DNA of 64,000 bases from an uncultured Ignavibacteria bacterium. GTDB lineage: Bacteria; Bacteroidota; Ignavibacteria; Kapaibacteriales; Kapaibacteriaceae. Every line of letters starts with the position of its first letter. Position 1 is the stretch's first letter. A model generated the notes under the pieces. The model saw only the letters and a list, made by a program, of their open reading frames with translations. It made no database searches and had not been told where the DNA came from. Positions 1-64,000 of this stretch are shown piece after piece. Where the stretch lies: assembly GCA_903939735.1 (NCBI GenBank), contig CAJAIA010000012.1, forward strand, positions 1 through 64,000, written 5' to 3'. Both the position numbers and the translations under genes were made by a program.

Positions 1-128
1 AAGGTGGCAGGTCGCTGTGTGTGCCGTCCGAGGAACTGCAGCACTTGCTCTGGTTGCTGTGCGGACACAAGCGTCGCACAGAACGTAAGAATGAGAAGTG
101 AAAAGAATTTGTCCCAACGACGTATCAT
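1..128 (-). CDS. N-terminus of a secreted protein (partial, runs off left edge)
   Basis: An open frame begins with ATG at 128 on the minus strand and runs off the left edge without a stop, giving 42 residues. The N-terminus is a classic signal peptide: Arg/Lys residues, then a hydrophobic stretch (FFSLLILTFCATLVSA), then AQQ as a likely signal peptidase I site. The mature part seen is too short to identify. It is divergent from the DUF6438 lipoprotein gene at 235. The product is exported, but its function cannot be given. Confidence 0.6.
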   Translation of the reverse strand, partial: MIRRWDKFFSLLILTFCATLVSAQQPEQVLQFLGRHTQRPAT

Positions 129-234
129 TGTCGGCCTCAACTGTAAAGAAGGATGATCTGCACGGGTACAAAACTCCACTTCGGGTGTGAGGCACGTGTT
201 ACGTCTGCATCAACAAACTATTACGTCTGTTACC

Positions 235-708
235 ATGAAGTATCATCGATTCCTTCTCCCTCTCTTCTGTGTTCTCCTCACGTCCTGTGCAGCCCCCAAT
301 GCAAAGCGCTGCGTCGAGAGCTTTGATCGCTCGTCATTGCGTGTGACGATCTCTAAGGGCGCGTGCTTCGGACAATGTCCGATCTATACTGGGGTCGTGC
401 TTGGTGACGGAACTGTGGAGTACTATGGCGAGCGCTTCGTCGAACGCGAAGGGGCTTACACTGGCAAGATCTCTCCCGAGGACCTCTGCGCTATTGTGAC
501 CGAGATCGAAACGCGTAAGCTGATGATAGTCGACACATCCTATGTAGAAGAGGTGCCCGATGCACCAATGACGAAGATCACGATCGCCATGCGCGGTAGG
601 TCAACGGCAGTGCTCTGGAACCTCACAACACCGGAGTTGTTCCGCGCGCTGCAGTCACTCATGGTGAAGGCAACTCACGAGAATCCAGCTCTCGTAAAGA
701 GCGAGTGA
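235..708 (+). CDS. DUF6438-type lipoprotein
   Basis: Protein of 157 residues. I chose the ATG at 235 because it gives a clean lipoprotein signal (MKYHRF, hydrophobic core, lipobox LLTSC), whereas the open frame further upstream only adds a non-signal extension. The mature part has the pattern SKGACFGQCPIYTGVVLGDG followed by TVEYYGERF, which matches DUF6438: a short domain with a conserved CFGxCPxY motif and a predicted beta-rich fold. The role of the family is unknown to me. The product should be anchored in a membrane facing the periplasm. It stands alone and converges on ubiE, 12 nt away. The domain call rests on motif recognition only. Confidence 0.7.
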   Translation: MKYHRFLLPLFCVLLTSCAAPNAKRCVESFDRSSLRVTISKGACFGQCPIYTGVVLGDGTVEYYGERFVEREGAYTGKISPEDLCAIVTEIETRKLMIVDTSYVEEVPDAPMTKITIAMRGRSTAVLWNLTTPELFRALQSLMVKATHENPALVKSE

Positions 709-720
709 GTCCGGTTGGCG

Positions 721-1422
721 TTAGGCCTTCGGCTCGATAACTGTACCGACATAGAGGAATGCAATGCCACCGGTGAGTTCACGGTAGGTGCAATCCTTGA
801 GACGTCCGGTTGACGTCATGAGATCGGTAAACGCTTCGCGGCAAGGAAATGCCGCTGCGGTTGTTGGCAAGTATTCGTACGCTTGACGGTTCCCCGTGAC
901 AAGTCCACCAATGAACGGAATCACGTACCGACTGTATGCACCATAGAGCATGCCCATGATGCCGCGGGGCTGACCAAACTCCAGCACCACAACCTTGCCC
1001 CCTGGCTTTACGACGCGCGCCATATCTGCAAGGGCTACACGCGGTACGTCCACATTGCGAATACCAAACGAGATACTTGCAGCGTCAAATGTTGCATCGG
1101 CGTAGGGAAGATGCATGGCATCGGCGACCTCGAACTCGACGTCCAAGCCGTTTCGTTGCGCCTTGCCTGGTGCGTACGACAGCATGTCGGCATTGAAGTC
1201 TGTACCGACAACACGTCCGGTTGCACCAACAGTGCGTTTGAAAGCCAACGCTAGGTCACCAGTTCCCGTTGCACAATCGAGCACACTGCTGCCCTTCCGC
1301 ACCCCACTAGAGGCAACAGTTGCTTTGCGCCAGAGGTGATGAATTCCGAACGAGAGAATCGAATTAGCTCGGTCGTACGATGCGGCGATGTCCGAGAACA
1401 TCGCATGGACTGCTTGGCTCAT
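721..1422 (-). CDS. ubiE: Demethylmenaquinone methyltransferase (UbiE/MenG)
   Basis: Protein of 233 residues, the usual length. It methylates the naphthoquinol ring in the last step of menaquinone synthesis, using S-adenosylmethionine. The N-terminal family signature FSDIAASYDRAN is at residues 9-20. SAM motif I (VLDCATGTGDLA) is at about 47-58. The family motif with SISFGIRNVD follows in the middle, and the C-terminus has the expected LTGGIAFLYVG. Its ATG overlaps the stop of the upstream flavoprotein gene by 4 nt, so the two are cotranscribed and probably translationally coupled. A ubiquinone role is less likely because relatives in this group use menaquinone. Confidence 0.93.
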   Translation of the reverse strand: MSQAVHAMFSDIAASYDRANSILSFGIHHLWRKATVASSGVRKGSSVLDCATGTGDLALAFKRTVGATGRVVGTDFNADMLSYAPGKAQRNGLDVEFEVADAMHLPYADATFDAASISFGIRNVDVPRVALADMARVVKPGGKVVVLEFGQPRGIMGMLYGAYSRYVIPFIGGLVTGNRQAYEYLPTTAAAFPCREAFTDLMTSTGRLKDCTYRELTGGIAFLYVGTVIEPKA

Positions 1423-2882
1423 GCGTCAAAAATACGTTGAACGGTGTTCCACGCCCCCATCATAACTGCGGGCGTGCCCTGACCGGGAAACACACTATCG
1501 CCAATCATGTAGAGTCCATGGAATGGAGTTTTGTTCGGCGGTAGCGTCAAGAGTGGACGTCGAATGTCGTGCGGGATACCACCCACATACCCACGATACC
1601 GTCCGGTATAGCGTTCCCATGTCTGCGGCGTACCACCCTCGACGTGCAACATCTGCATGCCCTCGAACTCGTGCATGCGACGCTTGATCAGCGCGAGCAT
1701 GCCGTCGATGATCTGCTGCTTGCGCTCTCGGGCAACCTCCGGCGAACAATCATCCCAATCGTCAGCAAGCGCGTGTGTACTAGCAGTAACGGTTGTGTGC
1801 CCTTCAGGCGCCTTTTCGTTGTCGGTAGGATGCGAGATCGTGAGGAAGAGCGAGCCCGAATGCACAAATGGAATCGGTTCGTCGAGATACAACTGCACAT
1901 ACGTCGATGGAATCTTCGGCACACCATCGAGTGCGAAGTACAACGTAAGCCCAACCCATGATCGATCAAACGTCGATGCCTTGCTCGTGAAATAGCGCTG
2001 CACACGATCCCCCGTGAGCGACTGCATGTTCCAGATTGGAATCGACGAGACCACGGTGCGCGCGTGGTAGCACTCACCGTTGGCGCACATCACTTCCCAC
2101 ATACCGTTGCGTTGTGTGATCGACGTCACAGCACGACGGAACTTGACCGTTGCACCATGAGCTGTTGCATGTCGCATCAACTGGAGCACGGGCTTCACCA
2201 TACCGCCAATTGGATAGTATGTCTCCGATGGATACGTCAAGCCCATTGCACCTGTGAGATACGGGGCTCGCATGGCGGAATTCTGCGTGCTAATGAGCAG
2301 TTGCTCATCGATGAATTCACGGAACGCTGGTGTATCAACACCGTATCGCTTCAACAACACCTCAACAGGTCGAACCAACCCGGGCAGAAGTCCGACGTTT
2401 GATAGCATCGATGGTGCCGCGAGCGCAAGCAGTTCGCCGATGCTCGTGGGCGGAATCGCATGCGTGTGTCCAACCAGACCATACACACGTTGCTCAAGCT
2501 CGTACTGTGCGTTCCAGAACCCTGCTTGATCGCCCGTGAAGTGACGTTCCGCTTCGGCGATCCATGTCTGTTTGTCGGCCCAGCGCACAACATCATCGCC
2601 CTGACGGCGGATGATCATGCCGGGATCTTGCTTGATGAGGTTCGGCGTCAGACCGAGGTGTCCAAAGACGCGTCCCGCAGGTTGATGCGGCTGCATGCCG
2701 CTGATGGTGGTCGCGCCAACGTCGAATGAGTACTTCCCGGTACGGAAAAAGGAAGCGCATCCACCAAGGGTCTCGTGAGCCTCAAGGACGGTCACATCCT
2801 TGCCCTCATGCGCGAGCAACGCGGCTGCCGTCATCCCGGCATAGCCGGCACCAAGCACAAGAATATCTGAAGTGTGGGTCAC
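1419..2882 (-). CDS. FAD-dependent desaturase/isomerase of the CrtI/CRTISO superfamily
   Basis: About 487 residues if the GTG at 2882 is the start. This places the dinucleotide-binding motif DILVLGAGYAGMTAAALLA immediately at the N-terminus, as is normal for the family. An ATG at 2933 is also in frame but would overlap the start of the divergent gene. The FAD-binding beta-alpha-beta motif is followed by VTVLEAHETLGGCASFF. The C-terminus has the family FAD motif GLYMIGDSVFPGQGTPAVMM. Relatives act on polyisoprenoids, for example phytoene desaturases, carotene cis-trans isomerase (CRTISO) and retinol saturase. The substrate cannot be read from sequence. The 4-nt overlap with ubiE suggests action on a quinone side chain or a carotenoid made from the same polyprenyl pool. 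Confidence 0.75.
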   Translation of the reverse strand: MTHTSDILVLGAGYAGMTAAALLAHEGKDVTVLEAHETLGGCASFFRTGKYSFDVGATTISGMQPHQPAGRVFGHLGLTPNLIKQDPGMIIRRQGDDVVRWADKQTWIAEAERHFTGDQAGFWNAQYELEQRVYGLVGHTHAIPPTSIGELLALAAPSMLSNVGLLPGLVRPVEVLLKRYGVDTPAFREFIDEQLLISTQNSAMRAPYLTGAMGLTYPSETYYPIGGMVKPVLQLMRHATAHGATVKFRRAVTSITQRNGMWEVMCANGECYHARTVVSSIPIWNMQSLTGDRVQRYFTSKASTFDRSWVGLTLYFALDGVPKIPSTYVQLYLDEPIPFVHSGSLFLTISHPTDNEKAPEGHTTVTASTHALADDWDDCSPEVARERKQQIIDGMLALIKRRMHEFEGMQMLHVEGGTPQTWERYTGRYRGYVGGIPHDIRRPLLTLPPNKTPFHGLYMIGDSVFPGQGTPAVMMGAWNTVQRIFDA

Positions 2883-2931
2883 GTGTGGCAAACAGCAGCG
2901 TGTGGCATCAAGTTCCACCGTATTTTTTGAC

Positions 2932-5900
2932 ATGCGATTCTTCATCATGGCGATCAGTCTGTGCGTGTCCATCGTTCTGCTACAGGCAGAGCACGACGAG
3001 CGCGAGCATGTACGCCAACGCTTTGAAGATATGCGTTCTCGCCGAGTTCCGCGCGGTGGTGATGTTGCACCTGACGCACGTTCCCGTGCACTCGATGCAG
3101 CACGTCGTTATCAGCAGCGATCACCGGAGCAAACGCAAGAGCAACGACAATGGTCTATTGTCGGACCCCTTGCGACGGCCGGACGTGTGAAATCAATCGT
3201 TGTCGATCCAGACAATCCATCGATCATCTACGCAGCCGCCGCAGCCGGCGGCGTGTGGAAGTCCACAAACGGCGGTGATCAATGGGTGCCCATCATGGAC
3301 GATGCCAATGGTATCGCCATGGGGACTCTTGCCATTGCTCCGGCGTCTTCATCAACGATCTATGCAGGAACTGGTGAACAAGTCACGGGCGCTAACATCT
3401 TCCTCGGCGCTGGACTGCTTCGATCGACGAACGCGGGTGTGTCGTGGGACGTCATCGGATTGACATCTGTAGGATCATGCTCGCGTATCATGCTTCCTCC
3501 GTCGCAGCCATCAACGATCTACGTTGCAGCGATGAACGAACACGGTGGACTCTGGAAGAGTGTCGATGGTGGCTCGACGTGGAACCGACTGACAGTGATG
3601 GATGTGTACGACGCATCGATGCATCCGAGCGACGACAACACGATCATCATGGCAGTGCGCGACATCGGATTGATTCGAAGCACCGATGGCGGAGCTTCGT
3701 GGAGTCCGGCGATGACAGGACTCAGCGGACGCGTCGGCCGCATGAGTGTTCAACACGCACCAAGCAATGGATCACGTGTCTACGCGCTCTGCGAGCTTGA
3801 TGATCGCGCCCATATCGCAGCGTCGTCTGACGGTGGATTGTCGTGGCGCGTTGTATATCGCGATTCATCGGGCTGCTTCTTCACCGGCACGTGTCAGCTC
3901 AAGGACGGACAAGGCTTTTATGACAACGTCATTGCCGTGTGCCCCACCTCGCCGGATACTGTTCTTGTGGGAGGCATCGATCTGCTGCGCACAACCGATG
4001 GTGGACAGACATGGACAAACGTCACACAAGGCTATGCCGACGGATCAGGCAACAACCACCCACACGTCGATCAGCACGCGATCTGTTTCGATCCGCACGA
4101 CGCATCGCATGTCTGGGTTGGCAACGACGGCGGTATCATGGAAAGTCGCGACGCAGGTGCAACATGGCTTCCACGTAACAACGGACTCGCCGTTACGCAA
4201 TTCTATGCCGTCGATATTGATCGATCTCTGCGCTCACGGGTGGTCGGAGGAACACAAGACAACGGCACCCTGGTCACACGCGACGCCATCGAATGGGATA
4301 CGGTGATGGATGGGGATGCCATGACAACCCTCCATCTACCGAACGAACCAAATGTCATCATCACCGCCGGTCCACGCGGTGCATTCATGCGTATTGAACT
4401 ATCAGAGAATCGCTTCGCACGCCGATTACAGACCGGACTGGTACTCACCGAGCCGTGTGAGTGGGTTGCGCCACTCGTGATTGATCCTGACGTTCCTCGT
4501 ACGCTCTACACAGGACGTCAACGCGTGTATCGCAGCGACAACAGTGGCGATGCATGGCGTCCGATCTCACCTCCCCTGTCGAACACCGTTTCAGCACTCG
4601 CTATCTCCCCGGCCGATGCATCAATCATCTGGGCGGGTGGCTCGTATGGCGACCTTATCGTGTCGACAGATGCAGGCTCGACATGGCGCAGCGCGTTTAC
4701 CGCTCCCCTTCCGCAGCAATTCGTCAGCAGCATTGCGTGCTCGCCTCGCGATCCATCAACAGTGTACGTAAGCTATGCTTCGTATGGTACTTCGCATGTG
4801 TGGAAGAGCACCGATATGGGCGCAACGTGGCTCTCTGTATGGGAACACATGCCCGATGCACCTGTGAATGCACTCTGCATCCATCCTGATGATCACGATG
4901 TCGTGTACGCCGCAACTGACATCGGTGTGTACACGTCACGTGATGGTGGTCGCACATGGTCAGCCCATGGGAAGGAGCTTCCACGCTCTCCCGTGGTTGA
5001 TCTCAAACTCGACGCAACGCTCGGGATACTTCGTGCCGCAACACACGGACGTGGCATCTGGGAACTGCCGCTTTCAGGCGATGTTGCCGTCGCTCCGCAC
5101 GTGGTTGTACCCGCTGGTGGCGAGGTGCTGTATCCCGGACAGATCCGCTCAATTCAGTGGCGTGGGATGTCCGGCAGAGTTACGATTGATGTGTCGTACG
5201 CGAAAGGTGGAACGTGGACTGAGATAGCACGAGATGTTGATCCGCATACGTATCGCTGGGTGATTCCAGCGCGCTTCACAGCTGATGCTCGCATACGGAT
5301 TACAGCAGGCGATGGCAGCAGTGCGATGAGTCGGTCGTTCGCCATTGAACCTCCACGTCGGGGCACGATCCTCGAGCGACATGCCCTGTCGTGGACAGCC
5401 TATGGTGTAGCGTGGGATGGACGTGAGGGATTGTGGACGACAGACCTTCGTCGAAATGTGCTCACGCGAATTGATCGCACAACCTACGCCGTAACTAAGC
5501 GCGTAGTGCTCGAGGGTGCCGGCGATAGTCTGTTCCTCGATCTCGCCTACGATACAACACAGCACCTCATCTATGTGCATCGTCTAAATGATCTGCAAGG
5601 CACAAGCACGAGTGTGATTGTTGTCGACACGAACGGGATCGTTCAGACCACCTATGCATCGGGTGCCCAACGGTATGGCATCGGACTTGCCCTCGACCGT
5701 GGTGAACTGGTTGCATGCGAACGCGATGGCGACCAACGCATCGTCCGCATGAACCCCTCTACAGGTGCTGTGCTCGGCGAGGGTCGAATTCCCTATGCAA
5801 CACCGCTTAGTCCGCGTGGGATGACGATCGACAGCGCTGGACGCATTCACATGGTGACGACAACGTTTGCGGCAGATCGTAGTTCTCTCATGCGAGCTGA

Positions 5901-6372
5901 CGTCGAGCAATTCACCGACGCTTCCTCTCCGATGCGTACATCAACCATGCCTGCAATGATGCCCATGGGCCCGATCAACGCACGCGGTCTCGAGCGCGAC
6001 CACCGTGATGGCAGCTTCTGGATTACCGACATCGACGGTGTTGTATGGAAGATCGCCGGCGATGAAGCTGGCAACCCTCCAATGAGTGTCGACGCTCGTC
6101 ACCCTGAATCACCGAAGGTTTCCATATCGCCGATCCCAGCCCGGGGCTCAGTTGCAATCGATGTACACACCGAGCGAAATGGCGTACTTCAAGCTGATGT
6201 CCGCGATATCACAGGTGGAGTTGTGCTCACATTCCCGCTTCGGCTGGTACGTGAAGACGAGCCCACAACGCTACGCATTGGCGCAGGGAGCATCCCAGCT
6301 GGTACGTACGTCTTCACCTGCTCAGTGGCTGGAGAAGCTCAAATTCGCCGTACGTTTGTAGTGGTTCCATAA
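2932..6372 (+). CDS. Large secreted Asp-box (sortilin/VPS10-like) beta-propeller protein with T9SS sorting domain
   Basis: Protein of 1146 residues from the ATG at 2932, which starts a signal peptide (MRFFIMAISLCVSIVLLQA). At least ten Asp-box motifs of the form S-x-D/N-x-G-x-x-W are visible (for example STNGGDQW, SVDGGSTW, SRDAGATW, STDMGATW, SRDGGRTW), typical of ten-bladed sortilin-type propellers. After about residue 720 come an Ig-like segment and then a second propeller-like region. The last 80 or so residues (KVSISPIPARGSV to RRTFVVVP) fit a T9SS type A C-terminal sorting domain. The protein is probably displayed on the surface or released. A related protein lies at 37698-40352 on the other strand. 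A TATTTTTTG element sits just before the start. Confidence 0.85.
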   Translation: MRFFIMAISLCVSIVLLQAEHDEREHVRQRFEDMRSRRVPRGGDVAPDARSRALDAARRYQQRSPEQTQEQRQWSIVGPLATAGRVKSIVVDPDNPSIIYAAAAAGGVWKSTNGGDQWVPIMDDANGIAMGTLAIAPASSSTIYAGTGEQVTGANIFLGAGLLRSTNAGVSWDVIGLTSVGSCSRIMLPPSQPSTIYVAAMNEHGGLWKSVDGGSTWNRLTVMDVYDASMHPSDDNTIIMAVRDIGLIRSTDGGASWSPAMTGLSGRVGRMSVQHAPSNGSRVYALCELDDRAHIAASSDGGLSWRVVYRDSSGCFFTGTCQLKDGQGFYDNVIAVCPTSPDTVLVGGIDLLRTTDGGQTWTNVTQGYADGSGNNHPHVDQHAICFDPHDASHVWVGNDGGIMESRDAGATWLPRNNGLAVTQFYAVDIDRSLRSRVVGGTQDNGTLVTRDAIEWDTVMDGDAMTTLHLPNEPNVIITAGPRGAFMRIELSENRFARRLQTGLVLTEPCEWVAPLVIDPDVPRTLYTGRQRVYRSDNSGDAWRPISPPLSNTVSALAISPADASIIWAGGSYGDLIVSTDAGSTWRSAFTAPLPQQFVSSIACSPRDPSTVYVSYASYGTSHVWKSTDMGATWLSVWEHMPDAPVNALCIHPDDHDVVYAATDIGVYTSRDGGRTWSAHGKELPRSPVVDLKLDATLGILRAATHGRGIWELPLSGDVAVAPHVVVPAGGEVLYPGQIRSIQWRGMSGRVTIDVSYAKGGTWTEIARDVDPHTYRWVIPARFTADARIRITAGDGSSAMSRSFAIEPPRRGTILERHALSWTAYGVAWDGREGLWTTDLRRNVLTRIDRTTYAVTKRVVLEGAGDSLFLDLAYDTTQHLIYVHRLNDLQGTSTSVIVVDTNGIVQTTYASGAQRYGIGLALDRGELVACERDGDQRIVRMNPSTGAVLGEGRIPYATPLSPRGMTIDSAGRIHMVTTTFAADRSSLMRADVEQFTDASSPMRTSTMPAMMPMGPINARGLERDHRDGSFWITDIDGVVWKIAGDEAGNPPMSVDARHPESPKVSISPIPARGSVAIDVHTERNGVLQADVRDITGGVVLTFPLRLVREDEPTTLRIGAGSIPAGTYVFTCSVAGEAQIRRTFVVVP

Positions 6373-6383
6373 CAGAAATCTGC

Positions 6384-6596
6384 ATGCTGCACCTCGTTCT
6401 TGCCGTCATCGTCATCGGCATCGTCTGGTTCGCCTGGATCAACTTCAAAGAGATCGGACTCATTCGCACGAAACACGCCGACCTCAACGATGATGAGCGA
6501 CGTGTACTTCAGATGCGCCACATTAATCGCGTTATACTCTGCATGATCCTCTTAGCAATCATGCCATGGATATTCATTCTCACGAAAGAGCAATGA
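6384..6596 (+). CDS. Small two-helix membrane protein
   Basis: Seventy residues with two hydrophobic helices (about 1-19 and 49-66) joined by a charged cytoplasmic-type loop rich in Lys, Arg, Asp and Glu. Its TGA overlaps the ATG of the following LOG gene (ATGA at 6593), which supports it as a real, translationally coupled gene. No family recognised. The tight coupling to two LOG-family enzymes suggests a shared transcript but not a function. Confidence 0.6.
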   Translation: MLHLVLAVIVIGIVWFAWINFKEIGLIRTKHADLNDDERRVLQMRHINRVILCMILLAIMPWIFILTKEQ

Positions 6597-7333
6597 GCAA
6601 CAAGCCGATCATCAAACATCCACCACATGTTGGATCGACATCTGAACGCGAGTTCCTTGAGGGACCACACTCGAGATTACGTGAGTTCAGTTTTGTGCTG
6701 CGCGTGATGCGTGAGTTTATCCGCGGGTTCCGCGTTCTCCACTTCATCGGACCCTGCACGACAGTGTTTGGTTCGGCACGCTTTGCCGAAGACCATCCGT
6801 ACTATCGCATGGGTATGGAAGTCGGTGCACGTCTTGCCGAAATGGGTTTTACCGTACTCACAGGCGGTGGTCCAGGCATCATGGAGGCAGCCAATCGCGG
6901 CGCAAAGGAAGCTGGCGGAACGAGCATCGGACTCAACATTGAACTTCCGTTTGAGCAACACTCCAACCCATGGCTCGATGTCATGATCGAGTTCGAGCAC
7001 TTCTTTGTCCGTAAGGTCATGCTCGTGAAGTACTCCATGGGCTTCGTCGTAATGCCAGGGGGCTTCGGCACGATGGATGAGTTGTTCGAAGCAATCACGC
7101 TGATGCAGACGAAGAAGATCACCAACTTCCCTATCGTTCTGATGGGCACCGAGTACTATGGCGAGATGGTCAAACAGCTCACCGATAAGATGCTCGAGCA
7201 AGGCACGATCTCACCTTCCGACCTCGACTTGTTCTGTCTTACCGACAGTATCGACGAAATGGAGGCGTACCTACGCTCGCGCGTAGTGAAACGCTTCGGT
7301 CTTAAGCAACAGCTCTTTATTCCAAAACGATGA
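6593..7333 (+). CDS. LOG-family protein (TIGR00730 type), long form
   Basis: Protein of 246 residues, started at the ATG overlapping the previous stop; an in-frame ATG at 6566 would overlap further without adding any conserved sequence. It has the LOG (lysine decarboxylase-like) Rossmann fold with VTVFGSAR-like (TVFGSARFAEDHPYY), TGGGPGIMEAANRGA and the catalytic PGGFGTMDELFEA motif. Family members hydrolyse nucleoside 5'-monophosphates (cytokinin riboside monophosphate, or AMP-type substrates) to free the base and ribose 5-phosphate. The old lysine decarboxylase annotation is incorrect. It overlaps the next gene, a second LOG protein, by 4 nt. Confidence 0.85.
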   Translation: MSNKPIIKHPPHVGSTSEREFLEGPHSRLREFSFVLRVMREFIRGFRVLHFIGPCTTVFGSARFAEDHPYYRMGMEVGARLAEMGFTVLTGGGPGIMEAANRGAKEAGGTSIGLNIELPFEQHSNPWLDVMIEFEHFFVRKVMLVKYSMGFVVMPGGFGTMDELFEAITLMQTKKITNFPIVLMGTEYYGEMVKQLTDKMLEQGTISPSDLDLFCLTDSIDEMEAYLRSRVVKRFGLKQQLFIPKR

Positions 7334-7911
7334 ACATTCTGATCTACTGCGGTGCTCGCCTCGGCAACGATCCGCTGCTCCAAACAACAGTTGAACGTGT
7401 CGGACAAGCCATTGTAGATCGACGATGGAATCTCGTGTATGGAGGGGGCGGTGTAGGCCTAATGGGCATCGTTGCACGCACGGTTCTGCAAGGGGGCGGG
7501 CATGTAACAGGGATCATCCCAACATTCCTCAATACAGCTGAAGTAGCACTCAACACATGTACAGTGCTCCATGAAGTGGAATCGATGCACGAACGCAAGC
7601 AACAGATGATAGCCATAGCAGATATCATTGTTGCACTGCCGGGTGGTTATGGTACACTCGATGAGCTCTTTGAAGCCCTTACATGGCGTCAACTTGGTCT
7701 GCATGCATGTCCGATTGGACTGCTCAATGTTGATGGCTTTTACGATAGCATTCTTGCGCTTCGCGATGAGTTTCAGCGTCGCTCATTCATCGACGACAAC
7801 GTGGCTTCGATGCTCACAATATCCGATAGCATCGATACGCTCTTCGATGCACTCCGTGACGAACACATGTCCAACGGCGGTCCATTGCCGACGCAGCTCG
7901 AACGCGGATAA
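7330..7911 (+). CDS. LOG-family nucleoside 5'-monophosphate phosphoribohydrolase, short form
   Basis: Protein of 193 residues, the standard length for bacterial LOG enzymes. Visible motifs are YGGGGVGLMG at about residues 37-46 and the active-site loop ALPGGYGTLDELFEALTW in the middle. The predicted reaction is N6-substituted AMP plus water giving a free base and ribose 5-phosphate. Its ATG overlaps the stop of the longer LOG gene, so the two paralogues are coexpressed. They differ in length and N-terminus, which argues against a recent duplication. The physiological substrate is unknown. Confidence 0.87.
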   Translation: MNILIYCGARLGNDPLLQTTVERVGQAIVDRRWNLVYGGGGVGLMGIVARTVLQGGGHVTGIIPTFLNTAEVALNTCTVLHEVESMHERKQQMIAIADIIVALPGGYGTLDELFEALTWRQLGLHACPIGLLNVDGFYDSILALRDEFQRRSFIDDNVASMLTISDSIDTLFDALRDEHMSNGGPLPTQLERG

Positions 7912-7925
7912 GGGAAGCACACGTC

Positions 7926-10900
7926 ATGTCGCTCTTGTTCACGGATCCGCTGTTTCGGCGCGTTGGCTCGATCATCAAGGTCGGTGCTTTACGTCCTCTC
8001 ACGGAGGAGGATGCTCCGCCCCTTGACCAACGAGTGGATCCGGCATATGCACCAACAGTCTATGCAACGCTCGACACCTCGCGATTCTGGCGCTTCTTCA
8101 TTGGCTGCTTCTGGGCTACAGGCACACCAGCCCGTATGCTTCTGGTTCTTGGCGCGCTGAAGCTCTCCATTGCTGTTTCGACACCGATTCTTCTTCGCGT
8201 ACTTCTCGAGCAGCTTCCAGCGGTGAGCACAAGCGCGGCCCTCCCGATCGGCGCAATCGTCACCGCACTCATGCTAGGCAGTATGGGAATGATCGGCGCG
8301 CTGCTCCAGCAACATTGGTTCTATAATGCGCTGCAGGGCTTCAGCATCATCATGAACGGCATCAACGAGCGTGTGGTGCAGCAGGCCTTGCGTCTGCGAC
8401 GATCAGCACGTGCAACGATGCAGACGGGTGACATGGTCAACCACCTATCGAGCGATACCGATGCACTCTGTGAATCGGTGTTTGTGCTTCCCGAGTTTGC
8501 CAATACCGCTGTTCAGTCGATTGCGGTCATCGTTGTGCTATGGACGATGTTGGGTGCGGCCACGCTTGCAGGTATCGCAACACTTCTTGTGATCTCTCCG
8601 ATGCTGTTTCTGGTCGCACGACGCTACCGCAAGCTCGACAGTGTGCTGATGGAGCATCGTGATCAGCGCGTGACGTTGATGTCGCAGATTCTTCAGGGTA
8701 TTCGCGTCGTGAAGTTTCATGCATGGGAAACCAGCGTGAAAGACGAGGTCCAGCACGTGCGATCTCAAGAAATCGCCACGCGTGTGTCCATTGTCCGCAC
8801 CGACGCGCTCAGCACGGTGATGTTCATCTCGACCACCACACTCGTTGCGTTCTCTGCCTTTTCAACGTTTGTCGCCTTGGGTGGTACGCTCACCGCCCCG
8901 GTAATCTTTTCGTGTCTTGCACTCTTCGCACTGCTCGAAGAGCCCTTCGGATACCTTAGCCACCTCCTCGCTAATCTTCAACACGCTCGTGTTGCAACCA
9001 CACGTCTGCACGCATACTTCAGCGCACCCACGCGCGAAGAAGATCACCGCGATACCTCAGCACCTGGCGTGGCGGTAGGTCTTACATGCACGTCACTCAC
9101 GATGCAGTATCCCGATGGAGATCGTCCGGCGTTACACGACATTACGATTGATGTACCTGCGGGATCGAGCGTTGCGCTGATAGGTGGCGTTGGCTCAGGG
9201 AAGAGCACACTGCTGCGCACGCTGGCTGGATTACACATCCCGCGCGAGGGCAGTATCGTGTCTCAGGGTATCGCTGCATCGCTACGTCCGCGTGCAGCCT
9301 ATGTTCCGCAAGAAGCGTTCATCATGAACACATCGGTACGCAACAACATCTGCTTCGGTGAAGATATCGATGTGGATCGACTGCAACGAGCGCTACATCA
9401 ATCAGGACTGCTGCCAGACCTTGCATTGATGCCTGCCGGACTCGACACGGAGATTGGCGAGCGAGGTGTCAATCTTTCGGGCGGACAGCGCCAGCGGGTA
9501 TCTCTTGCACGTGCTGCGTATCATGAGCCGGGCATCGTGTTTCTCGACGACCCCCTCTCTGCGGTTGACGTGTCAACTGAGGCACACATCGTAACGCATC
9601 TCCTGTTCGATGCGTGGGCATCATGTACGCGCGTTGTTGCCACACATCGTCTGGCCCACCTGCGTCGGTTTGACCACATCGTTGTGCTCGATAATGGACG
9701 TGTTGTGTGTCAGGGTACGTACGACGAGATCCTTACACACCCTCGTGCCAGTGAACTCCTCCATGCTGCCGAGACGCACGTGCCGGATCCGCATCACACC
9801 CAACCACCAGTTGCAACGCCAGTGCCTAGTCTACCGCACACCGCAGCGCAGGAGGTCACACACGAGGCAGGACGAATCACCGATGATGAAGATCGTGCAA
9901 CAGGAGCTGTTCGTCGCGGCGTGTACGTCGAGTATATGCGTGCCATGGTCGGACGTGGACGTGTGGGAGGTCCGCTGCGCGCTGCCGCGCTCATCCTTTC
10001 GGCGTTGGGAATCTCGCTTCTGCCGATCCTCCAAACATCGTGGCTCGGCTACTGGAGCGACACGACATCTGGAGCATCGCCATCGAGTGTGTGGACGTCA
10101 GTGCTTGCGATGTTCACGCCAGGTGCGATCGATCCCCTCGTCGCTGTGTGCATCTATGGTGGACTAGGCGTGGTCGTCCTTGCTGGCTGGTACAGCGAAC
10201 GTCTGCTCTGGCTTTACCGCGCAGCTGCAGCCGGACGGTTGATTCACAACGATGCACTTACGGGTGTGCTGGCTGCGCCACTGCGCTTCTTCGATAGCAC
10301 GCCGATGGGACGCATTCTCAATCGTTTCGCACGCGATGTCGAGGGTGTTGATGATCACCTCTCCTGGAACATCGAACAGTCGTTCCGGTCGCTGTCACAG
10401 ACGATCAGTGCGCTGGTGCTGATCATTACGATTACGCCCGTGGTTGTCACCGTGATCGTACCCGTGCTTGCGCTCTACTATCGCCTGCAGCGCGACTACC
10501 GCCGCAGCGCACGTGAGGCGAAACGACTGGAGTCGATTGCACGCTCTCCACGCTATGCTCACTTCAAGGAGCTCGTTACCGGACTCGATGTGATCCATGG
10601 GTTTGGTCTCGAGCAGTACATGCACCGTACCTATCGCGAAACGATCACCGCATTCCAACGACAGTTCTGGTGCAGCATTCTGCTCAATCGTTGGTTCAGC
10701 ACGCGCGTGCCGCTCATTTCGGGATTCATCGCCCTCACAACGAGCGTTGCGATTGTCATCCTCTCATGGAACGGCAACATGAGTGCCGGCACGGCAGGTC
10801 TGGTGCTGACGTATGCCCTTGGCTTTTGGATGAGTCTCAACTGGACCGTGCGCTCATTCAGTGAAGTGGAATCCCGCATGACGTCTGTTGAACGCTTACG

Positions 10901-11642
10901 TCATTTTGCAACACTCGATGCAGAGCCTTCGACGACAACCCAGCCCCTGGAGGAAGCACATCAGTGGCCAACGCAGGGCACAATCACTGTCCGTAACCTT
11001 TGCGTGCGCTATGCGCCACACCTGCCACGCGTGCTACACGATGTAAGCTTTGATGTTGCTCCAGCGATGAAGGTTGGCATCATCGGACGCACTGGCTCGG
11101 GCAAGAGCACGCTCTTTCAGACGCTCTTCCGTTTCGTCGAACCAGAGTCGGGCTCGATAATGATCGACGGCGTCGATATCACGTCGATCCCTCTCGCACG
11201 ACTTCGTCGCTCGATCGCCATCATCCCACAGGATCCTACGCTCTTCATCGGCACAGTACGAAGCAACCTCGATCGCTTCCGTGAGTGCACTGATGACGAC
11301 GTATGGGAGGCATTGCGACGCGTGCAACTTGCCGATCATGTGCGCCAGCTCGCAGGTGGGCTTGATGCGGAGATTGTAGAAGGAGGCGCAAACTTCTCGC
11401 AGGGACAACGCCAATTGCTCTGCATGGCACGTGCGATACTCACGCGCGCCCGCATCATTGTGCTCGACGAAGCAACGGCAAGCGTCGATGTGGTAACCGA
11501 CGCCATCATTCAGCGCACTATTCGTGAAGAGTTCGTCAACGTCACAGTCTTAGTCATCGCGCACCGTCTTGATACAATTGCCGACGCAGACATGACGATT
11601 GAGCTCGCTCAGGGTCGCGTTGAACGCGTTACCACACGTTAA
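7926..11642 (+). CDS. Full-length ABCC (MRP)-type ABC transporter, TMD-NBD-TMD-NBD
   Basis: Protein of 1238 residues with two transmembrane/nucleotide-binding halves in one chain. NBD1 has Walker A GGVGSGKST at about 420-428, signature LSGGQRQ and Walker B FLDDPLSAVD. NBD2 has Walker A GRTGSGKST at about 1054-1062, signature FSQGQRQ and Walker B VLDEATASVD. NBD1 carries Asp (about 542) where the catalytic Glu should be, while NBD2 keeps Glu (about 1182). With the altered NBD2 signature this is the asymmetric arrangement of eukaryotic ABCC/MRP proteins. An MRP-like segment LRPLTEEDAP follows the N-terminus. There is no TMD0. It is presumably an exporter of amphipathic anions or conjugates; substrate unknown. 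It overlaps the 3' end of murB tail to tail by 14 nt. Confidence 0.9.
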   Translation: MSLLFTDPLFRRVGSIIKVGALRPLTEEDAPPLDQRVDPAYAPTVYATLDTSRFWRFFIGCFWATGTPARMLLVLGALKLSIAVSTPILLRVLLEQLPAVSTSAALPIGAIVTALMLGSMGMIGALLQQHWFYNALQGFSIIMNGINERVVQQALRLRRSARATMQTGDMVNHLSSDTDALCESVFVLPEFANTAVQSIAVIVVLWTMLGAATLAGIATLLVISPMLFLVARRYRKLDSVLMEHRDQRVTLMSQILQGIRVVKFHAWETSVKDEVQHVRSQEIATRVSIVRTDALSTVMFISTTTLVAFSAFSTFVALGGTLTAPVIFSCLALFALLEEPFGYLSHLLANLQHARVATTRLHAYFSAPTREEDHRDTSAPGVAVGLTCTSLTMQYPDGDRPALHDITIDVPAGSSVALIGGVGSGKSTLLRTLAGLHIPREGSIVSQGIAASLRPRAAYVPQEAFIMNTSVRNNICFGEDIDVDRLQRALHQSGLLPDLALMPAGLDTEIGERGVNLSGGQRQRVSLARAAYHEPGIVFLDDPLSAVDVSTEAHIVTHLLFDAWASCTRVVATHRLAHLRRFDHIVVLDNGRVVCQGTYDEILTHPRASELLHAAETHVPDPHHTQPPVATPVPSLPHTAAQEVTHEAGRITDDEDRATGAVRRGVYVEYMRAMVGRGRVGGPLRAAALILSALGISLLPILQTSWLGYWSDTTSGASPSSVWTSVLAMFTPGAIDPLVAVCIYGGLGVVVLAGWYSERLLWLYRAAAAGRLIHNDALTGVLAAPLRFFDSTPMGRILNRFARDVEGVDDHLSWNIEQSFRSLSQTISALVLIITITPVVVTVIVPVLALYYRLQRDYRRSAREAKRLESIARSPRYAHFKELVTGLDVIHGFGLEQYMHRTYRETITAFQRQFWCSILLNRWFSTRVPLISGFIALTTSVAIVILSWNGNMSAGTAGLVLTYALGFWMSLNWTVRSFSEVESRMTSVERLRHFATLDAEPSTTTQPLEEAHQWPTQGTITVRNLCVRYAPHLPRVLHDVSFDVAPAMKVGIIGRTGSGKSTLFQTLFRFVEPESGSIMIDGVDITSIPLARLRRSIAIIPQDPTLFIGTVRSNLDRFRECTDDDVWEALRRVQLADHVRQLAGGLDAEIVEGGANFSQGQRQLLCMARAILTRARIIVLDEATASVDVVTDAIIQRTIREEFVNVTVLVIAHRLDTIADADMTIELAQGRVERVTTR

Positions 11643-12642
11643 CCTCGCGCTCCAGCTCTACGCCGAACCGCTCACGCACATCCGATTGAATGCGTTGTGC
11701 TATATCAAGAATCTCAGCACCACGTGCCGACCCGTAGTTCACCAACACGAGTGCCTGACGCGCATGCACTCCTGCATCGCCACTACGATAGCCCTTCCAC
11801 CCGCACGTATCGATCAGCCAAGCCGCTGGCAGCTTGATTGATCCGTCCGCTTGCACATAGTGCGGTGCATCCTGATACGACGTCGCGAGCGTGTCATACG
11901 TCGCTCGCGGCACCACAGGATTCTTGAAGAACGAACCCGCATTGCCGATTTCTGCTGGGTCGGGAAGTTTGCGCTTACGAATCGCCACAACGGCATCGAA
12001 GACGTCACGCGGTGTAGGAACTTGAACTCCACGAGCGTGCAACTCATCAGCAACATCACGATAGGATGTCACAAGGCGCGCCGTTTGATGGACACGATAC
12101 GTCACCGACACGATGATCGCTGTATCACGAAGTGCGTGCTTGAAGACGCTCTCGCGATAGCCGAACGCACATGCGTCGCGATCAAACGTTGTGACGGTGC
12201 CCGTCGTAACATCCAATACATCGCACGACACAAAGCACGATGCTTGCTCGACACCGTAGGCTCCGATGTTCTGCATTGGTGCAGCCCCGATCGTCCCCGG
12301 AATCAGTGCCATGTTTTCGAGTCCACTCCAGCCCTGTTCCACCGTCCATGTAACGATGTCGTGCCATACTTCACCAGCACCGCACGTTATCAGCACATCA
12401 TCACCGTCGATCGTTACATCACGACCCGCGATACGCATGACAATCACCAAGCCCGATACGTCGCCCGTGAGGAGCACATTGCTACCTCCGCCGAGAATGC
12501 GCCACGGCAGTGCCTGTTCGTGGGCCCATGCAAGTGCCTGACGCAGTTCGTCGAGCGTAGTAACAACGACAACATGCTCGGCAGCTGCATGCATACCGAA
12601 TGTGGTGTATGGGGCGAGGTCGATGTTTCGATCGATGGTCAT
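11629..12642 (-). CDS. murB: UDP-N-acetylenolpyruvoylglucosamine reductase (MurB, type I)
   Basis: Protein of 337 residues, matching the type I (Escherichia coli-like, about 340 residues) form. It reduces UDP-GlcNAc-enolpyruvate to UDP-MurNAc with FAD and NADPH in the cytoplasm. The N-terminus NIDLAPYTTFGM, the FAD-binding ILGGGSNVLL, the PGTIGAAPMQNIGAYG segment, the catalytic Ser in NAGSFFKNPVV (about residue 235) and the C-terminal catalytic Glu in EREVNVW (residue 333) are all visible. The start overlaps the stop of the upstream protease gene by 4 nt (ATGA). Its 3' end overlaps the convergent ABC transporter gene. Confidence 0.95.
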   Translation of the reverse strand: MTIDRNIDLAPYTTFGMHAAAEHVVVVTTLDELRQALAWAHEQALPWRILGGGSNVLLTGDVSGLVIVMRIAGRDVTIDGDDVLITCGAGEVWHDIVTWTVEQGWSGLENMALIPGTIGAAPMQNIGAYGVEQASCFVSCDVLDVTTGTVTTFDRDACAFGYRESVFKHALRDTAIIVSVTYRVHQTARLVTSYRDVADELHARGVQVPTPRDVFDAVVAIRKRKLPDPAEIGNAGSFFKNPVVPRATYDTLATSYQDAPHYVQADGSIKLPAAWLIDTCGWKGYRSGDAGVHARQALVLVNYGSARGAEILDIAQRIQSDVRERFGVELEREVNVW

Positions 12643-15600
12643 CGAAGCAGAATCAGAGGGACGGATGAAACATGTGTTGACGTTGCAACGGTCACAACAT
12701 ACCGTCCAGCAGCGAGACCATCGAGAGAAAGTGCTGTGCGCTCGGCAGCTGCGACGTGTGTGAGCACACAGCGTCCGAGTGGATCGACAACACGCACGAT
12801 GGCACCTAGCGGTGCCGCTGTGATCTCCACGAAACTGGTTGCAGGGTTTGGGCGGAGCGCGACAGGTTCTTCAGTCTGATCATCGAGCGATGAGGTTGCA
12901 ATCTCCCAGTGATAGATCGTTCCAGCTGGAAGTGCGGCATTCGACTCAAACACAACTCGACTGCTGCCATCTCGGGTTACATCAGCCGTTACATTTCGCA
13001 AATCATCATCGGCACGTGATGCGAGCACAAGATTGTCACGTACGTCGCTGCCACGCAGACCAATCTGCGCAAACACGCGCTGTGTTACCCCAACGGGAGC
13101 GTCATAGGTCATGTCGAGAGTTCCATCTTCATGAATCGTTAGTTGGAACGCATACCGTCCGACCTCGATCGTGTTGCCGTTGACTACATCCCACGTGCGC
13201 AGAGTCAGATTTCGCCACTCAATAGTAACTGAGCGGTTTGGCGCTTCGCCGCGCACTACATATCCAACGTGCCATGGATTCGGCGCATTTGTATCCGGAT
13301 ACAACTCTGCTGCAAACGCTGCGATGACGATGTCGCTTAGTGTTGTCTCCGAAAGTGGCTGTGAGACCCATGCTGGAAGATTGTCGCCATTGAGAGAGAC
13401 AAATCCACTCCGATACACGGTAAGACTCGTGAGACGACGATCAAGCGCACGAACGTCAAACGGCAAGTCAATCACCACAGGACGCGTGTTCTTCGTACGC
13501 TGGTTGAAGACCACTTGCGGATCAACGAGCTCGGCATAGGAGCCGTTGCGGACCGACATCGTATAGGCCCGTGCAAGCAATGGACGACGTCGTGGGATAT
13601 CAACGATGAGGGCGCTATTGAGTGAGTACGCTGGAGATATCCAATACTGCTGTGAGTATGGTGCAACCACTGCTGAATCGTTCTCACTCGTCAACATTCG
13701 GAAGGAGTAGGATGCGTTGGCACTGACGTCTTCTAGAACAACAACGCCATCGTCGGGAGTAGTGCCAGAGGCTACCAGTGTCGAAGACTCATTCTGGGTA
13801 AGCGTATATGGAGCTCCACCAGTCATCACAATTTGCGAACCTACGTGTGGCTCAGCGTATAGTGCATAGCCAAGTGATAGTGTGGTCAGCGTGTCATTGT
13901 TGACCGAAGCCGCAATCGGCACAACGATCGTGTCTGCACGATCGGTTGTCACGTCCAGCACGATCTTCTGCGGTGCAAAGCGATAGCCGTTGGCAGTCGG
14001 CACGATGATATACCGTCCAGCCGGCAACATGGTGGTGTATGAACGATCCGCAATACGACCTTGCACCATCAAATCTGCAAACATCGTGCTGTAGATAGTC
14101 AGGCTCACATCACGCTCATCTGTGTTGGCAATCGTCACACGAAGGGCACGACCACGGATAAGCTCCATGTCGTACGTCACGACGCTGTCGACGACCATCA
14201 CAGCATTACGGCGTTGCGTTTGTGGTCGTGTAAATGGTGCGACGAGGTACCCACCAGCGAGCACCACTTCGTACAGCCCCGTGCCAAGACCTCGGAACGT
14301 ATACTGTCCGTCGGCATCGGTGCGTACAACCGTGTCGCCATCAATCGCTGGCATCCGCCTGTAGATGTCTGATGCAACGGGACGGAGCGTGAGCTCAAGA
14401 TTGACAAGGGGCGCACGCGATGTTGCGTCGATGACACGTCCGCGCAGGACTGAGGTAGCAGGCAACGGCATATTCCCTAGGCACGTCGCACGCTCGAGAA
14501 ACGATCGTACCACGCGACGATGCAGCGGGTGAAACTCGAGTGCCATTGTTGCCCCTTGATCAAGAAGCTGATGACAGTACGACATAATTGTGCCCCTCGT
14601 TGGTCGCACATCGTCGTATTCGACACAGGTACCTGATTCCGACGCAATGCAGCTGTCGAGGGGGCCCCCTGGCCAGTAGCAGCTTTGTGTGTGGATCGCA
14701 CCAGCAAGGTGTCCGATCTCATGCGTGAGCATACCAACATCCCACGACCATGTTGGGTAGTTGGCAATCGTTTGCAGGACATCACCGGCGCAGTAGCTAT
14801 TCCCCGATTCGCAGAGTCCGCCAATTGTGCGCGCGATGCCGCCTTGTCCGCCGCGCATCGTAAGGAACATGGCCAGATCGCGAGGCACTTGCGACATATT
14901 CTTCTCGTACTCGTCAACGAAGATGTCGAGCAACGTGAACACAGACTCCTCTGTAGGATATGGATCATTCGCGTTGCCCCACACACGGAGATTGCTCAGC
15001 ACAAGCTTCGCACGTACCTCGCGCTCATAGACGGTGGACATCACCGCTAGTACGTTGGCAACGTATGTCTCTGTGCCTGCTACACTCCGTATCGCCTCGA
15101 CCATATCGTAATCGACTTCAACGGCGCAGCGCACCGTGATCGTGTCGAGCTGCTGTTGCATCTCGAGGAGCTTGTGAACATTCGCGAGTGCACGTACAAC
15201 GCTGCTCGTTGGCTCTGCTTCAGGAGTTGCGCACGTGAACGCTCCCACCGACATCATCTGCATGCCATAGCTGGGGTTCAAAGGTCGGTCGGCGAGCGAC
15301 GCGATCGTGCGTGCAGAGTCGGCATAGAGGATCGTAGCGCGCAGCTCACCAGAAGTGTGGAACGTAACGATTGCTACTCCCCCATCCTCCGTGGTGCCTC
15401 GGTAGGTCACCCAGCGCTCCGATGCGCTCCACGTGCGGGCACCATCGGAGGTCATCGACGTTACCACGCCGACGTTATCGCCGGCCCGTTGGGTAAGCGT
15501 ACATGCACGCGACTGTCCGTTACGTAACGGCAGATGCAGCGACACGGTTGGTCGCTGCATCTGCACGATCTGCTGGACAGATGGAGATGGCAACGGAGGT

Positions 15601-15677
15601 GTTGTGGGTATGTGTTGCGCAGTCGCGCATGCAACAGCAAACGCTACAACAACAGTCAGCACGAGGGCATGCCGCAT
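12639..15677 (-). CDS. Secreted metzincin metalloprotease with CarboxypepD-like repeats and T9SS sorting domain
   Basis: Protein of 1012 residues. The signal peptide is MRHALVLTVVVAFAVACATAQ. The zinc site HEIGHLAGAIH (about 319-329) is the metzincin HExxHxxGxxH motif, followed by a Met-turn candidate in TIMSYCHQ. The region before it resembles reprolysin/M12-type catalytic domains, including ADSARTIASLADRPLNPSYG-like prodomain sequence. After the catalytic domain, LRGRVIDATSRAPLVNLELT begins a carboxypeptidase-regulatory-like beta domain. The end (LRPNPATSFVEI to VPLILLR) is a T9SS type C-terminal domain. The product should be a surface or extracellular endopeptidase. A GGAGG Shine-Dalgarno lies 5 nt before the ATG. 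It sits between fumC (26 nt upstream) and murB, apparently in one transcript. Confidence 0.85.
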   Translation of the reverse strand: MRHALVLTVVVAFAVACATAQHIPTTPPLPSPSVQQIVQMQRPTVSLHLPLRNGQSRACTLTQRAGDNVGVVTSMTSDGARTWSASERWVTYRGTTEDGGVAIVTFHTSGELRATILYADSARTIASLADRPLNPSYGMQMMSVGAFTCATPEAEPTSSVVRALANVHKLLEMQQQLDTITVRCAVEVDYDMVEAIRSVAGTETYVANVLAVMSTVYEREVRAKLVLSNLRVWGNANDPYPTEESVFTLLDIFVDEYEKNMSQVPRDLAMFLTMRGGQGGIARTIGGLCESGNSYCAGDVLQTIANYPTWSWDVGMLTHEIGHLAGAIHTQSCYWPGGPLDSCIASESGTCVEYDDVRPTRGTIMSYCHQLLDQGATMALEFHPLHRRVVRSFLERATCLGNMPLPATSVLRGRVIDATSRAPLVNLELTLRPVASDIYRRMPAIDGDTVVRTDADGQYTFRGLGTGLYEVVLAGGYLVAPFTRPQTQRRNAVMVVDSVVTYDMELIRGRALRVTIANTDERDVSLTIYSTMFADLMVQGRIADRSYTTMLPAGRYIIVPTANGYRFAPQKIVLDVTTDRADTIVVPIAASVNNDTLTTLSLGYALYAEPHVGSQIVMTGGAPYTLTQNESSTLVASGTTPDDGVVVLEDVSANASYSFRMLTSENDSAVVAPYSQQYWISPAYSLNSALIVDIPRRRPLLARAYTMSVRNGSYAELVDPQVVFNQRTKNTRPVVIDLPFDVRALDRRLTSLTVYRSGFVSLNGDNLPAWVSQPLSETTLSDIVIAAFAAELYPDTNAPNPWHVGYVVRGEAPNRSVTIEWRNLTLRTWDVVNGNTIEVGRYAFQLTIHEDGTLDMTYDAPVGVTQRVFAQIGLRGSDVRDNLVLASRADDDLRNVTADVTRDGSSRVVFESNAALPAGTIYHWEIATSSLDDQTEEPVALRPNPATSFVEITAAPLGAIVRVVDPLGRCVLTHVAAAERTALSLDGLAAGRYVVTVATSTHVSSVPLILLR

Positions 15678-15682
15678 GAGAA

Positions 15683-15687
15683 CCTCC
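15683..15687 (-). promoter_or_regulatory. Shine-Dalgarno site of the metalloprotease gene
   Basis: The minus strand reads GGAGG, 5 nt before the ATG at 15677. It fixes the start and shows that strong anti-SD pairing is used by some genes here, although many other starts lack it. Confidence 0.7.
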
Positions 15688-15703
15688 GAACGGTATGGTA
15701 AGC

Positions 15704-17095
15704 TTACGCGTGTGGTCCGAGCATATCCTCAGGACGCACCCATGCATCGAACTGCTCTTCGGTGAGCAACCCAAGTGCGAGGGCTTCCTGCTTCAATGTC
15801 GTACCATTCTTGTGTGCTGTCTTGGCAATCTTGGCAGCATTGTCATACCCGATATGAGTGTTCAATGCTGTCACAAGCATCAGCGTGTTCTTGTTGTAGT
15901 ACTCGAGACGATCAACATTGGCAACGATGCCTGCTGCACAGTGTTCGTTGAACATCGTGCATGTGTCGCCCAGCAGACGGATGCTCTGGAGGACGTTGTA
16001 GACGATCACTGGCTTGAAGACGTTGAGTTCGAAGTTGCCCGATGCACCGCCGACGTTAACGGCGACATCGTTACCAAACACCTGCGCGGCGACCATTGTC
16101 ATTGCCTCGCTCTGCGTTGGGTTGACCTTGCCCGGCATGATCGACGAGCCTGGTTCGTTTTCTGGAATCGAGAGCTCTCCCAGACCGCAGCGCGGACCCG
16201 ACGCCATCCAGCGAATGTCGTTCGCGATCTTCATACACGTTGCAGCAAGCGTCTTGAGCGATCCGTGGAAGTACACGAGTGCATCGTGCGCTGCAAGTGC
16301 TTCGAACTTGTTCGGCGCAGTCACAAACGGCAGCGATGTAAGCGATGCGATAGTAGTAGCTGAACGTACAGCGAACTCAGGATGTGTGTTGATACCCGTG
16401 CCGACGGCAGTGCCACCGAGTGCGAGTTCGTACACGCCCTCAAGCGACTGCTCAATGCGCTTGATGTCATTCGTCAGCGCCTGCACATAACCCGAGAATT
16501 CCTGTCCGAGTGTGATTGGCGTAGCATCCATCAAGTGCGTACGTCCACTCTTGATGAGTGGTGCGAACTCAGCAGCCTTTGCCCCAAGAGTGTCGCGCAG
16601 TGCACGTACTGCCGGGAGCAGACGTGATGTTGCGGCGCGTGCCACGGCGATGTGCATCGCTGTTGGGAAGGTGTCATTGGAGCTCTGCGACTTGTTTACA
16701 TCGTCATTCGGGTGCACAGGCTTCTTCGAGCCCAGTTCGCCCCCTGCAATCTCGATTGCACGATTTGCAATGACTTCGTTCACATTCATGTTCGTTTGCG
16801 TGCCCGAGCCTGTCTGCCACACGCTCAATGGGAAATGCTCGCTGAGTCCGCCGTTGATCACTTCATCGGCAGCTGCGACGATGAGATCACGCTTGTCCGC
16901 AGCTAGCACACCGAGATCGGCATTGACCATGGCCGCAGCCTTCTTGAGAACGGCCATTGCCTGGATGACTTCGCGCGGCATGCGCTCTTCACCAATCGCG
17001 AAGTGAATGAGTGACCGTGCTGTTTGTGCTCCGTAATAGGCTGAAGATGGGACGCTGATTTCGCCCATCGTATCACGCTCGATGCGAGTGCTCAT
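15704..17095 (-). CDS. fumC: Class II fumarate hydratase (fumarase C)
   Basis: Protein of 463 residues, the standard length. It hydrates fumarate to L-malate in the TCA cycle as a cytosolic, iron-independent homotetramer. Visible motifs are [39 protein letters not shown], the active-site region [17 protein letters not shown] and the superfamily signature [11 protein letters not shown] (about 315-325). The C-terminus ends in the fumarase-specific PEDMLGPHA rather than an aspartase tail. A TAGTTTTG promoter element lies 35 nt upstream. It is followed after 26 nt by the metalloprotease gene. Confidence 0.95.
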
Positions 17096-17130
17096 GAGGT
17101 AGAGATGGTAATGTGAATGGTTGTTCGGTA

Positions 17131-17138
17131 CAAAACTA
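17131..17138 (-). promoter_or_regulatory. -7 promoter element of fumC (TAGTTTTG)
   Basis: The minus strand reads TAGTTTTG, a perfect TAnnTTTG (Bacteroidota sigma-ABfr -7 consensus), 35 nt before the fumC ATG. Its TAG is also the stop codon of the upstream RND-TolC gene, so the promoter is embedded in that gene's 3' end. The -33 element is not obvious. Confidence 0.45.
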
Positions 17139-20100
17139 CGGACTCAGCGTTCGCACAAGAGCCCCCTTCAGACGGAGAATCTCCACATGTACAAGTCGTT
17201 CCTGGTACGCCAGCCGTGATTCGCCTTCTGCTTCTTGCAAATACGACACTAACGACTGCCGCACTTCAAGTGGTGTTACACTGCCGATACGCAGTTTCTC
17301 CACGGCTACGCGTGCGTTACGCTCAGCAGCGACAAGTGATGCTGTTTGGATGCGACGCTGCTCTTGAAGCGCAGCATGGGTGCGATATGCCCGGTCGATC
17401 TGACCGCGTAGATCATTGCGGATGGCATCGATCGATATCCGTGAGCGCTCTTCATCAAGCTTGGCAAGCTGTCGGTCGTAGGCATCACTCAAGCCATTGA
17501 AGAGATTCCACTGCAACGTTGCGCCGATGTACGCGCCATTTGATCGGTTCTGCAGGAGGAAACCTGCATCAGACGTGTTGCGTGTAACCTGATACGCCCC
17601 CTGCACTGCAATCCGTGGCAGAAACGTCGCCGTTACCTCGGCGACATGTGCTGATGCCTCCGCCAGCGCATGCTGCGCTGCAAGGACATCCGGATTAGTT
17701 CGGTCGATGTCTGCTTGCACCAGAGCTTGCTGAGGAAGCTCGGGCATCGTCATCGAATCACTCACCCCAAACGGCGTAGCAGGATCACGTCCGAGCATGG
17801 TGTTGAGTTCCGACATCTGATTGCCGAGTTCCATGCGGTTACGCAGTACCACAAGCTCTGCATCGTACTTGTCGATCTCGGCTTGACGTAACTCCACACC
17901 GGATGCGGAACCGCCTTCAACGCGGTTACGCTCGATATTGTACCGCTGTGTTGCGAGGACCTTGGCCGAATCTGCCTGCTTCAAGAACTGGGTTGTTGCA
18001 ACAAGCGCGCTATACTTCGTGATCACGTCAGCGACGATGAACTGCAGCTTGCTCTGCACGATTGCTAAGCCACGACGTTCAGCTGCCGATAAGCGATCCG
18101 CTGCAGCAAACATTCGCAGTCCATCGAACACCGTCCAGCTGAGAATACCTACGGCGTTCATGTTTGAATACCCGGCTCCATTCCGCTCAATAATCTGTCC
18201 GCTCGCAAGAACCTGCGTCAGATTATTCGCACCATCTGCATATGTAGCCGAGATCGATGCTGTTGGCAGGAATCCGGTGATCGCTCGACTTCCTGTAATG
18301 CGCGCTGCTGATGAATCCTGTCGTGCCAGACGGACGTCGTAGTTGCGCGTGATCGCGAGCGATAATGCTTCGTCAAGCGTCAATGTTTGCGATGCTGCCG
18401 TTGCCGATGCGCACACAAGAATTGCTGCACCAATCATTGTGGCAACGGCGCTCGAACGCACACCAGACGGCGTGTGATGAGGCTTCTCGCGCTTGAAGCG
18501 CGATAGCACAACGTAGAGCGATGGAATGATATAGAGCGTGAGGAACGTTGCCAGGAACATACCCCCAACGACAACCACACCCATACCGACACGACTCTCC
18601 GATGCCGCACCGAGCGAGAACGCAATTGGTACCGAACCGAGAATCGTTGCAAGCGATGTCATGAGAATCGGACGGAAGCGAAGTGCAGCTGCCTCGCTCG
18701 CTGCATCATGCCACGTGCTTCCCTCTTCACGACGTTGGTTGGCCACCTCAACAATGAGGATGCCGTTCTTTGTGACAAGACCGATGAGCACGATGCTGCC
18801 GATCTGCGAGAAGATGTTTAATGTGTCGCCACTGACCCACAGCGAGAGCACGGCACCTGCAAGCGCTAGTGGTACCGTGAGCATAATCGTGAGAGGATCG
18901 ATCCAACTCTCGAACTGTGCCGCGAGAATCAGATACACCAGGACAAGTGCCAAGAGGAAGGCAAACAACAAGCTCGACGAACTCTCGCGGAAGTCGCGTG
19001 AAGGTCCGGTGAGTGCTGTCGAATACCGTTCATCAAGCTGCTGCTTTGTGATCGACTCCATCGCTGTGATACCGTCTGCAATTGTCTTGCCCGGGGCTAG
19101 ACCCGCGCTGATGGTGGCGCTCACTGCACGGTTGTACCTGTAGAGCTGCGGCGGTACGCTTTGCTCACGGAGCATCACCAGGTCGGCAAGGGGCACAAGT
19201 TCGCCGCTCGACGTGCGTACGGAGATCATGCGAAGATCATTTGGCGTGCTGCGCTCGCGACGTTCAATTTCACCGACTACTTGGTACTGCTTCCCATCAC
19301 GAACAAAGTACCCAAAGCGCTGTCCTGCATACCCTGCTTGAATTGCTGTTGCGATGTCCGACACCGAGATACCGAGTTCGCGCGTGCGCAAGCGATCAAC
19401 TTCGAGAGCTACTTCCGGCTTGGTGAACTTCAGATTGATATCAACAACGCTGAACGTAGGATCCTTCTGTGCGGCTTCCATTACCGTTGGCAATGCACTA
19501 CGCAGATCCTCGAGCGTTGGAGCTTGGACAACCACCTGAACGGGCAAACCGGCACGTCCACCACCGGTAGTGATGGTCTGCTCTTGAATGACAACAGCAC
19601 GCGCGTCGGTTGTCTTACGCATCGTTGCGGTGAGCAGCGGTGCAATCTCCATCTGCGAGCGTTTGCGCTGCTCTGGTTCAACGAGGATGATGCGTGAGAA
19701 TCCTGAATTACTTCCACCCGAGAAGAACGACGGCGATGTCACGGTGAGGACGAGTTTCTTTTCTGGAACAACACGTGCAATGCGTTGCTGCGTGGAGTCC
19801 ATGATTACGTTCATGCGATCAAACGTTGTTCCCTCGGGAGCAGTGAGGTTCATCGTGATCACACTTCGATCCTCGAGCGGCGCAAGCTCGCTCTTGAGCG
19901 TCGCTCCGAGTCCGAACAGCAGCGCAATAGCAGCGAGAATACCTGCGATAGCGATCAACGGACGATCGATCACTACGCGCACCGAGGCGGCATAGGTTGA
20001 GGTAAGCCATTGGAAGAACGGCTCTGTAATGCGCACCAGAAGGTTGTCATCCTCTTTGCGCAACAACCGCGTGCTCATCATGGGAGTAAGCGTGAGCGAT

Positions 20101-21527
20101 ACAAAGGCCGATACCAGCACTGACGATGCGACAACGAGACCGAATTCGCGGAACAAGCGCCCCGTGATTCCCTGCAAGAAGATCACCGGCAAGAACACCA
20201 CCGCAAGCGTGACGGTAGTCGAAATGATTGCGAAGGTGATTTCCGACGATCCCTTCTCCCCCGCCTCGCGTGGATGTTCACCATGCTCGATGCGCTTGAA
20301 GATGTTCTCCATCATCACGATCGCATCGTCAACAACCAGACCCGTTGCGAGCACCACACCAAGCAGTGTAAGCAGGTTGATTGAGAAGCCGAAGAGCCAC
20401 AGGAAGAAGAACGCCGACACCAGCGATACCGGAATCGCAACGACCGGGATGATCGTTGCTCGCCAGGAGCGCAGGAACATGAAGATGATCAGCACAACGA
20501 GACCGAAGGCGATCAGCAACGTCTCGCGTACTTCCTCGATCGCTTTGCGGATAAACGTCGTTGAATCGATTGCGAGGTCAAGACGCAGATCCTTTGGTGC
20601 TTGTGCCTGCAGATCAGCATAGCGACGATAGAACTCATCGGCGATGTCGATCTGATTCGCACCCGGTTGTGGTGCGATCGCCATACCAATCATCGGCACA
20701 CCATCGCGCTTAAGGATTGTGCGTTCGTTTTCCGCGCCCTGATACACGCGGGCAACATCACGTATGCGGACGATGGCATCGTTCTCTGCACGCAGGATCA
20801 CATCTGCGAACTGCTCGGGCGTCGACAAGCGACCGACGGTACGCAGCGAGAGTTCTGTCTCGCTCCCTTCGAGGCGTCCAGCAGGAAGTTCAACGTTCTC
20901 GCGCTGCAACGCTGCACGAACATCATTCGTCGTAAGACCATACGCAGCGAGTTTACCCGGATCCATCGCGATGCGCATCGCGTAGCGACGTTCACCCCAG
21001 ATCGTAATCGAACCCACACCGGCAATTGTTTGCAGACGTTCCTTAAGAACATTCGTCGCGTAGTCTGTCAGCTCAGTAAGTGATCGACCCGAGCTTTGCA
21101 CCGTCATCACCACAATGGCCTGGCTATTGGCATCGGCCTTGGCTACAACAGGCGGATCGACATCGGCCGGGATTGAGCGCTTTGCGCGTTCAACACGGTC
21201 GCGCACGTCGTTGGCAGCTTGTTCAAGATCACGACCCAGCTCAAACTCCACCGTAATCGTCGAGCGTCCGTCGGCGCTTGTTGATGTCAGCGAACGGATA
21301 CCATCGATACCATTGATCGATTCTTCAAGGGGCTCGGTGATCTGTGATTCAACAACGTCCGCATTCGCACCCGTATATGTCGTTGTCACCGTGATATTCG
21401 GCGGATCAACATCCGGGAATTGTCGCACGCCGAGGAATGACGCACCAACGATGCCCATCAGCACGATGATAAGACTAAACACGACCGCCGTAACAGGACG
21501 ACGGATGGAGAGGATGCTGATATTCAT
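17136..21527 (-). CDS. RND efflux permease (HAE1/AcrB type) fused to a TolC-family outer membrane factor
   Basis: One uninterrupted frame of 1463 residues. Residues 1 to about 1015 are a complete RND pump: N-terminal [20 protein letters not shown], proton-relay [19 protein letters not shown] around residue 400, and the C-terminal TM block through [20 protein letters not shown]-like sequence. A linker and then a hydrophobic, signal-peptide-like segment follow ([19 protein letters not shown], about 1025-1044). Residues 1045-1463 are a TolC/OprM-type protein ([18 protein letters not shown], then coiled-coil helices and [20 protein letters not shown]). The inner segment could be cleaved by signal peptidase to release the channel. 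It overlaps the adaptor gene (ATGA). The predicted role is proton-driven drug or metabolite export. Confidence 0.9.
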
Positions 21528-22582
21528 CGCACCCTTGCCTTCACGGGCTGTCCGTTCTTCACAAACAGAATCCCACTCACAACAACCGTGTCGCCCGGTG
21601 TAATGCCTGTAAGCACGTGTACATGCGTTGCGGTACGACCGCCAAGCGTTACCGGCACCATACGTGCGATACCACCCTCAACGCGATACACTGTTGCACC
21701 CGACTGGTCTTGCACTACTGCCTGACTCGGCAGAAGAACTGCTTCTGGTTGTTCATTGAGTGCGATGATCACATCTGCAAATGCGCCGGCGTTAAGCGTG
21801 CGTGTATCATCGATGCGTGCACGCAGACGTTGTGTGCGTGTGCGCATGTCCACCATGGGCTCGAATGCACGGATACGTGCCGTGCGCAGCACAGAGTCGG
21901 TACCACGAACACGGAAGTTCAACACCGACCCAACGCGAAGCGAAGCGGTATAGCGCTCCGGCACAGAGCAGTCAATGTTGAGTTCGTTCACATTCGTCAG
22001 CGTAACGATCAGCGTTGAAGGTGCGATCACCGCACCAACCGACACTTGACGAAGTCCGACCACACCAGCGAACGGTGCGCGAATCTCTGTCTTTGCGAGT
22101 GCCGCGTTTACTTCATCGATCTCTGCCGTGCGCATCGCCACTTGTGCGGCTGCCGCTTCGTAGTCATCGAGTGATGCTCCATCGACAGCGCGCAGGCGTT
22201 CTAGGCGCTGTTTGCGATTTGATTCAAGTGCAAGTTGTTGTTCGAGCTTCTTCTTGCGCGCACGCAGGTCATCATCTGCCAGTTTCACCAGTAACTGTCC
22301 GGTGCGGACACTCGCCCCCTCGACAAATCGGATCTCCGTTACACGTCCGCCTACTTCCGAGCGTAGCTCCACCGACTGTTCTGCTTGCACCGTGCCAGGC
22401 ACCGTAACCGATTCACGGAAGGACTCAGCCACAACACGCATTGCCTCCACGGAAGGGGGCGGCGCTTGACGTCCGACAGGGCCTCCAGGTTGAACAGGCG
22501 CATCGGAGGGCTTCCGTAACAGGAAGAACGCACCAATGGCGAGAATGAGCACCATGGCTCCGAGTGCTAGGCGACGTGTCAT
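21524..22582 (-). CDS. RND efflux periplasmic adaptor (membrane fusion protein, AcrA type)
   Basis: Protein of 352 residues from the ATG at 22582. An in-frame ATG at 22621 exists, but the chosen start gives a proper N-terminal anchor (MTRRLALGAMVLILAIGAFFLL). Next come a Pro-rich linker, a lipoyl/biotinyl-like half motif (VPGTVQAEQSVELRSEVGGR), a coiled-coil hairpin (about 100-160), the second lipoyl half (TEIRAPFAGVVGLRQVSVGA), a beta-barrel and a membrane-proximal domain. It links the inner membrane pump to the outer membrane channel. It precedes and overlaps the fused RND-TolC gene by 4 nt, so all parts of a tripartite pump are in two genes. A GAACTTTG element lies 6 nt before the start. 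Confidence 0.9.
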   Translation of the reverse strand: MTRRLALGAMVLILAIGAFFLLRKPSDAPVQPGGPVGRQAPPPSVEAMRVVAESFRESVTVPGTVQAEQSVELRSEVGGRVTEIRFVEGASVRTGQLLVKLADDDLRARKKKLEQQLALESNRKQRLERLRAVDGASLDDYEAAAAQVAMRTAEIDEVNAALAKTEIRAPFAGVVGLRQVSVGAVIAPSTLIVTLTNVNELNIDCSVPERYTASLRVGSVLNFRVRGTDSVLRTARIRAFEPMVDMRTRTQRLRARIDDTRTLNAGAFADVIIALNEQPEAVLLPSQAVVQDQSGATVYRVEGGIARMVPVTLGGRTATHVHVLTGITPGDTVVVSGILFVKNGQPVKARVR

Positions 22583-22588
22583 AGGCTG

Positions 22589-22596
22589 CAAAGTTC
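22589..22596 (-). promoter_or_regulatory. Probable -7 element of the RND operon (GAACTTTG)
   Basis: The minus strand reads GAACTTTG, one mismatch from TAnnTTTG, 6 nt before the adaptor ATG. The context CTTTGCAGCC is the same as that before the OmpA gene at 31045. It faces away from the TAAATTTG element at 22638. Confidence 0.3.
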
Positions 22597-22637
22597 GGGA
22601 ATCACAGGCCATCTGCCACATACGCCAAGATCTACGC

Positions 22638-22645
22638 TAAATTTG
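22638..22645 (+). promoter_or_regulatory. -7 promoter element of the HMA protein gene (TAAATTTG)
   Basis: TAAATTTG is a perfect match to the Bacteroidota -7 consensus TAnnTTTG. It lies in the divergent region between the RND operon and the HMA gene, about 57 nt before the HMA start. No clear -33 TTG is seen at the usual distance. Confidence 0.45.
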
Positions 22646-22702
22646 CTGGTGGCTCGTCCACGATTGCGTTTCCAACGTACACTGATTCTAGGAACGATAA
22701 CG

Positions 22703-23044
22703 ATGAAGAAACACCTCCTTCAATTCCTCCTCGTGCTCCTGCTCGCCCCAACAATGCTGTTTGCCGCTGAGCAGTCACTTTCACTCAAGGTTTCGGGTAA
22801 TTGCGGCTCCTGCAAGAAGCGCATTGTCAAGGCTGCTACGTCGATCGAAGGCGTATCAGATGCCTCGTGGGACAAGAACACGAAGGAATTCACGGCGACA
22901 TACGACGATGCCAAGGTCAAGCCGGAAGACATCAAGAAGGCCATTCTCAAGGCTGGCTACGACATCGAGGGCGCCACAGCCGAGCAAACAGCCTACGACA
23001 AGCTCCCGAGCTGCTGCAAGTATCGCGACCGCACGCACGAGTAA
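22703..23044 (+). CDS. Secreted heavy-metal-associated (HMA) domain protein
   Basis: Protein of 113 residues with a signal peptide (MKKHLLQFLLVLLLAPTMLFAA) and one HMA domain. The metal-binding loop is SGNCGSCKKRI (Cys34 and Cys37), followed by the expected VEGV-like IEGVSDASWD and FTATYDDAKV strands. The second conserved hydrophobic motif is AGYDIEGA. The C-terminal tail has an extra CC pair (LPSCCKYRDR), as in several Bacteroidota HMA proteins. It probably binds copper or another soft metal in the periplasm. The ATG at 22703 is chosen because it starts the signal peptide. It is divergent from the RND pump operon and is followed by a strong terminator. Confidence 0.88.
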   Translation: MKKHLLQFLLVLLLAPTMLFAAEQSLSLKVSGNCGSCKKRIVKAATSIEGVSDASWDKNTKEFTATYDDAKVKPEDIKKAILKAGYDIEGATAEQTAYDKLPSCCKYRDRTHE

Positions 23045-23069
23045 GTTTTCAGGCCTCAACGCACATTCC

Positions 23070-23107
23070 AAAGGAGTTCGGGAACCATCCGGACTCCTTT
23101 TTCTTTT
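23070..23107 (+). terminator. Rho-independent terminator after the HMA gene
   Basis: AAAGGAGTTCGG pairs with CCGGACTCCTTT (12 pairs including one G-U) around a short loop, followed by a run of T residues with single interruptions. It is 25 nt after the HMA stop codon and isolates that gene from gcvP. Confidence 0.85.
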
Positions 23108-23139
23108 CCACATTCGAGTTCCAGCGCGTTTGAAGCGAA

Positions 23140-23166
23140 TTGACTCGCTGCGACCTGCTATTTTTG
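23140..23166 (+). promoter_or_regulatory. gcvP promoter (TTG-N16-TATTTTTG)
   Basis: TATTTTTG at 23159-23166 is a perfect TAnnTTTG, and a TTG lies 16 nt upstream at 23140-23142, the same spacing as at the OmpA gene. This leaves a leader of roughly 40 nt. I see no glycine riboswitch fold in this short leader. Confidence 0.5.
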
Positions 23167-23209
23167 CGCTTCTGAATGTTCCTTCTCGTTCACCCCAATT
23201 CCATCCCCT

Positions 23210-26068
23210 ATGCACCGCGACGTGTTTGAGCACCGCCACCACGGAAAGTCTGCAGCCGACATTTCAGCCATGTTGGAAACGGTAAATGCCGCCAGTATCG
23301 ATCAGTTGATCGACGAGACGGTACCGTCACAGATCCGACTACCCCGTCCGCTCGATCTTCCTGGGGCGCTCACGGAATTCGAGATGCTCGCCGAGCTCTC
23401 GCAGATCGGCTCGATGAATACGATTGCGAAGTCGTACATCGGCATGGGCTACTACGATACGCACACACCACTGGTAATTCTCCGCAATCTGATCGAGAAT
23501 CCAGGTTGGTACACACAGTACACACCATACCAAGCTGAGATCGCTCAGGGTCGCCTCGAGAGCTTGCTCAACTTCCAGACGATGGTGACCGACCTGACGA
23601 AGATGGATATCGCTGGCGCGTCGCTGCTCGATGAGGGCACGGCAGCTGCTGAAGCGATGCACCTGATGCACGCTGCTCGTGGCGCACAGGTGAAGAATGC
23701 CGATACGCTGTTCGTCGATGCCAATGTGTTCCCACAGACGCTGGAAGTGATTCGCACACGAGCACTCCCACTCGACATTACAATCGTCGTTGGCGATTGG
23801 AAGACGATGGAGTTCGACGGCTCAATCTTCGGCGCATACATTCAATACCCTGCCGGCGACGGCACAGTAACAGACTATGCAGCATTCTGCGAGCGTGCAC
23901 ATGCCGCCGGTGCACTGGTCACTGTTGGTACAGATCTGCTCGCACTAACAATGCTGACGCCTCCTGGTGAGTTCGGCGCCGATGTTGCGGTGGGTTGTGC
24001 GCAACGCTTTGGTGTGCCACTTGGATATGGTGGACCCCACGCTGCGTTCATGGCTACCCGTGAAGCATACAAGCGCATGATGCCAGGACGTATCATCGGT
24101 GTGAGTATCGATGCACAAGGCAATCTTGCACTTCGCATGGCGCTGCAGACGCGTGAGCAACACATCCGTCGCGATAAGGCAACGTCAAACATTTGTACTG
24201 CACAAGCCCTCCTTGCCAACGTTGCAGCGATGTACGGTGTCTACCACGGTCCGCACGGACTCAAGGGTATCGCCCATCGCGTACACTCACTCACAAGCGC
24301 ACTCGCAACGGGTCTGACCGGGCTTGGCTTTGAGCTTTGCTCGAAGACATGGTTCGACACACTCTGCGTCAACGCAGACCAAACAGCTATCCGCCAGCGT
24401 GCTGAAGCACAGCAGATCAATCTCCGCTACGTTCCGAATTGCTCGTGCGTTGGTGTCTCGATCGATGAAACAACAACCGTCGCCGATGTCCAAGCACTGC
24501 TTGCCATCTTTGCCGACGCTGCAGGTACGACTGCCCCATCGGTAGAGCAGCTTCTTGCAAGCGCACCAAGCGGTATCCCTGCGTCGCTTGCGCGTACATC
24601 CGACTTCATGACGCACGCTGTGTTCAACAGCTACCACACAGAACACGAGATGCTGCGGTATCTCAAGCGTCTCGAGAACAAGGACCTCTCGCTGGCGCAC
24701 TCGATGATCGCGCTGGGCTCGTGCACGATGAAGCTGAATGCTACAGCCGAGATGATTCCGATCACATGGCCATCGTTCAATCGCATCCACCCGTTTGCTC
24801 CTCTGTCGCAGACGCAGGGCTATCAGCGTGTGTTCAGCGAACTCTCAACGTGGCTCAACGAGATCACAGGCTTTGATGCGTGCTCACTGCAGCCAAACGC
24901 TGGCGCGCAGGGTGAGTATGCTGGACTTCTGGCGATCCGCGGGTTCCACCATTCGCGTGGCGAACAGCATCGCAATGTGGTGCTGATCCCATCATCTGCA
25001 CACGGTACAAATCCTGCATCAGCTGTGATGGCTGGTATGAAGGTCGTTGTCGTTAAGAGCGATGCGCACGGACACGTAGATGTTGCAGATCTCACGGCAC
25101 AGGCAGAAGCGCACTCGGCTAACCTTTCAGCGCTGATGGTGACCTATCCTTCGACACACGGCGTATTCGAAGAAGCGATCAAGGACATCTGTGCCATTGT
25201 GCACAAGCATGGCGGACGTGTCTATATGGACGGTGCGAACATGAATGCACAGGTTGGTCTTACATCGCCACGTGCGATCGGTGCCGACGTGTGTCACTTG
25301 AATCTGCATAAGACGTTCTGTATTCCACACGGTGGTGGCGGACCAGGAATGGGTCCGATCTGCTGTACATCAGAACTCGCCCCGTTCCTCCCTTCGCACC
25401 CAGTTGTGAACCCGATGGACAACACCAACGTCGGACCAGTCAGCGCCGCACCATGGGGATCAGCATCGATCCTGCTCATTTCATGGGCATACATCCGCAT
25501 GATGGGTGGCGATGGTCTTACAATGGCAACGAAGTACGCCATCCTCAATGCGAACTACATCAAGAGTCGTCTCGAAGGCGCATACTCGGTGCTGTACTCG
25601 GGCACAAACGGTCGCGCCGCTCACGAAATGATCGTCGACCTGCGCGAGTTCAAGCAACGCGGCGGCATCGAAGCAGAAGACATTGCAAAGCGCATGATGG
25701 ACTTCGGATTCCACGCTCCAACGCTGAGCTTCCCTGTTGCTGGTACGATCATGATCGAACCAACCGAGAGCGAGAGCAAGGCAGAACTCGATCGCTTCGT
25801 TGATACTTTGCTTGAGATCCGCAAGGAAATCGAAGCTGTGTGCACCGGCGCAGTCGATGCGAAGGACAACACGCTGAAGAATGCACCGCACACCATGTAC
25901 GTCGCAACTGCCGACACATGGGAGCACCCATACTCACGTCAGCAGGCTGCGTTCCCACTTCCATGGGTGCGCGACCGAAAGTTCTGGCCATCGATTGGTC
26001 GTGTTGATAATGCGCACGGCGACCGTGTGCTGATCTGCACGTGTCCGTCGATTGAAGAATACGCGTGA
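23210..26068 (+). CDS. gcvP: Glycine dehydrogenase (decarboxylating), P-protein of the glycine cleavage system, single-chain form
   Basis: Protein of 952 residues, close to the 957 of Escherichia coli, so it is the one-piece form and not the split GcvPA/GcvPB. It decarboxylates glycine with pyridoxal phosphate and passes the aminomethyl group to lipoyl-GcvH. The N-terminus has [17 protein letters not shown]. The PLP lysine is in [19 protein letters not shown] (Lys701). Conserved segments include [17 protein letters not shown] and [11 protein letters not shown]. The other glycine cleavage genes (gcvT, gcvH) are not in this window. It is followed after 4 nt by hrpB. Confidence 0.97.
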
Positions 26069-26072
26069 TCGA

Positions 26073-28502
26073 ATGACCCTTCCAATCGAAGAAGTCCTCA
26101 ACGACGTCCGTGCAGCTCTGCTGCATGGACGTTCGTGTATTCTGGTAGCGCCTCCGGGTGCGGGTAAAACAACGATGGTACCAACAGCGCTGCTCGACGA
26201 GCCGTGGCTTGGCACAAAGAAGATCCTACTCCTTGAGCCACGTCGCGTTGCCGCAACTGCAGCTGCACGACGCATGTCTGCGTTACGCAACGAACAGGTT
26301 GGATCAACGATCGGCTATCGCATGCGCATGGAATCATGCGTCGGGCCTACTACGCGGATCGAGGTGATCACCGAAGGAATTCTCACACGACAACTCACAC
26401 ACGATCCAATGCTCACCGATGTGGGCGCCGTGATCTTCGACGAGTTTCATGAGCGTTCGCTCAACGCCGACGTTGGTCTTGCGTTGACACGTCTCACCCA
26501 ACAGTTACTCCGCCCGGACCTTCGCATCATCGTGATGTCTGCAACACTCAACATTGCTGATGTCGCGCGTGTACTCGACGATGCGCAGGTGATCGAGAGT
26601 ATGGGGCGCACCTACCCTGTCGACGTAACATGGCAACGATCACACAATGACGAGCCCCTTCCCACGCGCATGGCTTCGGCCATCGGTGATGCTGTGCGTG
26701 CCGATAACGGCGACATCCTATGCTTCCTGCCGGGTCAGGCAGAGCTGCGGCGTACAGTCGAGCAGCTTGAGCGCACGGGCAGCGTGGGCGATCGCGCAAG
26801 CGTACATATGCTACACGGTGATCTTGCGCTCGCAGATCAGGATGCAATTCTACGTCCTGCAAGCGCGCAACGCCGTGTGATTCTCGCAACAGCAATTGCC
26901 GAGACGTCGCTCACGATTGATGGCGTAACAACCGTGATTGATGGTGGCATGTCGCGCGAGCCACGCTTTGATGCACGATCGGGCATGTCGCATCTCACCA
27001 CCGTGCCTGCGTCGCGCGATGCAGCAGAGCAGCGAAGGGGGCGGGCAGGCCGCACCGGACCCGGCAGATGTGTGCGTCTGTGGACCGAACTCGAGCACCA
27101 ACATCTACCGCAGCAGCGCACACCCGAAATCATGGTTGCCGATTGCACGTCTGTGTTGCTCGACATCGCAGCGTACGGCATTGCACTGAACGACGTTCCA
27201 TGGATCGATCCACCACCTGCTGCACATGTTGCGCACGCAGAAGATCTCCTCCGTCAACTCGGCGCACTCGATGGTCAGGGGGCTATCACACCGCACGGAC
27301 GTGAGCTCCTGCGCTATGGCGTGCATCCGCGTGTTGCGCACATGATAGTTACTGCTGCACAACGCGGCATCAGCAGCGAGCTCGCATTCGATGTGGCGAC
27401 GTTGATTGGTGAACGCGATCTGCTTCGTGCTCCTGATGATGCGCGACTTGCACGTCGGATCGATGTCCTCAACGGACTTGCCGACGACCGTGCCGATCGT
27501 GGTCGCGTTGCACACGCACGCACACGTCGGAAACACTTCCGCACACATACATCTTCACGCACCGCAATAGTTGCATCCCAGGAGAGCGACATCGGTGTGC
27601 TACTCGCACTCGCCTATCCTGATCGCGTTGCGCGACGCAAAAGTGATGGACGCTTCGTGATGCGAAACGGTCGAACCGCGCGGATCGCCGGCAACGACAC
27701 ACTTGCCGCATCTGAGTGGCTGGCTATTGGTGAACTCGATGGTTCGCAGCAAGAGCCCCGCATCGTGATTGCCGAGCCCCTTACCACGGAGCAGATCCTC
27801 GACATCTTCGGCGATGCACTTGTGGCGCGTGCGCTCGTGGGATGGAGCGATCGTGACGGACGGATCGTGGCACGCACCGAGCGCATGCTTGGCGCTATTC
27901 GGATCGACCTTCGTGATCATGCCGATGTTGATGAGGAAGAACTTGCGCGCGCCTTTGCACGCGAGCTCGCCGTGCGCGAGCTCAACGATCTACCGTGGTC
28001 CGACGCTGCCGTGCGGCTCTGCGAGCGCGTTGCGTTTTGCCGACATCACGAACTCTGTGAACTCCCCGACCTCTCGCGTGGCGGACTCTGTGCAACCGCC
28101 GAGGAGTGGCTCGCGCCGCATCTTCATGGCATGCGCACGCTTGGCGAGCTCCGTCAGCTCGACCTCGCAACAATCCTCGGAGGCATGCTCAGCTTCAGTC
28201 AGCGCTCTTCCGTGGACCGTGCGGCACCCGAGTTCTACCGACCGCCCAAAGGCCGAGAAGTCGTGATCTCCTATGCCGATCCGGAGCGTCCACGCGTCAG
28301 CGTCCGACTGCAATTCCTCTTCGGTGTCACAAAAACGCCGCTCGTTGCTCTAGGGAACATCGCCCTCACCATCGAGCTCCTTTCCCCCGCCAACCGTCCC
28401 ATCCAGGTCACCCAAGATTTGGCGGGATTCTGGAAGGGATCATACGCGCAGGTGCGACGTGAAATGAAGGGGCGATACCCGAAACACGATTGGCCTGAGT
28501 AG
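26073..28502 (+). CDS. hrpB: ATP-dependent DEAH-box helicase HrpB
   Basis: Protein of 809 residues, normal for HrpB. I chose the ATG at 26073 (4 nt after the gcvP stop) over an upstream one overlapping gcvP, because it yields MTLPIEEVLNDVRAALLHGR, the typical HrpB N-terminus. Walker A is APPGAGKTT (about 26-34), the DEAH-type box is DEFHERS (about 122), and motif VI is QRRGRAGRTGPG (about 320). The C-terminal HrpB domain includes SFSQRSSVDRAAPEFYRPP and ends with EMKGRYPKHDWPE, a family hallmark. It is a predicted RNA helicase with a poorly defined role in bacteria. Confidence 0.95.
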   Translation: MTLPIEEVLNDVRAALLHGRSCILVAPPGAGKTTMVPTALLDEPWLGTKKILLLEPRRVAATAAARRMSALRNEQVGSTIGYRMRMESCVGPTTRIEVITEGILTRQLTHDPMLTDVGAVIFDEFHERSLNADVGLALTRLTQQLLRPDLRIIVMSATLNIADVARVLDDAQVIESMGRTYPVDVTWQRSHNDEPLPTRMASAIGDAVRADNGDILCFLPGQAELRRTVEQLERTGSVGDRASVHMLHGDLALADQDAILRPASAQRRVILATAIAETSLTIDGVTTVIDGGMSREPRFDARSGMSHLTTVPASRDAAEQRRGRAGRTGPGRCVRLWTELEHQHLPQQRTPEIMVADCTSVLLDIAAYGIALNDVPWIDPPPAAHVAHAEDLLRQLGALDGQGAITPHGRELLRYGVHPRVAHMIVTAAQRGISSELAFDVATLIGERDLLRAPDDARLARRIDVLNGLADDRADRGRVAHARTRRKHFRTHTSSRTAIVASQESDIGVLLALAYPDRVARRKSDGRFVMRNGRTARIAGNDTLAASEWLAIGELDGSQQEPRIVIAEPLTTEQILDIFGDALVARALVGWSDRDGRIVARTERMLGAIRIDLRDHADVDEEELARAFARELAVRELNDLPWSDAAVRLCERVAFCRHHELCELPDLSRGGLCATAEEWLAPHLHGMRTLGELRQLDLATILGGMLSFSQRSSVDRAAPEFYRPPKGREVVISYADPERPRVSVRLQFLFGVTKTPLVALGNIALTIELLSPANRPIQVTQDLAGFWKGSYAQVRREMKGRYPKHDWPE

Positions 28503-28533
28503 ATTGCATCGTTCTTTTTCGATTGAGGTTTTC

Positions 28534-29739
28534 ATGCGTCATCTTCTTCTGTGTTTTCTCCTCGGAGTCACTGTTGCCTCTGCGCAGCGTCCGTGGATTC
28601 GTCAATCGACAACATCACCCGGTCCAAACGGGAAGATGTCGCTGACATACAACACACTCTACTATTATGACAGTGTCGCGCTCCAATCATACGATCGTGG
28701 TGCGACGTGGGTCGAGACTACAGGTCTACGTGGACGTGTCTGCACGATTGATGAGTTCACACAAGGTGTGAGCGTTGCCGTGTGTTATGATTCGGCGACA
28801 TCCACAGCTACCGGATTCTTCACCACCGGTGGTGCACCATGGACAGAGTTTCGATCGATTATCGGCAGTGCACGTCCTGTGCGCCTTACCGCGATTAATG
28901 ACACATGGTATGTCGCCACAGACGGACCCGTGATCTATGTTGGCAACGAGACTCTTGATTCGATCCGCCTTCCCGGATCGGCACGCGCCATCGACATGGT
29001 TGCTGTTGGCGATATGCTTGTCGTGAACACAACAACAGGCGTGTACTTCACCTCAACAACCACTCCAGTCGAATGGTCGTTGATCGCGCAGGATGGCCTC
29101 GGCGTGCTGTACGTGCGCAACGACGTCGTCTATGCCGCGAGTGTACGTGGCGTAAAGCGTCTTGACCTCACCGCGAAGCGTGCAGTTGATGTTGGCTCGT
29201 GGAAGCTCCCGACACCGCCACCTGTATCGCTGGATCTCGATTCGTATCAGGGATCACTGTTGACTATCACGCGCGATGGCAACGCGTACCAGGCCTACCG
29301 TCTTGAGGGCGACACCACGTGGAAGGAAGTTGCCTATCCACTTCCTGGAAAGATTGCTACCGTGACGCGCTCAGTGATGGCCATGGACGCAGGCTGGATG
29401 GTGCTCTCACATCAGATCACAGAAGGATTTGTGGACTCGGCTGGCGTGTACGCGTTCGATCTTAATGACTTCACATCGGTCAACGATAACGAGCTTGCGT
29501 CGAATGCGTCATGGATCAAGGCCGTTGATCGTGGAGGCGACATCCTTCTGCACCGTGCCACGGCCGAGCCTGCACGTGTGGTTGTAACTGATCTGCATGG
29601 GCGCACGTTGTATGACGGCCGACTCGATGCACGGGGCACAACATCGATCGTACCCGTGGCGACATCGATGCGTGGCTTTATCGGGATCACACTCGTTACC
29701 GACGCAGGCAGTATTCTCCGCACACAGTTGATTCGCTAA
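28534..29739 (+). CDS. Secreted beta-propeller-like protein with T9SS sorting domain
   Basis: Protein of 401 residues. The ATG at 28534 starts a signal peptide (MRHLLLCFLLGVTVASAQ); the frame upstream adds only a non-signal extension. The mature part is rich in short beta strands with a sortilin-like LQSYDRGATWVETTGLRG, so it is probably a seven-bladed propeller. The last 75 residues (VVVTDLHGRTLYDGRL to LRTQLIR) resemble a T9SS type A sorting domain. Specific function unknown. It is the first gene of a closely spaced run leading to the FtsB-like, RidA and DUF5683 genes. Confidence 0.7.
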   Translation: MRHLLLCFLLGVTVASAQRPWIRQSTTSPGPNGKMSLTYNTLYYYDSVALQSYDRGATWVETTGLRGRVCTIDEFTQGVSVAVCYDSATSTATGFFTTGGAPWTEFRSIIGSARPVRLTAINDTWYVATDGPVIYVGNETLDSIRLPGSARAIDMVAVGDMLVVNTTTGVYFTSTTTPVEWSLIAQDGLGVLYVRNDVVYAASVRGVKRLDLTAKRAVDVGSWKLPTPPPVSLDLDSYQGSLLTITRDGNAYQAYRLEGDTTWKEVAYPLPGKIATVTRSVMAMDAGWMVLSHQITEGFVDSAGVYAFDLNDFTSVNDNELASNASWIKAVDRGGDILLHRATAEPARVVVTDLHGRTLYDGRLDARGTTSIVPVATSMRGFIGITLVTDAGSILRTQLIR

Positions 29740-29747
29740 CTCGACGC

Positions 29748-30071
29748 ATGGCACAGAAGCCCGCCGTTCAAGCACAGAAGCGCGTCATGACGCGCAAGCG
29801 CCTGTTGATCGTAGCAGGAATGACGCTTGCCGTTGTGGCATTCATCTTGTTTTCGCCGTATGGCGTGATGACGCGTTTCGGATTATCGCGTGAAGCATCA
29901 TCGCTCCAGGGTGATGTCGATGAGATGCGGCGCGTTGAAGATTCGCTTCGAGCTTCGATTCGCCACCTTGAACATGACAGTACCGAAATTGAACGCCTTG
30001 CTCGTGAGCGCTACGGCTATATCCGAGAAGGCGAAGAAGTATTCATCATTAAGCGTGATACAACGCAATGA
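29748..30071 (+). CDS. FtsB/DivIC-like septum formation initiator
   Basis: Protein of 107 residues: a basic cytoplasmic N-terminus, one transmembrane helix (about 20-37), then a leucine-zipper-like coiled coil (REASSLQGDVDEMRRVEDSL) and the family-typical IERLARERYGYIREGEEVF. This layout is that of FtsB/DivIC, which bridges FtsL and FtsQ in the divisome. The motif ARERYGYIREGE matches the conserved A-R-E-x-Y/L-G-y-x-r-p-G-E signature. Its stop overlaps the start of the RidA-like gene (ATGA). Confidence 0.87.
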   Translation: MAQKPAVQAQKRVMTRKRLLIVAGMTLAVVAFILFSPYGVMTRFGLSREASSLQGDVDEMRRVEDSLRASIRHLEHDSTEIERLARERYGYIREGEEVFIIKRDTTQ

Positions 30072-30517
30072 ACCGCATTAGTATCGCTCTCGCACTCTGT
30101 GTGTTGATCACATCGTGCACAACCCAAAGGAATGCCATGATAACGCCGTTCTCATCTCCAGATGCCGCTGCACCAATCGGACCGTACTCACATGGAGTTC
30201 AGTGCTGGGGTAAGATGATTTTCTTGAGCGGACAGATCCCGTTGCGCGCTGACGGAACGATGCTCGAGGGCACGATTCAAGAGCAGACAACGCAGGTGTT
30301 TGCCAACATCAAGACAATTCTCGCGTCGCGTGGTGCAACGCTCGAGCATGTGGTCAAGACGACGGTCTTCCTCAAGGACATGAACGACTTCGCGGCTATG
30401 AACAGCGTGTATGCTGCAGAGATGGGTGATCACCGTCCAGCACGGAGCGCGGTCGAAGTGGCACGTCTGCCGAAGGACGCCCGTGTCGAAATAGAGGTCA
30501 TTGCATGTCTACCGTAA
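30068..30517 (+). CDS. RidA/YjgF-family protein with a lipoprotein signal
   Basis: Protein of 149 residues. The RidA core starts near residue 24 (MITPFSSPDAAAPIGPYSHGV) and contains LSGQIPLRADGTM, VVKTTVFLKDMNDFAAMN and PARSAVEVARLPKDARVEIEV, including the substrate-binding Arg (about 126). RidA hydrolyses reactive enamines and imines from PLP enzymes. Unusually, the frame begins with a lipobox-type signal (MNRISIALALCVLITSC), and this start is fixed by a 4-nt overlap with the previous gene. If used, the enzyme would be a membrane-anchored, extracytoplasmic lipoprotein. The internal ATG at about 30137 could give a cytosolic form. Confidence 0.88.
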   Translation: MNRISIALALCVLITSCTTQRNAMITPFSSPDAAAPIGPYSHGVQCWGKMIFLSGQIPLRADGTMLEGTIQEQTTQVFANIKTILASRGATLEHVVKTTVFLKDMNDFAAMNSVYAAEMGDHRPARSAVEVARLPKDARVEIEVIACLP

Positions 30518-30996
30518 CAGCGGTATGTGCCTTCGTGCTTCTTTCTTGTTCTGCCCTTGCGCAGACCGACACGTCGAAGGCCCTGACGAAATCACCAACG
30601 ACTGCTGTACTGTATTCGCTGGCACTACCGGGGCTCGGGCAGGTCTATACCGAGTCCTACTGGAAGGTCCCGCTCTTTACAGGGACATGTGTGATTGCCG
30701 CGTGGCAGTTCTTCCGCAATAACGCCGACTTCCAAGCGACGTCACAGCAATACGACGCTGCGGTGGCTGCCGGCGAGACGTCTCGTGTTACCAATCAGTT
30801 ATTCGCTCGGCGGGAGGCGTTTCGCGACCGTCGTGATATGTCGGGCGTGATCTTCTTCGTAGCCTACGGCTTGGCGGCGGTTGACGCCTACGTTGGGGCG
30901 CATCTCTACGATTTTGACGTGTCCGAGAACCTCAGTCTTGGGATCGGACCCACCCAGTCCCACCTCATGGGGGTGGCAATGCGTCTGTCGTTCTAA
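30505..30996 (+). CDS. DUF5683 membrane protein
   Basis: Protein of 163 residues with an N-terminal signal (MSTVTAVCAFVLLSCSALAQ). The family motif follows: PTTAVLYSLALPGLGQVY, then a short amphipathic YWKVPLFTG segment. The middle has a polar, Arg-rich loop. A last hydrophobic segment (GVIFFVAYGLAAVDAYVGAHL) precedes a beta-like C-terminus. This pattern is DUF5683, common in Bacteroidota, with no established function known to me. It overlaps the RidA gene by 13 nt, so they share a transcript. Confidence 0.78.
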   Translation: MSTVTAVCAFVLLSCSALAQTDTSKALTKSPTTAVLYSLALPGLGQVYTESYWKVPLFTGTCVIAAWQFFRNNADFQATSQQYDAAVAAGETSRVTNQLFARREAFRDRRDMSGVIFFVAYGLAAVDAYVGAHLYDFDVSENLSLGIGPTQSHLMGVAMRLSF

Positions 30997-31012
30997 GCCC
31001 AGAGCAGGCGAT

Positions 31013-31039
31013 TTGGTCTGACCCGGTTGCGTAGCTTTG
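31013..31039 (+). promoter_or_regulatory. Promoter of the OmpA-family gene (TTG-N16-TAGCTTTG)
   Basis: TAGCTTTG at 31032-31039 is a perfect TAnnTTTG, with TTG at 31013-31015, 16 nt upstream. Only five bases separate the element from the ATG at 31045, so the transcript would have almost no leader. Confidence 0.55.
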
Positions 31040-31044
31040 CAGCC

Positions 31045-32961
31045 ATGAGAGTTCTCGCCCTCCTGCTTCTTGCCTCGGCATCGATTTGCACGGCACAGAC
31101 ATACACCGAACAGCTTGGTCTACGTGTTAACGCGGGACTGTCGGTTAACACACACTCGGGAAGTGTGAGTACCACAGCGCCGTTGATTGATTGCGGCGAA
31201 CTGACATCTGGGTCGGGACTGGGTCCGAGTGTATCGCTCGGACTCGAACTGCCGTTCTCAACAAAGATTGGTTTGGGCTTCGAAATCGGCCTTGTTGATC
31301 GTAGTGGATCATTCTCGCGTACCAACACCTATTCGATGCGCGATCCCGTGTCGGGCGAGGACGTCATCCTTACAACTGATCTCGTCTTTGCTCCGCGTGT
31401 GAACTACATCGAGTTCGCTCCATCGGTGATCATCCCAATCCTTGGTACCATGCAGCACCGTCGTCTCGGTGTCTCTCTCGCACCACGCATCGGCCTTCCC
31501 ATTGCCAAGAGCTTCGAACAGCGCGAAACAGTTGTAAGCCCCGAGAACGCCGTGTTTATCGTAGACGGCGTCCGGACACAGGAACGCATTCTGAGTTCGG
31601 GACAGCTGCTATCGCCCTCTGCAACGATCGTTGGAGCATCTGCTTCGATTGAGTCTTTCATTCAGCTTAGCGATCGACTCGCCCTCGTTCCACGTGTGAG
31701 TGCCGATATGATCTTCACATCGCTCGTGGCCGATGCGACATGGAATACGTTTGGAGTGCGCGCCGAGATCGGACTCCGCCTCTCGTCGGGAAAGACCATC
31801 GCACCACCTGTTGAAGCTCCACCGCCACCTCCCGTCATCGTTGAACGTCCGCAGGAGCCTGTGCGCTATGCACAACCCCGCATCGCACTCAGCGTGCGCC
31901 GCGTTGCAGGTGAAGTGGTTACTGGGAATGAACTCCGAGCAACACCACCGATTGTGAACGCTGTCTTCTTCGACAGCGCGTCTGCCGACATCCCACTCTC
32001 GTACCGTCGATCCCGTGATGGATCGGTCGTAAGCACTGATCCAGTTGATGCGCATGCATGGGTTATGATGCGCATTGCACGGATTGTCGGCGATAATCCA
32101 AGTGCGCGCGTTATCCTCGAGGGAGCAACATCCGGAACAACATCAGAGCCTGATGGAACTGCACTTGCGCAGCGTCGTGCCGATGCTGTACGTCGCACAC
32201 TGATCGACATGGGAGTGCCGGCGTCGGTGATCACAACGAAGGCATCAGCATTGCCCCGTGTGGCGTCGAACAACGACTACGCACTTGGTCGCGAAGAGAA
32301 CCGTCGTGTGGACATTGTCGTCCAGAATGCCCCGCTGCAGCAATGGGTATCGTCACAAGAGTTTGCGGTGTTCCAATCGAAGATCGATGTACGGACGACG
32401 TATGCTGGAGGAAATCCAGCTGAGCGACCAGCATCGATGACGGTTTCGGTAAACGGACGCGACTCTGTGATTCCAAGCGCTGATGGTACCACGACGCTGT
32501 CCGTCGATATCCCACTGCCAAATGACGGATCAGCAGCACCCGTTTCCATTGTTGCCTCAGCCGGTGGTGTGATCACGCAGATCGACACAGCGGTATCGAC
32601 TGAAGGGTTGCAACAGCGTCGCATTGCGCTTCGCACAGACCGTTTCCAAGCCATCCTCCGCTTTGACTACAACGCGAAGGATCTCTCGGAAGACGACAAG
32701 ATTCTCTTACGTCAGCTTGCAGAGCAAGTGCCGGATGGCTCAACAATCGTCATCGAGGGTAGCTCCGACATCCTTGGAAGCGACGAACGCAACCGTGCGT
32801 TGTCGCAACAACGCGCTGCTACCACGGAGTCGTACATGCGGAGTGTTGCCGGGAAGAATCTGACATACGTTACGCGTACACTTGCCGAACGCTTCAGTGA
32901 TGCAACACCGCAAGGTCGCTTCCTGAATCGCAATATTCACGTACGCGTCATCACACCGTAG
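31045..32961 (+). CDS. Outer membrane protein with two OmpA-like domains
   Basis: Protein of 638 residues from the ATG at 31045, which starts the signal peptide (MRVLALLLLASASICTAQ). Residues 25-260 look like an outer membrane beta-barrel. A Pro-rich linker (APPPPPVIVERPQ) follows. A first OmpA_C-like domain (about 305-430) contains FFDSASADIPL and EENRRVDIVVQN. An Ig-like stretch comes next, then a second OmpA_C-like domain (about 533-638) with LRFDYNAKDL and LSQQRAATTESYM. OmpA_C domains bind peptidoglycan non-covalently. A paralogue with the same order is at 58057-60246. Confidence 0.85.
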   Translation: MRVLALLLLASASICTAQTYTEQLGLRVNAGLSVNTHSGSVSTTAPLIDCGELTSGSGLGPSVSLGLELPFSTKIGLGFEIGLVDRSGSFSRTNTYSMRDPVSGEDVILTTDLVFAPRVNYIEFAPSVIIPILGTMQHRRLGVSLAPRIGLPIAKSFEQRETVVSPENAVFIVDGVRTQERILSSGQLLSPSATIVGASASIESFIQLSDRLALVPRVSADMIFTSLVADATWNTFGVRAEIGLRLSSGKTIAPPVEAPPPPPVIVERPQEPVRYAQPRIALSVRRVAGEVVTGNELRATPPIVNAVFFDSASADIPLSYRRSRDGSVVSTDPVDAHAWVMMRIARIVGDNPSARVILEGATSGTTSEPDGTALAQRRADAVRRTLIDMGVPASVITTKASALPRVASNNDYALGREENRRVDIVVQNAPLQQWVSSQEFAVFQSKIDVRTTYAGGNPAERPASMTVSVNGRDSVIPSADGTTTLSVDIPLPNDGSAAPVSIVASAGGVITQIDTAVSTEGLQQRRIALRTDRFQAILRFDYNAKDLSEDDKILLRQLAEQVPDGSTIVIEGSSDILGSDERNRALSQQRAATTESYMRSVAGKNLTYVTRTLAERFSDATPQGRFLNRNIHVRVITP

Positions 32962-32970
32962 GCTTACGGC

Positions 32971-33402
32971 TTACTCTGCATCGGCTGCGCGCTTGCCCCC
33001 TGCCATCGCCACGATTTCGTCATCGTAGTGATCTGCGATCACGGCGACAGACGTAACAGCTGCTTCCAGCTCGTTAGCGTCAAGAGTTGAGCCGGCGAGC
33101 GAATATGAGTACATGATCGTATCGTCGAAGAGCAGACTGAACGAGCCGAAGTGGAGCTCTGCATTCTTCCGGAGGAGGAAGTGCATGAGGTCCGACGACA
33201 TCGTCGCGCCCGTAACGACCTGCGCCGTCACTTCCACCATCGTGTCTGTTTCGGTATAGGGTCGAACAACGATAATCACGCTTGATGAGCCGTGCGACAG
33301 CGTGTACGAACCATCACCAAAGTCTTCTGCTGATGGGTAGCGGTCACGGAGGACTTGCGCAACGCGATCACGCGTTGCTGTAACGAGCGATTCAGGTGTC
33401 AT
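32971..33402 (-). CDS. YbjN-like (type III secretion chaperone-like) protein
   Basis: Protein of 143 residues, acidic and soluble, without signal peptide. The alpha-beta pattern, with SVIIVVRPYTETDTMVEVTA in the first half and LMHFLLRKNAELHFGSFSLL in the second, resembles the YbjN/DUF1790-like fold related to secretion chaperones. The ATG overlaps the stop of the PspA gene by 4 nt, so the two are coupled. A chaperone or regulator of the PspA membrane-stress system is a reasonable guess. It converges on the OmpA gene 9 nt away. Confidence 0.6.
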   Translation of the reverse strand: MTPESLVTATRDRVAQVLRDRYPSAEDFGDGSYTLSHGSSSVIIVVRPYTETDTMVEVTAQVVTGATMSSDLMHFLLRKNAELHFGSFSLLFDDTIMYSYSLAGSTLDANELEAAVTSVAVIADHYDDEIVAMAGGKRAADAE

Positions 33403-34097
33403 TTCGTTTCTCCTTCGTTCGATGCGCCATCTCCGAGCAAACCCATTTGCTTCTTCATCGCCAGGAGTTCGGCTTCCACTTGCGCAGTTGAACCCAGCTG
33501 CTTGAATTGATGATCGAGATCCGTGTTTTCACCTGCCAGCTGCTCGAAGGCAACCGCTTCTGATTCGAGCTTCTCGATCTTGCCTTCGTACTTATCGAAC
33601 TTCGAGAAGGCATCGCTACCGACGCCTGAGAATGACTGTGCGATTTGCTTCTGTGCTTTTGCTGCCTGTGAACGTGCGATCAGCGTGCTCTGACGTGAGC
33701 GCGCTTCATCGAGCTTGCGCTTGAGTTGATCGAGCTGTTCACGCATCTTGACAGACGTCGCGGCTGCCTGCTCGTAGATTGGTTGAAGGTCTGCCACATT
33801 ACGCTCCGCAGTAGCCTTCTTCTCGAGCGCAGCCTTTGCAAGATCCTCACGTCCTGCACTGAGCGCTTGCATTGCCTTATTCTGCCATTCAGCGAACGAC
33901 GCGCGCTCCTTGGCGATCTTGCGTTCCAAGCTCTTTTCATTTGCAATCGCGTTGGCAACGGCAAGCGTCGTCTTATTAACAGACTCCTCCATTTCGAGGA
34001 CCATCTGCTTAAGCATTTTCTCTGGATCCTCGGCCTTATCCAGTGCGTCGTTAACGTTTGACTTGAAGATGTCCGAGATGCGGGAGAACATTCCCAT
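33399..34097 (-). CDS. pspA: Phage shock protein A / IM30 (Vipp1) family protein
   Basis: Protein of 232 residues. I chose the ATG at 34097 because it gives MGMFSRISDIFKSNVNDALD, the typical PspA start, and has a GAAAGG Shine-Dalgarno 7 nt upstream. The conserved AEDPEKMLKQMVLEMEESV follows, then long coiled coils through about residue 185. PspA/IM30 proteins are ESCRT-III-like and form rods or rings that stabilise a damaged inner membrane. No PspF or PspBC genes are nearby. It is cotranscribed with a YbjN-like gene and is divergent from recR. Confidence 0.92.
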   Translation of the reverse strand: MGMFSRISDIFKSNVNDALDKAEDPEKMLKQMVLEMEESVNKTTLAVANAIANEKSLERKIAKERASFAEWQNKAMQALSAGREDLAKAALEKKATAERNVADLQPIYEQAAATSVKMREQLDQLKRKLDEARSRQSTLIARSQAAKAQKQIAQSFSGVGSDAFSKFDKYEGKIEKLESEAVAFEQLAGENTDLDHQFKQLGSTAQVEAELLAMKKQMGLLGDGASNEGETK

Positions 34098-34104
34098 GGG
34101 GTAA

Positions 34105-34110
34105 CCTTTC
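34105..34110 (-). promoter_or_regulatory. Shine-Dalgarno site deciding the pspA start
   Basis: The minus strand reads GAAAGG, 7 nt before the ATG at 34097, favouring this start over upstream in-frame codons at 34112 and 34115. Confidence 0.55.
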
Positions 34111-34184
34111 ATCAATGATCGTACAAGTTACGGAGACAGATGACGAAGGTTTCGATGTCCAAGTGCAGAATGCCCCCTTCCCCG

Positions 34185-34192
34185 TAACTTCG
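34185..34192 (+). promoter_or_regulatory. Probable -7 element of recR (TAACTTCG)
   Basis: TAACTTCG is one mismatch from TAnnTTTG and ends 5 nt before the recR ATG, the same spacing as at the OmpA gene. On the other strand a TAACTTGT lies upstream of pspA. Confidence 0.3.
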
Positions 34193-34197
34193 TGCAT

Positions 34198-34791
34198 ATG
34201 TTGCCTTCCGATTCCATTGAGCGCGTCGTGGAGCTTTTCGCAAGCCTCCCGACAATTGGCAAGAAAACTGCCCGCCGGCTAGCCTTCCACGTCCTGCGTC
34301 AGCCGGCCGAAAACGTCGAGCTTTTCGCCCGTGCCCTCGTGGAAATGCGTGCTCAGGTGCGCGAGTGCTCCGTATGCCATACGTTTACGGACGTTGAGAC
34401 ATGTTCAATCTGTGCCTCACCAAAGCGTCTGCCATCGGTGATTTGCGTGGTTGAACAGCCGTCGGACGTTATGGCCATTGAACGCACCGGGGACTTCCGG
34501 GGACGCTACCACGTGCTGCACGGCGCACTGAGTCCACTCGATGGCATTGGCCCTGAAGACATCCGATTGAAGGAATTGATCGCACGACTCTCGTCAGAGG
34601 TCACCGAGGTTATTCTCGCCTTGAACCCCAACGTCGAGGGAGAGGTCACCACGCAGTACATCGCCAAGCTTGTATCGCCCCTTGGGATCCGCCTCACACG
34701 GATTGCACGTGGTGTTCCGATGGGATCCGACCTCGAGTTTGCCGACGATGCCACGCTCGCGCGAGCCTTCGAGGGACGTGTACCTGTATGA
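34198..34791 (+). CDS. recR: Recombination protein RecR
   Basis: Protein of 197 residues, the standard length. The N-terminal helix-hairpin-helix is [17 protein letters not shown] (about 18-34). The C4 zinc finger uses Cys57, Cys60, Cys69 and Cys72 (ECSVC and CSIC). A Toprim domain follows ([14 protein letters not shown]), then [18 protein letters not shown]. RecR works with RecF and RecO to load RecA at gaps. The ATG at 34198 is preferred over a GTG two codons upstream. The stop overlaps the start of the methyltransferase gene by 4 nt. Confidence 0.96.
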
Positions 34792-35528
34792 GCACTCCCA
34801 CCTGGTTTCAATCATGGTTTGAGTCGCCATGGTATATGCGTCTCTATCGACACCGCACCGAAGAAGAAGCTCGCGAAGCAGTGGATCTTGTGGCGCGTCA
34901 TGCGCACGTCGAACGCGGCACACGCATCCTCGACCTCTGCTGCGGATACGGACGTCACGCGCTTGCACTTGCCGAGGCGGGCTATAGCGTTACTGGAATC
35001 GATGGATCGGCCTACTTGATAGATCGAGCCCAAGAGCTCTATCCCCACCCAAACGTAACCTATGTGCGTGGCGACATGCGGGGTCCGTTCCCGGGAGCCC
35101 CCTACCAAGCCATCGCCAACTTCTTCACGAGCTTTGGATACTTCGACACGCACGAGGAGAATCTCTCGGTACTTCACAACGTGCGGACCTCGTTAGCTGA
35201 AGGTGGTGTGTTCGTGATGGACTTCTTCAATGCACATCGCGTGCGGGCCACGTTGGAGCCGGAGACCCTATCAATGGTTGATGGTGTTACCATTCTTCAA
35301 GAGCGGTGGATCGATGAGCCCTTTGTTCGCAAGCGCATCACGGTGAATAATCCATGCAGCGAGGAGCAGACCTTTGAAGAACGCGTTTGGTTGTACGACA
35401 ACGAGGCGTTGTTTGATATGGCTGTCACTGCAGGACTGCGTGTGACCGCAACACTGGGGACGTATAGTGGTGAACCCTTTGATGCAGCATCGTCGCCGCG
35501 ATGTATCATGATTGCAACCGCCATATGA
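34788..35528 (+). CDS. Class I SAM-dependent methyltransferase
   Basis: Protein of 246 residues with the Rossmann-type methyltransferase fold. Motif I is [19 protein letters not shown] (from residue 47), with the acidic SAM ribose-binding residue in [13 protein letters not shown]. Motif II-like [11 protein letters not shown] and the motif IV-like [13 protein letters not shown] follow. The opening [21 protein letters not shown] is common in small-molecule methyltransferases of this type; the substrate is unknown. It is coupled to recR upstream and to a lipoprotein gene downstream through ATGA overlaps. Confidence 0.85.
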
Positions 35529-36124
35529 CGGCAGCCCTTACATCACGTGCGCTTGTTGTTCTCGCGTTGTTGACGCTTATCAGCGCGTGTGCTACGCGCA
35601 CACCCGAGGAGCCAACGGGCAATCGGGGCACCTACGAGCCTCCAACCAGTCCGCAAATCGTGATCGAGAATTTCCGCAATGCCGTGATCGAAAAGAACAC
35701 GCAGAACTTCATGCTGTGTTTAGCCGATCCTTCGCGAAGCCGCGCACCGTATGTCTTCGAGCCGTCGGCCGAAGCCGGTGCTCGCTTTCAAGCCATCTTC
35801 CAATCATGGTCGGTTACCAAGGAGCAGCAGGCGTTCCTCTCCATCATCGCGCGACTTCCGTCGGACGTAAATCTGGGGCTCGAATTCAGCAATAGCTCGG
35901 TAGCCTTCTCCTCGCCGGATTCACTCGTATGGGTTGGAGATTACCGACTGTCGACGAAACTTGATCTTGCCGGTATTCCCAATGTGCTCACCGGAACGAT
36001 GGTGCTTAGCATTCAACCAGAGGCCAGCGGATTATGGAGCATCGCCCGATGGAGCGATGCCAAGCGTCCGGTCGATACCCTCGAAAGCACATGGTCTATC
36101 CTGAAAGCACAGCTGAGTAATTGA
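35525..36124 (+). CDS. Lipoprotein, NTF2-like candidate
   Basis: Protein of 199 residues. I chose the ATG at 35525 because it overlaps the preceding stop and starts a lipoprotein signal ([22 protein letters not shown]). The mature part has VIENFRNAVIEKNTQNFMLCL near its N-terminus and ends with GLWSIARWSDAK. This matches the helix-then-sheet order of NTF2-like domains, but I cannot assign a family with certainty. A second lipoprotein at 36511 has the same order and the same closing W-x-I-x-R-W-x-D motif. Confidence 0.65.
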   Translation: MTAALTSRALVVLALLTLISACATRTPEEPTGNRGTYEPPTSPQIVIENFRNAVIEKNTQNFMLCLADPSRSRAPYVFEPSAEAGARFQAIFQSWSVTKEQQAFLSIIARLPSDVNLGLEFSNSSVAFSSPDSLVWVGDYRLSTKLDLAGIPNVLTGTMVLSIQPEASGLWSIARWSDAKRPVDTLESTWSILKAQLSN

Positions 36125-36133
36125 TCTCCTGCG

Positions 36134-36141
36134 TATCTTTC
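36134..36141 (+). promoter_or_regulatory. Possible -7 element (TATCTTTC)
   Basis: TATCTTTC, one mismatch from TAnnTTTG, lies in the short gap before the His-rich membrane protein gene. Weak evidence on its own. Confidence 0.25.
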
Positions 36142-36196
36142 GCACGATTTGAATGAGCATTTGACTCGACATCTTGATTCTTGAGGACGTTCTCTT

Positions 36197-36502
36197 ATGT
36201 CGCACGACGCAGCACACGACCATGCACATGAGCATGGACACGACCATGTAGCCGACAACGGCGCAACTCGCCTGTTTGGCATCATTCTTGGTCTTCTCCT
36301 GATCGCCACATGTGTTGGTATCCAGCAGGTGATGCATTGGCATCCAGTTGTTGCCGGCATTCTGACAGGCGCACTCGGTATGGTGTTTGGCGCTGGTGGT
36401 ACAAGCGCTCGCGGACCGCACACAGCCGCTGTTCTGGGCTGGGCTGGCGGCATCGCGTTCTTTGCCAGCATTGCAATGTTCTTCGGCCTGCGATTCTGGT
36501 AA
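36197..36502 (+). CDS. Small membrane protein with His-rich N-terminus
   Basis: Protein of 101 residues. The first 20 residues contain eight His among Asp and Glu (HDAAHDHAHEHGHDH), a likely metal-binding tail. Three hydrophobic segments follow (about 25-45, 48-66 and 75-100) with Gly-rich turns (GALGMVFGAGGTSARG). No known family recognised. GAGGA sits 9 nt before the ATG. It lies between two similar lipoproteins. Zn, Ni or Co handling is a guess from the tail only. Confidence 0.6.
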   Translation: MSHDAAHDHAHEHGHDHVADNGATRLFGIILGLLLIATCVGIQQVMHWHPVVAGILTGALGMVFGAGGTSARGPHTAAVLGWAGGIAFFASIAMFFGLRFW

Positions 36503-36510
36503 GAACACTT

Positions 36511-37050
36511 GTGCGCCGCACAACTACCATCGTTGTTCGTGCGTGCGTGACCTTGCTTCTTGCGGGAGGCATCGGTCTCGGTGTTGCCTCATGCGCCAAT
36601 CCATTCGCACCGGCACTAGCTGATGGCTCACAGGCGGCTGAAGTCTTAGGCGATCAGCGCACTGTCGACGGGCTGTTTCAGAACTTCCGCTATTCCTACG
36701 TTTTCAAAGACACCCTAACGTACGGTCGACTCCTCGACCGTACGTTTTCGTTTGTATACCGTAACTACGACAAAGGTATCGACGTCACATGGGGCCGTGA
36801 CGAGGACATGCTCGCCACACACGGACTGTTTAACGCAGCACAACAGCTGGACCTCGTCTGGAACGACGTCGTCATAACCGAAGGCGACAGTCTTGCCCAG
36901 ACCATCTCACGCGGGTTTAACCTCACGATTACGTTTAACCCCAGCGACGTCATCCGCGCTCAGGGTCGGGTTAACCTCAAAATAGAACGTCCCACCATCA
37001 ACGACGTTTGGAAGATCGTGCGATGGCGGGACGAATCGAATTACTTCTGA
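36511..37050 (+). CDS. Lipoprotein similar in layout to the one at 35525
   Basis: Protein of 179 residues with a GTG start at 36511, 8 nt after the previous stop. The GTG is chosen because it opens a lipoprotein signal (RRTTTIVVRACVTLLLAGG, lipobox GVASC); the longer open frame overlaps the previous gene in another phase. The mature part has LFQNFRYSYVFKDTLTYGRLL and ends with NDVWKIVRWRDESNYF. The order resembles the NTF2-like candidate at 35525. It ends directly against the convergent DUF4136 gene. Confidence 0.65.
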   Translation: MRRTTTIVVRACVTLLLAGGIGLGVASCANPFAPALADGSQAAEVLGDQRTVDGLFQNFRYSYVFKDTLTYGRLLDRTFSFVYRNYDKGIDVTWGRDEDMLATHGLFNAAQQLDLVWNDVVITEGDSLAQTISRGFNLTITFNPSDVIRAQGRVNLKIERPTINDVWKIVRWRDESNYF

Positions 37051-37617
37051 TTACTTCTGGACGACCGGGAATCGGCTAAGGATTGCATCAACAACCTCGT
37101 TGGCGATCGCTTGGCGTTCTTCTGGTGTGTCTGCCTGTTGCATTGTGAACGCACCCGTTGCCTGACCCTGCCATGCGAGGAGCTTCTTCTTGTTGTCGAA
37201 GATGTCGATATGCAGCGTACCCTCTGTGTAGCGGTTTTCAACCACCTGCGTACCGTACATGCCTGGTCCGCCCCAGCGCCAGTAGCCGCCGTACGACATA
37301 CCGATTGTGCTATAGTTGACGCGCTCTTTCACGCCGGCATAGGTCAGCACAGTCATGTCGGCTACGGCAGAGTCGCCTGCCACAGTGTAGCCCTTTTCTT
37401 GCAGCTCGTTCTCAATGGCAATGATCACACGCTTGCGCGTGATTTCTTCCTGCGCCAAGACGTCATTCGGGATGCGCGTGTTGCGCGCTATCGTATACGT
37501 CTTCAGTTCTGCGAAGTTGATATCGGGATCGACATCAGTCTTCACCGTCCATGGCGAGCATGATTGAAGAGTCACGCTCAACGTGACAATGGCAAGGAAG
37601 TAGGCTAGATGGCGCAT
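37051..37617 (-). CDS. DUF4136 lipoprotein
   Basis: Protein of 188 residues. Signal and lipobox are MRHLAYFLAIVTLSVTLQSC. The mature start SPWTVKTDVDPDINFAELKTY and the later ENRYTEGTLHIDIFDNKKKLLAWQG are characteristic of DUF4136, a Bacteroidota and Proteobacteria lipoprotein family without a firm function. An aromatic Gly-Tyr-rich loop (YGGYWRWGGPGMYG) lies in the middle. The stop codon abuts the stop of the convergent gene with no spacer. Confidence 0.85.
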   Translation of the reverse strand: MRHLAYFLAIVTLSVTLQSCSPWTVKTDVDPDINFAELKTYTIARNTRIPNDVLAQEEITRKRVIIAIENELQEKGYTVAGDSAVADMTVLTYAGVKERVNYSTIGMSYGGYWRWGGPGMYGTQVVENRYTEGTLHIDIFDNKKKLLAWQGQATGAFTMQQADTPEERQAIANEVVDAILSRFPVVQK

Positions 37618-37651
37618 GTGCAGGGGGTTAGGATTGGAACAATGTACGGGG

Positions 37652-37674
37652 CGAATATAGGGTCAGACCGACCC
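37652..37674 (-). promoter_or_regulatory. Possible promoter and palindrome upstream of the DUF4136 gene
   Basis: On the minus strand a perfect palindrome GGGTC-N5-GACCC (37660-37674) runs directly into TATATTCG (37652-37659), one mismatch from the -7 consensus. The ATG is about 35 nt further on. It could be an operator or only an RNA hairpin of the neighbouring gene. Confidence 0.3.
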
Positions 37675-37697
37675 AGCCCCAGTTGTTGGCTCCGAGA

Positions 37698-40352
37698 TTA
37701 TTCGTTGACAACAACGTTCTTCGTGATCGTCGTGTTTGCAATGGAGAGACGAACGAGATACAGGCCCGATGTTGCATCACGAAGTTCAATTGTTCTTTGT
37801 GATGTGTTGACATCTCGTTCCTCATAGACTGGCTCGCCGAGGACATTGAAGACGACGATGTCATAGAGCACGCCCTCAGGCACTTGAACTGTGAACAATC
37901 CGGTGTTTGGGTTCGGGAACACATACACATCATCATCAATGTTCTGTGATTCTACCCCAACTGTTGAAGAGTAGAGGTCTGCGCTCCAAAGACCACGTCC
38001 AAATGTCGCCGCCCACAACTTGTTGTTGAAGTACGAGATTTCCAGTTCGGTAACAATAACAACTGGGAGTCCATTCTGATACGGTACCCAGTCCGACATT
38101 GTACCGTCTCTGTAGAACACTCCTACATCGGTTCCAACGTAGAGGCCCTCGTTGCTTCCCTTTTGATACACGATGCAATTCGCTGGAACATTTGGCAATG
38201 TTCCGGAGTAGTTAGCCCACGTGGTGCCACCATCGGGAGACATGAACACTTTCATGCCAGCCGCGTAACCCGAGAGCGTTACATACATGCGCTGCGGATT
38301 TGTAGGGTCCACTGCGATGTACGACACCACAAAATTCACTATCGGGTCCCACCCCGATACATACGACCACGTCTCCCCACCATCTGTGGTGCGAGCAATC
38401 GTGTCGTGCGTGGCCACGTAGATTGTATTCGGGTCTGAAGGAGCAACAGCGATGTAGCGTAGCAGTTCACTCGTTACCACGGGAGAGATTGCAGACCATG
38501 AGTCACCCTGATCTGTCGTTTTGTAGAGTTTGTCGTAACCAGCAAACAGGACCTTCGGATTCGTTGGGTGAATCACAAACGGGGTAACCCATGCTCCCTC
38601 TGGCGATTTGCCCTCTTCCTGTCCACCTGGAATGTTCCGGGAAATCGTCACGACCGTGTCTTTGTCCTTGTATTCTCGAGAAATCATACCTTCTTGACTG
38701 GATGTGTATAGAGTGCGGTTATTCGAGTAATCAATAAGGCACTCCATCCCATCGCCGCCATTTCGTTCACGCCATACATTATTCTCGAGCTCCTTGGTAG
38801 CATTATCTTGAAGCCCACAAACAACATTCGCCGCAGCTGTTTGCGCAGCTCCAATTCGGTACATCTGACTGATAGACAAGCCGTTACTTATGTCGGTCCA
38901 ACTGACACCACTATTCGTTGTTGAGTAAATCCCACCATCATTACATGCGAACATCGTTCCGCGCTGCAGTGGATGGAACGCGAGCCAGTGACAGTCAGCA
39001 TGAACAACTGCAATGGAGTCTGGATGGCCAACACCAGTAGCCCCAAGTGCATTTGCGCTATCTACCCAAACACTCTTTAAATTCCAATTAGAGCCGCCGT
39101 CTATTGAACTCCAGACATTGATACCACCGATCCAAATGTCTTTCTCATTCTCAGGATTTATGACGTGAGCAAGGTCATAGTTTCCTTGACCACCAATACC
39201 GGTTGCGTCTCCTCTAACGTTCAGCATGTTTTTGGATTCTGTGCCAACGAGATACTGTGTGAATGAAGCACCACTATTTGTCGACGTCCAGAGACCAGCC
39301 AAGCCAGCTGCAGTATTCACACACAGTGCATCAACGAGGTCCGGGGAGGCAGCAGAAACAGCCAAATCAACTCTGATCACGCCTGGCAATGTTGCAACGG
39401 ATGCCCAAGAAGCACCATTATCTGTCGAACGATAGATCTCAGACTGATGATCATACGGACTATACGTTGACGCGTAGACAATTGAGGCATCTCCCGGCTT
39501 AAACTCCACGTCCATGAAGTACCCCGATTGAGCATTTGCCCACGTTGCGCCGCCATTCGTCGTGCGCCATACACCATCACTCGCTGCTGCAAGCAACACA
39601 TTTGGGTTCGTAGGATCGATGAGGAGTCGACGCATCAGTTTCGCTAATGCTACATTCCAGTTCAACCCTGTTGTATTCCAGGTCGTCCCACCGTTTGTTG
39701 ACTTCAGAACACCGATGCTTTTGGTGTCTCCCTGAGCTCCATATATCAAAGCAGATAAGCTGCCCATATCCCCATCGCCTGTAGCGATGTACATGATGTT
39801 GGCATTTGTTGGATCAATGGCAATGTCGCTCACTCCCAGCACGGGGAGGTTATCAGTGCTCGTAGACCACGTACTCCCAGCGTCGACCGTCTTCCATAAT
39901 CCGCCAGCTGGAGTTCCAACCCAAAACGTGTTGGCGTCTGTTGGGTGGAAGGCCATACAATTGATGCGACCAAGGCCGTTATAACCACCCGGACTGGTTG
40001 AAGGTCCTGCGTTTGTCCAGTTTGCCGATGACATAATCGTCTCAGAGCGTTTATCGGGTGCGTATGTATGCGACTCGCGATACTTTTGATGCTCATCCCA
40101 CGTCACCGAGGAAGGCGGAAAGTGTCCGTTCGGTAAGATTCGTGATTCCCAGTACCATTCCCATCGCCTAAACTGCTTGTAGCCTTGCCCCTTGGCAATG
40201 CGCTTGCCTCTCCAGTAGTCATTGAATGCCCCTCGAATCGCTTGAAAGGTCGGATTCTCCGATTGAATCTTCGCTGTCCAAGGTTGAGCGATCACCTCTT
40301 GGGTGGTGACCAGCAGTATCAGCAAGACAATGCATTGTATTCGTGTTCTCAT
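37698..40352 (-). CDS. Asp-box (sortilin/VPS10-like) propeller protein with T9SS sorting domain
   Basis: Protein of 884 residues. Signal peptide MRTRIQCIVLLILLVTTQEV. Asp-boxes are abundant (TVDAGSTW, STNGGTTW, TTNGGATW, STDNGASW, SIDGGSNW, STNSGVSW, TTDQGDSW, TTDGGETW, SPDGGTTW). The segment DPTNPNVLLAAASDGVWRTT shows the usual propeller blade. The end (DDVYVFPNPNTGLFTVQVPE to ITKNVVVNE) is a clear T9SS type A sorting domain with the PNP motif. By eye its coding sequence is more AT-rich than its neighbours. An AGGGGA Shine-Dalgarno-like run lies before the ATG. Probable surface or secreted protein; ligand unknown. Confidence 0.87.
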   Translation of the reverse strand: MRTRIQCIVLLILLVTTQEVIAQPWTAKIQSENPTFQAIRGAFNDYWRGKRIAKGQGYKQFRRWEWYWESRILPNGHFPPSSVTWDEHQKYRESHTYAPDKRSETIMSSANWTNAGPSTSPGGYNGLGRINCMAFHPTDANTFWVGTPAGGLWKTVDAGSTWSTSTDNLPVLGVSDIAIDPTNANIMYIATGDGDMGSLSALIYGAQGDTKSIGVLKSTNGGTTWNTTGLNWNVALAKLMRRLLIDPTNPNVLLAAASDGVWRTTNGGATWANAQSGYFMDVEFKPGDASIVYASTYSPYDHQSEIYRSTDNGASWASVATLPGVIRVDLAVSAASPDLVDALCVNTAAGLAGLWTSTNSGASFTQYLVGTESKNMLNVRGDATGIGGQGNYDLAHVINPENEKDIWIGGINVWSSIDGGSNWNLKSVWVDSANALGATGVGHPDSIAVVHADCHWLAFHPLQRGTMFACNDGGIYSTTNSGVSWTDISNGLSISQMYRIGAAQTAAANVVCGLQDNATKELENNVWRERNGGDGMECLIDYSNNRTLYTSSQEGMISREYKDKDTVVTISRNIPGGQEEGKSPEGAWVTPFVIHPTNPKVLFAGYDKLYKTTDQGDSWSAISPVVTSELLRYIAVAPSDPNTIYVATHDTIARTTDGGETWSYVSGWDPIVNFVVSYIAVDPTNPQRMYVTLSGYAAGMKVFMSPDGGTTWANYSGTLPNVPANCIVYQKGSNEGLYVGTDVGVFYRDGTMSDWVPYQNGLPVVIVTELEISYFNNKLWAATFGRGLWSADLYSSTVGVESQNIDDDVYVFPNPNTGLFTVQVPEGVLYDIVVFNVLGEPVYEERDVNTSQRTIELRDATSGLYLVRLSIANTTITKNVVVNE

Positions 40353-40378
40353 GTTCTTCCCCTATAGAAGTATGAATG

Positions 40379-40993
40379 TCAAGGCCTGTTGTGGACTTTT
40401 TGTGATGTGATCTCGTTGATTATCAAGTAGTGCGTTCTGCCATTGACGGTAAACGAAATCAAGGCTTCACCAGAATACGTGATTGGTGATCTTGATTTAC
40501 GAGCTTGAGGGACGTTCCCTGCTAGCACCGACACTCGCAAGACAATGGAATCGCCGTTTGATATCGTGACCGGTTGGTTGGAAACTCTCGCCGTTTCTTT
40601 TGAAACAGCCACAGCATATGCTCGATTGTCAATCCAGGCACTGTCGAATCTGATTTCCTGTTGCGTTGTGATCCGCACGCCGAATGAATAGTCAATCCCT
40701 CGTCCCCCACTTGCGACTCCCGCAACCCAAGGTCGGGATGTCGCACTCAGAAGCACACAGAACTTGTCGTTCTTGTCGACTGCACCATCTGATTTCTGAA
40801 CGGCTGACGTTTGCTTGTTTAGCGTCTCCGAAACCGTGTCGATCGGCACAGTATCTGGTACTGCAGGCTGTGAATCATCCGAAGTGGCAACGCTATCGGC
40901 TAACGCCGTGGTCGAAGCACGCCCCCCCGTATCGCGTTGACACGCAATCGTGACGGCAGCACACGCACCGAGGATGAACAGAGTGGTTTTCAT
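40379..40993 (-). CDS. Lipoprotein of unknown function
   Basis: Protein of 204 residues from the ATG at 40993, which starts a lipoprotein signal (MKTTLFILGACAAVTIAC). A low-complexity Ser/Thr/Asp/Val linker follows (about 25-75), then a beta-rich domain with SFGVRITTQQEIRFDSAWID and ITYSGEALISFTVNGRTHYL. No family recognised. It is 26 nt upstream of the Asp-box gene in the same direction and shares its lower-GC look. Upstream lies the hairpin repeat region. Confidence 0.6.
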   Translation of the reverse strand: MKTTLFILGACAAVTIACQRDTGGRASTTALADSVATSDDSQPAVPDTVPIDTVSETLNKQTSAVQKSDGAVDKNDKFCVLLSATSRPWVAGVASGGRGIDYSFGVRITTQQEIRFDSAWIDNRAYAVAVSKETARVSNQPVTISNGDSIVLRVSVLAGNVPQARKSRSPITYSGEALISFTVNGRTHYLIINEITSQKVHNRP

Positions 40994-41023
40994 ACGGCAA
41001 ACTACCCTAGTTCGAGATTTCAG

Positions 41024-41114
41024 CAATCTAAATCCTGGGGCTTCGCCCACCTCGAAAACCTGGGGCTTCGCCCCAGGCGGGTATGGGTCGCGCTTTCAGC
41101 GCTCTCCTGTAGAG
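41024..41114. repeat. Hairpin-rich direct repeat, copy 1
   Basis: About 90 bp, nearly identical to 41193-41284 (169 bp offset). It begins CAATCTAAATCCTGGGGCTT and contains a perfect hairpin CCTGGGGC-TTC-GCCCCAGG at 41059-41077, then GGTATGGGTCGCGC and AGCGCTCTC. No open frame is involved and no T-tract follows, so it is not a standard terminator. It resembles REP-type palindromic units. Confidence 0.85.
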
Positions 41115-41142
41115 CTAGAGCGCCACCGGCGCGATACATATC

Positions 41143-41165
41143 AACCCGGGGTAACGCCCCGGGTT
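41143..41165. repeat. Inverted repeat between the two direct repeat copies
   Basis: AACCCGGGG-TAACG-CCCCGGGTT is a perfect 9-bp stem with a 5-nt loop. It is preceded by GCGCCACCGGCGC, another near-palindrome. It lies between the two direct copies and seems part of the same composite element. Confidence 0.8.
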
Positions 41166-41192
41166 TTCGAGATGCTATGAGCGCTATCTCCT

Positions 41193-41284
41193 CAATCTAA
41201 ATCCTGGGGCTTCGCCCACCTCGAAAACCTGGGGCTTCGCCCCAGGCGGGTATGGGTCGTGCTTTCAGCGCTCTCCGTAGAGCG
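41193..41284. repeat. Hairpin-rich direct repeat, copy 2
   Basis: The second copy differs from the first by one C/T substitution and a short indel (CTCTCCGTAGAG against CTCTCCTGTAGAG). The hairpin CCTGGGGC-TTC-GCCCCAGG is at 41228-41246. Together with copy 1 and the middle hairpin it fills the roughly 380-bp gap between the lipoprotein gene and typA. Confidence 0.85.
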
Positions 41285-41333
41285 CTATATGTGGACATAA
41301 CACCACCAAAGCTGCTACACCACGGCAATTCCC

Positions 41334-41341
41334 TATCTTTG
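41334..41341 (+). promoter_or_regulatory. -7 promoter element of typA (TATCTTTG)
   Basis: TATCTTTG is a perfect TAnnTTTG, about 32 nt before the typA ATG and just downstream of the repeat region. Confidence 0.5.
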
Positions 41342-41373
41342 TGGCTTGCACTAACCCATTCGCAGATAAGGAT

Positions 41374-43212
41374 ATGGCTCTACACGACCGCTCAGATTTT
41401 CGCAACATCGCAATCATCGCCCACGTTGACCACGGGAAGACAACCCTCGTTGACCACATGCTGCGTCAAAGCGGCACGTTCCGCGACAACCAAGTTATTG
41501 CCGAACGGGTGATGGACTCGAATGATCTCGAGCGCGAAAAAGGTATCACCATCATGGCCAAGAACGCGGCCGTGCGTTGGAACACCTACAAGATCAACAT
41601 CGTCGACACGCCTGGTCACTCCGACTTCGGTGGTGAAGTGGAACGTGTGTTGTCAATGGTTGATGGCGTGCTCCTCCTCGTAGATGCTGCCGAAGGTCCG
41701 CTCCCGCAAACACGCTTCGTGTTGCGTAAAGCGCTTGACATGGGGCTGAAGCCAATCATTGTGATCAACAAGATCGACCGCAGTGATGCACGTCCGCAAG
41801 AGGTGCTCGATGAGATCATGGAGCTCTTCATTAATCTCGGTGCATCCTACGAGCAGCTCGACTTCCCGATCATCTACGCTATCGGCAAGCTGGGTGTAGC
41901 AAAGGTGAAGCTCGAAGACGAAGCAACGTCACTTGATCCTCTCTTCGAAGCAGTAGTGCGTCATATCCCGCCGCCAAAGGTCGACACGGATGTGCCATTT
42001 GCGATGGTTATCAGTGCGCTAGCATGGTCGGACTACGTTGGTCGTATCGCGATCGGTCGCATCATTGAAGGCTCGGTCAAGGTCGGCGACAACGTCAATC
42101 TCATCAAGCCTGACGGTAGCCGCGAATCAAGTCGCATCACAAAGATGTACGTCCACGAAGGCATCACACGTGCTGAAGTAGAAGAAGCCTCAGCTGGTGA
42201 GATCATCGCGCTCTCAGGATTTGAGAATGTCTACATCGGCGAAACGATTGCCGATTCGTCGCGCACAGAGCCCCTTTCCTACGTCAACATCGAAGAGCCA
42301 ACGATTGCCATGTACTTCATGGTTAATACGTCGCCGCTTGCTGGTCGTGAAGGTAAGTTTGTTACAACGCCAAAGATTCGTGAGCGCCTCTACCGTGAGC
42401 TGCGCAATAACGTGTCGCTGCGTGTCGACGATACCGATTCACCTGACGTATTCAAGGTGTCTGGTCGTGGTGAGCTTCAACTTGCCATCCTGATCGAAAC
42501 CATGCGCCGTGAAGGCTATGAGTTTGCTGTCTCCCGTCCGGAAGTTCTCTTCCGTCGTAATGAGTCGGGCACATTGGTTGAGCCAATCGAGCACGTTACG
42601 GTAGACGTTCCACAAGATCACGTTGGAACGGTTATTGAGAGCTTGGGCCGACGCAAGGGTGAGATGACGGCGATGACGCCGAGCAACGACAGCGTACGCT
42701 GTGAGTTCCTTGTGCCAGCTCGTGGTCTGATCGGATTCCGTACGGAGTTCCTTACGTCTACGCGTGGCGAAGGCATCATTCACCACACATTCGATTCGTA
42801 TCAGCCGTTTAAGGGCGCAATCAGTGGTCGTTCACGCGGCGCACTTGTGTCGATGGAAACAGGTCAGGCCACTGCCTATGCGTTGGAAATGGTCCAAGCG
42901 CGTGGTACGCTGTTCATCGAGCCAGGTCAGCCAGTGTATGAAGGACTCATCATTGGTGAAAATGCTCGTGAGGAAGACCTTAGCGTGAATGCGTCACGGA
43001 CAAAGCACCTTACGAATATGCGTTCCAGCGGATCCGATGGTCTTGTCCGACTCGAAGCACCACGCCAGCTTTCGCTTGAGCAGTGCATTGAGTTCCTTGA
43101 AGATGATGAGCTCTTGGAAGTAACGCCGGCATCGGTTCGCATGCGCAAGAAAATTCTTGACACGACAATGCGTCAACGTGCCAAGAAGCGTGAAGCTGCT
43201 GCAATGGAGTAA
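41374..43212 (+). CDS. typA: Ribosome-associated GTPase TypA/BipA
   Basis: Protein of 612 residues from the ATG at 41374; an upstream GTG in the same frame adds 11 unconserved residues. G1 is AHVDHGKTT (about 17-25), followed by EKGITIMAKNAAV, DTPGHSDFGGEVERV and NKIDRSDARP. The EF-G-like domains and the BipA-specific C-terminus (GLIGFRTEFLTSTRGEGI, then VNASRTKHLTNMRSSGSD) are present. TypA binds the ribosome and supports assembly and growth under stress or cold. A Bacteroidota-type -7 element lies upstream. Confidence 0.96.
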   Translation: MALHDRSDFRNIAIIAHVDHGKTTLVDHMLRQSGTFRDNQVIAERVMDSNDLEREKGITIMAKNAAVRWNTYKINIVDTPGHSDFGGEVERVLSMVDGVLLLVDAAEGPLPQTRFVLRKALDMGLKPIIVINKIDRSDARPQEVLDEIMELFINLGASYEQLDFPIIYAIGKLGVAKVKLEDEATSLDPLFEAVVRHIPPPKVDTDVPFAMVISALAWSDYVGRIAIGRIIEGSVKVGDNVNLIKPDGSRESSRITKMYVHEGITRAEVEEASAGEIIALSGFENVYIGETIADSSRTEPLSYVNIEEPTIAMYFMVNTSPLAGREGKFVTTPKIRERLYRELRNNVSLRVDDTDSPDVFKVSGRGELQLAILIETMRREGYEFAVSRPEVLFRRNESGTLVEPIEHVTVDVPQDHVGTVIESLGRRKGEMTAMTPSNDSVRCEFLVPARGLIGFRTEFLTSTRGEGIIHHTFDSYQPFKGAISGRSRGALVSMETGQATAYALEMVQARGTLFIEPGQPVYEGLIIGENAREEDLSVNASRTKHLTNMRSSGSDGLVRLEAPRQLSLEQCIEFLEDDELLEVTPASVRMRKKILDTTMRQRAKKREAAAME

Positions 43213-43218
43213 TCACCC

Positions 43219-43224
43219 GGAGGT
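43219..43224 (+). promoter_or_regulatory. Shine-Dalgarno site for a TTG start
   Basis: GGAGGT ends 6 nt before the TTG at 43231. It decides in favour of this unusual start codon, which opens a proper signal peptide. Confidence 0.7.
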
Positions 43225-43230
43225 AGACTG

Positions 43231-44127
43231 TTGAACAAACGTCTTCTCAACATCGCTGCTATCTATCTGCTGTCGGCAACAATTGTTGCCGCGGCAGCGC
43301 CGTTCATTCCAGTGAACCACAGGGACGAACCCGCACTCCTTCGCGTGCGGTTGACGAAAGGCGCAGCATTCCGCTACACCATGACGTCGACCACGTCGCA
43401 GGACATGACGGTGGAGATGAACGACATCACGAACGAGTCGACGTCGTCACTCACACTCACAATGGTTGTCAATGACGCAGCAATGGATCGTGCTGACATT
43501 ACAACGACGTTCTCCAATGTGACGAGTACCGTTCGCGTGCGCGGCATGGAGGACCTCGGCGTTGCACAGGACACAACCGTTCGACTAACGCAGTTCGAGG
43601 GCGCTTCGATTCGCCTCACGATGGATCAGTTCGGTCGCGCGTCGAAGGTCTCGACCTCACTCGACGGAAGCGCTTCGGCCTTCCTTGCGTCGATGAAGGT
43701 CCTCGATCGCTTCTCCGCGTATCTGCCCAAGGAGCCTATTCCTGTAGGGGGCACGTGGAAGATTGAGAACATCGACACAACAGCTGCCCCTAGTGGTTCG
43801 GGTGATGTACGGACGAGGGCAGTTACCGTCTACACCTACCGCGGCATTCGCGATACCCTTGGCACGCGCTGCTGGGTGATTGATGCTGTATCATCATCGC
43901 TCACACAGGAGGGCGAGATTAATGCCAACGGGATTGATCTCGAACTCGAGGGCAGCGGGCAGTCGCAAGGGACAACATTCTTGGACGTGAGCAATGGAAT
44001 GGTTGTTGCCACACGTGGGATGGTTGCAATGCAGACGCAGATGTCCCTGAGTGGACAGCAGTCGATGGTCATTCCGGTTGCAACGCAGATGCAGTTCACC
44101 ATGACGCGCAGCTCGGAGCGACGATAA
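43231..44127 (+). CDS. Secreted beta-rich protein, DUF6263-like
   Basis: Protein of 298 residues starting at TTG, supported by a perfect GGAGGT 6 nt upstream. N-terminal signal MNKRLLNIAAIYLLSATIVAAAA. The rest alternates beta strands: LTKGAAFRYTMTSTTSQDMT, then ASIRLTMDQFGRASKVSTSL and, near the end, GSGQSQGTTFLDVSNGMVVA. That last pattern is typical of DUF6263 and related lipoprotein-like proteins. Its stop overlaps the next ATG by one base (TAATG). Function unknown; probably periplasmic. Confidence 0.65.
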   Translation: MNKRLLNIAAIYLLSATIVAAAAPFIPVNHRDEPALLRVRLTKGAAFRYTMTSTTSQDMTVEMNDITNESTSSLTLTMVVNDAAMDRADITTTFSNVTSTVRVRGMEDLGVAQDTTVRLTQFEGASIRLTMDQFGRASKVSTSLDGSASAFLASMKVLDRFSAYLPKEPIPVGGTWKIENIDTTAAPSGSGDVRTRAVTVYTYRGIRDTLGTRCWVIDAVSSSLTQEGEINANGIDLELEGSGQSQGTTFLDVSNGMVVATRGMVAMQTQMSLSGQQSMVIPVATQMQFTMTRSSERR

Positions 44128-45059
44128 TGCGGTACGTTGTTGCAGTGATGTTGTTCCTCGCCGGTACGGGCCTTGTGCATGCACAATTCCGCATCGCGCC
44201 AGGGGGCACACCACGTCCACTTGGGAAAGACACCATTTGCTTTCGCTACGACTTCCGCGCAGGCGATACGCTCGTGTATGACATGCAGGCCTTCGACAGC
44301 ATCGCTGTCGACAAGGCAATCAGTGAGTCCTTCCGCAAGCAGCGCGTTGAACGTATTCGTGTGATATGTGACAGCATCACATCCAATGGAGACATGGCGT
44401 TGTCGCGCCAGCTTCTTGCAATGCGCGAAGAGAACTACCGACTGGCATCTCCGTACGACACCACGCGTCGCGCCAGCCACCCATGGACATCGCGTGTCCA
44501 TCGTATCGCTATCGACAGTCTTGGGCATCGCCGCACGGTATCGATGCACGACGAACGGAACGGCGGCGTATCTCCGGGCGGGCTGTTCCACCCTCAGCTC
44601 TTCCCTATTCTCGACACGTCATGTGGTCGACAGAATCAAACCTGGCTTGCTGTAGATACGGTGATTCTTGTAGAGAATGCCGCACCGAGTCCAGTGCTCG
44701 TACAACAGAACTACTGGCGCGTCGTGGATGTCCTCGATACCCTGGGACGAGCCGTAAAGCGCATTCAATTCACGCAGTCTGGTACCGGGGCATACGAAGT
44801 CTCTGGCACCGACGTAGGTGGTCGAGTTACATCCATCCTGGCGTCGTTCGGAGTATGTACATTCGACCAAGCCCTGAACATTCTCTTGCATCATTACGTG
44901 ACATCAGAAATCAAGTTTACCATGCTCGCGGGTGGACGTGAAGTCACCGGTAAGCACTTTGTTACGGCACAATACACCCTTCGCTCCTTGCGCAGTCGCG
45001 ATCCGCGTCGTCGTTGGGATGCTACGGGAACCCCTGCAGCTGGACGTTCGTCGAAGTAG
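44127..45059 (+). CDS. Secreted protein of unknown function
   Basis: Protein of 310 residues with a signal peptide (MRYVVAVMLFLAGTGLVHAQ). The mature part starts with ICFRYDFRAGDTLVYDMQAF, similar in pattern to the start of the preceding protein, and a later SGTGAYEVSGTDVGGRVTSI recalls its C-terminal pattern. The two may be distant relatives arranged in tandem. The C-terminus is basic (RSLRSRDPRRRWD). Translation is probably coupled through TAATG. No function can be given. Confidence 0.6.
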   Translation: MRYVVAVMLFLAGTGLVHAQFRIAPGGTPRPLGKDTICFRYDFRAGDTLVYDMQAFDSIAVDKAISESFRKQRVERIRVICDSITSNGDMALSRQLLAMREENYRLASPYDTTRRASHPWTSRVHRIAIDSLGHRRTVSMHDERNGGVSPGGLFHPQLFPILDTSCGRQNQTWLAVDTVILVENAAPSPVLVQQNYWRVVDVLDTLGRAVKRIQFTQSGTGAYEVSGTDVGGRVTSILASFGVCTFDQALNILLHHYVTSEIKFTMLAGGREVTGKHFVTAQYTLRSLRSRDPRRRWDATGTPAAGRSSK

Positions 45060-45127
45060 TGCAACTTCCTGTACGTGGCGACGTATGGTGCCCCGTTCCT
45101 GATCAAAACTGTTCTCTCTCACTAGTC

Positions 45128-45135
45128 TATCATTG
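45128..45135 (+). promoter_or_regulatory. Possible -7 element before the TolC-family gene (TATCATTG)
   Basis: TATCATTG, one mismatch from TAnnTTTG, ends 3 nt before the ATG at 45139. It would give an almost leaderless transcript for the exporter operon. Confidence 0.3.
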
Positions 45136-45138
45136 TCT

Positions 45139-46491
45139 ATGACCGGTGTCCGTCATCTTTTCCTCGCACTGTCAGTCCTCGGCACACTGCACGTTGGCGT
45201 TGCCCAGGAGCGTGGAGCGCAGCGTCTAACGCTGAAGGAGTGCATTCGGATCGGGATCGACAACAGCTTCGATCTCAAGGAAACCTATGCTTCCTCACGT
45301 GCTGCAGGAGCTGGGCTCACGCAGGCATTTGGAGCCTATCTGCCATCAGCTGACATTTCGGCCAACTACTCTCGACAGCTGACGAATCTGCGAGAGCAGT
45401 TCTCGATCGTCAACGGTGTTCCAATTGTGGGTCAGCCCCTTCCCAACACCTACGGCTTGAATGGTCAGATGAATCTGACACTGTTCAACGGATTTCAGCG
45501 TGAGTCGCAGTATGATGCTGCGCAGAGCTCGGTGGAAGCTGCATCGGAGGACATTCGCACAAGTCGCCTTTCGATTGCGTTCAATGTTACACGGAACTAT
45601 ATCGATGTGCTCCGCCGACAGCAGATCCTCTCGGCTCGCGAAGAAAATCTTGCGCTGAGTAAGGCAACCTTCGAACGCATTGTTGCGCTCAAGGAGGCAG
45701 GTCGATCAACGATCCAGCAAGTGATGTCGCAAGAGACGGAACTAGCCAATCAAGAAGTATCGGTGGTGACTGCGCAGAACGACCTGGATGTCGCGAAGGC
45801 CACACTCCTTGCCTCAATGAGTGTCAATCCAAGTCAGTCGATTGAAATCGATCCGTCATCCCTCCTTGGCGATGTAACGGCATCGACCGTTACGACGTTT
45901 CGGGGTCGCGTCGGACCTGAGCCTGTGGCGATTCAGCGCGCCTTTGCAACACGCCCCGATATTATGTCGACGCAGATGCGAGTCGATGTTGCAAAGTCTG
46001 GAATCACAACTGCCGAGTCTGGCTACTGGCCTACACTGACAGCTGTTGGCGGCTATACGTGGCGCAACTTTACCATTGCCGACTTCGACCGTCAAGGTCA
46101 GGTGTACGTCGGACTCAACGTGCGCGTCCCTGTGTTTGATCAGTTCACGACCAACGCAAACATCGAAAACGCAAACCTCTCGCTCACACGTCAGCAGATG
46201 GCACTTGCACGCTTACAGAATGACGTACGCACAAATATTCGAAGCGCGTTTCTGCAGCTCGGCGCTGCTGAAAAAGGTCTCGACATTACCGAGCGTGCGC
46301 TACGTGCAGCACTTACGAACTTCAATGCCGTGCAAGAGCGTTTCAGCGTTGGATCGGCAACGCTCCTTGATGTTCAAACGGCGAACAATCAACTCATCAC
46401 TGCCCGTGTCAATCGTGTTACCGCAGTCTATGCCTACCATGACGCGGCGACCTTCGTTGAATTCACTATCGGCACTTACGGAGATCAGTAA
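45139..46491 (+). CDS. TolC-family outer membrane efflux protein
   Basis: Protein of 450 residues from the ATG at 45139, opening a signal peptide (MTGVRHLFLALSVLGTLHVGVAQ). The OEP pattern follows: LTLKECIRIGIDNSFDLKET, long coiled helices, then SIAFNVTRNYIDVLRRQQIL, repeated after the middle with DVRTNIRSAFLQLGAAEKGL. This is the duplicated alpha-barrel/beta-barrel structure of TolC channels. It heads a five-gene operon with an adaptor, an ATPase and two permeases, so it is likely the exit duct of a MacAB-type exporter. Confidence 0.9.
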   Translation: MTGVRHLFLALSVLGTLHVGVAQERGAQRLTLKECIRIGIDNSFDLKETYASSRAAGAGLTQAFGAYLPSADISANYSRQLTNLREQFSIVNGVPIVGQPLPNTYGLNGQMNLTLFNGFQRESQYDAAQSSVEAASEDIRTSRLSIAFNVTRNYIDVLRRQQILSAREENLALSKATFERIVALKEAGRSTIQQVMSQETELANQEVSVVTAQNDLDVAKATLLASMSVNPSQSIEIDPSSLLGDVTASTVTTFRGRVGPEPVAIQRAFATRPDIMSTQMRVDVAKSGITTAESGYWPTLTAVGGYTWRNFTIADFDRQGQVYVGLNVRVPVFDQFTTNANIENANLSLTRQQMALARLQNDVRTNIRSAFLQLGAAEKGLDITERALRAALTNFNAVQERFSVGSATLLDVQTANNQLITARVNRVTAVYAYHDAATFVEFTIGTYGDQ

Positions 46492-46493
46492 GT

Positions 46494-47786
46494 ATGGCAA
46501 AGAAGCGCTCCCGGAAGGGACTCATCATTACTCTTGTTGTTGTGGCACTGCTGATAGCAGGCACTGTGGTGATCATTCTCCGCTCTGGCGACGAAGGACC
46601 GGTCCTCGTCAGTGTTGAGCCAACAGCTACACGGACAATTACACAAACTGTCAGTGCTATTGGCAAGCTTCAGCCGGAGCACATGGTGAAGATCTCCTCT
46701 GAGGCCAGCGGTGAGATCATCTACCTCGGCGCCAAGGACGGCGACATGGTCAAAGAAGGGCAACTCCTTGTCCGCATTCGTCCCGACATCCTCGAGTCGC
46801 AGCTTGCACAAACCCGTGCTGCTACCGATGGCGCGCGCATGGAGATCACCATTGCGAAGGCAGAGCTTGATCGCTCAGAAGCCGACCTCAAACGTGTGAC
46901 CGAGCTCTACAAAAAGGAGTTCGCGTCGAAGGAAGAATTCGATCGCGCTAAGGCATCATATGAATCGGCGGCAGGTCGCTATGCGCAGTCACGGTCGGAA
47001 TATCAACGCTCGCAAGGTGCACTGCAACAGACACAGGCGTCAGCAAGCCGCACGATGATCTATGCACCAATGAGCGGCACAGTGACGTACCTAGGCGTAG
47101 AGACAGGCGAGAAGGTTGTGGGCGTAGCCCAGATGCAGGGCACCGAGATGATGCGCATCGCCAACCTTGATACGATGAATGCATGGGTTGACGTGGATGA
47201 AAACGACGTCGCGCTGATCGGCATCGGGGACACAGCACGCGTGCGTGTTGATGGTCTGCCAAACACAACACTGCGCGGCGTTGTCTACGAGATCTCCCAT
47301 TCGGCAACAGTTAGCGCGGCAGGGACACAAGAAGAAGTGGTGAACTTCCAGGTCCGCATTCGCTTAGTCGATCGCGATGCGCGTATGCGCCCTGGCATGT
47401 CTTGCAACGTGGATATCGAAACAGAGACAAAGTCTGATGTGCTCAGTGTGCCGATCCAATCGGTTACCGTGCGTCAGGATGCAAATGGAGGAAAGACCGA
47501 GGAAGATCCTCAGGTTCAGCAAAAGAAACCTTCATCAATGGAAGCCAAGCGTCCCGAGAGCATCGTATGGGTGTATTCAGGCGCAACAGTCACATCGCGT
47601 GCTGTGAAGACAGGCATCAGCGATCAAGGATACATTGAGATTCTGAGCGGACTCAAGCCCGGCGAGCAAGTGGTGTCGAGCCCGTACCAGGCTATCAGTA
47701 AGCTGCTTACCAATGGCGCGCCTGTCCGCGTCGAAGATCCATCAGCACGGAAGGAACGATTCCGTCAACTTCGCCAGCAGCAATGA
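46494..47786 (+). CDS. MacA-like periplasmic adaptor (membrane fusion protein)
   Basis: Protein of 430 residues. N-terminal anchor [21 protein letters not shown] after a basic KKRSRK. First lipoyl half [20 protein letters not shown], coiled-coil hairpin about 100-180, second half [21 protein letters not shown] beta-barrel and a membrane-proximal domain ([20 protein letters not shown]) follow. A Lys/Gln/Ser-rich insert lies around 330-360. It starts 2 nt after the TolC stop and overlaps the ATPase gene by 4 nt. Confidence 0.9.
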
Positions 47787-48487
47787 GTCAGCCAATCATC
47801 GAAATCGCGAACCTCGTCAAGAGGTATGAGATGGGCGACGAGGAAGTGTTTGCACTTCAGGGCGTCACGCTCACCATTGGTCGCAATGAGTACGTCGCAC
47901 TGATGGGTCCGTCCGGCTCCGGTAAGTCGACCCTCATGAACATGCTGGGATGTCTCGACACTCCAACGTCGGGCTCCTATCTGTTCACCGGGGAGAACGT
48001 CAGCGATATGGACGATGATGATCTTGCCGAGATTCGGAATCGTGAGATTGGCTTTGTGTTCCAGACCTTCAACCTGTTGCCACGCGCTACCGCGTTGCAG
48101 AACGTTGAGCTTCCTCTTGTCTACTCCGGTATGGCACGAGAGCAGCGGATGCAACGTGCAACAGAGGCACTCACGCGAGTGGGCTTGGCCGACCGCATGG
48201 ATCATAAGCCGAATGAACTCTCAGGTGGACAACGTCAACGTGTTGCTATCGCTCGCGCACTGGTAACGTCGCCAAGCATCATCCTCGCGGATGAACCAAC
48301 AGGTAATCTCGACAGTAAGACCGGACAAGATATCATGCGACTGTTTGGCGAGCTCTGGCGAGGCGGCAATACAGTGATTCTTGTGACTCACGAAGAGGAT
48401 ATCGCACGCCATGCACGACGTATCATTCGTCTGCGCGATGGTCGTATTGAATCCGATGAGGTAAACCCCCATGCTCCGTTGGCCTGA
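47783..48487 (+). CDS. MacB/LolD-type ABC transporter ATPase
   Basis: Protein of 234 residues. Walker [10 protein letters not shown] (42-50), Q-loop [20 protein letters not shown], signature [15 protein letters not shown] (from about 145), Walker B with [15 protein letters not shown] (about 167-180) and the His switch in [11 protein letters not shown]. The GNLDS and NVELPL motifs are typical of the MacB/LolD/FtsE group. The ATPase is a separate chain here, unlike fused MacB. It is translationally coupled at both ends. Confidence 0.94.
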
Positions 48488-49730
48488 ACTCCAGGAGTCA
48501 TTCCGCATAGCGACGTCGTCGCTTCGCGTGAACCTCCTTCGCTCGATTCTCACGACAGCTGGCGTTGTGGTGGGAGTGGTGCTCGTGGTGCTCATGGGAT
48601 GGACAATCAATGGTCTTGATGCCGTGTGGGAGCAAACGATCTCCATCATTGGCAAGGACATGATGTACATCGACAAGTGGAACTGGGCAGGGGGCGGCAA
48701 CTGGCGCAAAATGGAAGCACGCTCGAACATCACACTTGATCAAGCACTGCAATTACAGCAACGCATGGAGTCGGCCGAAGAAATCATCCCTCTCATTCGT
48801 AAATGGGGCGGATCGGTATCGCTCGGAAACACCAGCATTCGATGCTCCGTTACTGGCACAACGGCTGCCTATGGTAACACTGCCGCAGGGACGGCCGCAG
48901 CTGGACGCTTCTTCAACGATGTTGAAGAGCAGAGCGCGGATAACGTTGTGGTCATCGGCTACAACGTCAACAAGAACTTGTTCCCTACATCATCAGCCGT
49001 CGGACAGTATATCAAGATCGCTGGCATTCCCTATCGTGTTGTTGGTGTGATTGAGAAACGAGGTTTTCTCTTCATGGACTTCGTCGACAACGAAGTGTTC
49101 ATCCCGCTGCACGCATTTCGCGGTGCGTATGGATTTGTTGGACGGAGCTTCTCGGTAGGCATCAAGACTGGCAGCGAGCGCTTGCTCGACATCGTGCGCG
49201 ATGAAGCAACGGGCCACATGCGATCGATTCGCAACGTATCGCCACTCGATGAAAGTGACTTCTCGATCAATGAAATGAAAGCCTTTGATCAACAGGCCAA
49301 GAATATCCGTGTAGGAATCTGGGTTGTTGGTATGGGGCTCACAATTCTTGCGTTCATCGTAGGATCAATCGGCATCATGAACATCATGTATGTGTCGGTT
49401 ACCGAGCGCACGAAAGAGATTGGCGTGCGAAAGGCAATCGGTGCGCGCCGTTCGTCAATCCTGCTTCAGTTCTTGATTGAATCAGCCTTGCTCTGTGTAA
49501 CAGGCGCTGTGATTGCCTTCCCTATTGCACAGGTGCTGGTAGGCTCAGCCCGATTCCTCGCTGTATCGGTGTTTGAGCTCGACTGGATCTCGGTGGTAAG
49601 TCCGCTGATACCGCTCGATCTTCTGGGTATCGCCGTAGGCGTATCGATCCTCGTTGGACTCCTGGCTGGTTTGTTGCCAGCTATCAAGGCATCGGCACTT
49701 GATCCTGTGGAGGCACTGCGCGCAGAATGA
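48471..49730 (+). CDS. MacB/FtsX-type ABC permease, first of two
   Basis: Protein of 419 residues with the MacB topology: TM1 near 25-45 ([20 protein letters not shown]), a large periplasmic domain, then three C-terminal TM helices. The conserved FtsX segment is [20 protein letters not shown] followed by [20 protein letters not shown]. It overlaps the ATPase gene by 17 nt and the second permease by 4 nt. It probably forms a heterodimer with the next gene product to drive mechanotransmission across the periplasm. Confidence 0.92.
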
Positions 49731-50971
49731 ACGCTCTTGAGTCCATATCCATCGCTATCGATGCCGTACGCTCGCAAAAGCTCCGGTCGAGTCTCACCCT
49801 GCTTAGTATCGGCATAGGCGTGTTTGCGATCATTGCTTCAACGTCCATCATGAGCACACTGCAGCAAGCAGTAAACGGACAGCTTGCCGACCTCGGCGAG
49901 AACTCGATCTTGATTCAGCGAACACCAACGATCAACTTCGGAACGAACTGGGCGAAGATGCGCAAGCGCAAGAACATCACCTATGCACAGGCGCAGCAGT
50001 TTCGTGATCGCATGACTACCACACAGCTGATTTCCATCAGCAACGAATCACCTGCATATACGATTAAGGCTGGACTCGAATCGACGAATCCTGATGTTTC
50101 ACTGATCGGTATCGACGATCAGTACTTTGCCGTCAACGCGATCACGATCGGAGAAGGTCGGTCCTTCATCGAATCGGAAGTCATCTTGAATCGCCGTGCA
50201 GCCATTATCGGAACAGACGTGGTAAAAGCACTCTTCGGACAAGGCAGTGCTCTCGGGAAGACGATTACGATCAAGAACCAAGAGTTCGACGTCATCGGCA
50301 TTCTTGAATCCCGCGGTGGTGTGCTCGGCCAGAGTCAGGATAATCGTGTGCTCATCCCCATTACGGTGTTCAATCGCTACTACACCTCCGAGTGGGATGC
50401 CAGCGTTGACATCTCAGTCAAGGCCGAATCGAAGCTTACGCTTGAGTCGACATTTGATGAGGCTGTTGGTGTGATGCGTGCATTGCGCTCCGTCAAGCCG
50501 TGGGATGAGAACAACTTTGAGATCGATACGAATGATGCGATTACCGGACAGTTCAGTGGATTTTCGTCTGCGCTGTTGATCGTTGCGTGGATTAGTGGTC
50601 TCGGCGCTCTCGTTGCAGCAGGTATTGGCATCATGAACATGATGCTCGTCAGCGTCCGCGAGCGCACGCGCGAGATCGGTGTCCGCAAAGCACTCGGAGC
50701 ACGCAAGCGCTGGATCGTGCGGCAATTCCTAATCGAGAGCATCACCTTGTGTCAGCTAGGTGGTCTTACCGGTATGATCGGTGGTTTGGGATCATCGTGG
50801 GCCGTCACGGAGATACTCCGCGGCACGATGCCGTCGCTGTCCTACGTGATGCCATGGGGCACGGTTGTGTTCAGCATTGTGATCTGCACGGTGATTGGGA
50901 TCGGCTTCGGACTCTACCCCGCGTGGCGAGCCGCAACGCTCGACCCAATTGAAGCATTACGCTACGAATAA
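49727..50971 (+). CDS. MacB/FtsX-type ABC permease, second of two
   Basis: Protein of 414 residues, paralogous to the preceding permease (IGIMNMMLVSVRERTREIGV then RKALGARKRWIVRQFLIESI). It has the same one-plus-three TM layout and ends in LDPIEALRYE, the usual MacB tail. The periplasmic domains of the two permeases differ clearly, which suggests a heterodimeric transporter. Last gene of the exporter operon. Confidence 0.92.
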   Translation: MNALESISIAIDAVRSQKLRSSLTLLSIGIGVFAIIASTSIMSTLQQAVNGQLADLGENSILIQRTPTINFGTNWAKMRKRKNITYAQAQQFRDRMTTTQLISISNESPAYTIKAGLESTNPDVSLIGIDDQYFAVNAITIGEGRSFIESEVILNRRAAIIGTDVVKALFGQGSALGKTITIKNQEFDVIGILESRGGVLGQSQDNRVLIPITVFNRYYTSEWDASVDISVKAESKLTLESTFDEAVGVMRALRSVKPWDENNFEIDTNDAITGQFSGFSSALLIVAWISGLGALVAAGIGIMNMMLVSVRERTREIGVRKALGARKRWIVRQFLIESITLCQLGGLTGMIGGLGSSWAVTEILRGTMPSLSYVMPWGTVVFSIVICTVIGIGFGLYPAWRAATLDPIEALRYE

Positions 50972-50994
50972 ACCGTCTATTGCCAGAGCCGTCG

Positions 50995-51002
50995 TAACTT
51001 GT
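50995..51002 (+). promoter_or_regulatory. Possible -7 element of mgtE (TAACTTGT)
   Basis: TAACTTGT resembles TAnnTTTG and ends 4 nt before the mgtE ATG. The leader would be too short for an Mg2+ riboswitch, and none is seen. Confidence 0.28.
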
Positions 51003-51006
51003 CCGC

Positions 51007-52386
51007 ATGTACGGCCGCCTCATCGCACCAGAGATCGAGGAACTCATTGCGGCACGCGACTTTGCGACTATTCGCGATGTCGTTCTGGATTGGGAACCTG
51101 TTGAACTCGCAGACTTACTCGCAGATCTCCGTGAGGAGAGCCGCGTCGTTGTGTTCCGTCTGCTCCCCAAGGATATCGCTGCTGAGTCGTTCTCCTATTG
51201 TGAGTTCGACACGCAACAAGAGCTGCTCCACGAAATGGCCCGCGAAGAAGTTGGCGCGCTGCTCAACGATATGTCTCCGGACGACCGTACGCAGCTGTTC
51301 GAAGATCTTCCTGGCAACGTCGTATCGGAGCTCATTAACTCGCTCAGCGCCGAAGAACGCAGCATTGCTCTAGCCCTGCTCAATTGGCCGGAAGATTCCG
51401 TCGGACGTCTCATGACGCCCGACTATGTGATCATCAAGAAGCATTGGTCTGTCCAACAAGCACTCGATCACATTCGCAACTACGGCAAAGACTCGGAAAC
51501 ACTGAACTATCTGTACGTCACCGAGCATGGCACGCTGATCGACGACATTCACATTCGTGAAGTCCTCCTAGCGAGTCCTGATACCCGCATACGCGATATC
51601 ATGGATGAAAAGGTTGAGTCGCTCCTAGCAACTGACGATCAGGAAACAGCGGTTCTTGCCTTTAAGCGTCTGGACCGCTTTGCGCTACCTGTTGTTGACA
51701 TCGACAACAAGCTGTTAGGCATCATCACGCTCGACGACGTACTTGACGTTGCTGAAGAACAAGCCACTGAAGAAATGCAGCGATTCGGTGCTGTTGAAGT
51801 ACTTGATGAGCCATACATCGATGTGCCGCTGTTCGAACTCGTACGTAAGCGCGCAACATGGCTCGTTGTGCTCTTCCTTGGTGGGTTCCTCACGGCAACA
51901 GCGATGTCCGCGTTTTCATCGACGATCGACACGGCAGTCATTCTCGCGCTCTTCCTTCCGCTGATTATCTCGTCGGGAGGTAACTCCGGATCACAGGCCG
52001 CAACGCTTATCGTGCGTGCACTCGCACTCGGCGAGGTAACACTTAGCGATTGGTGGAAGATCATGCGTCGCGAGATCGCTGTAGGATTTATCCTCGGCTT
52101 GGTGCTGGGAATCCTCGGCTTTGCGCGCATCGTTATCGGACATGGTCTCGACGGAACGTTTCATCCGGAGTCAACATGGATCGTTGCAACGGTGATCGGT
52201 TTGTCGCTCATCGGCATCGTGATGGCCGGAACCATTGCTGGTTCAATGTTGCCATTGCTGATGAAACGTCTGGGATTTGATCCAGCTGCATCAAGCGCAC
52301 CATTCGTCGCAACGTTTAGCGACGTGACAGGCATCGTGATCTACTTTACGATCGCAACACTTTTACTGCGTGGTATCCTGCTCTAA
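51007..52386 (+). CDS. mgtE: Magnesium transporter MgtE
   Basis: Protein of 459 residues, the standard MgtE length. The cytosolic N domain (LADLLADLREESRVVVFRLL and later DMSPDDRTQLFEDLPGN) is followed by two CBS domains (GRLMTPDYVII, then LPVVDIDNKLLGIITLDDVL). The pore domain has five TM helices with RATWLVVLFLGGFLTATAMS and the conserved PLIISSGGNSGSQAATLIVR. Mg2+ binding in the cytosolic domains closes the gate in characterised homologues. The 3' end overlaps the convergent membrane protein gene by 41 nt. Confidence 0.95.
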   Translation: MYGRLIAPEIEELIAARDFATIRDVVLDWEPVELADLLADLREESRVVVFRLLPKDIAAESFSYCEFDTQQELLHEMAREEVGALLNDMSPDDRTQLFEDLPGNVVSELINSLSAEERSIALALLNWPEDSVGRLMTPDYVIIKKHWSVQQALDHIRNYGKDSETLNYLYVTEHGTLIDDIHIREVLLASPDTRIRDIMDEKVESLLATDDQETAVLAFKRLDRFALPVVDIDNKLLGIITLDDVLDVAEEQATEEMQRFGAVEVLDEPYIDVPLFELVRKRATWLVVLFLGGFLTATAMSAFSSTIDTAVILALFLPLIISSGGNSGSQAATLIVRALALGEVTLSDWWKIMRREIAVGFILGLVLGILGFARIVIGHGLDGTFHPESTWIVATVIGLSLIGIVMAGTIAGSMLPLLMKRLGFDPAASSAPFVATFSDVTGIVIYFTIATLLLRGILL

Positions 52387-52951
52387 CCAAGAACTCAAGA
52401 CTGCTAGCCACGACGAGAAGCGGCAGAACCGATGCGACCATCATCAAGCTATTGTCATCAGGCACAGGTGCATTCATCCTGAGGATGGCGAAGCCAACCG
52501 ATCCGGCAACGGCAAGTGAGAGCAGCGCTGGAACAACAATCAAGGGTGTCCACCCTGGACGTATTGCCGCGAGCACGCCCGGCACAAACAACGCAGGTCC
52601 GGCAGTAAGCCATAAGGCAATCAGCGAAAGATTCTGTTGAAGGGGCTGATGATGCGGTCCCCAGATGAGCGGAACCCATTGCAACAAGCTCCAAACGCCC
52701 CCTGCCAGAAACGTGAACGTCACAGCCCACTGGGCGATACGTCCGCCGCGTGATTCTGTGCGAGCAAGTGCTGCGTAGCCGAACAGGAACATGATCACGC
52801 CATACGCAATCGTGTAGAGACCATACTCACTGGTGAAGAGCATGGCAATGGCATAGAGCGTAATCGTCGCCCCAATGCGCAGAGCTTGCGGTCCAACGCG
52901 ACGTGTATACTCACGTGCGCGATCGAGGTCGGGACGATCCGTTTGCACCAT
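52346..52951 (-). CDS. Membrane protein cotranscribed with feoAB
   Basis: Protein of 201 residues with about six hydrophobic helices (for example ITLYAIAMLFTSEYGLYTIA, GWTPLIVVPALLSLAVAGSV, VASVLPLLVVASSLEFLVRA). No family recognised; it is not FeoC-like, since FeoC is a small winged-helix protein. It starts 9 nt after the feoB stop and has a perfect AGGAGG Shine-Dalgarno that overlaps that stop codon. Its 3' end overlaps mgtE tail to tail. A role in iron uptake is inferred from context only. Confidence 0.7.
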   Translation of the reverse strand: MVQTDRPDLDRAREYTRRVGPQALRIGATITLYAIAMLFTSEYGLYTIAYGVIMFLFGYAALARTESRGGRIAQWAVTFTFLAGGVWSLLQWVPLIWGPHHQPLQQNLSLIALWLTAGPALFVPGVLAAIRPGWTPLIVVPALLSLAVAGSVGFAILRMNAPVPDDNSLMMVASVLPLLVVASSLEFLVRAGYHAVKVLRS

Positions 52952-52956
52952 GTGTG

Positions 52957-52962
52957 CCTCCT
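52957..52962 (-). promoter_or_regulatory. Strong Shine-Dalgarno overlapping the feoB stop
   Basis: The minus strand reads AGGAGG, 5 nt before the ATG at 52951, and overlaps the TAG stop of feoB (52961-52963). This supports cotranslation of the membrane protein with FeoB. Confidence 0.7.
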
Positions 52963-54799
52963 AGAACACGTTGTACACAATCAGCGATGCAACGTAGGCC
53001 ATAGCGAACGTGATTCCAAACGCAAGCGTTGGCCATTTCCATGAACCCGTTTCGCGCTTCATGATTGCCATCGTACTAATGCACTGAAGTGCAAACACGT
53101 AGAAGGCAAGAATCGACAATCCTGTGCGCAAGGGAATCCGCTCCTGCAACACGTCGCGCAAGGGAGCATCAGACTCTGCAACATCTGCTGCATAGATCTG
53201 CCCCATCGCACTCACAAAGGTTTCACGGGCCGCGTACGAACTCAATACGCCGAGTGTGATGCGCCAGTCAAATCCAAGCGGTGCGAAGATCGGTTGAATC
53301 GTCCGACCCAGGTCTGCCGCATACGAGTTGTCGAGTTGGTATTGCTGCTGTTGCAGCTCTGTCATTGATGGGTCTGGTTGCGTGCGCGGTAGCTCGGTGA
53401 GAATCCACAACGCAACAGAGAATGCAAGGATCACTGTACCTGCCGTCGTCACGAAGTCGCGTGTGCGATGAACCATCGTAACGCCAATACTGCGAAGCGA
53501 GGGCATGCGATACGGAGGGAATTCAATCATGAACGGCACAACAGCACCGCGGAACATCGTGCGCTTAAGCACGAGTGCAACAAGCAGACCACTGAGCGCG
53601 CCCAGCACATAGAGTCCGACCATCACCGCTGCCTGTAGCGAGAAGCCCCCTGCAATCGTGATTGCCGGCACTACCGAGCTAATCAGCAATGTATACACAG
53701 GTAGTCGCGCAGAGCATGTCATCAGCGGCGTTGCCATGATGGTTGCCATGCGATCCCGGTACGACGGAATAATCCGCGCCGACATGATGCCGGGGATTGC
53801 GCATGCGAAGGATCCAAGCAGTGGAATGAAGGAGCGCCCTTGCAAACCGAACACACCCATGGCACGATCCACCAGAAACGCAGCTCGCGCAAGGTAGCCG
53901 CACTCTTCAAGGATTGTGACAAGCACATTGAGAATAATGATCTGCGGCAGGAAGACGAGGATCGATCCAACCCCTCCGATGAGCCCCCTGACCACGAACG
54001 AGCGCAGGAGATCATTGCTGATCAACTGCGCAGCAACATCGGAGATCATTGCCGTGAAGACATCGATACCATCCATGAGTGGCTGTGCCCATGAGAAGAT
54101 CGACTGGAAGAACAGCGTCATTACGATGAGGAAGACGAGTGCACCACCCACGGGATGCAACATCACGCGGTCGAGCAACTTGGTTGTTGTGTCTTCCCGA
54201 CCACGCACAACAACCTCGTCGAGTACGCCACGAGCCCATGCTGAGCGTTCTTCAACCGATGCTATTCCTACCTCGATGAGTTTCGGCAGTGTTGCAGCGT
54301 TCGACCACAGCGCGTCGCGTAGTTCGCCTAGACCAAGGCCTTTCGATCCCACGACGGGCATAACCGGTACGCCCAAGCGGTGATGCAAGGTGATGTCGTC
54401 GAACACACCGCCACGCGCCTTCACAGCATCAACCATCGTTGCCACGACTACCATTGGCAATCCAAGCGTCGAGAGTTCCGCGAACAACGCAAAGCACTTC
54501 GACGGATGGTCGGCACTCAACACATGCACAATCACATCTGGACGTGGGATTGATGGGTGCACACCGCGCAGCACATCAATCGTGAGTTGTTCGTCCTCCG
54601 ATGCGGCCGACATACCATAGATGCCCGGCAGGTCAATCACCGTGAGTTCGTCACCGTCCTTGCGTAACGTCCCAAGCATTGGCTCGACGGTAACACCGGG
54701 AAAATTCCCAACGCGTTGCTGGAGTCCGGTGAGTTCGTTGAACAGCGTTGATTTGCCAACATTCGGCACGCCAACGACAGCGATGGTTCGTGTGGCCAT
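52961..54799 (-). CDS. feoB: Ferrous iron transporter FeoB
   Basis: Protein of 612 residues. The N-terminal G domain has G1 GVPNVGKST (10-18), FPGVTVEP (33-40) and G3 DLPGIYG (56-62), with a guanine-specificity candidate TMVDAVKARGG. The membrane part has two Gate motifs (VFLPQIIILNVLVTILEECG and a second with FVTTAGTVILAFSVALWIL). Conserved IPLLGSFACAIPGIMSAR and SYAARETFVSAMGQIYA are present. It is shorter than E. coli FeoB (773), mainly in the loops and C-terminus. It imports Fe2+ across the inner membrane. It overlaps feoA by one base. Confidence 0.95.
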   Translation of the reverse strand: MATRTIAVVGVPNVGKSTLFNELTGLQQRVGNFPGVTVEPMLGTLRKDGDELTVIDLPGIYGMSAASEDEQLTIDVLRGVHPSIPRPDVIVHVLSADHPSKCFALFAELSTLGLPMVVVATMVDAVKARGGVFDDITLHHRLGVPVMPVVGSKGLGLGELRDALWSNAATLPKLIEVGIASVEERSAWARGVLDEVVVRGREDTTTKLLDRVMLHPVGGALVFLIVMTLFFQSIFSWAQPLMDGIDVFTAMISDVAAQLISNDLLRSFVVRGLIGGVGSILVFLPQIIILNVLVTILEECGYLARAAFLVDRAMGVFGLQGRSFIPLLGSFACAIPGIMSARIIPSYRDRMATIMATPLMTCSARLPVYTLLISSVVPAITIAGGFSLQAAVMVGLYVLGALSGLLVALVLKRTMFRGAVVPFMIEFPPYRMPSLRSIGVTMVHRTRDFVTTAGTVILAFSVALWILTELPRTQPDPSMTELQQQQYQLDNSYAADLGRTIQPIFAPLGFDWRITLGVLSSYAARETFVSAMGQIYAADVAESDAPLRDVLQERIPLRTGLSILAFYVFALQCISTMAIMKRETGSWKWPTLAFGITFAMAYVASLIVYNVF

Positions 54800-55026
54800 T
54801 ATACGTCCACGTAAATGCGAAGCTCCCGCGTTGGGCGGACGCCCAATCGAGCAACATCGAGTGCCAATTCAAGGGGGCCACCAAATGGCGCTTTGCGCAC
54901 AATCGTGCACCACACACCGGGCACTAAGCCTAGCTGCATAACACGCTGCGTATGCCGCTCATCACCCTCCAGGGAGATGATACGGCAACGGGTGCCGGCT
55001 GGGAGATGTTGAAGGAGCTGCGACAT
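54799..55026 (-). CDS. feoA: Ferrous iron transport protein FeoA
   Basis: Protein of 75 residues with the SH3-like FeoA fold: RIISLEGDERHTQRVMQLGL, VPGVWCTIVRKAPFGGPLEL, and a C-terminal strand TRELRIYVDV. It works with FeoB. It is the first gene of the feoA-feoB-membrane protein operon. A TATTTTTG promoter element and an overlapping palindrome lie directly upstream, so iron- or oxygen-dependent repression is likely. Confidence 0.93.
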   Translation of the reverse strand: MSQLLQHLPAGTRCRIISLEGDERHTQRVMQLGLVPGVWCTIVRKAPFGGPLELALDVARLGVRPTRELRIYVDV

Positions 55027-55030
55027 GTTA

Positions 55031-55051
55031 TTTGGATTTAGTCCAAAAATA
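55031..55051 (-). promoter_or_regulatory. feoA promoter with overlapping palindromic operator candidate
   Basis: A perfect palindrome TTTGGA-TTTAG-TCCAAA (55031-55047) overlaps the minus-strand -7 element TATTTTTG (55044-55051). A repressor here would cover the -7 box and start site. The layout resembles DtxR/MntR/Fur-type metal operators, though the exact bases match none of their consensus sequences perfectly. Confidence 0.6.
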
Positions 55052-55090
55052 CAGAATTGTACTTCGCGGATACTTTTTACAATTTGTAGA

Positions 55091-56311
55091 ATGCTTCGAT
55101 CGCTCTACGTCGACCTCAACTCGTACTTCGCCTCGGTGGAACAACAACTGGATCCGTCGCTACGCGGTCGACCGGTGGCTGTGGTACCTGTGATGGCTGA
55201 TACGACGTGCGCCATCGCTGCTTCGTATGAAGCGAAGAAATTCGGTGTTACAACTGGCACCATCATCGCTGATGCGAAAGTGAAATGTCCTGATCTAGTA
55301 CTCGTGCATGCAAAGCATACGGTCTACGTCGAAATGCACCATCGCATCATCGATGCTGTCGAACGGGTAATTCACGTGAAGCGCGTTGCATCCATCGATG
55401 AGATGGTGTGCGATCTCACCGGATCGGCTCGTAATCGTGATCGCGCACTGGCCATCGCACGCGATGTGAAGGACTCCATCTACGCACATGTCGGCAGCGA
55501 GATGCGCTGCAGCATTGGTATCGCACCCAACGACTATCTTGCCAAGACGGCAAGCGATATGCAGAAGCCTGATGGATGCGTGGTGCTTGATGAGGAGGAT
55601 CTTCCGCATAGGCTGTATGCGTTACAGTTGCGCGACCTCTGCGGTATCGGACGCAACATGTATGCACGCCTGTGGAAGCATGGCATCTACACGGTCGAGA
55701 TGCTATGCACCGCAACACAGCGACAACTCCGTGATGTATGGGGCGGTGTAGAGGGCGAACGCATGTATGCGCGTCTTCGCGGCGAAGATGTGCCGCTGCC
55801 ACCAACACAGAAGTCAACGGTTGGACATTCACATGTGCTCGAACCAGAGTTCCGTTCTCGGGAGGGGGCTATCAGCGTCCTCCATCGTTTGGTACAAAAG
55901 GCAGCGATGCGCTTGCGTTCCTACGAACTGGTTTCGGGACGTGTTGACGTGAGTATTCGGTTTCGCTGTGGCACACGCTGGAAGGCAGGCATGAATCTGT
56001 CATCAACGCAGGACATCGTACAATTCACGCAGGCACTTAGTCGCATGCTGGTCGATATGCCACACGATACAACGCCGATCAAAGTGAGTGTGTCGCTCAA
56101 TGATGTTGCCCCTCGCGCGCAGGTACCACAGCCACTCCTCGACGACGTCGGGCCGGTGCGCGAATCGCTCAACGCGTCAATCGATGCGATCAATCACAAG
56201 TACGGAAAGAACACACTCTACGTGGGTACGGCATGGAATGCGCTGAACAGCGCGCCAATGCGCATCGCGTTTACCCATATCCCGGATCTTGAACTCGACG
56301 ACGACGAGTGA
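55091..56311 (+). CDS. dinB: Y-family DNA polymerase (Pol IV/DinB type)
   Basis: Protein of 406 residues from the ATG at 55091, which places the first catalytic Asp at position 8 (YVDLNSYFASVEQQL). The catalytic pair is in ASIDEMVCDLTG (Asp103, Glu104, as in E. coli Pol IV). Phe13 is the likely steric gate. KTASDMQKPDG and the helix-hairpin-helix LRDLCGIGRNMYARLWKHGI follow, then a little-finger domain. It performs error-prone translesion synthesis. It is divergent from feoA and ends without a spacer against the convergent peptide-binding lipoprotein gene. Confidence 0.92.
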   Translation: MLRSLYVDLNSYFASVEQQLDPSLRGRPVAVVPVMADTTCAIAASYEAKKFGVTTGTIIADAKVKCPDLVLVHAKHTVYVEMHHRIIDAVERVIHVKRVASIDEMVCDLTGSARNRDRALAIARDVKDSIYAHVGSEMRCSIGIAPNDYLAKTASDMQKPDGCVVLDEEDLPHRLYALQLRDLCGIGRNMYARLWKHGIYTVEMLCTATQRQLRDVWGGVEGERMYARLRGEDVPLPPTQKSTVGHSHVLEPEFRSREGAISVLHRLVQKAAMRLRSYELVSGRVDVSIRFRCGTRWKAGMNLSSTQDIVQFTQALSRMLVDMPHDTTPIKVSVSLNDVAPRAQVPQPLLDDVGPVRESLNASIDAINHKYGKNTLYVGTAWNALNSAPMRIAFTHIPDLELDDDE

Positions 56312-58048
56312 CTACCGCACGAAGTACGTGCGATGATGATTGGTCCGATCCATAGCGTTATGCGGATGCCCCTTTACATAGGGCTGCACAAACCGGAAAT
56401 CCTCGTCATTGAGAATCAGAAGCATCGGTGCATTATCGATTGCAATCTGCTCGGCCTGTCGATACAGCGTCATACGCTCAGCACGATTGGTGGTTGAGAG
56501 CGCACGCTCGAAGAGCGCATCGAACTCTGCGTTCTGAAATCGCGTGGAGTTGATTGGCGACGGTTGCGATGGCTCGGGTACAATCTTACCGTAGTACAGG
56601 TTGAGGAATGACTCAGGATCGGGATAGTCCGCAACCCATCCGAGACGGAAGAAGGGCGCCGTACCTGCGTCGATCGACTCAAGATGCTGCGCGAACTCTA
56701 CTTGGAGGAGGTTGACCGTGATGTTGAGATGCTCTTTCAGCATTCCCTGGATGGCCTCAGCAATCGAGGTGTTTCGTCCGCCACCAGCATTGAGCTGCAA
56801 GGTCAACTCGGGGAATCCCCGTCCGTTTGGATACCCTGCCTCGGCCATCAACGCACGTGCGCGTGCAGGATCGAACCGATATCCGCGCACACTATCGGAT
56901 GCATAGCCTGGCATTGATGGTGGCACTAAGCCATGGTGGGCCGGACCCGATGCTTGCCCCTTGAGGACGTAGCGAATGATGCGCTGGCGATCAACGGCAT
57001 AGTTGAGTGCTTTGCGTATGCGCACATCCTTGAGGACAGGATCAATCGTTACCATGCCGTAGAACTGTGTGGCAAGTGCCGTGACATGCAGGAGCTGGTA
57101 CTTCGCCCACTTGCCCTTTGGTTGCTTTTTTTCGTCAACAATCTCTGCGAAGAACTCATTCGGAATGCGGTACGACTCTTCGAGATTGCCTGCATCAAAC
57201 TCGAGAAGCTGCATCTTATCGTCCTTCATGAAGGTGAAGCGGATTCCGTCGAGATACGGTAACCGATTCCCCGCTTCGTCGACATCCCAGTATGTTGGAT
57301 TGCGACGGAGCTCACACGAGCGATCGGGCGTCCAGGAAGCAAATCGGAACGGACCTGATCCTACGGGATGCTGTGTGAATGCGTTTCCATAGCGCTCGAT
57401 TGCTTCGCGCGGGACAATCCCCATCGATGTCTGCGCCACTGTGTATTCAAAGGGGGCGAAGGGTTTAACCAATCGGATCTGAAACGTTGTGTCGTTCACA
57501 ACAACAAAGCCGCGTACTCCTTGCACTGTGGGTGCCATGCCCGAGCGCTGTGCCTGTCGGGTTGCTTCGTAGTATTCGCTAGCCCCTACAACCTTATCGC
57601 GGAAATACGTGTCGTTCTTGGTCTTCGTCCGCACATCGCAGACGCGTTCGAAGCTGTACTTCACATCCGATGCGGTAACGCGTCGCCCCTTACCGCCGGG
57701 GAAACACGGATCATCATGAAACGTTGCCGTCGATCGAAGATGATACGTGTACGTTTGTCCATCATCAGACACATCATAGCTCCTTGCTAGCTGGGGTACG
57801 ATGTTGAGCTCGTGATCGAAGCCGATGAGCTGGTCGTAGATGTTGATGATGATATGCGACGACGTCATGTCATTGACACGCGCGGGATCCAGCGAACTCA
57901 ACTCACCTGTTTCGTTCTGGCGGTAGACGCCACCATACATCTTACCGCCGGCTGCTGGCCGGAGCTCGCCTTCCGGTTGTCCCTGAGATGTGCAGGCAGC
58001 AAACAACGCTGCCGCGATCAGGATACTCGATGCCACATGAAGTTTCAT
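56312..58048 (-). CDS. Peptide-type ABC substrate-binding lipoprotein (SBP family 5)
   Basis: Protein of 578 residues. Lipoprotein signal MKLHVASSILIAAALFAAC. Family 5 features include LSSLDPARVNDMTSSHIIIN, the early GVYRQNETG strand, RVTASDVKYSFERVCD, the HPVGSGPFRFASWTPD motif, and the C-terminal ERMTLYRQAEQIAIDNAPML. Such proteins bind di- or oligopeptides, nickel or other ligands. No cognate permease or ATPase genes are in the window. It starts 8 nt after the OmpA gene with an AGGAG 5-6 nt before the ATG, so it is part of that operon. Confidence 0.9.
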   Translation of the reverse strand: MKLHVASSILIAAALFAACTSQGQPEGELRPAAGGKMYGGVYRQNETGELSSLDPARVNDMTSSHIIINIYDQLIGFDHELNIVPQLARSYDVSDDGQTYTYHLRSTATFHDDPCFPGGKGRRVTASDVKYSFERVCDVRTKTKNDTYFRDKVVGASEYYEATRQAQRSGMAPTVQGVRGFVVVNDTTFQIRLVKPFAPFEYTVAQTSMGIVPREAIERYGNAFTQHPVGSGPFRFASWTPDRSCELRRNPTYWDVDEAGNRLPYLDGIRFTFMKDDKMQLLEFDAGNLEESYRIPNEFFAEIVDEKKQPKGKWAKYQLLHVTALATQFYGMVTIDPVLKDVRIRKALNYAVDRQRIIRYVLKGQASGPAHHGLVPPSMPGYASDSVRGYRFDPARARALMAEAGYPNGRGFPELTLQLNAGGGRNTSIAEAIQGMLKEHLNITVNLLQVEFAQHLESIDAGTAPFFRLGWVADYPDPESFLNLYYGKIVPEPSQPSPINSTRFQNAEFDALFERALSTTNRAERMTLYRQAEQIAIDNAPMLLILNDEDFRFVQPYVKGHPHNAMDRTNHHRTYFVR

Positions 58049-58056
58049 CTGTGCTC

Positions 58057-60246
58057 CTACCGAACGGGCGTGACAACTTCGATCTGCACAGTACGCGAAT
58101 AGGAGCGTCCTTCCGGTGTTTCGTTGTCATAAAGCAAACGATCTGAACCAACCGGCTCAATCACAACGCGATCGTCACTGAGACCGAGTGCTCGTTGTGC
58201 TTCAACGCAGCGCTTGCGCGCAAGCTCACGGTTATACTCAGGATTGCCCTGACGGTCGGCGAAGCCCATGATTCGCACCTTCGATGTCGGCTGGATACGG
58301 TCCTTTACGCGCTGCATAATCCGCTGATTCGACGGATTGAGTCGTGCACTGTTGAAGTCGAATACAATCAGCGAGTAGCGCTCAACCATCTTGCCTTCTT
58401 CCTGTCGCGCCTTCATCGTTTGCAATGTCACGTAGTCAACAGCAACCGTGTCGGACGCTGTCACACTTGATCCAGCTGCATCACGCACGCGATACGTCGC
58501 AATCACCGATCCATCGCGCTGAAGTTTCGTCTCTGACGTTTCAACCGACCATGTGACGTCGCGAGGCGAGCCACCACCATCATCAGCCGCAAGTTGACGT
58601 CCGTTCTGCGACACGCGAAGTGACCATTCATCAATACCCTGCTCATCACGAACAGTTGGTCGCACAACAACGGTCTTTGGATTGATGATCAAGTCGCGAT
58701 CGCGGAACTCGACAGGTTCGAGAAATGCTGGATTCCCTGTCTCGATCTCAACACGCTGATTCTCTGCGCGACCATCGACTGTTGTTGGATTCGCAGGCTC
58801 TGCTGGAAGCAATCCCGCACGCGTCACGATACGGTCAGGTGCAATCCCCCAGGTCTTGACGAGATACTCCTTGATACCCTCGGCACGCTGACGTGAGATG
58901 TCGCGGTTGCCCTGCTCAACGCCAGCGTTACTGCAGTAGCCACTCACCGTGATCTTTCCATCAGGAATCGTCGACATGCGATGACCAATGATGTTGAGCA
59001 CGTTCCGATACACATCAAGCTGATTGCGCTCAAGCTTCGTAGGCTGGAACGCCAACGCATCCGGCGCTGCAATGCGACGCTGTGTTGTCGATGCCATATC
59101 GCCGCTACCTTCAGGGTAATAGATCTGCGGCAACAACGGATAGCTCTCGATGACGTCGAGTTCTTCAACACGGATGGCCTCGAGCGGACCCATTGTACCG
59201 TCGTCACGACGCGCCATGAGTTGCGACGTAATGCCCGGTGAGAATGATCGCGGCGTTTCCCGCAGATAGCGTTCTTTGATCGTGATCGTGTGATACTCAA
59301 CGTCACCACGACGCTGCACGTCTTCGTCTTCGACGCGATTCTGAAGCGTGATGCGCGGAGCTGCAAGACCAGCCTTCTCAGCATAGATCGTGTCGCGCAC
59401 GAACACGGTATCGTATTCCTTGGCTGCTTCCACCGGCGTGTAGACACCGAATCGCACACTCACGCCAGCCTGGACCGAAACAACACGCCAGTCGACACTT
59501 GTTACAGCAAGTGCTGGTATATACGCACGCAGCTCCGGTCGCACAAGCGCACCCGAGCGCAGCGTGAATTCATATCCAACGCCTACCGACCCATGCAGTT
59601 GGATGGCCTGTGCGTCTGGGATATCTCCAGCTGCGGCATTCCGCACTGTTGAACCGTTCGAGAACGTATACCCTTCGGGCTGAACAAGCGTCTCGCGCTG
59701 GTCGAATGTCTTCTGCAACAGAAAACCTGCACGCACTCCTGCAGAGAGCAACAATCCTGAACCAACCCGAACAGCGAGCGATGGTTCGAGTGCGATGATT
59801 GCGAGTCCGGCATCGAGCGTGTGGTCGACCATGATTGCACGGCGCTCTTCAACGGGTATCGGACCATCCGTAAGAACGGGCTCGTTCCCAATCTGCTGCG
59901 ATGAACGCAACGTAGCCGACATTCCAGCATAGCCCAGACGGTTCTGAATCTCGAGTGATTCCGACAACGGAATGTCAAGCGATACACCACCAGCAAGACC
60001 GAGCGAGAGCGTAGAACCAAATGACGTACAGCAGTTCGGCACACCCGGCAACGCACCGAACTGTGCCATATGCAGGTTTCCATGCGCTCCCACATAACCG
60101 CCGAGATACATCGAAAGGCGTTCACCCTGCTGCGTCACGGAGTCGCGACGTAACAGTTGCGCGGTGCACTCAAGCGCGGAGAGTGAAACGACACAGATCA
60201 CCAGCAGCGTAGACCAACGAGGATTCATCATCATTGTGCGCATCAT
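58057..60246 (-). CDS. Outer membrane protein with two OmpA-like domains
   Basis: About 729 residues if started at the ATG at 60246, which overlaps the upstream stop (ATGA); ATGs at 60234-60228 are also possible and give a shorter signal n-region (MNPRWSTLLVICVVSLSALE). It has a beta-barrel N-terminal half (to about 300), a first OmpA_C domain (about 412-505, with GYCSNAGVEQGNRDISRQRA), an Ig-like middle, and a second OmpA_C (about 625-725, with IVFDFNSARLNPSNQ and MGFADRQGNPEYNRELARKR). It shares order and local motifs (FDQRETLVQPEG against FEQRETVVSPEN) with the protein at 31045. Confidence 0.85.
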   Translation of the reverse strand: MMRTMMMNPRWSTLLVICVVSLSALECTAQLLRRDSVTQQGERLSMYLGGYVGAHGNLHMAQFGALPGVPNCCTSFGSTLSLGLAGGVSLDIPLSESLEIQNRLGYAGMSATLRSSQQIGNEPVLTDGPIPVEERRAIMVDHTLDAGLAIIALEPSLAVRVGSGLLLSAGVRAGFLLQKTFDQRETLVQPEGYTFSNGSTVRNAAAGDIPDAQAIQLHGSVGVGYEFTLRSGALVRPELRAYIPALAVTSVDWRVVSVQAGVSVRFGVYTPVEAAKEYDTVFVRDTIYAEKAGLAAPRITLQNRVEDEDVQRRGDVEYHTITIKERYLRETPRSFSPGITSQLMARRDDGTMGPLEAIRVEELDVIESYPLLPQIYYPEGSGDMASTTQRRIAAPDALAFQPTKLERNQLDVYRNVLNIIGHRMSTIPDGKITVSGYCSNAGVEQGNRDISRQRAEGIKEYLVKTWGIAPDRIVTRAGLLPAEPANPTTVDGRAENQRVEIETGNPAFLEPVEFRDRDLIINPKTVVVRPTVRDEQGIDEWSLRVSQNGRQLAADDGGGSPRDVTWSVETSETKLQRDGSVIATYRVRDAAGSSVTASDTVAVDYVTLQTMKARQEEGKMVERYSLIVFDFNSARLNPSNQRIMQRVKDRIQPTSKVRIMGFADRQGNPEYNRELARKRCVEAQRALGLSDDRVVIEPVGSDRLLYDNETPEGRSYSRTVQIEVVTPVR

Positions 60247-63200
60247 CGGAGAATAGTAAGTGGAGCAACGCGGCGGCGCGTCGGTGTTTCCAGCACAACT
60301 GAGTACACGCCAGGTGCCCACTGACGAACGTCACGAAGTGAGCGATGCGAAGCATCTCCACGCGTGTGCATGAAGCTCCATGCATCTATGCGTTCACCGG
60401 TGATCGACATGATCGTGATCGTGTGCATCCCTTGCTCGAAGACATCGGCAACAACCTCAGCTACATCAACCGAAGGGTTCGGCAGGACGCGCATTGCAAG
60501 CGCTCCTGCACGGGTTACAAAGCGGTCGCCACCTTCACGGCAGATCGCGAGCGTGAGAGATCCATCAATTGGTCGTACGATGGGAGCAAACGCAGGTGTT
60601 TCGATCCGCGCGTCAACAACGCGCAGCGCAGTCGAACCAACCGTACCCAACGTCATGTCGCCGACAATTGATGTAAGCACCTGACGCGAGTCCGTGACGT
60701 TGATGCCAGGTACTACGATCTCGAGGTCGGTAGTGCCGGCCGTCGACGTATTCGAACGAATTGTTCCACCGTCAACACTGCGAGCAACGAAGACTTCGGT
60801 TGCATACTGAAGTCTGAGAATCAGCGTCCCACCTGTCAAATTCTGATCACCACTCGCACGACGCGCCGTGATGGGTAATGCATAGTTGCGCGTTGCTGGA
60901 TCGACCGTATCGATTGGCATCTCCAACAGTATCTCGATGTTCAGCTGTCCAACACCCGAGATCGGGATGCGCCGGGTATCATTGCATGGCGCGTCGAAGG
61001 TTACAAGCAGCGTATCAACATACGTTTGCTGTACTCCTGGTGTGAATACCACATCGACATTGAAAAACGTGGTACGCTCAAGTCGGAATGGTGTTTGTTG
61101 CGACGGTGTAATGGTGAACACCCCACCGCTAGTACCCTGCAGGGCAATGCGTGCAATGTTTGCCGCCTGACCACCGACATTCTGTACTGTTACACGTTGT
61201 GATGTTGTGTTGCCGACACTAATCGTTCCAAACACAACACGGTCGGGAGCAGTCGCTAATAGCATGCGACGCTCGCCCTTGAGTTCTGTGATGACGGTGA
61301 GATCACCACCACCGATGCTGGCCGTTACAACCACATTCGCCTGCTTGCGACCATCGGTTGATGAGCGAGGATCGAAACGAACATAGAGTGCGATCGACGC
61401 ACCTGGCTGGAGAACTTGTCCGGCGAGTGCTGCCGCATTCTCGAGGGTGAACACTGAAGCGTCCGGACCCGTAACAGATGCAGACAGCAGCGTGAGCGGA
61501 ACGGCTTGCGTGTTGGTGTAGACGATACTGTCACGCGTCGTTGCGCACTCGGCAACAACACCCATATCGAGGAGCGCTGCTGCACTGATCGAACGTGAGA
61601 AGCCAAGCGCACGAACCAGCACAACCACAGTGTCGGCACATGGTTGGGTGAGGACCATCAGAACAGTGTCTTCAATGGCTCCGTCGTTGCGCGCTTGCAC
61701 GGTGAAGGTAACAGCCACCGAGTCGCCACTGGCAACGCTGAACGTTGGAGGAGCAACCGTCGTCGATGTTGAACCGGGAGTTAGTGCAAGTGTTCCTGCT
61801 GTTGCGAGGGCTGACGCATTCGTGTAGAATCGCTGTGCTTGACCTTGCGTACCAACTTCAATGAGCCCAAGATCAACGACGCGTGGTCCGGCAAGATTTG
61901 CAGACGCGCGGTATCCTGCGAGCGGAATGTTCAACGCGTTCAGCTGTGGGTCGCTTGTTCGGATAGTAAGAATCGCAGACTTCGATCCGTCAGGTCCGAT
62001 CGAACCATTCATTACCACACCAAAGGAGGCCGATGCGCCGGGTGCCAACTCAAGATCATTGAGCGGTTGTCGTACGATTCGGAACGATGCTTGGTCGAGT
62101 CCGTTGATCGAAGCTGGATAGAAGAGCGTCAGTGGTACCGAACCTGAATTCGTAACCACAACACTATCGGTACCCACGGCGCAACTCGAAACGGTGTCGA
62201 ACGATATCGATGGTTGCGACAGCGTGATGCTTGCTCCGCGCGCGGAGCCTGCAAGGATTGTTACGATTGTTGCCGGACAGCTTCCGTTGACCGAGTCGGT
62301 ACCAAGACGTAACGTGTAGGCATGATCACCATCAGCAAGGGGCTCGAAGGCGTACGTGATGAACATGGAAGCGCCAGGCACAAGCACAGCGGGCAATGCT
62401 GGCACAACGCGCACCACACGGAACGGCACTCCCGCAGGTATTGTCGGAAGCGCAGACACTCGTGCGTTGTCGCTACCATCGTTGCGGAGTTCGATGGTGA
62501 GTTCGGGACGATCACCAACACGCACCACGCCAAACTGTCCGGTGCCAATGAGTGTGAGGTTCGACTCACGTACGTCGCCACGTACCCAGACGGTGTCTGG
62601 TCGTGGACATTCTGCTGTGTAGATGAGGACGGGTATCACAAACACACCGCGTGCTCGGCCTAGGAACGTTGCCAGGAATGCAGCACTGCCCGTTCCTGCG
62701 GAGAGATCACTCGGTGCGCCACCTCGAATTGTTACCAGCGCCGGTGATGTTGAAACAATGCGCTCGATGCGCATTGCCGATGCACTAGGATTGGCAATGA
62801 TCACCGACGTGCTCACCTCGCGTCCGATGCAGACAATGCCTAGATCAACCGTATCACGCTTGACGCTTGGCGTGCCATACGCATACGTGAAGTCGTACGG
62901 ACGAACATCAACACGAAGGTTCACGATGAACGGACGCGCCGAGGTTGCTGCTGTGTCATTATGCTGCAGCTGTAGCTGCGCGGTGATATTGCCGGACTGA
63001 CCCGCAACAGGTGTGAAGGCAACCACGTACGCTGTTGAATCGAATGGCTTGATCGTATCGCTCAGCACTGGTGCAACAAGTCGGAACCCAGCTGCACCGG
63101 TGAATGTCGATTGCGAGATAACGAGAGGTGATTCACCAACGTTCTTCACCCACACTGTGTCGCGAAGTTCCTCGCCAGGACACACGTATGCACCAAGGTC

Positions 63201-64000
63201 GAGTGACTGCGCACCGTTAATGATCGGCGGACCGTAGATGCGGATGATGTTCCATGCTGATTGCGAGAAGATCATTTCCGGAATTGCCGTGTACTCACCT
63301 GCACCCGTAGTCGGCACGGCAAGACCAACAGCGATGTAATACAATGTGTCACGTCCAGGCCACGTTATCTGCTGACGCCAGAATCCAGATTCGTTGATGC
63401 GATATCCGCTAACACGCGGACCAAGCTGCCAGGGTCCGCTCTCTGGCTTAATGTAGATCTGGAGATCGTTCCCATTGCCTTGGCCTGTGAGAAGATGTGT
63501 GCGCAACGCGTTGGTGGATGTATCGGTCATCGGACCAACCATCACATTGAGGTTCAGTGGAACAGCACCATCATAGCGTGCGCGACCACGTCCACCTGAC
63601 ATCATGCGTGCTGCTGGATTCGGGTTTGCATCCGACGCACCGCTGATCTGCCACGTCACGGCATCAGTGGGACGTGGATTGTCGAGTCGACCACCGGCAA
63701 TCACACCGCCCCCTGAACCACCGCCACCTAATACCGTACGTCGTGCCGGGAGCGCACCGCGAGCAGAGATGTTGAGGCTACTAAGGAAGTTCGCATGAAT
63801 CGACACGGCACCACCACCGCCACCGCCACCGCTTGCACGGTTGAAGAGGTCAGGATTTCCTCCGGCGCCACCCGAGCCCCCTGCCAATGGAACAAGGACG
63901 ATGTTGCCGTGGGCGATACCGCCGTTGGTTGTTCCTGTTTCATCACCACCATCTTCGCCATACCCACCGCCACCACCGCGCTTACTCTCTTGCGAGCCGG
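60243..64000 (-). CDS. Large Gly-rich, ASH/choice-of-anchor-D repeat protein with T9SS sorting domain (5' part missing)
   Basis: Open through the right edge, with at least 1250 residues and no start seen. The first part is Gly-rich low complexity (GGGGGYG, GGSGGAGG, GGGGGGGA) followed by beta-rich sequence. From about residue 250 come about seven ASH/HYDIN-like Ig repeats, each with a pattern like VWVKNVGESPLVIS, VVVTNSGSVPLTLF or VTVQNVGGQAANIA. The end (MRVLPNPSVDVAEVVADVFE to RVAPLTILR) is a T9SS type A sorting domain. It is a likely surface adhesin or structural protein. Its stop overlaps the start of the OmpA gene. Confidence 0.85.
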   Translation of the reverse strand, partial: GSQESKRGGGGGYGEDGGDETGTTNGGIAHGNIVLVPLAGGSGGAGGNPDLFNRASGGGGGGGAVSIHANFLSSLNISARGALPARRTVLGGGGSGGGVIAGGRLDNPRPTDAVTWQISGASDANPNPAARMMSGGRGRARYDGAVPLNLNVMVGPMTDTSTNALRTHLLTGQGNGNDLQIYIKPESGPWQLGPRVSGYRINESGFWRQQITWPGRDTLYYIAVGLAVPTTGAGEYTAIPEMIFSQSAWNIIRIYGPPIINGAQSLDLGAYVCPGEELRDTVWVKNVGESPLVISQSTFTGAAGFRLVAPVLSDTIKPFDSTAYVVAFTPVAGQSGNITAQLQLQHNDTAATSARPFIVNLRVDVRPYDFTYAYGTPSVKRDTVDLGIVCIGREVSTSVIIANPSASAMRIERIVSTSPALVTIRGGAPSDLSAGTGSAAFLATFLGRARGVFVIPVLIYTAECPRPDTVWVRGDVRESNLTLIGTGQFGVVRVGDRPELTIELRNDGSDNARVSALPTIPAGVPFRVVRVVPALPAVLVPGASMFITYAFEPLADGDHAYTLRLGTDSVNGSCPATIVTILAGSARGASITLSQPSISFDTVSSCAVGTDSVVVTNSGSVPLTLFYPASINGLDQASFRIVRQPLNDLELAPGASASFGVVMNGSIGPDGSKSAILTIRTSDPQLNALNIPLAGYRASANLAGPRVVDLGLIEVGTQGQAQRFYTNASALATAGTLALTPGSTSTTVAPPTFSVASGDSVAVTFTVQARNDGAIEDTVLMVLTQPCADTVVVLVRALGFSRSISAAALLDMGVVAECATTRDSIVYTNTQAVPLTLLSASVTGPDASVFTLENAAALAGQVLQPGASIALYVRFDPRSSTDGRKQANVVVTASIGGGDLTVITELKGERRMLLATAPDRVVFGTISVGNTTSQRVTVQNVGGQAANIARIALQGTSGGVFTITPSQQTPFRLERTTFFNVDVVFTPGVQQTYVDTLLVTFDAPCNDTRRIPISGVGQLNIEILLEMPIDTVDPATRNYALPITARRASGDQNLTGGTLILRLQYATEVFVARSVDGGTIRSNTSTAGTTDLEIVVPGINVTDSRQVLTSIVGDMTLGTVGSTALRVVDARIETPAFAPIVRPIDGSLTLAICREGGDRFVTRAGALAMRVLPNPSVDVAEVVADVFEQGMHTITIMSITGERIDAWSFMHTRGDASHRSLRDVRQWAPGVYSVVLETPTRRRVAPLTILR

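Follow-up and report, generated by a model that had tools for sequence, protein, structure and literature searches.

Tripartite efflux pumps of the AcrAB-TolC, MexAB-OprM and OqxAB type consist of an RND permease, an adaptor and an outer-membrane channel, in which the pump and the channel are separate polypeptides. Both the RND protein and the channel are trimers in the 3:6:3 pump (PMC4754349). Fusion of an RND permease to a channel is already known as a kind from the CusA/CzcA pumps; a search of the open-access literature for published RND-channel fusions returned nothing specific, which is weak evidence. In Bradyrhizobium, the FbcH precursor joins cytochrome b to cytochrome c1 and is cut at an internal signal sequence, a cleavage that has been experimentally established. 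FbcH is likewise a single precursor for a membrane protein with several spans and a partner that is exported, although its proteins are respiratory and unrelated to those described here. The present locus has an RND protein, an adaptor and a channel all homologous to those of the AcrAB-TolC, MexAB-OprM and OqxAB-type pumps, including the proton-relay residues, but encodes the pump and the channel as one chain.

The window (the whole 64,000-nucleotide stretch of DNA analysed) belongs to a genus placed in Kapaibacteriaceae, Bacteroidota. An open reading frame at 17136-21527 on the minus strand begins with ATG and could be translated over 1463 codons with zero internal stops. Pfam analysis placed two OEP stretches (E 4e-30) behind an ACR_tran domain at residues 5-1008 (E 2.6e-292) on the same chain. 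The permease part (residues 1-1012; 18492-21527, minus strand) scored 972.7 bits against PF00873, for which the cut-off is 28, and covered profile positions 3-1020 of 1021. The channel part (residues 1047-1463; 17139-18389, minus strand) matched PF02321 twice with 105.5 bits against a cut-off of 22, placing it in the TolC/OEP family. Between them lie a linker and a predicted internal signal peptide (residues 1013-1046; 18390-18491, minus strand), delimited by hydropathy and by the junction alignment. The adaptor (periplasmic membrane fusion protein, 365 aa; 21524-22621, minus strand) is encoded directly upstream as the first gene of a two-gene operon; it contains HlyD_D23 and belongs to the RND_mfp family by its score against TIGR01730 (234.9 bits, cut-off 94.9). 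Its stop codon overlaps the ATG of the fusion gene by 4 nt (ATGA, 21524-21527), and all three tripartite components are encoded in this one operon. The initial annotation had proposed a complete pump and a complete channel in one polypeptide and a tripartite system encoded by two overlapping genes; the continuous frame, the full-length PF00873 match, the TolC-fold half, the TIGR01730 match and the 4-nt overlap bear out both proposals.

A divergent neighbour at 22703-23044 on the plus strand encodes a small exported heavy-metal-associated (HMA) protein (PF00403, E 1.2e-9). An HMA gene stands beside the adaptor in G000 (the window's genome), G001, G002, G003, G004, G006, G007, G017, G020 and G021. 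Since this neighbour is kept in ten of the genomes examined, a metal role is conceivable for the pump; the association may reflect a metal-related role or co-regulation with the pump operon. Elsewhere in the window (45133-50971, plus strand), a MacAB-like ABC export operon could be observed, which includes a stand-alone TolC-family gene of its own.

The class of the pump was evaluated from profile scores and from conserved residues. HAE-type multidrug profiles scored highest for the RND half, with 749 of the required 940 for TIGR00915 and 1049 of 1250 for NF033617, both below the curated HAE1 cut-offs, while the HME CusA-CzcA profile TIGR00914 reached 390.5 of 701.45. Because the HAE scores of the RND half fall under the HAE1 cut-offs and yet lie far above its heavy-metal score, it is described here as HAE-type and not as a formally filed HAE1 member. 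A phmmer search of solved structures matched AcrB/MexB/OqxB-type pumps with E values down to 1e-174. The proton-relay Asp-Asp pair (VVDDA, TM4) and Lys (TKNG, TM10) aligned with those of a solved multidrug pump. By these sequence features, the protein is an HAE-type RND pump and a putative drug-type exporter.

The same-frame fusion was found in 13 of the 20 Kapaibacteriaceae genomes that could be scored, that is, in the window's genome and in 12 other species (G002, G003, G004, G005, G007, G012, G013, G015, G017, G018, G020 and G021); in G010, G016 and G022 the locus was missing or too fragmented for scoring. The initial annotation had named two ways in which the fusion could fail, a hidden stop or frameshift at 18380-18480 and relatives that always have two separate genes. 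No hidden stop was present in that interval, the in-frame fusion in 13 of the 20 family genomes means that it is not a sequencing error, and the RND-OEP order in one frame recurs in the 12 other species. Six relatives possess separate genes, namely G001, G006, G008 and G009, all of the window's genus, together with G014 and G019. In five of these, the channel ATG overlaps the RND gene's end, and in G019 it lies 7 nt past the RND stop. G011 is also split, and its copy groups with outgroup sequences.

The fused or split state required three changes on the RND tree and three on the channel tree (bootstrap range 3-3), compared with a mean of 8-9 when the labels were shuffled, and the fused clade was nested among exclusively split outgroups. 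Under a two-rate model, the family ancestor was fused with a probability of 0.97, and the fit of a gain-only model was 8.3 log units worse. On these trees, the simplest history would be a single basal fusion in the family with at least two subsequent fissions. The fusion is therefore conserved and yet labile, with at least two reversions to separate genes. An ancestor with overlapping genes, from which the fusion arose many times, is considered rather unlikely. In its favour, an out-of-frame CATG occurs in the fused genes of G003, G007 and G012 near the position at which the channel starts in split relatives. In the outgroup G038, too, the two genes overlap. Such vestigial out-of-frame ATGs are suggestive of repeated fusion and not decisive, as this stretch has many His codons and the ATGs may be due to chance. 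Moreover, repeated fusion would need at least six or seven gains, against three steps for one gain and two losses, and the results of the two-rate and gain-only models also speak against it.

Several further features of the family copies were observed. In the branch of G014 and G019 (L126, L174), the adjacent adaptor gene has been lost and the neighbourhood differs; by eye, the RND gene lies beside PIG-L-like and symporter-like genes. In the channel tree, G001, G006, G007 and G009 fall outside the rest of the genus, unlike in the RND tree, which may be due to fast evolution or to replacement of the channel. The RND gene of G008 (L115/L015) is broken over several frames and the adaptor of G004 (L176) lies in two frames; both may represent assembly errors. 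CAMCXP010000062.1 (L009) carries a 95% identical copy that groups in the window's genus, and its Melioribacter roseus title looks wrong.

The joint between the two halves is short. It comprises the end of TM12, a charged linker with an n-region of the type KREK..R, a hydrophobic core at approximately 1028-1041 (mean hydropathy of about 2 over 19 residues) and a c-region TAAS. Among the 13 fused orthologs, pairwise identity is 19% in the linker and signal, whereas the mature channel reaches 47% and the TM12 end 72%. Within this variable stretch, position -1 is Ala, Ser or Gly in every fused ortholog (13/13), position -3 is Ala, Val, Ile or Ser in 12 of them with Met in the remaining one (G017), and position +1 is Gln in 12/13, the exception being AEA/R in G021 (the slash marks the predicted cut). 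When the residues after the hydrophobic core were permuted over 12 fused junctions in 2000 rounds, a small residue followed by Gln was recovered in a mean of 3.7 junctions and a maximum of 10, whereas 11 of the 12 real junctions carry it. In Bacteroidetes, substrates of signal peptidase I follow a Q-rule, whereby a Gln is exposed by the cut and then cyclised (PMC5837995; PMC10653852). The features of this rule are all present at the junction, namely a charged n-region, a hydrophobic core, small residues at -3 and -1 and Gln at +1, and the stand-alone TolC-family gene of the MacAB-like operon in the window has GVA/Q at its signal peptide. The window's genome encodes two homologs of signal peptidase I and one of LspA. 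The internal signal-peptide-like helix described in the initial annotation is supported by its core and by the conserved -3/-1/+1 pattern; as a minor correction to the position near residue 1044, the best predicted site lies between S1046 and Q1047 (18390/18389, within 18387-18392, minus strand), as indicated by column conservation, the shuffle control and the alignment to TolC residue 1. Simple repeats with ACG, ACAGCA and GTCAT units keep the frame in the linker or signal of G013, G020, G002 and G004. These repeats suggest rapid turnover of the joint, and expansion of such units may be how it evolves.

An AlphaFold model of residues 1003-1463 (mean pLDDT 74, with the linker itself low) revealed the TolC order of helix-strand-strand-helix-helix occurring twice, with a long helix as the fourth element. 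VIA-align aligned the model to TolC, VceC, OprN, OprM and CusC with Z 22-25 over approximately 390 residues, the alignment to TolC reaching Z 24-25 (24.8) with 392 residues aligned, and Foldseek matched 1ek9 with an E value of approximately 1e-16. In the structure alignment, residue 1 of mature TolC corresponds to residue 1049, two residues past the predicted cut.

Our favoured explanation, proposed with good confidence, is that the fused precursor would be cut by signal peptidase I to give a 1:1 pair of RND protein and channel, with the adaptor made separately. Starting from the continuous frame, the complete halves, the conservation of the fusion, the cleavage-site pattern and the reversibility in relatives, we infer re-engagement of Sec, cleavage, pump assembly and function as follows. 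One precursor would be made from the gene, and its RND half would insert with twelve transmembrane helices so that its C-terminus is cytoplasmic. Together, the linker with its positive charges and the short hydrophobic helix would then serve as an internal signal peptide, engaging Sec again and bringing the channel half across to the periplasm. A cut by signal peptidase I between S1046 and Q1047 would provide the channel with an ordinary TolC N-terminus; the freed channel would proceed to the outer membrane, while a short 13th hydrophobic segment would remain as a tail on the RND half. The two trimeric parts of the 3:6:3 pump, permease and channel, would thus be made 1:1, whereas the adaptor, of which twice as much is needed, would stay in its separate overlapping gene. 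A 1:1 precursor with a separate adaptor therefore fits the known stoichiometry, and the exchange of fused and split forms within one genus is as expected if the mature proteins are identical. The internal export signal is very probably cut, with the halves acting as separate proteins.

It is also conceivable, but appears doubtful, that the fusion serves assembly too, so that the pump and the channel would be made, inserted and possibly docked in cis before the cut; each RND system would then have a dedicated channel, and precursor processing would be a general means by which Kapaibacteriaceae build their tripartite pumps. The 2.5-Mb genome of the window carries three RND-channel fusions of different descent.

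A chain that remains uncut, in which the internal helix would anchor the protein as a 13th transmembrane segment and keep the channel attached to its pump, would agree with the h-region, which is hydrophobic enough to span a membrane, and with the retention of the fusion in most of the family. Only about 7 residues, however, separate the hydrophobic core from the equivalent of mature TolC residue 1, and the periplasmic parts of the RND protein and the channel reach 7 nm and 10 nm, respectively (PMC4754349), so that such a tether is too short. Within the linker, only the -3/-1/+1 site is conserved, a paralogous fusion in the same genome (C41, described below) carries a lipobox, and relatives make the two parts separately. 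An uncut chain is thus regarded as improbable.

Equally improbable is that ribosomes restart inside the junction and make the channel alone, the fused reading being incidental. In the window, an in-frame GTG (1023) and an ATG (1031) precede most of the hydrophobic core, and the channel of split relatives begins at overlapping ATGs. Nevertheless, the junctions of G004, G013, G015 and G017 contain no ATG, GTG or TTG at all, so the channel and its signal can come only from the fused reading in these four relatives, and for at least four species internal initiation could be rejected as the general origin of the channel. A Shine-Dalgarno-like match is present in just 2 of the 13 fused junctions, and a start at 1031 would yield a signal peptide without a positive n-region. 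An artefact of sequencing or assembly, by which two overlapping genes would have been read as one open frame, has practically no probability left, for although the same-genus G001, G006 and G009 do have two overlapping genes with the channel in the +1 frame, such that one indel would separate the fused and split states, the reading is refuted by the same fused frame in 13 independently assembled genomes, by two relatives of 90-95% identity that differ in junction length while all keep the frame, and by the phylogenetic clustering of the fused or split state (3 changes, against 9 in shuffles).

The CusA/CzcA (HME) RND-channel fusions of Bacteroidota share with the window gene the order of parts and the logic of the junction (TM12 end, charged linker, signal-like helix, mostly a small residue before Gln, channel), but the class of their RND protein differs from the HAE-type pump. 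All 18 long CusA-type frames that were checked, including the one of the window's own genome, proved to be continuous RND-channel fusions. The copy in the window's genome encodes 1442 aa (C24, L119, 2036-6364, minus strand) with the junction TPAHA/DRE, and the 17 further fusions were verified in relatives; all have internal signal-like helices, and a small residue followed by Gln is present in 13/18, which speaks for the cut proposed in the window gene. Such fusions in Bacteroidota had been named in the initial annotation, which also expected a fusion to be rarer in the HAE1 branch. For the samples taken, this expectation agrees with the counts. The best 150 matches listed to the RND half from 395 Bacteroidota genomes included nine from Kapaibacteriaceae, and the 141 from elsewhere in the phylum contained no fusion-length frame. 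A second HAE1 group yielded two true fusions among 150 matches listed, one in the window's genome (C41) and one in G041, compared with 18/18 for the CusA-type frames checked. No fusion was present among approximately 150 matches listed from 249 Pseudomonadota genomes, nor in 80 matches from 12 other genomes. All long matches were translated as a check. In the second HAE1 group, 22 of the 150 listed matches had looked long and were mostly in-frame neighbours parted by a stop, or unjoined; in one example, a stop had been read across (1062+1+470=1533). The long Pseudomonadota matches in G671 and G632 were likewise not fusions once translated.

The window gene is nevertheless not the only HAE1-channel fusion, as at least one more origin is present in the same genome and the arrangement occurs again in other families. 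C41 (1517 aa; L118, 2706-7259, minus strand) is an HAE1-NodT fusion with both halves over the curated cut-offs. Like the window gene, C41 and the fusion of G041 place an HAE1 pump and a channel in one chain; C41 differs in having a signal peptidase II signal and a NodT-type channel and shows 36% identity in the RND half, and it represents a separate fusion event. Its internal lipobox, GLQSC followed by KVGPDYVRP, precedes the channel. When a channel is lipidated, its N-terminus sits in the outer membrane (PMC13082787), and the C41 chain must therefore be cut. A C41-type fusion of 1505 aa was also found in G005 (C10), and the lipobox fusion of G041 (L179) is related. In family f7, two HAE1-channel fusions have low-complexity linkers before the internal signal peptide, one of roughly 100 residues in G036 (L121, 3211-8073) and a shorter one in G028 (L122, 1344-5984), with predicted cut sites TSA/Q and MFA/Q, respectively.

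RND-channel fusions being known as a kind from CusA/CzcA, the present gene is a variant with an HAE-type pump, and its fused and split forms occur in one genus. The finding is of moderate interest for these natural forms and for the three differently processed fusions in one genome. It indicates that a single precursor, processed by signal peptidase, can supply both a drug-type efflux pump and the channel through which it empties across the outer membrane. If the precursor is cut, the ratio of pump to channel would be fixed at 1:1, while the adaptor would be dosed separately. As one genus contains both fused and split forms, and one genome both lipoprotein and non-lipoprotein versions, natural variants could be used to test how this linkage affects assembly and efflux.
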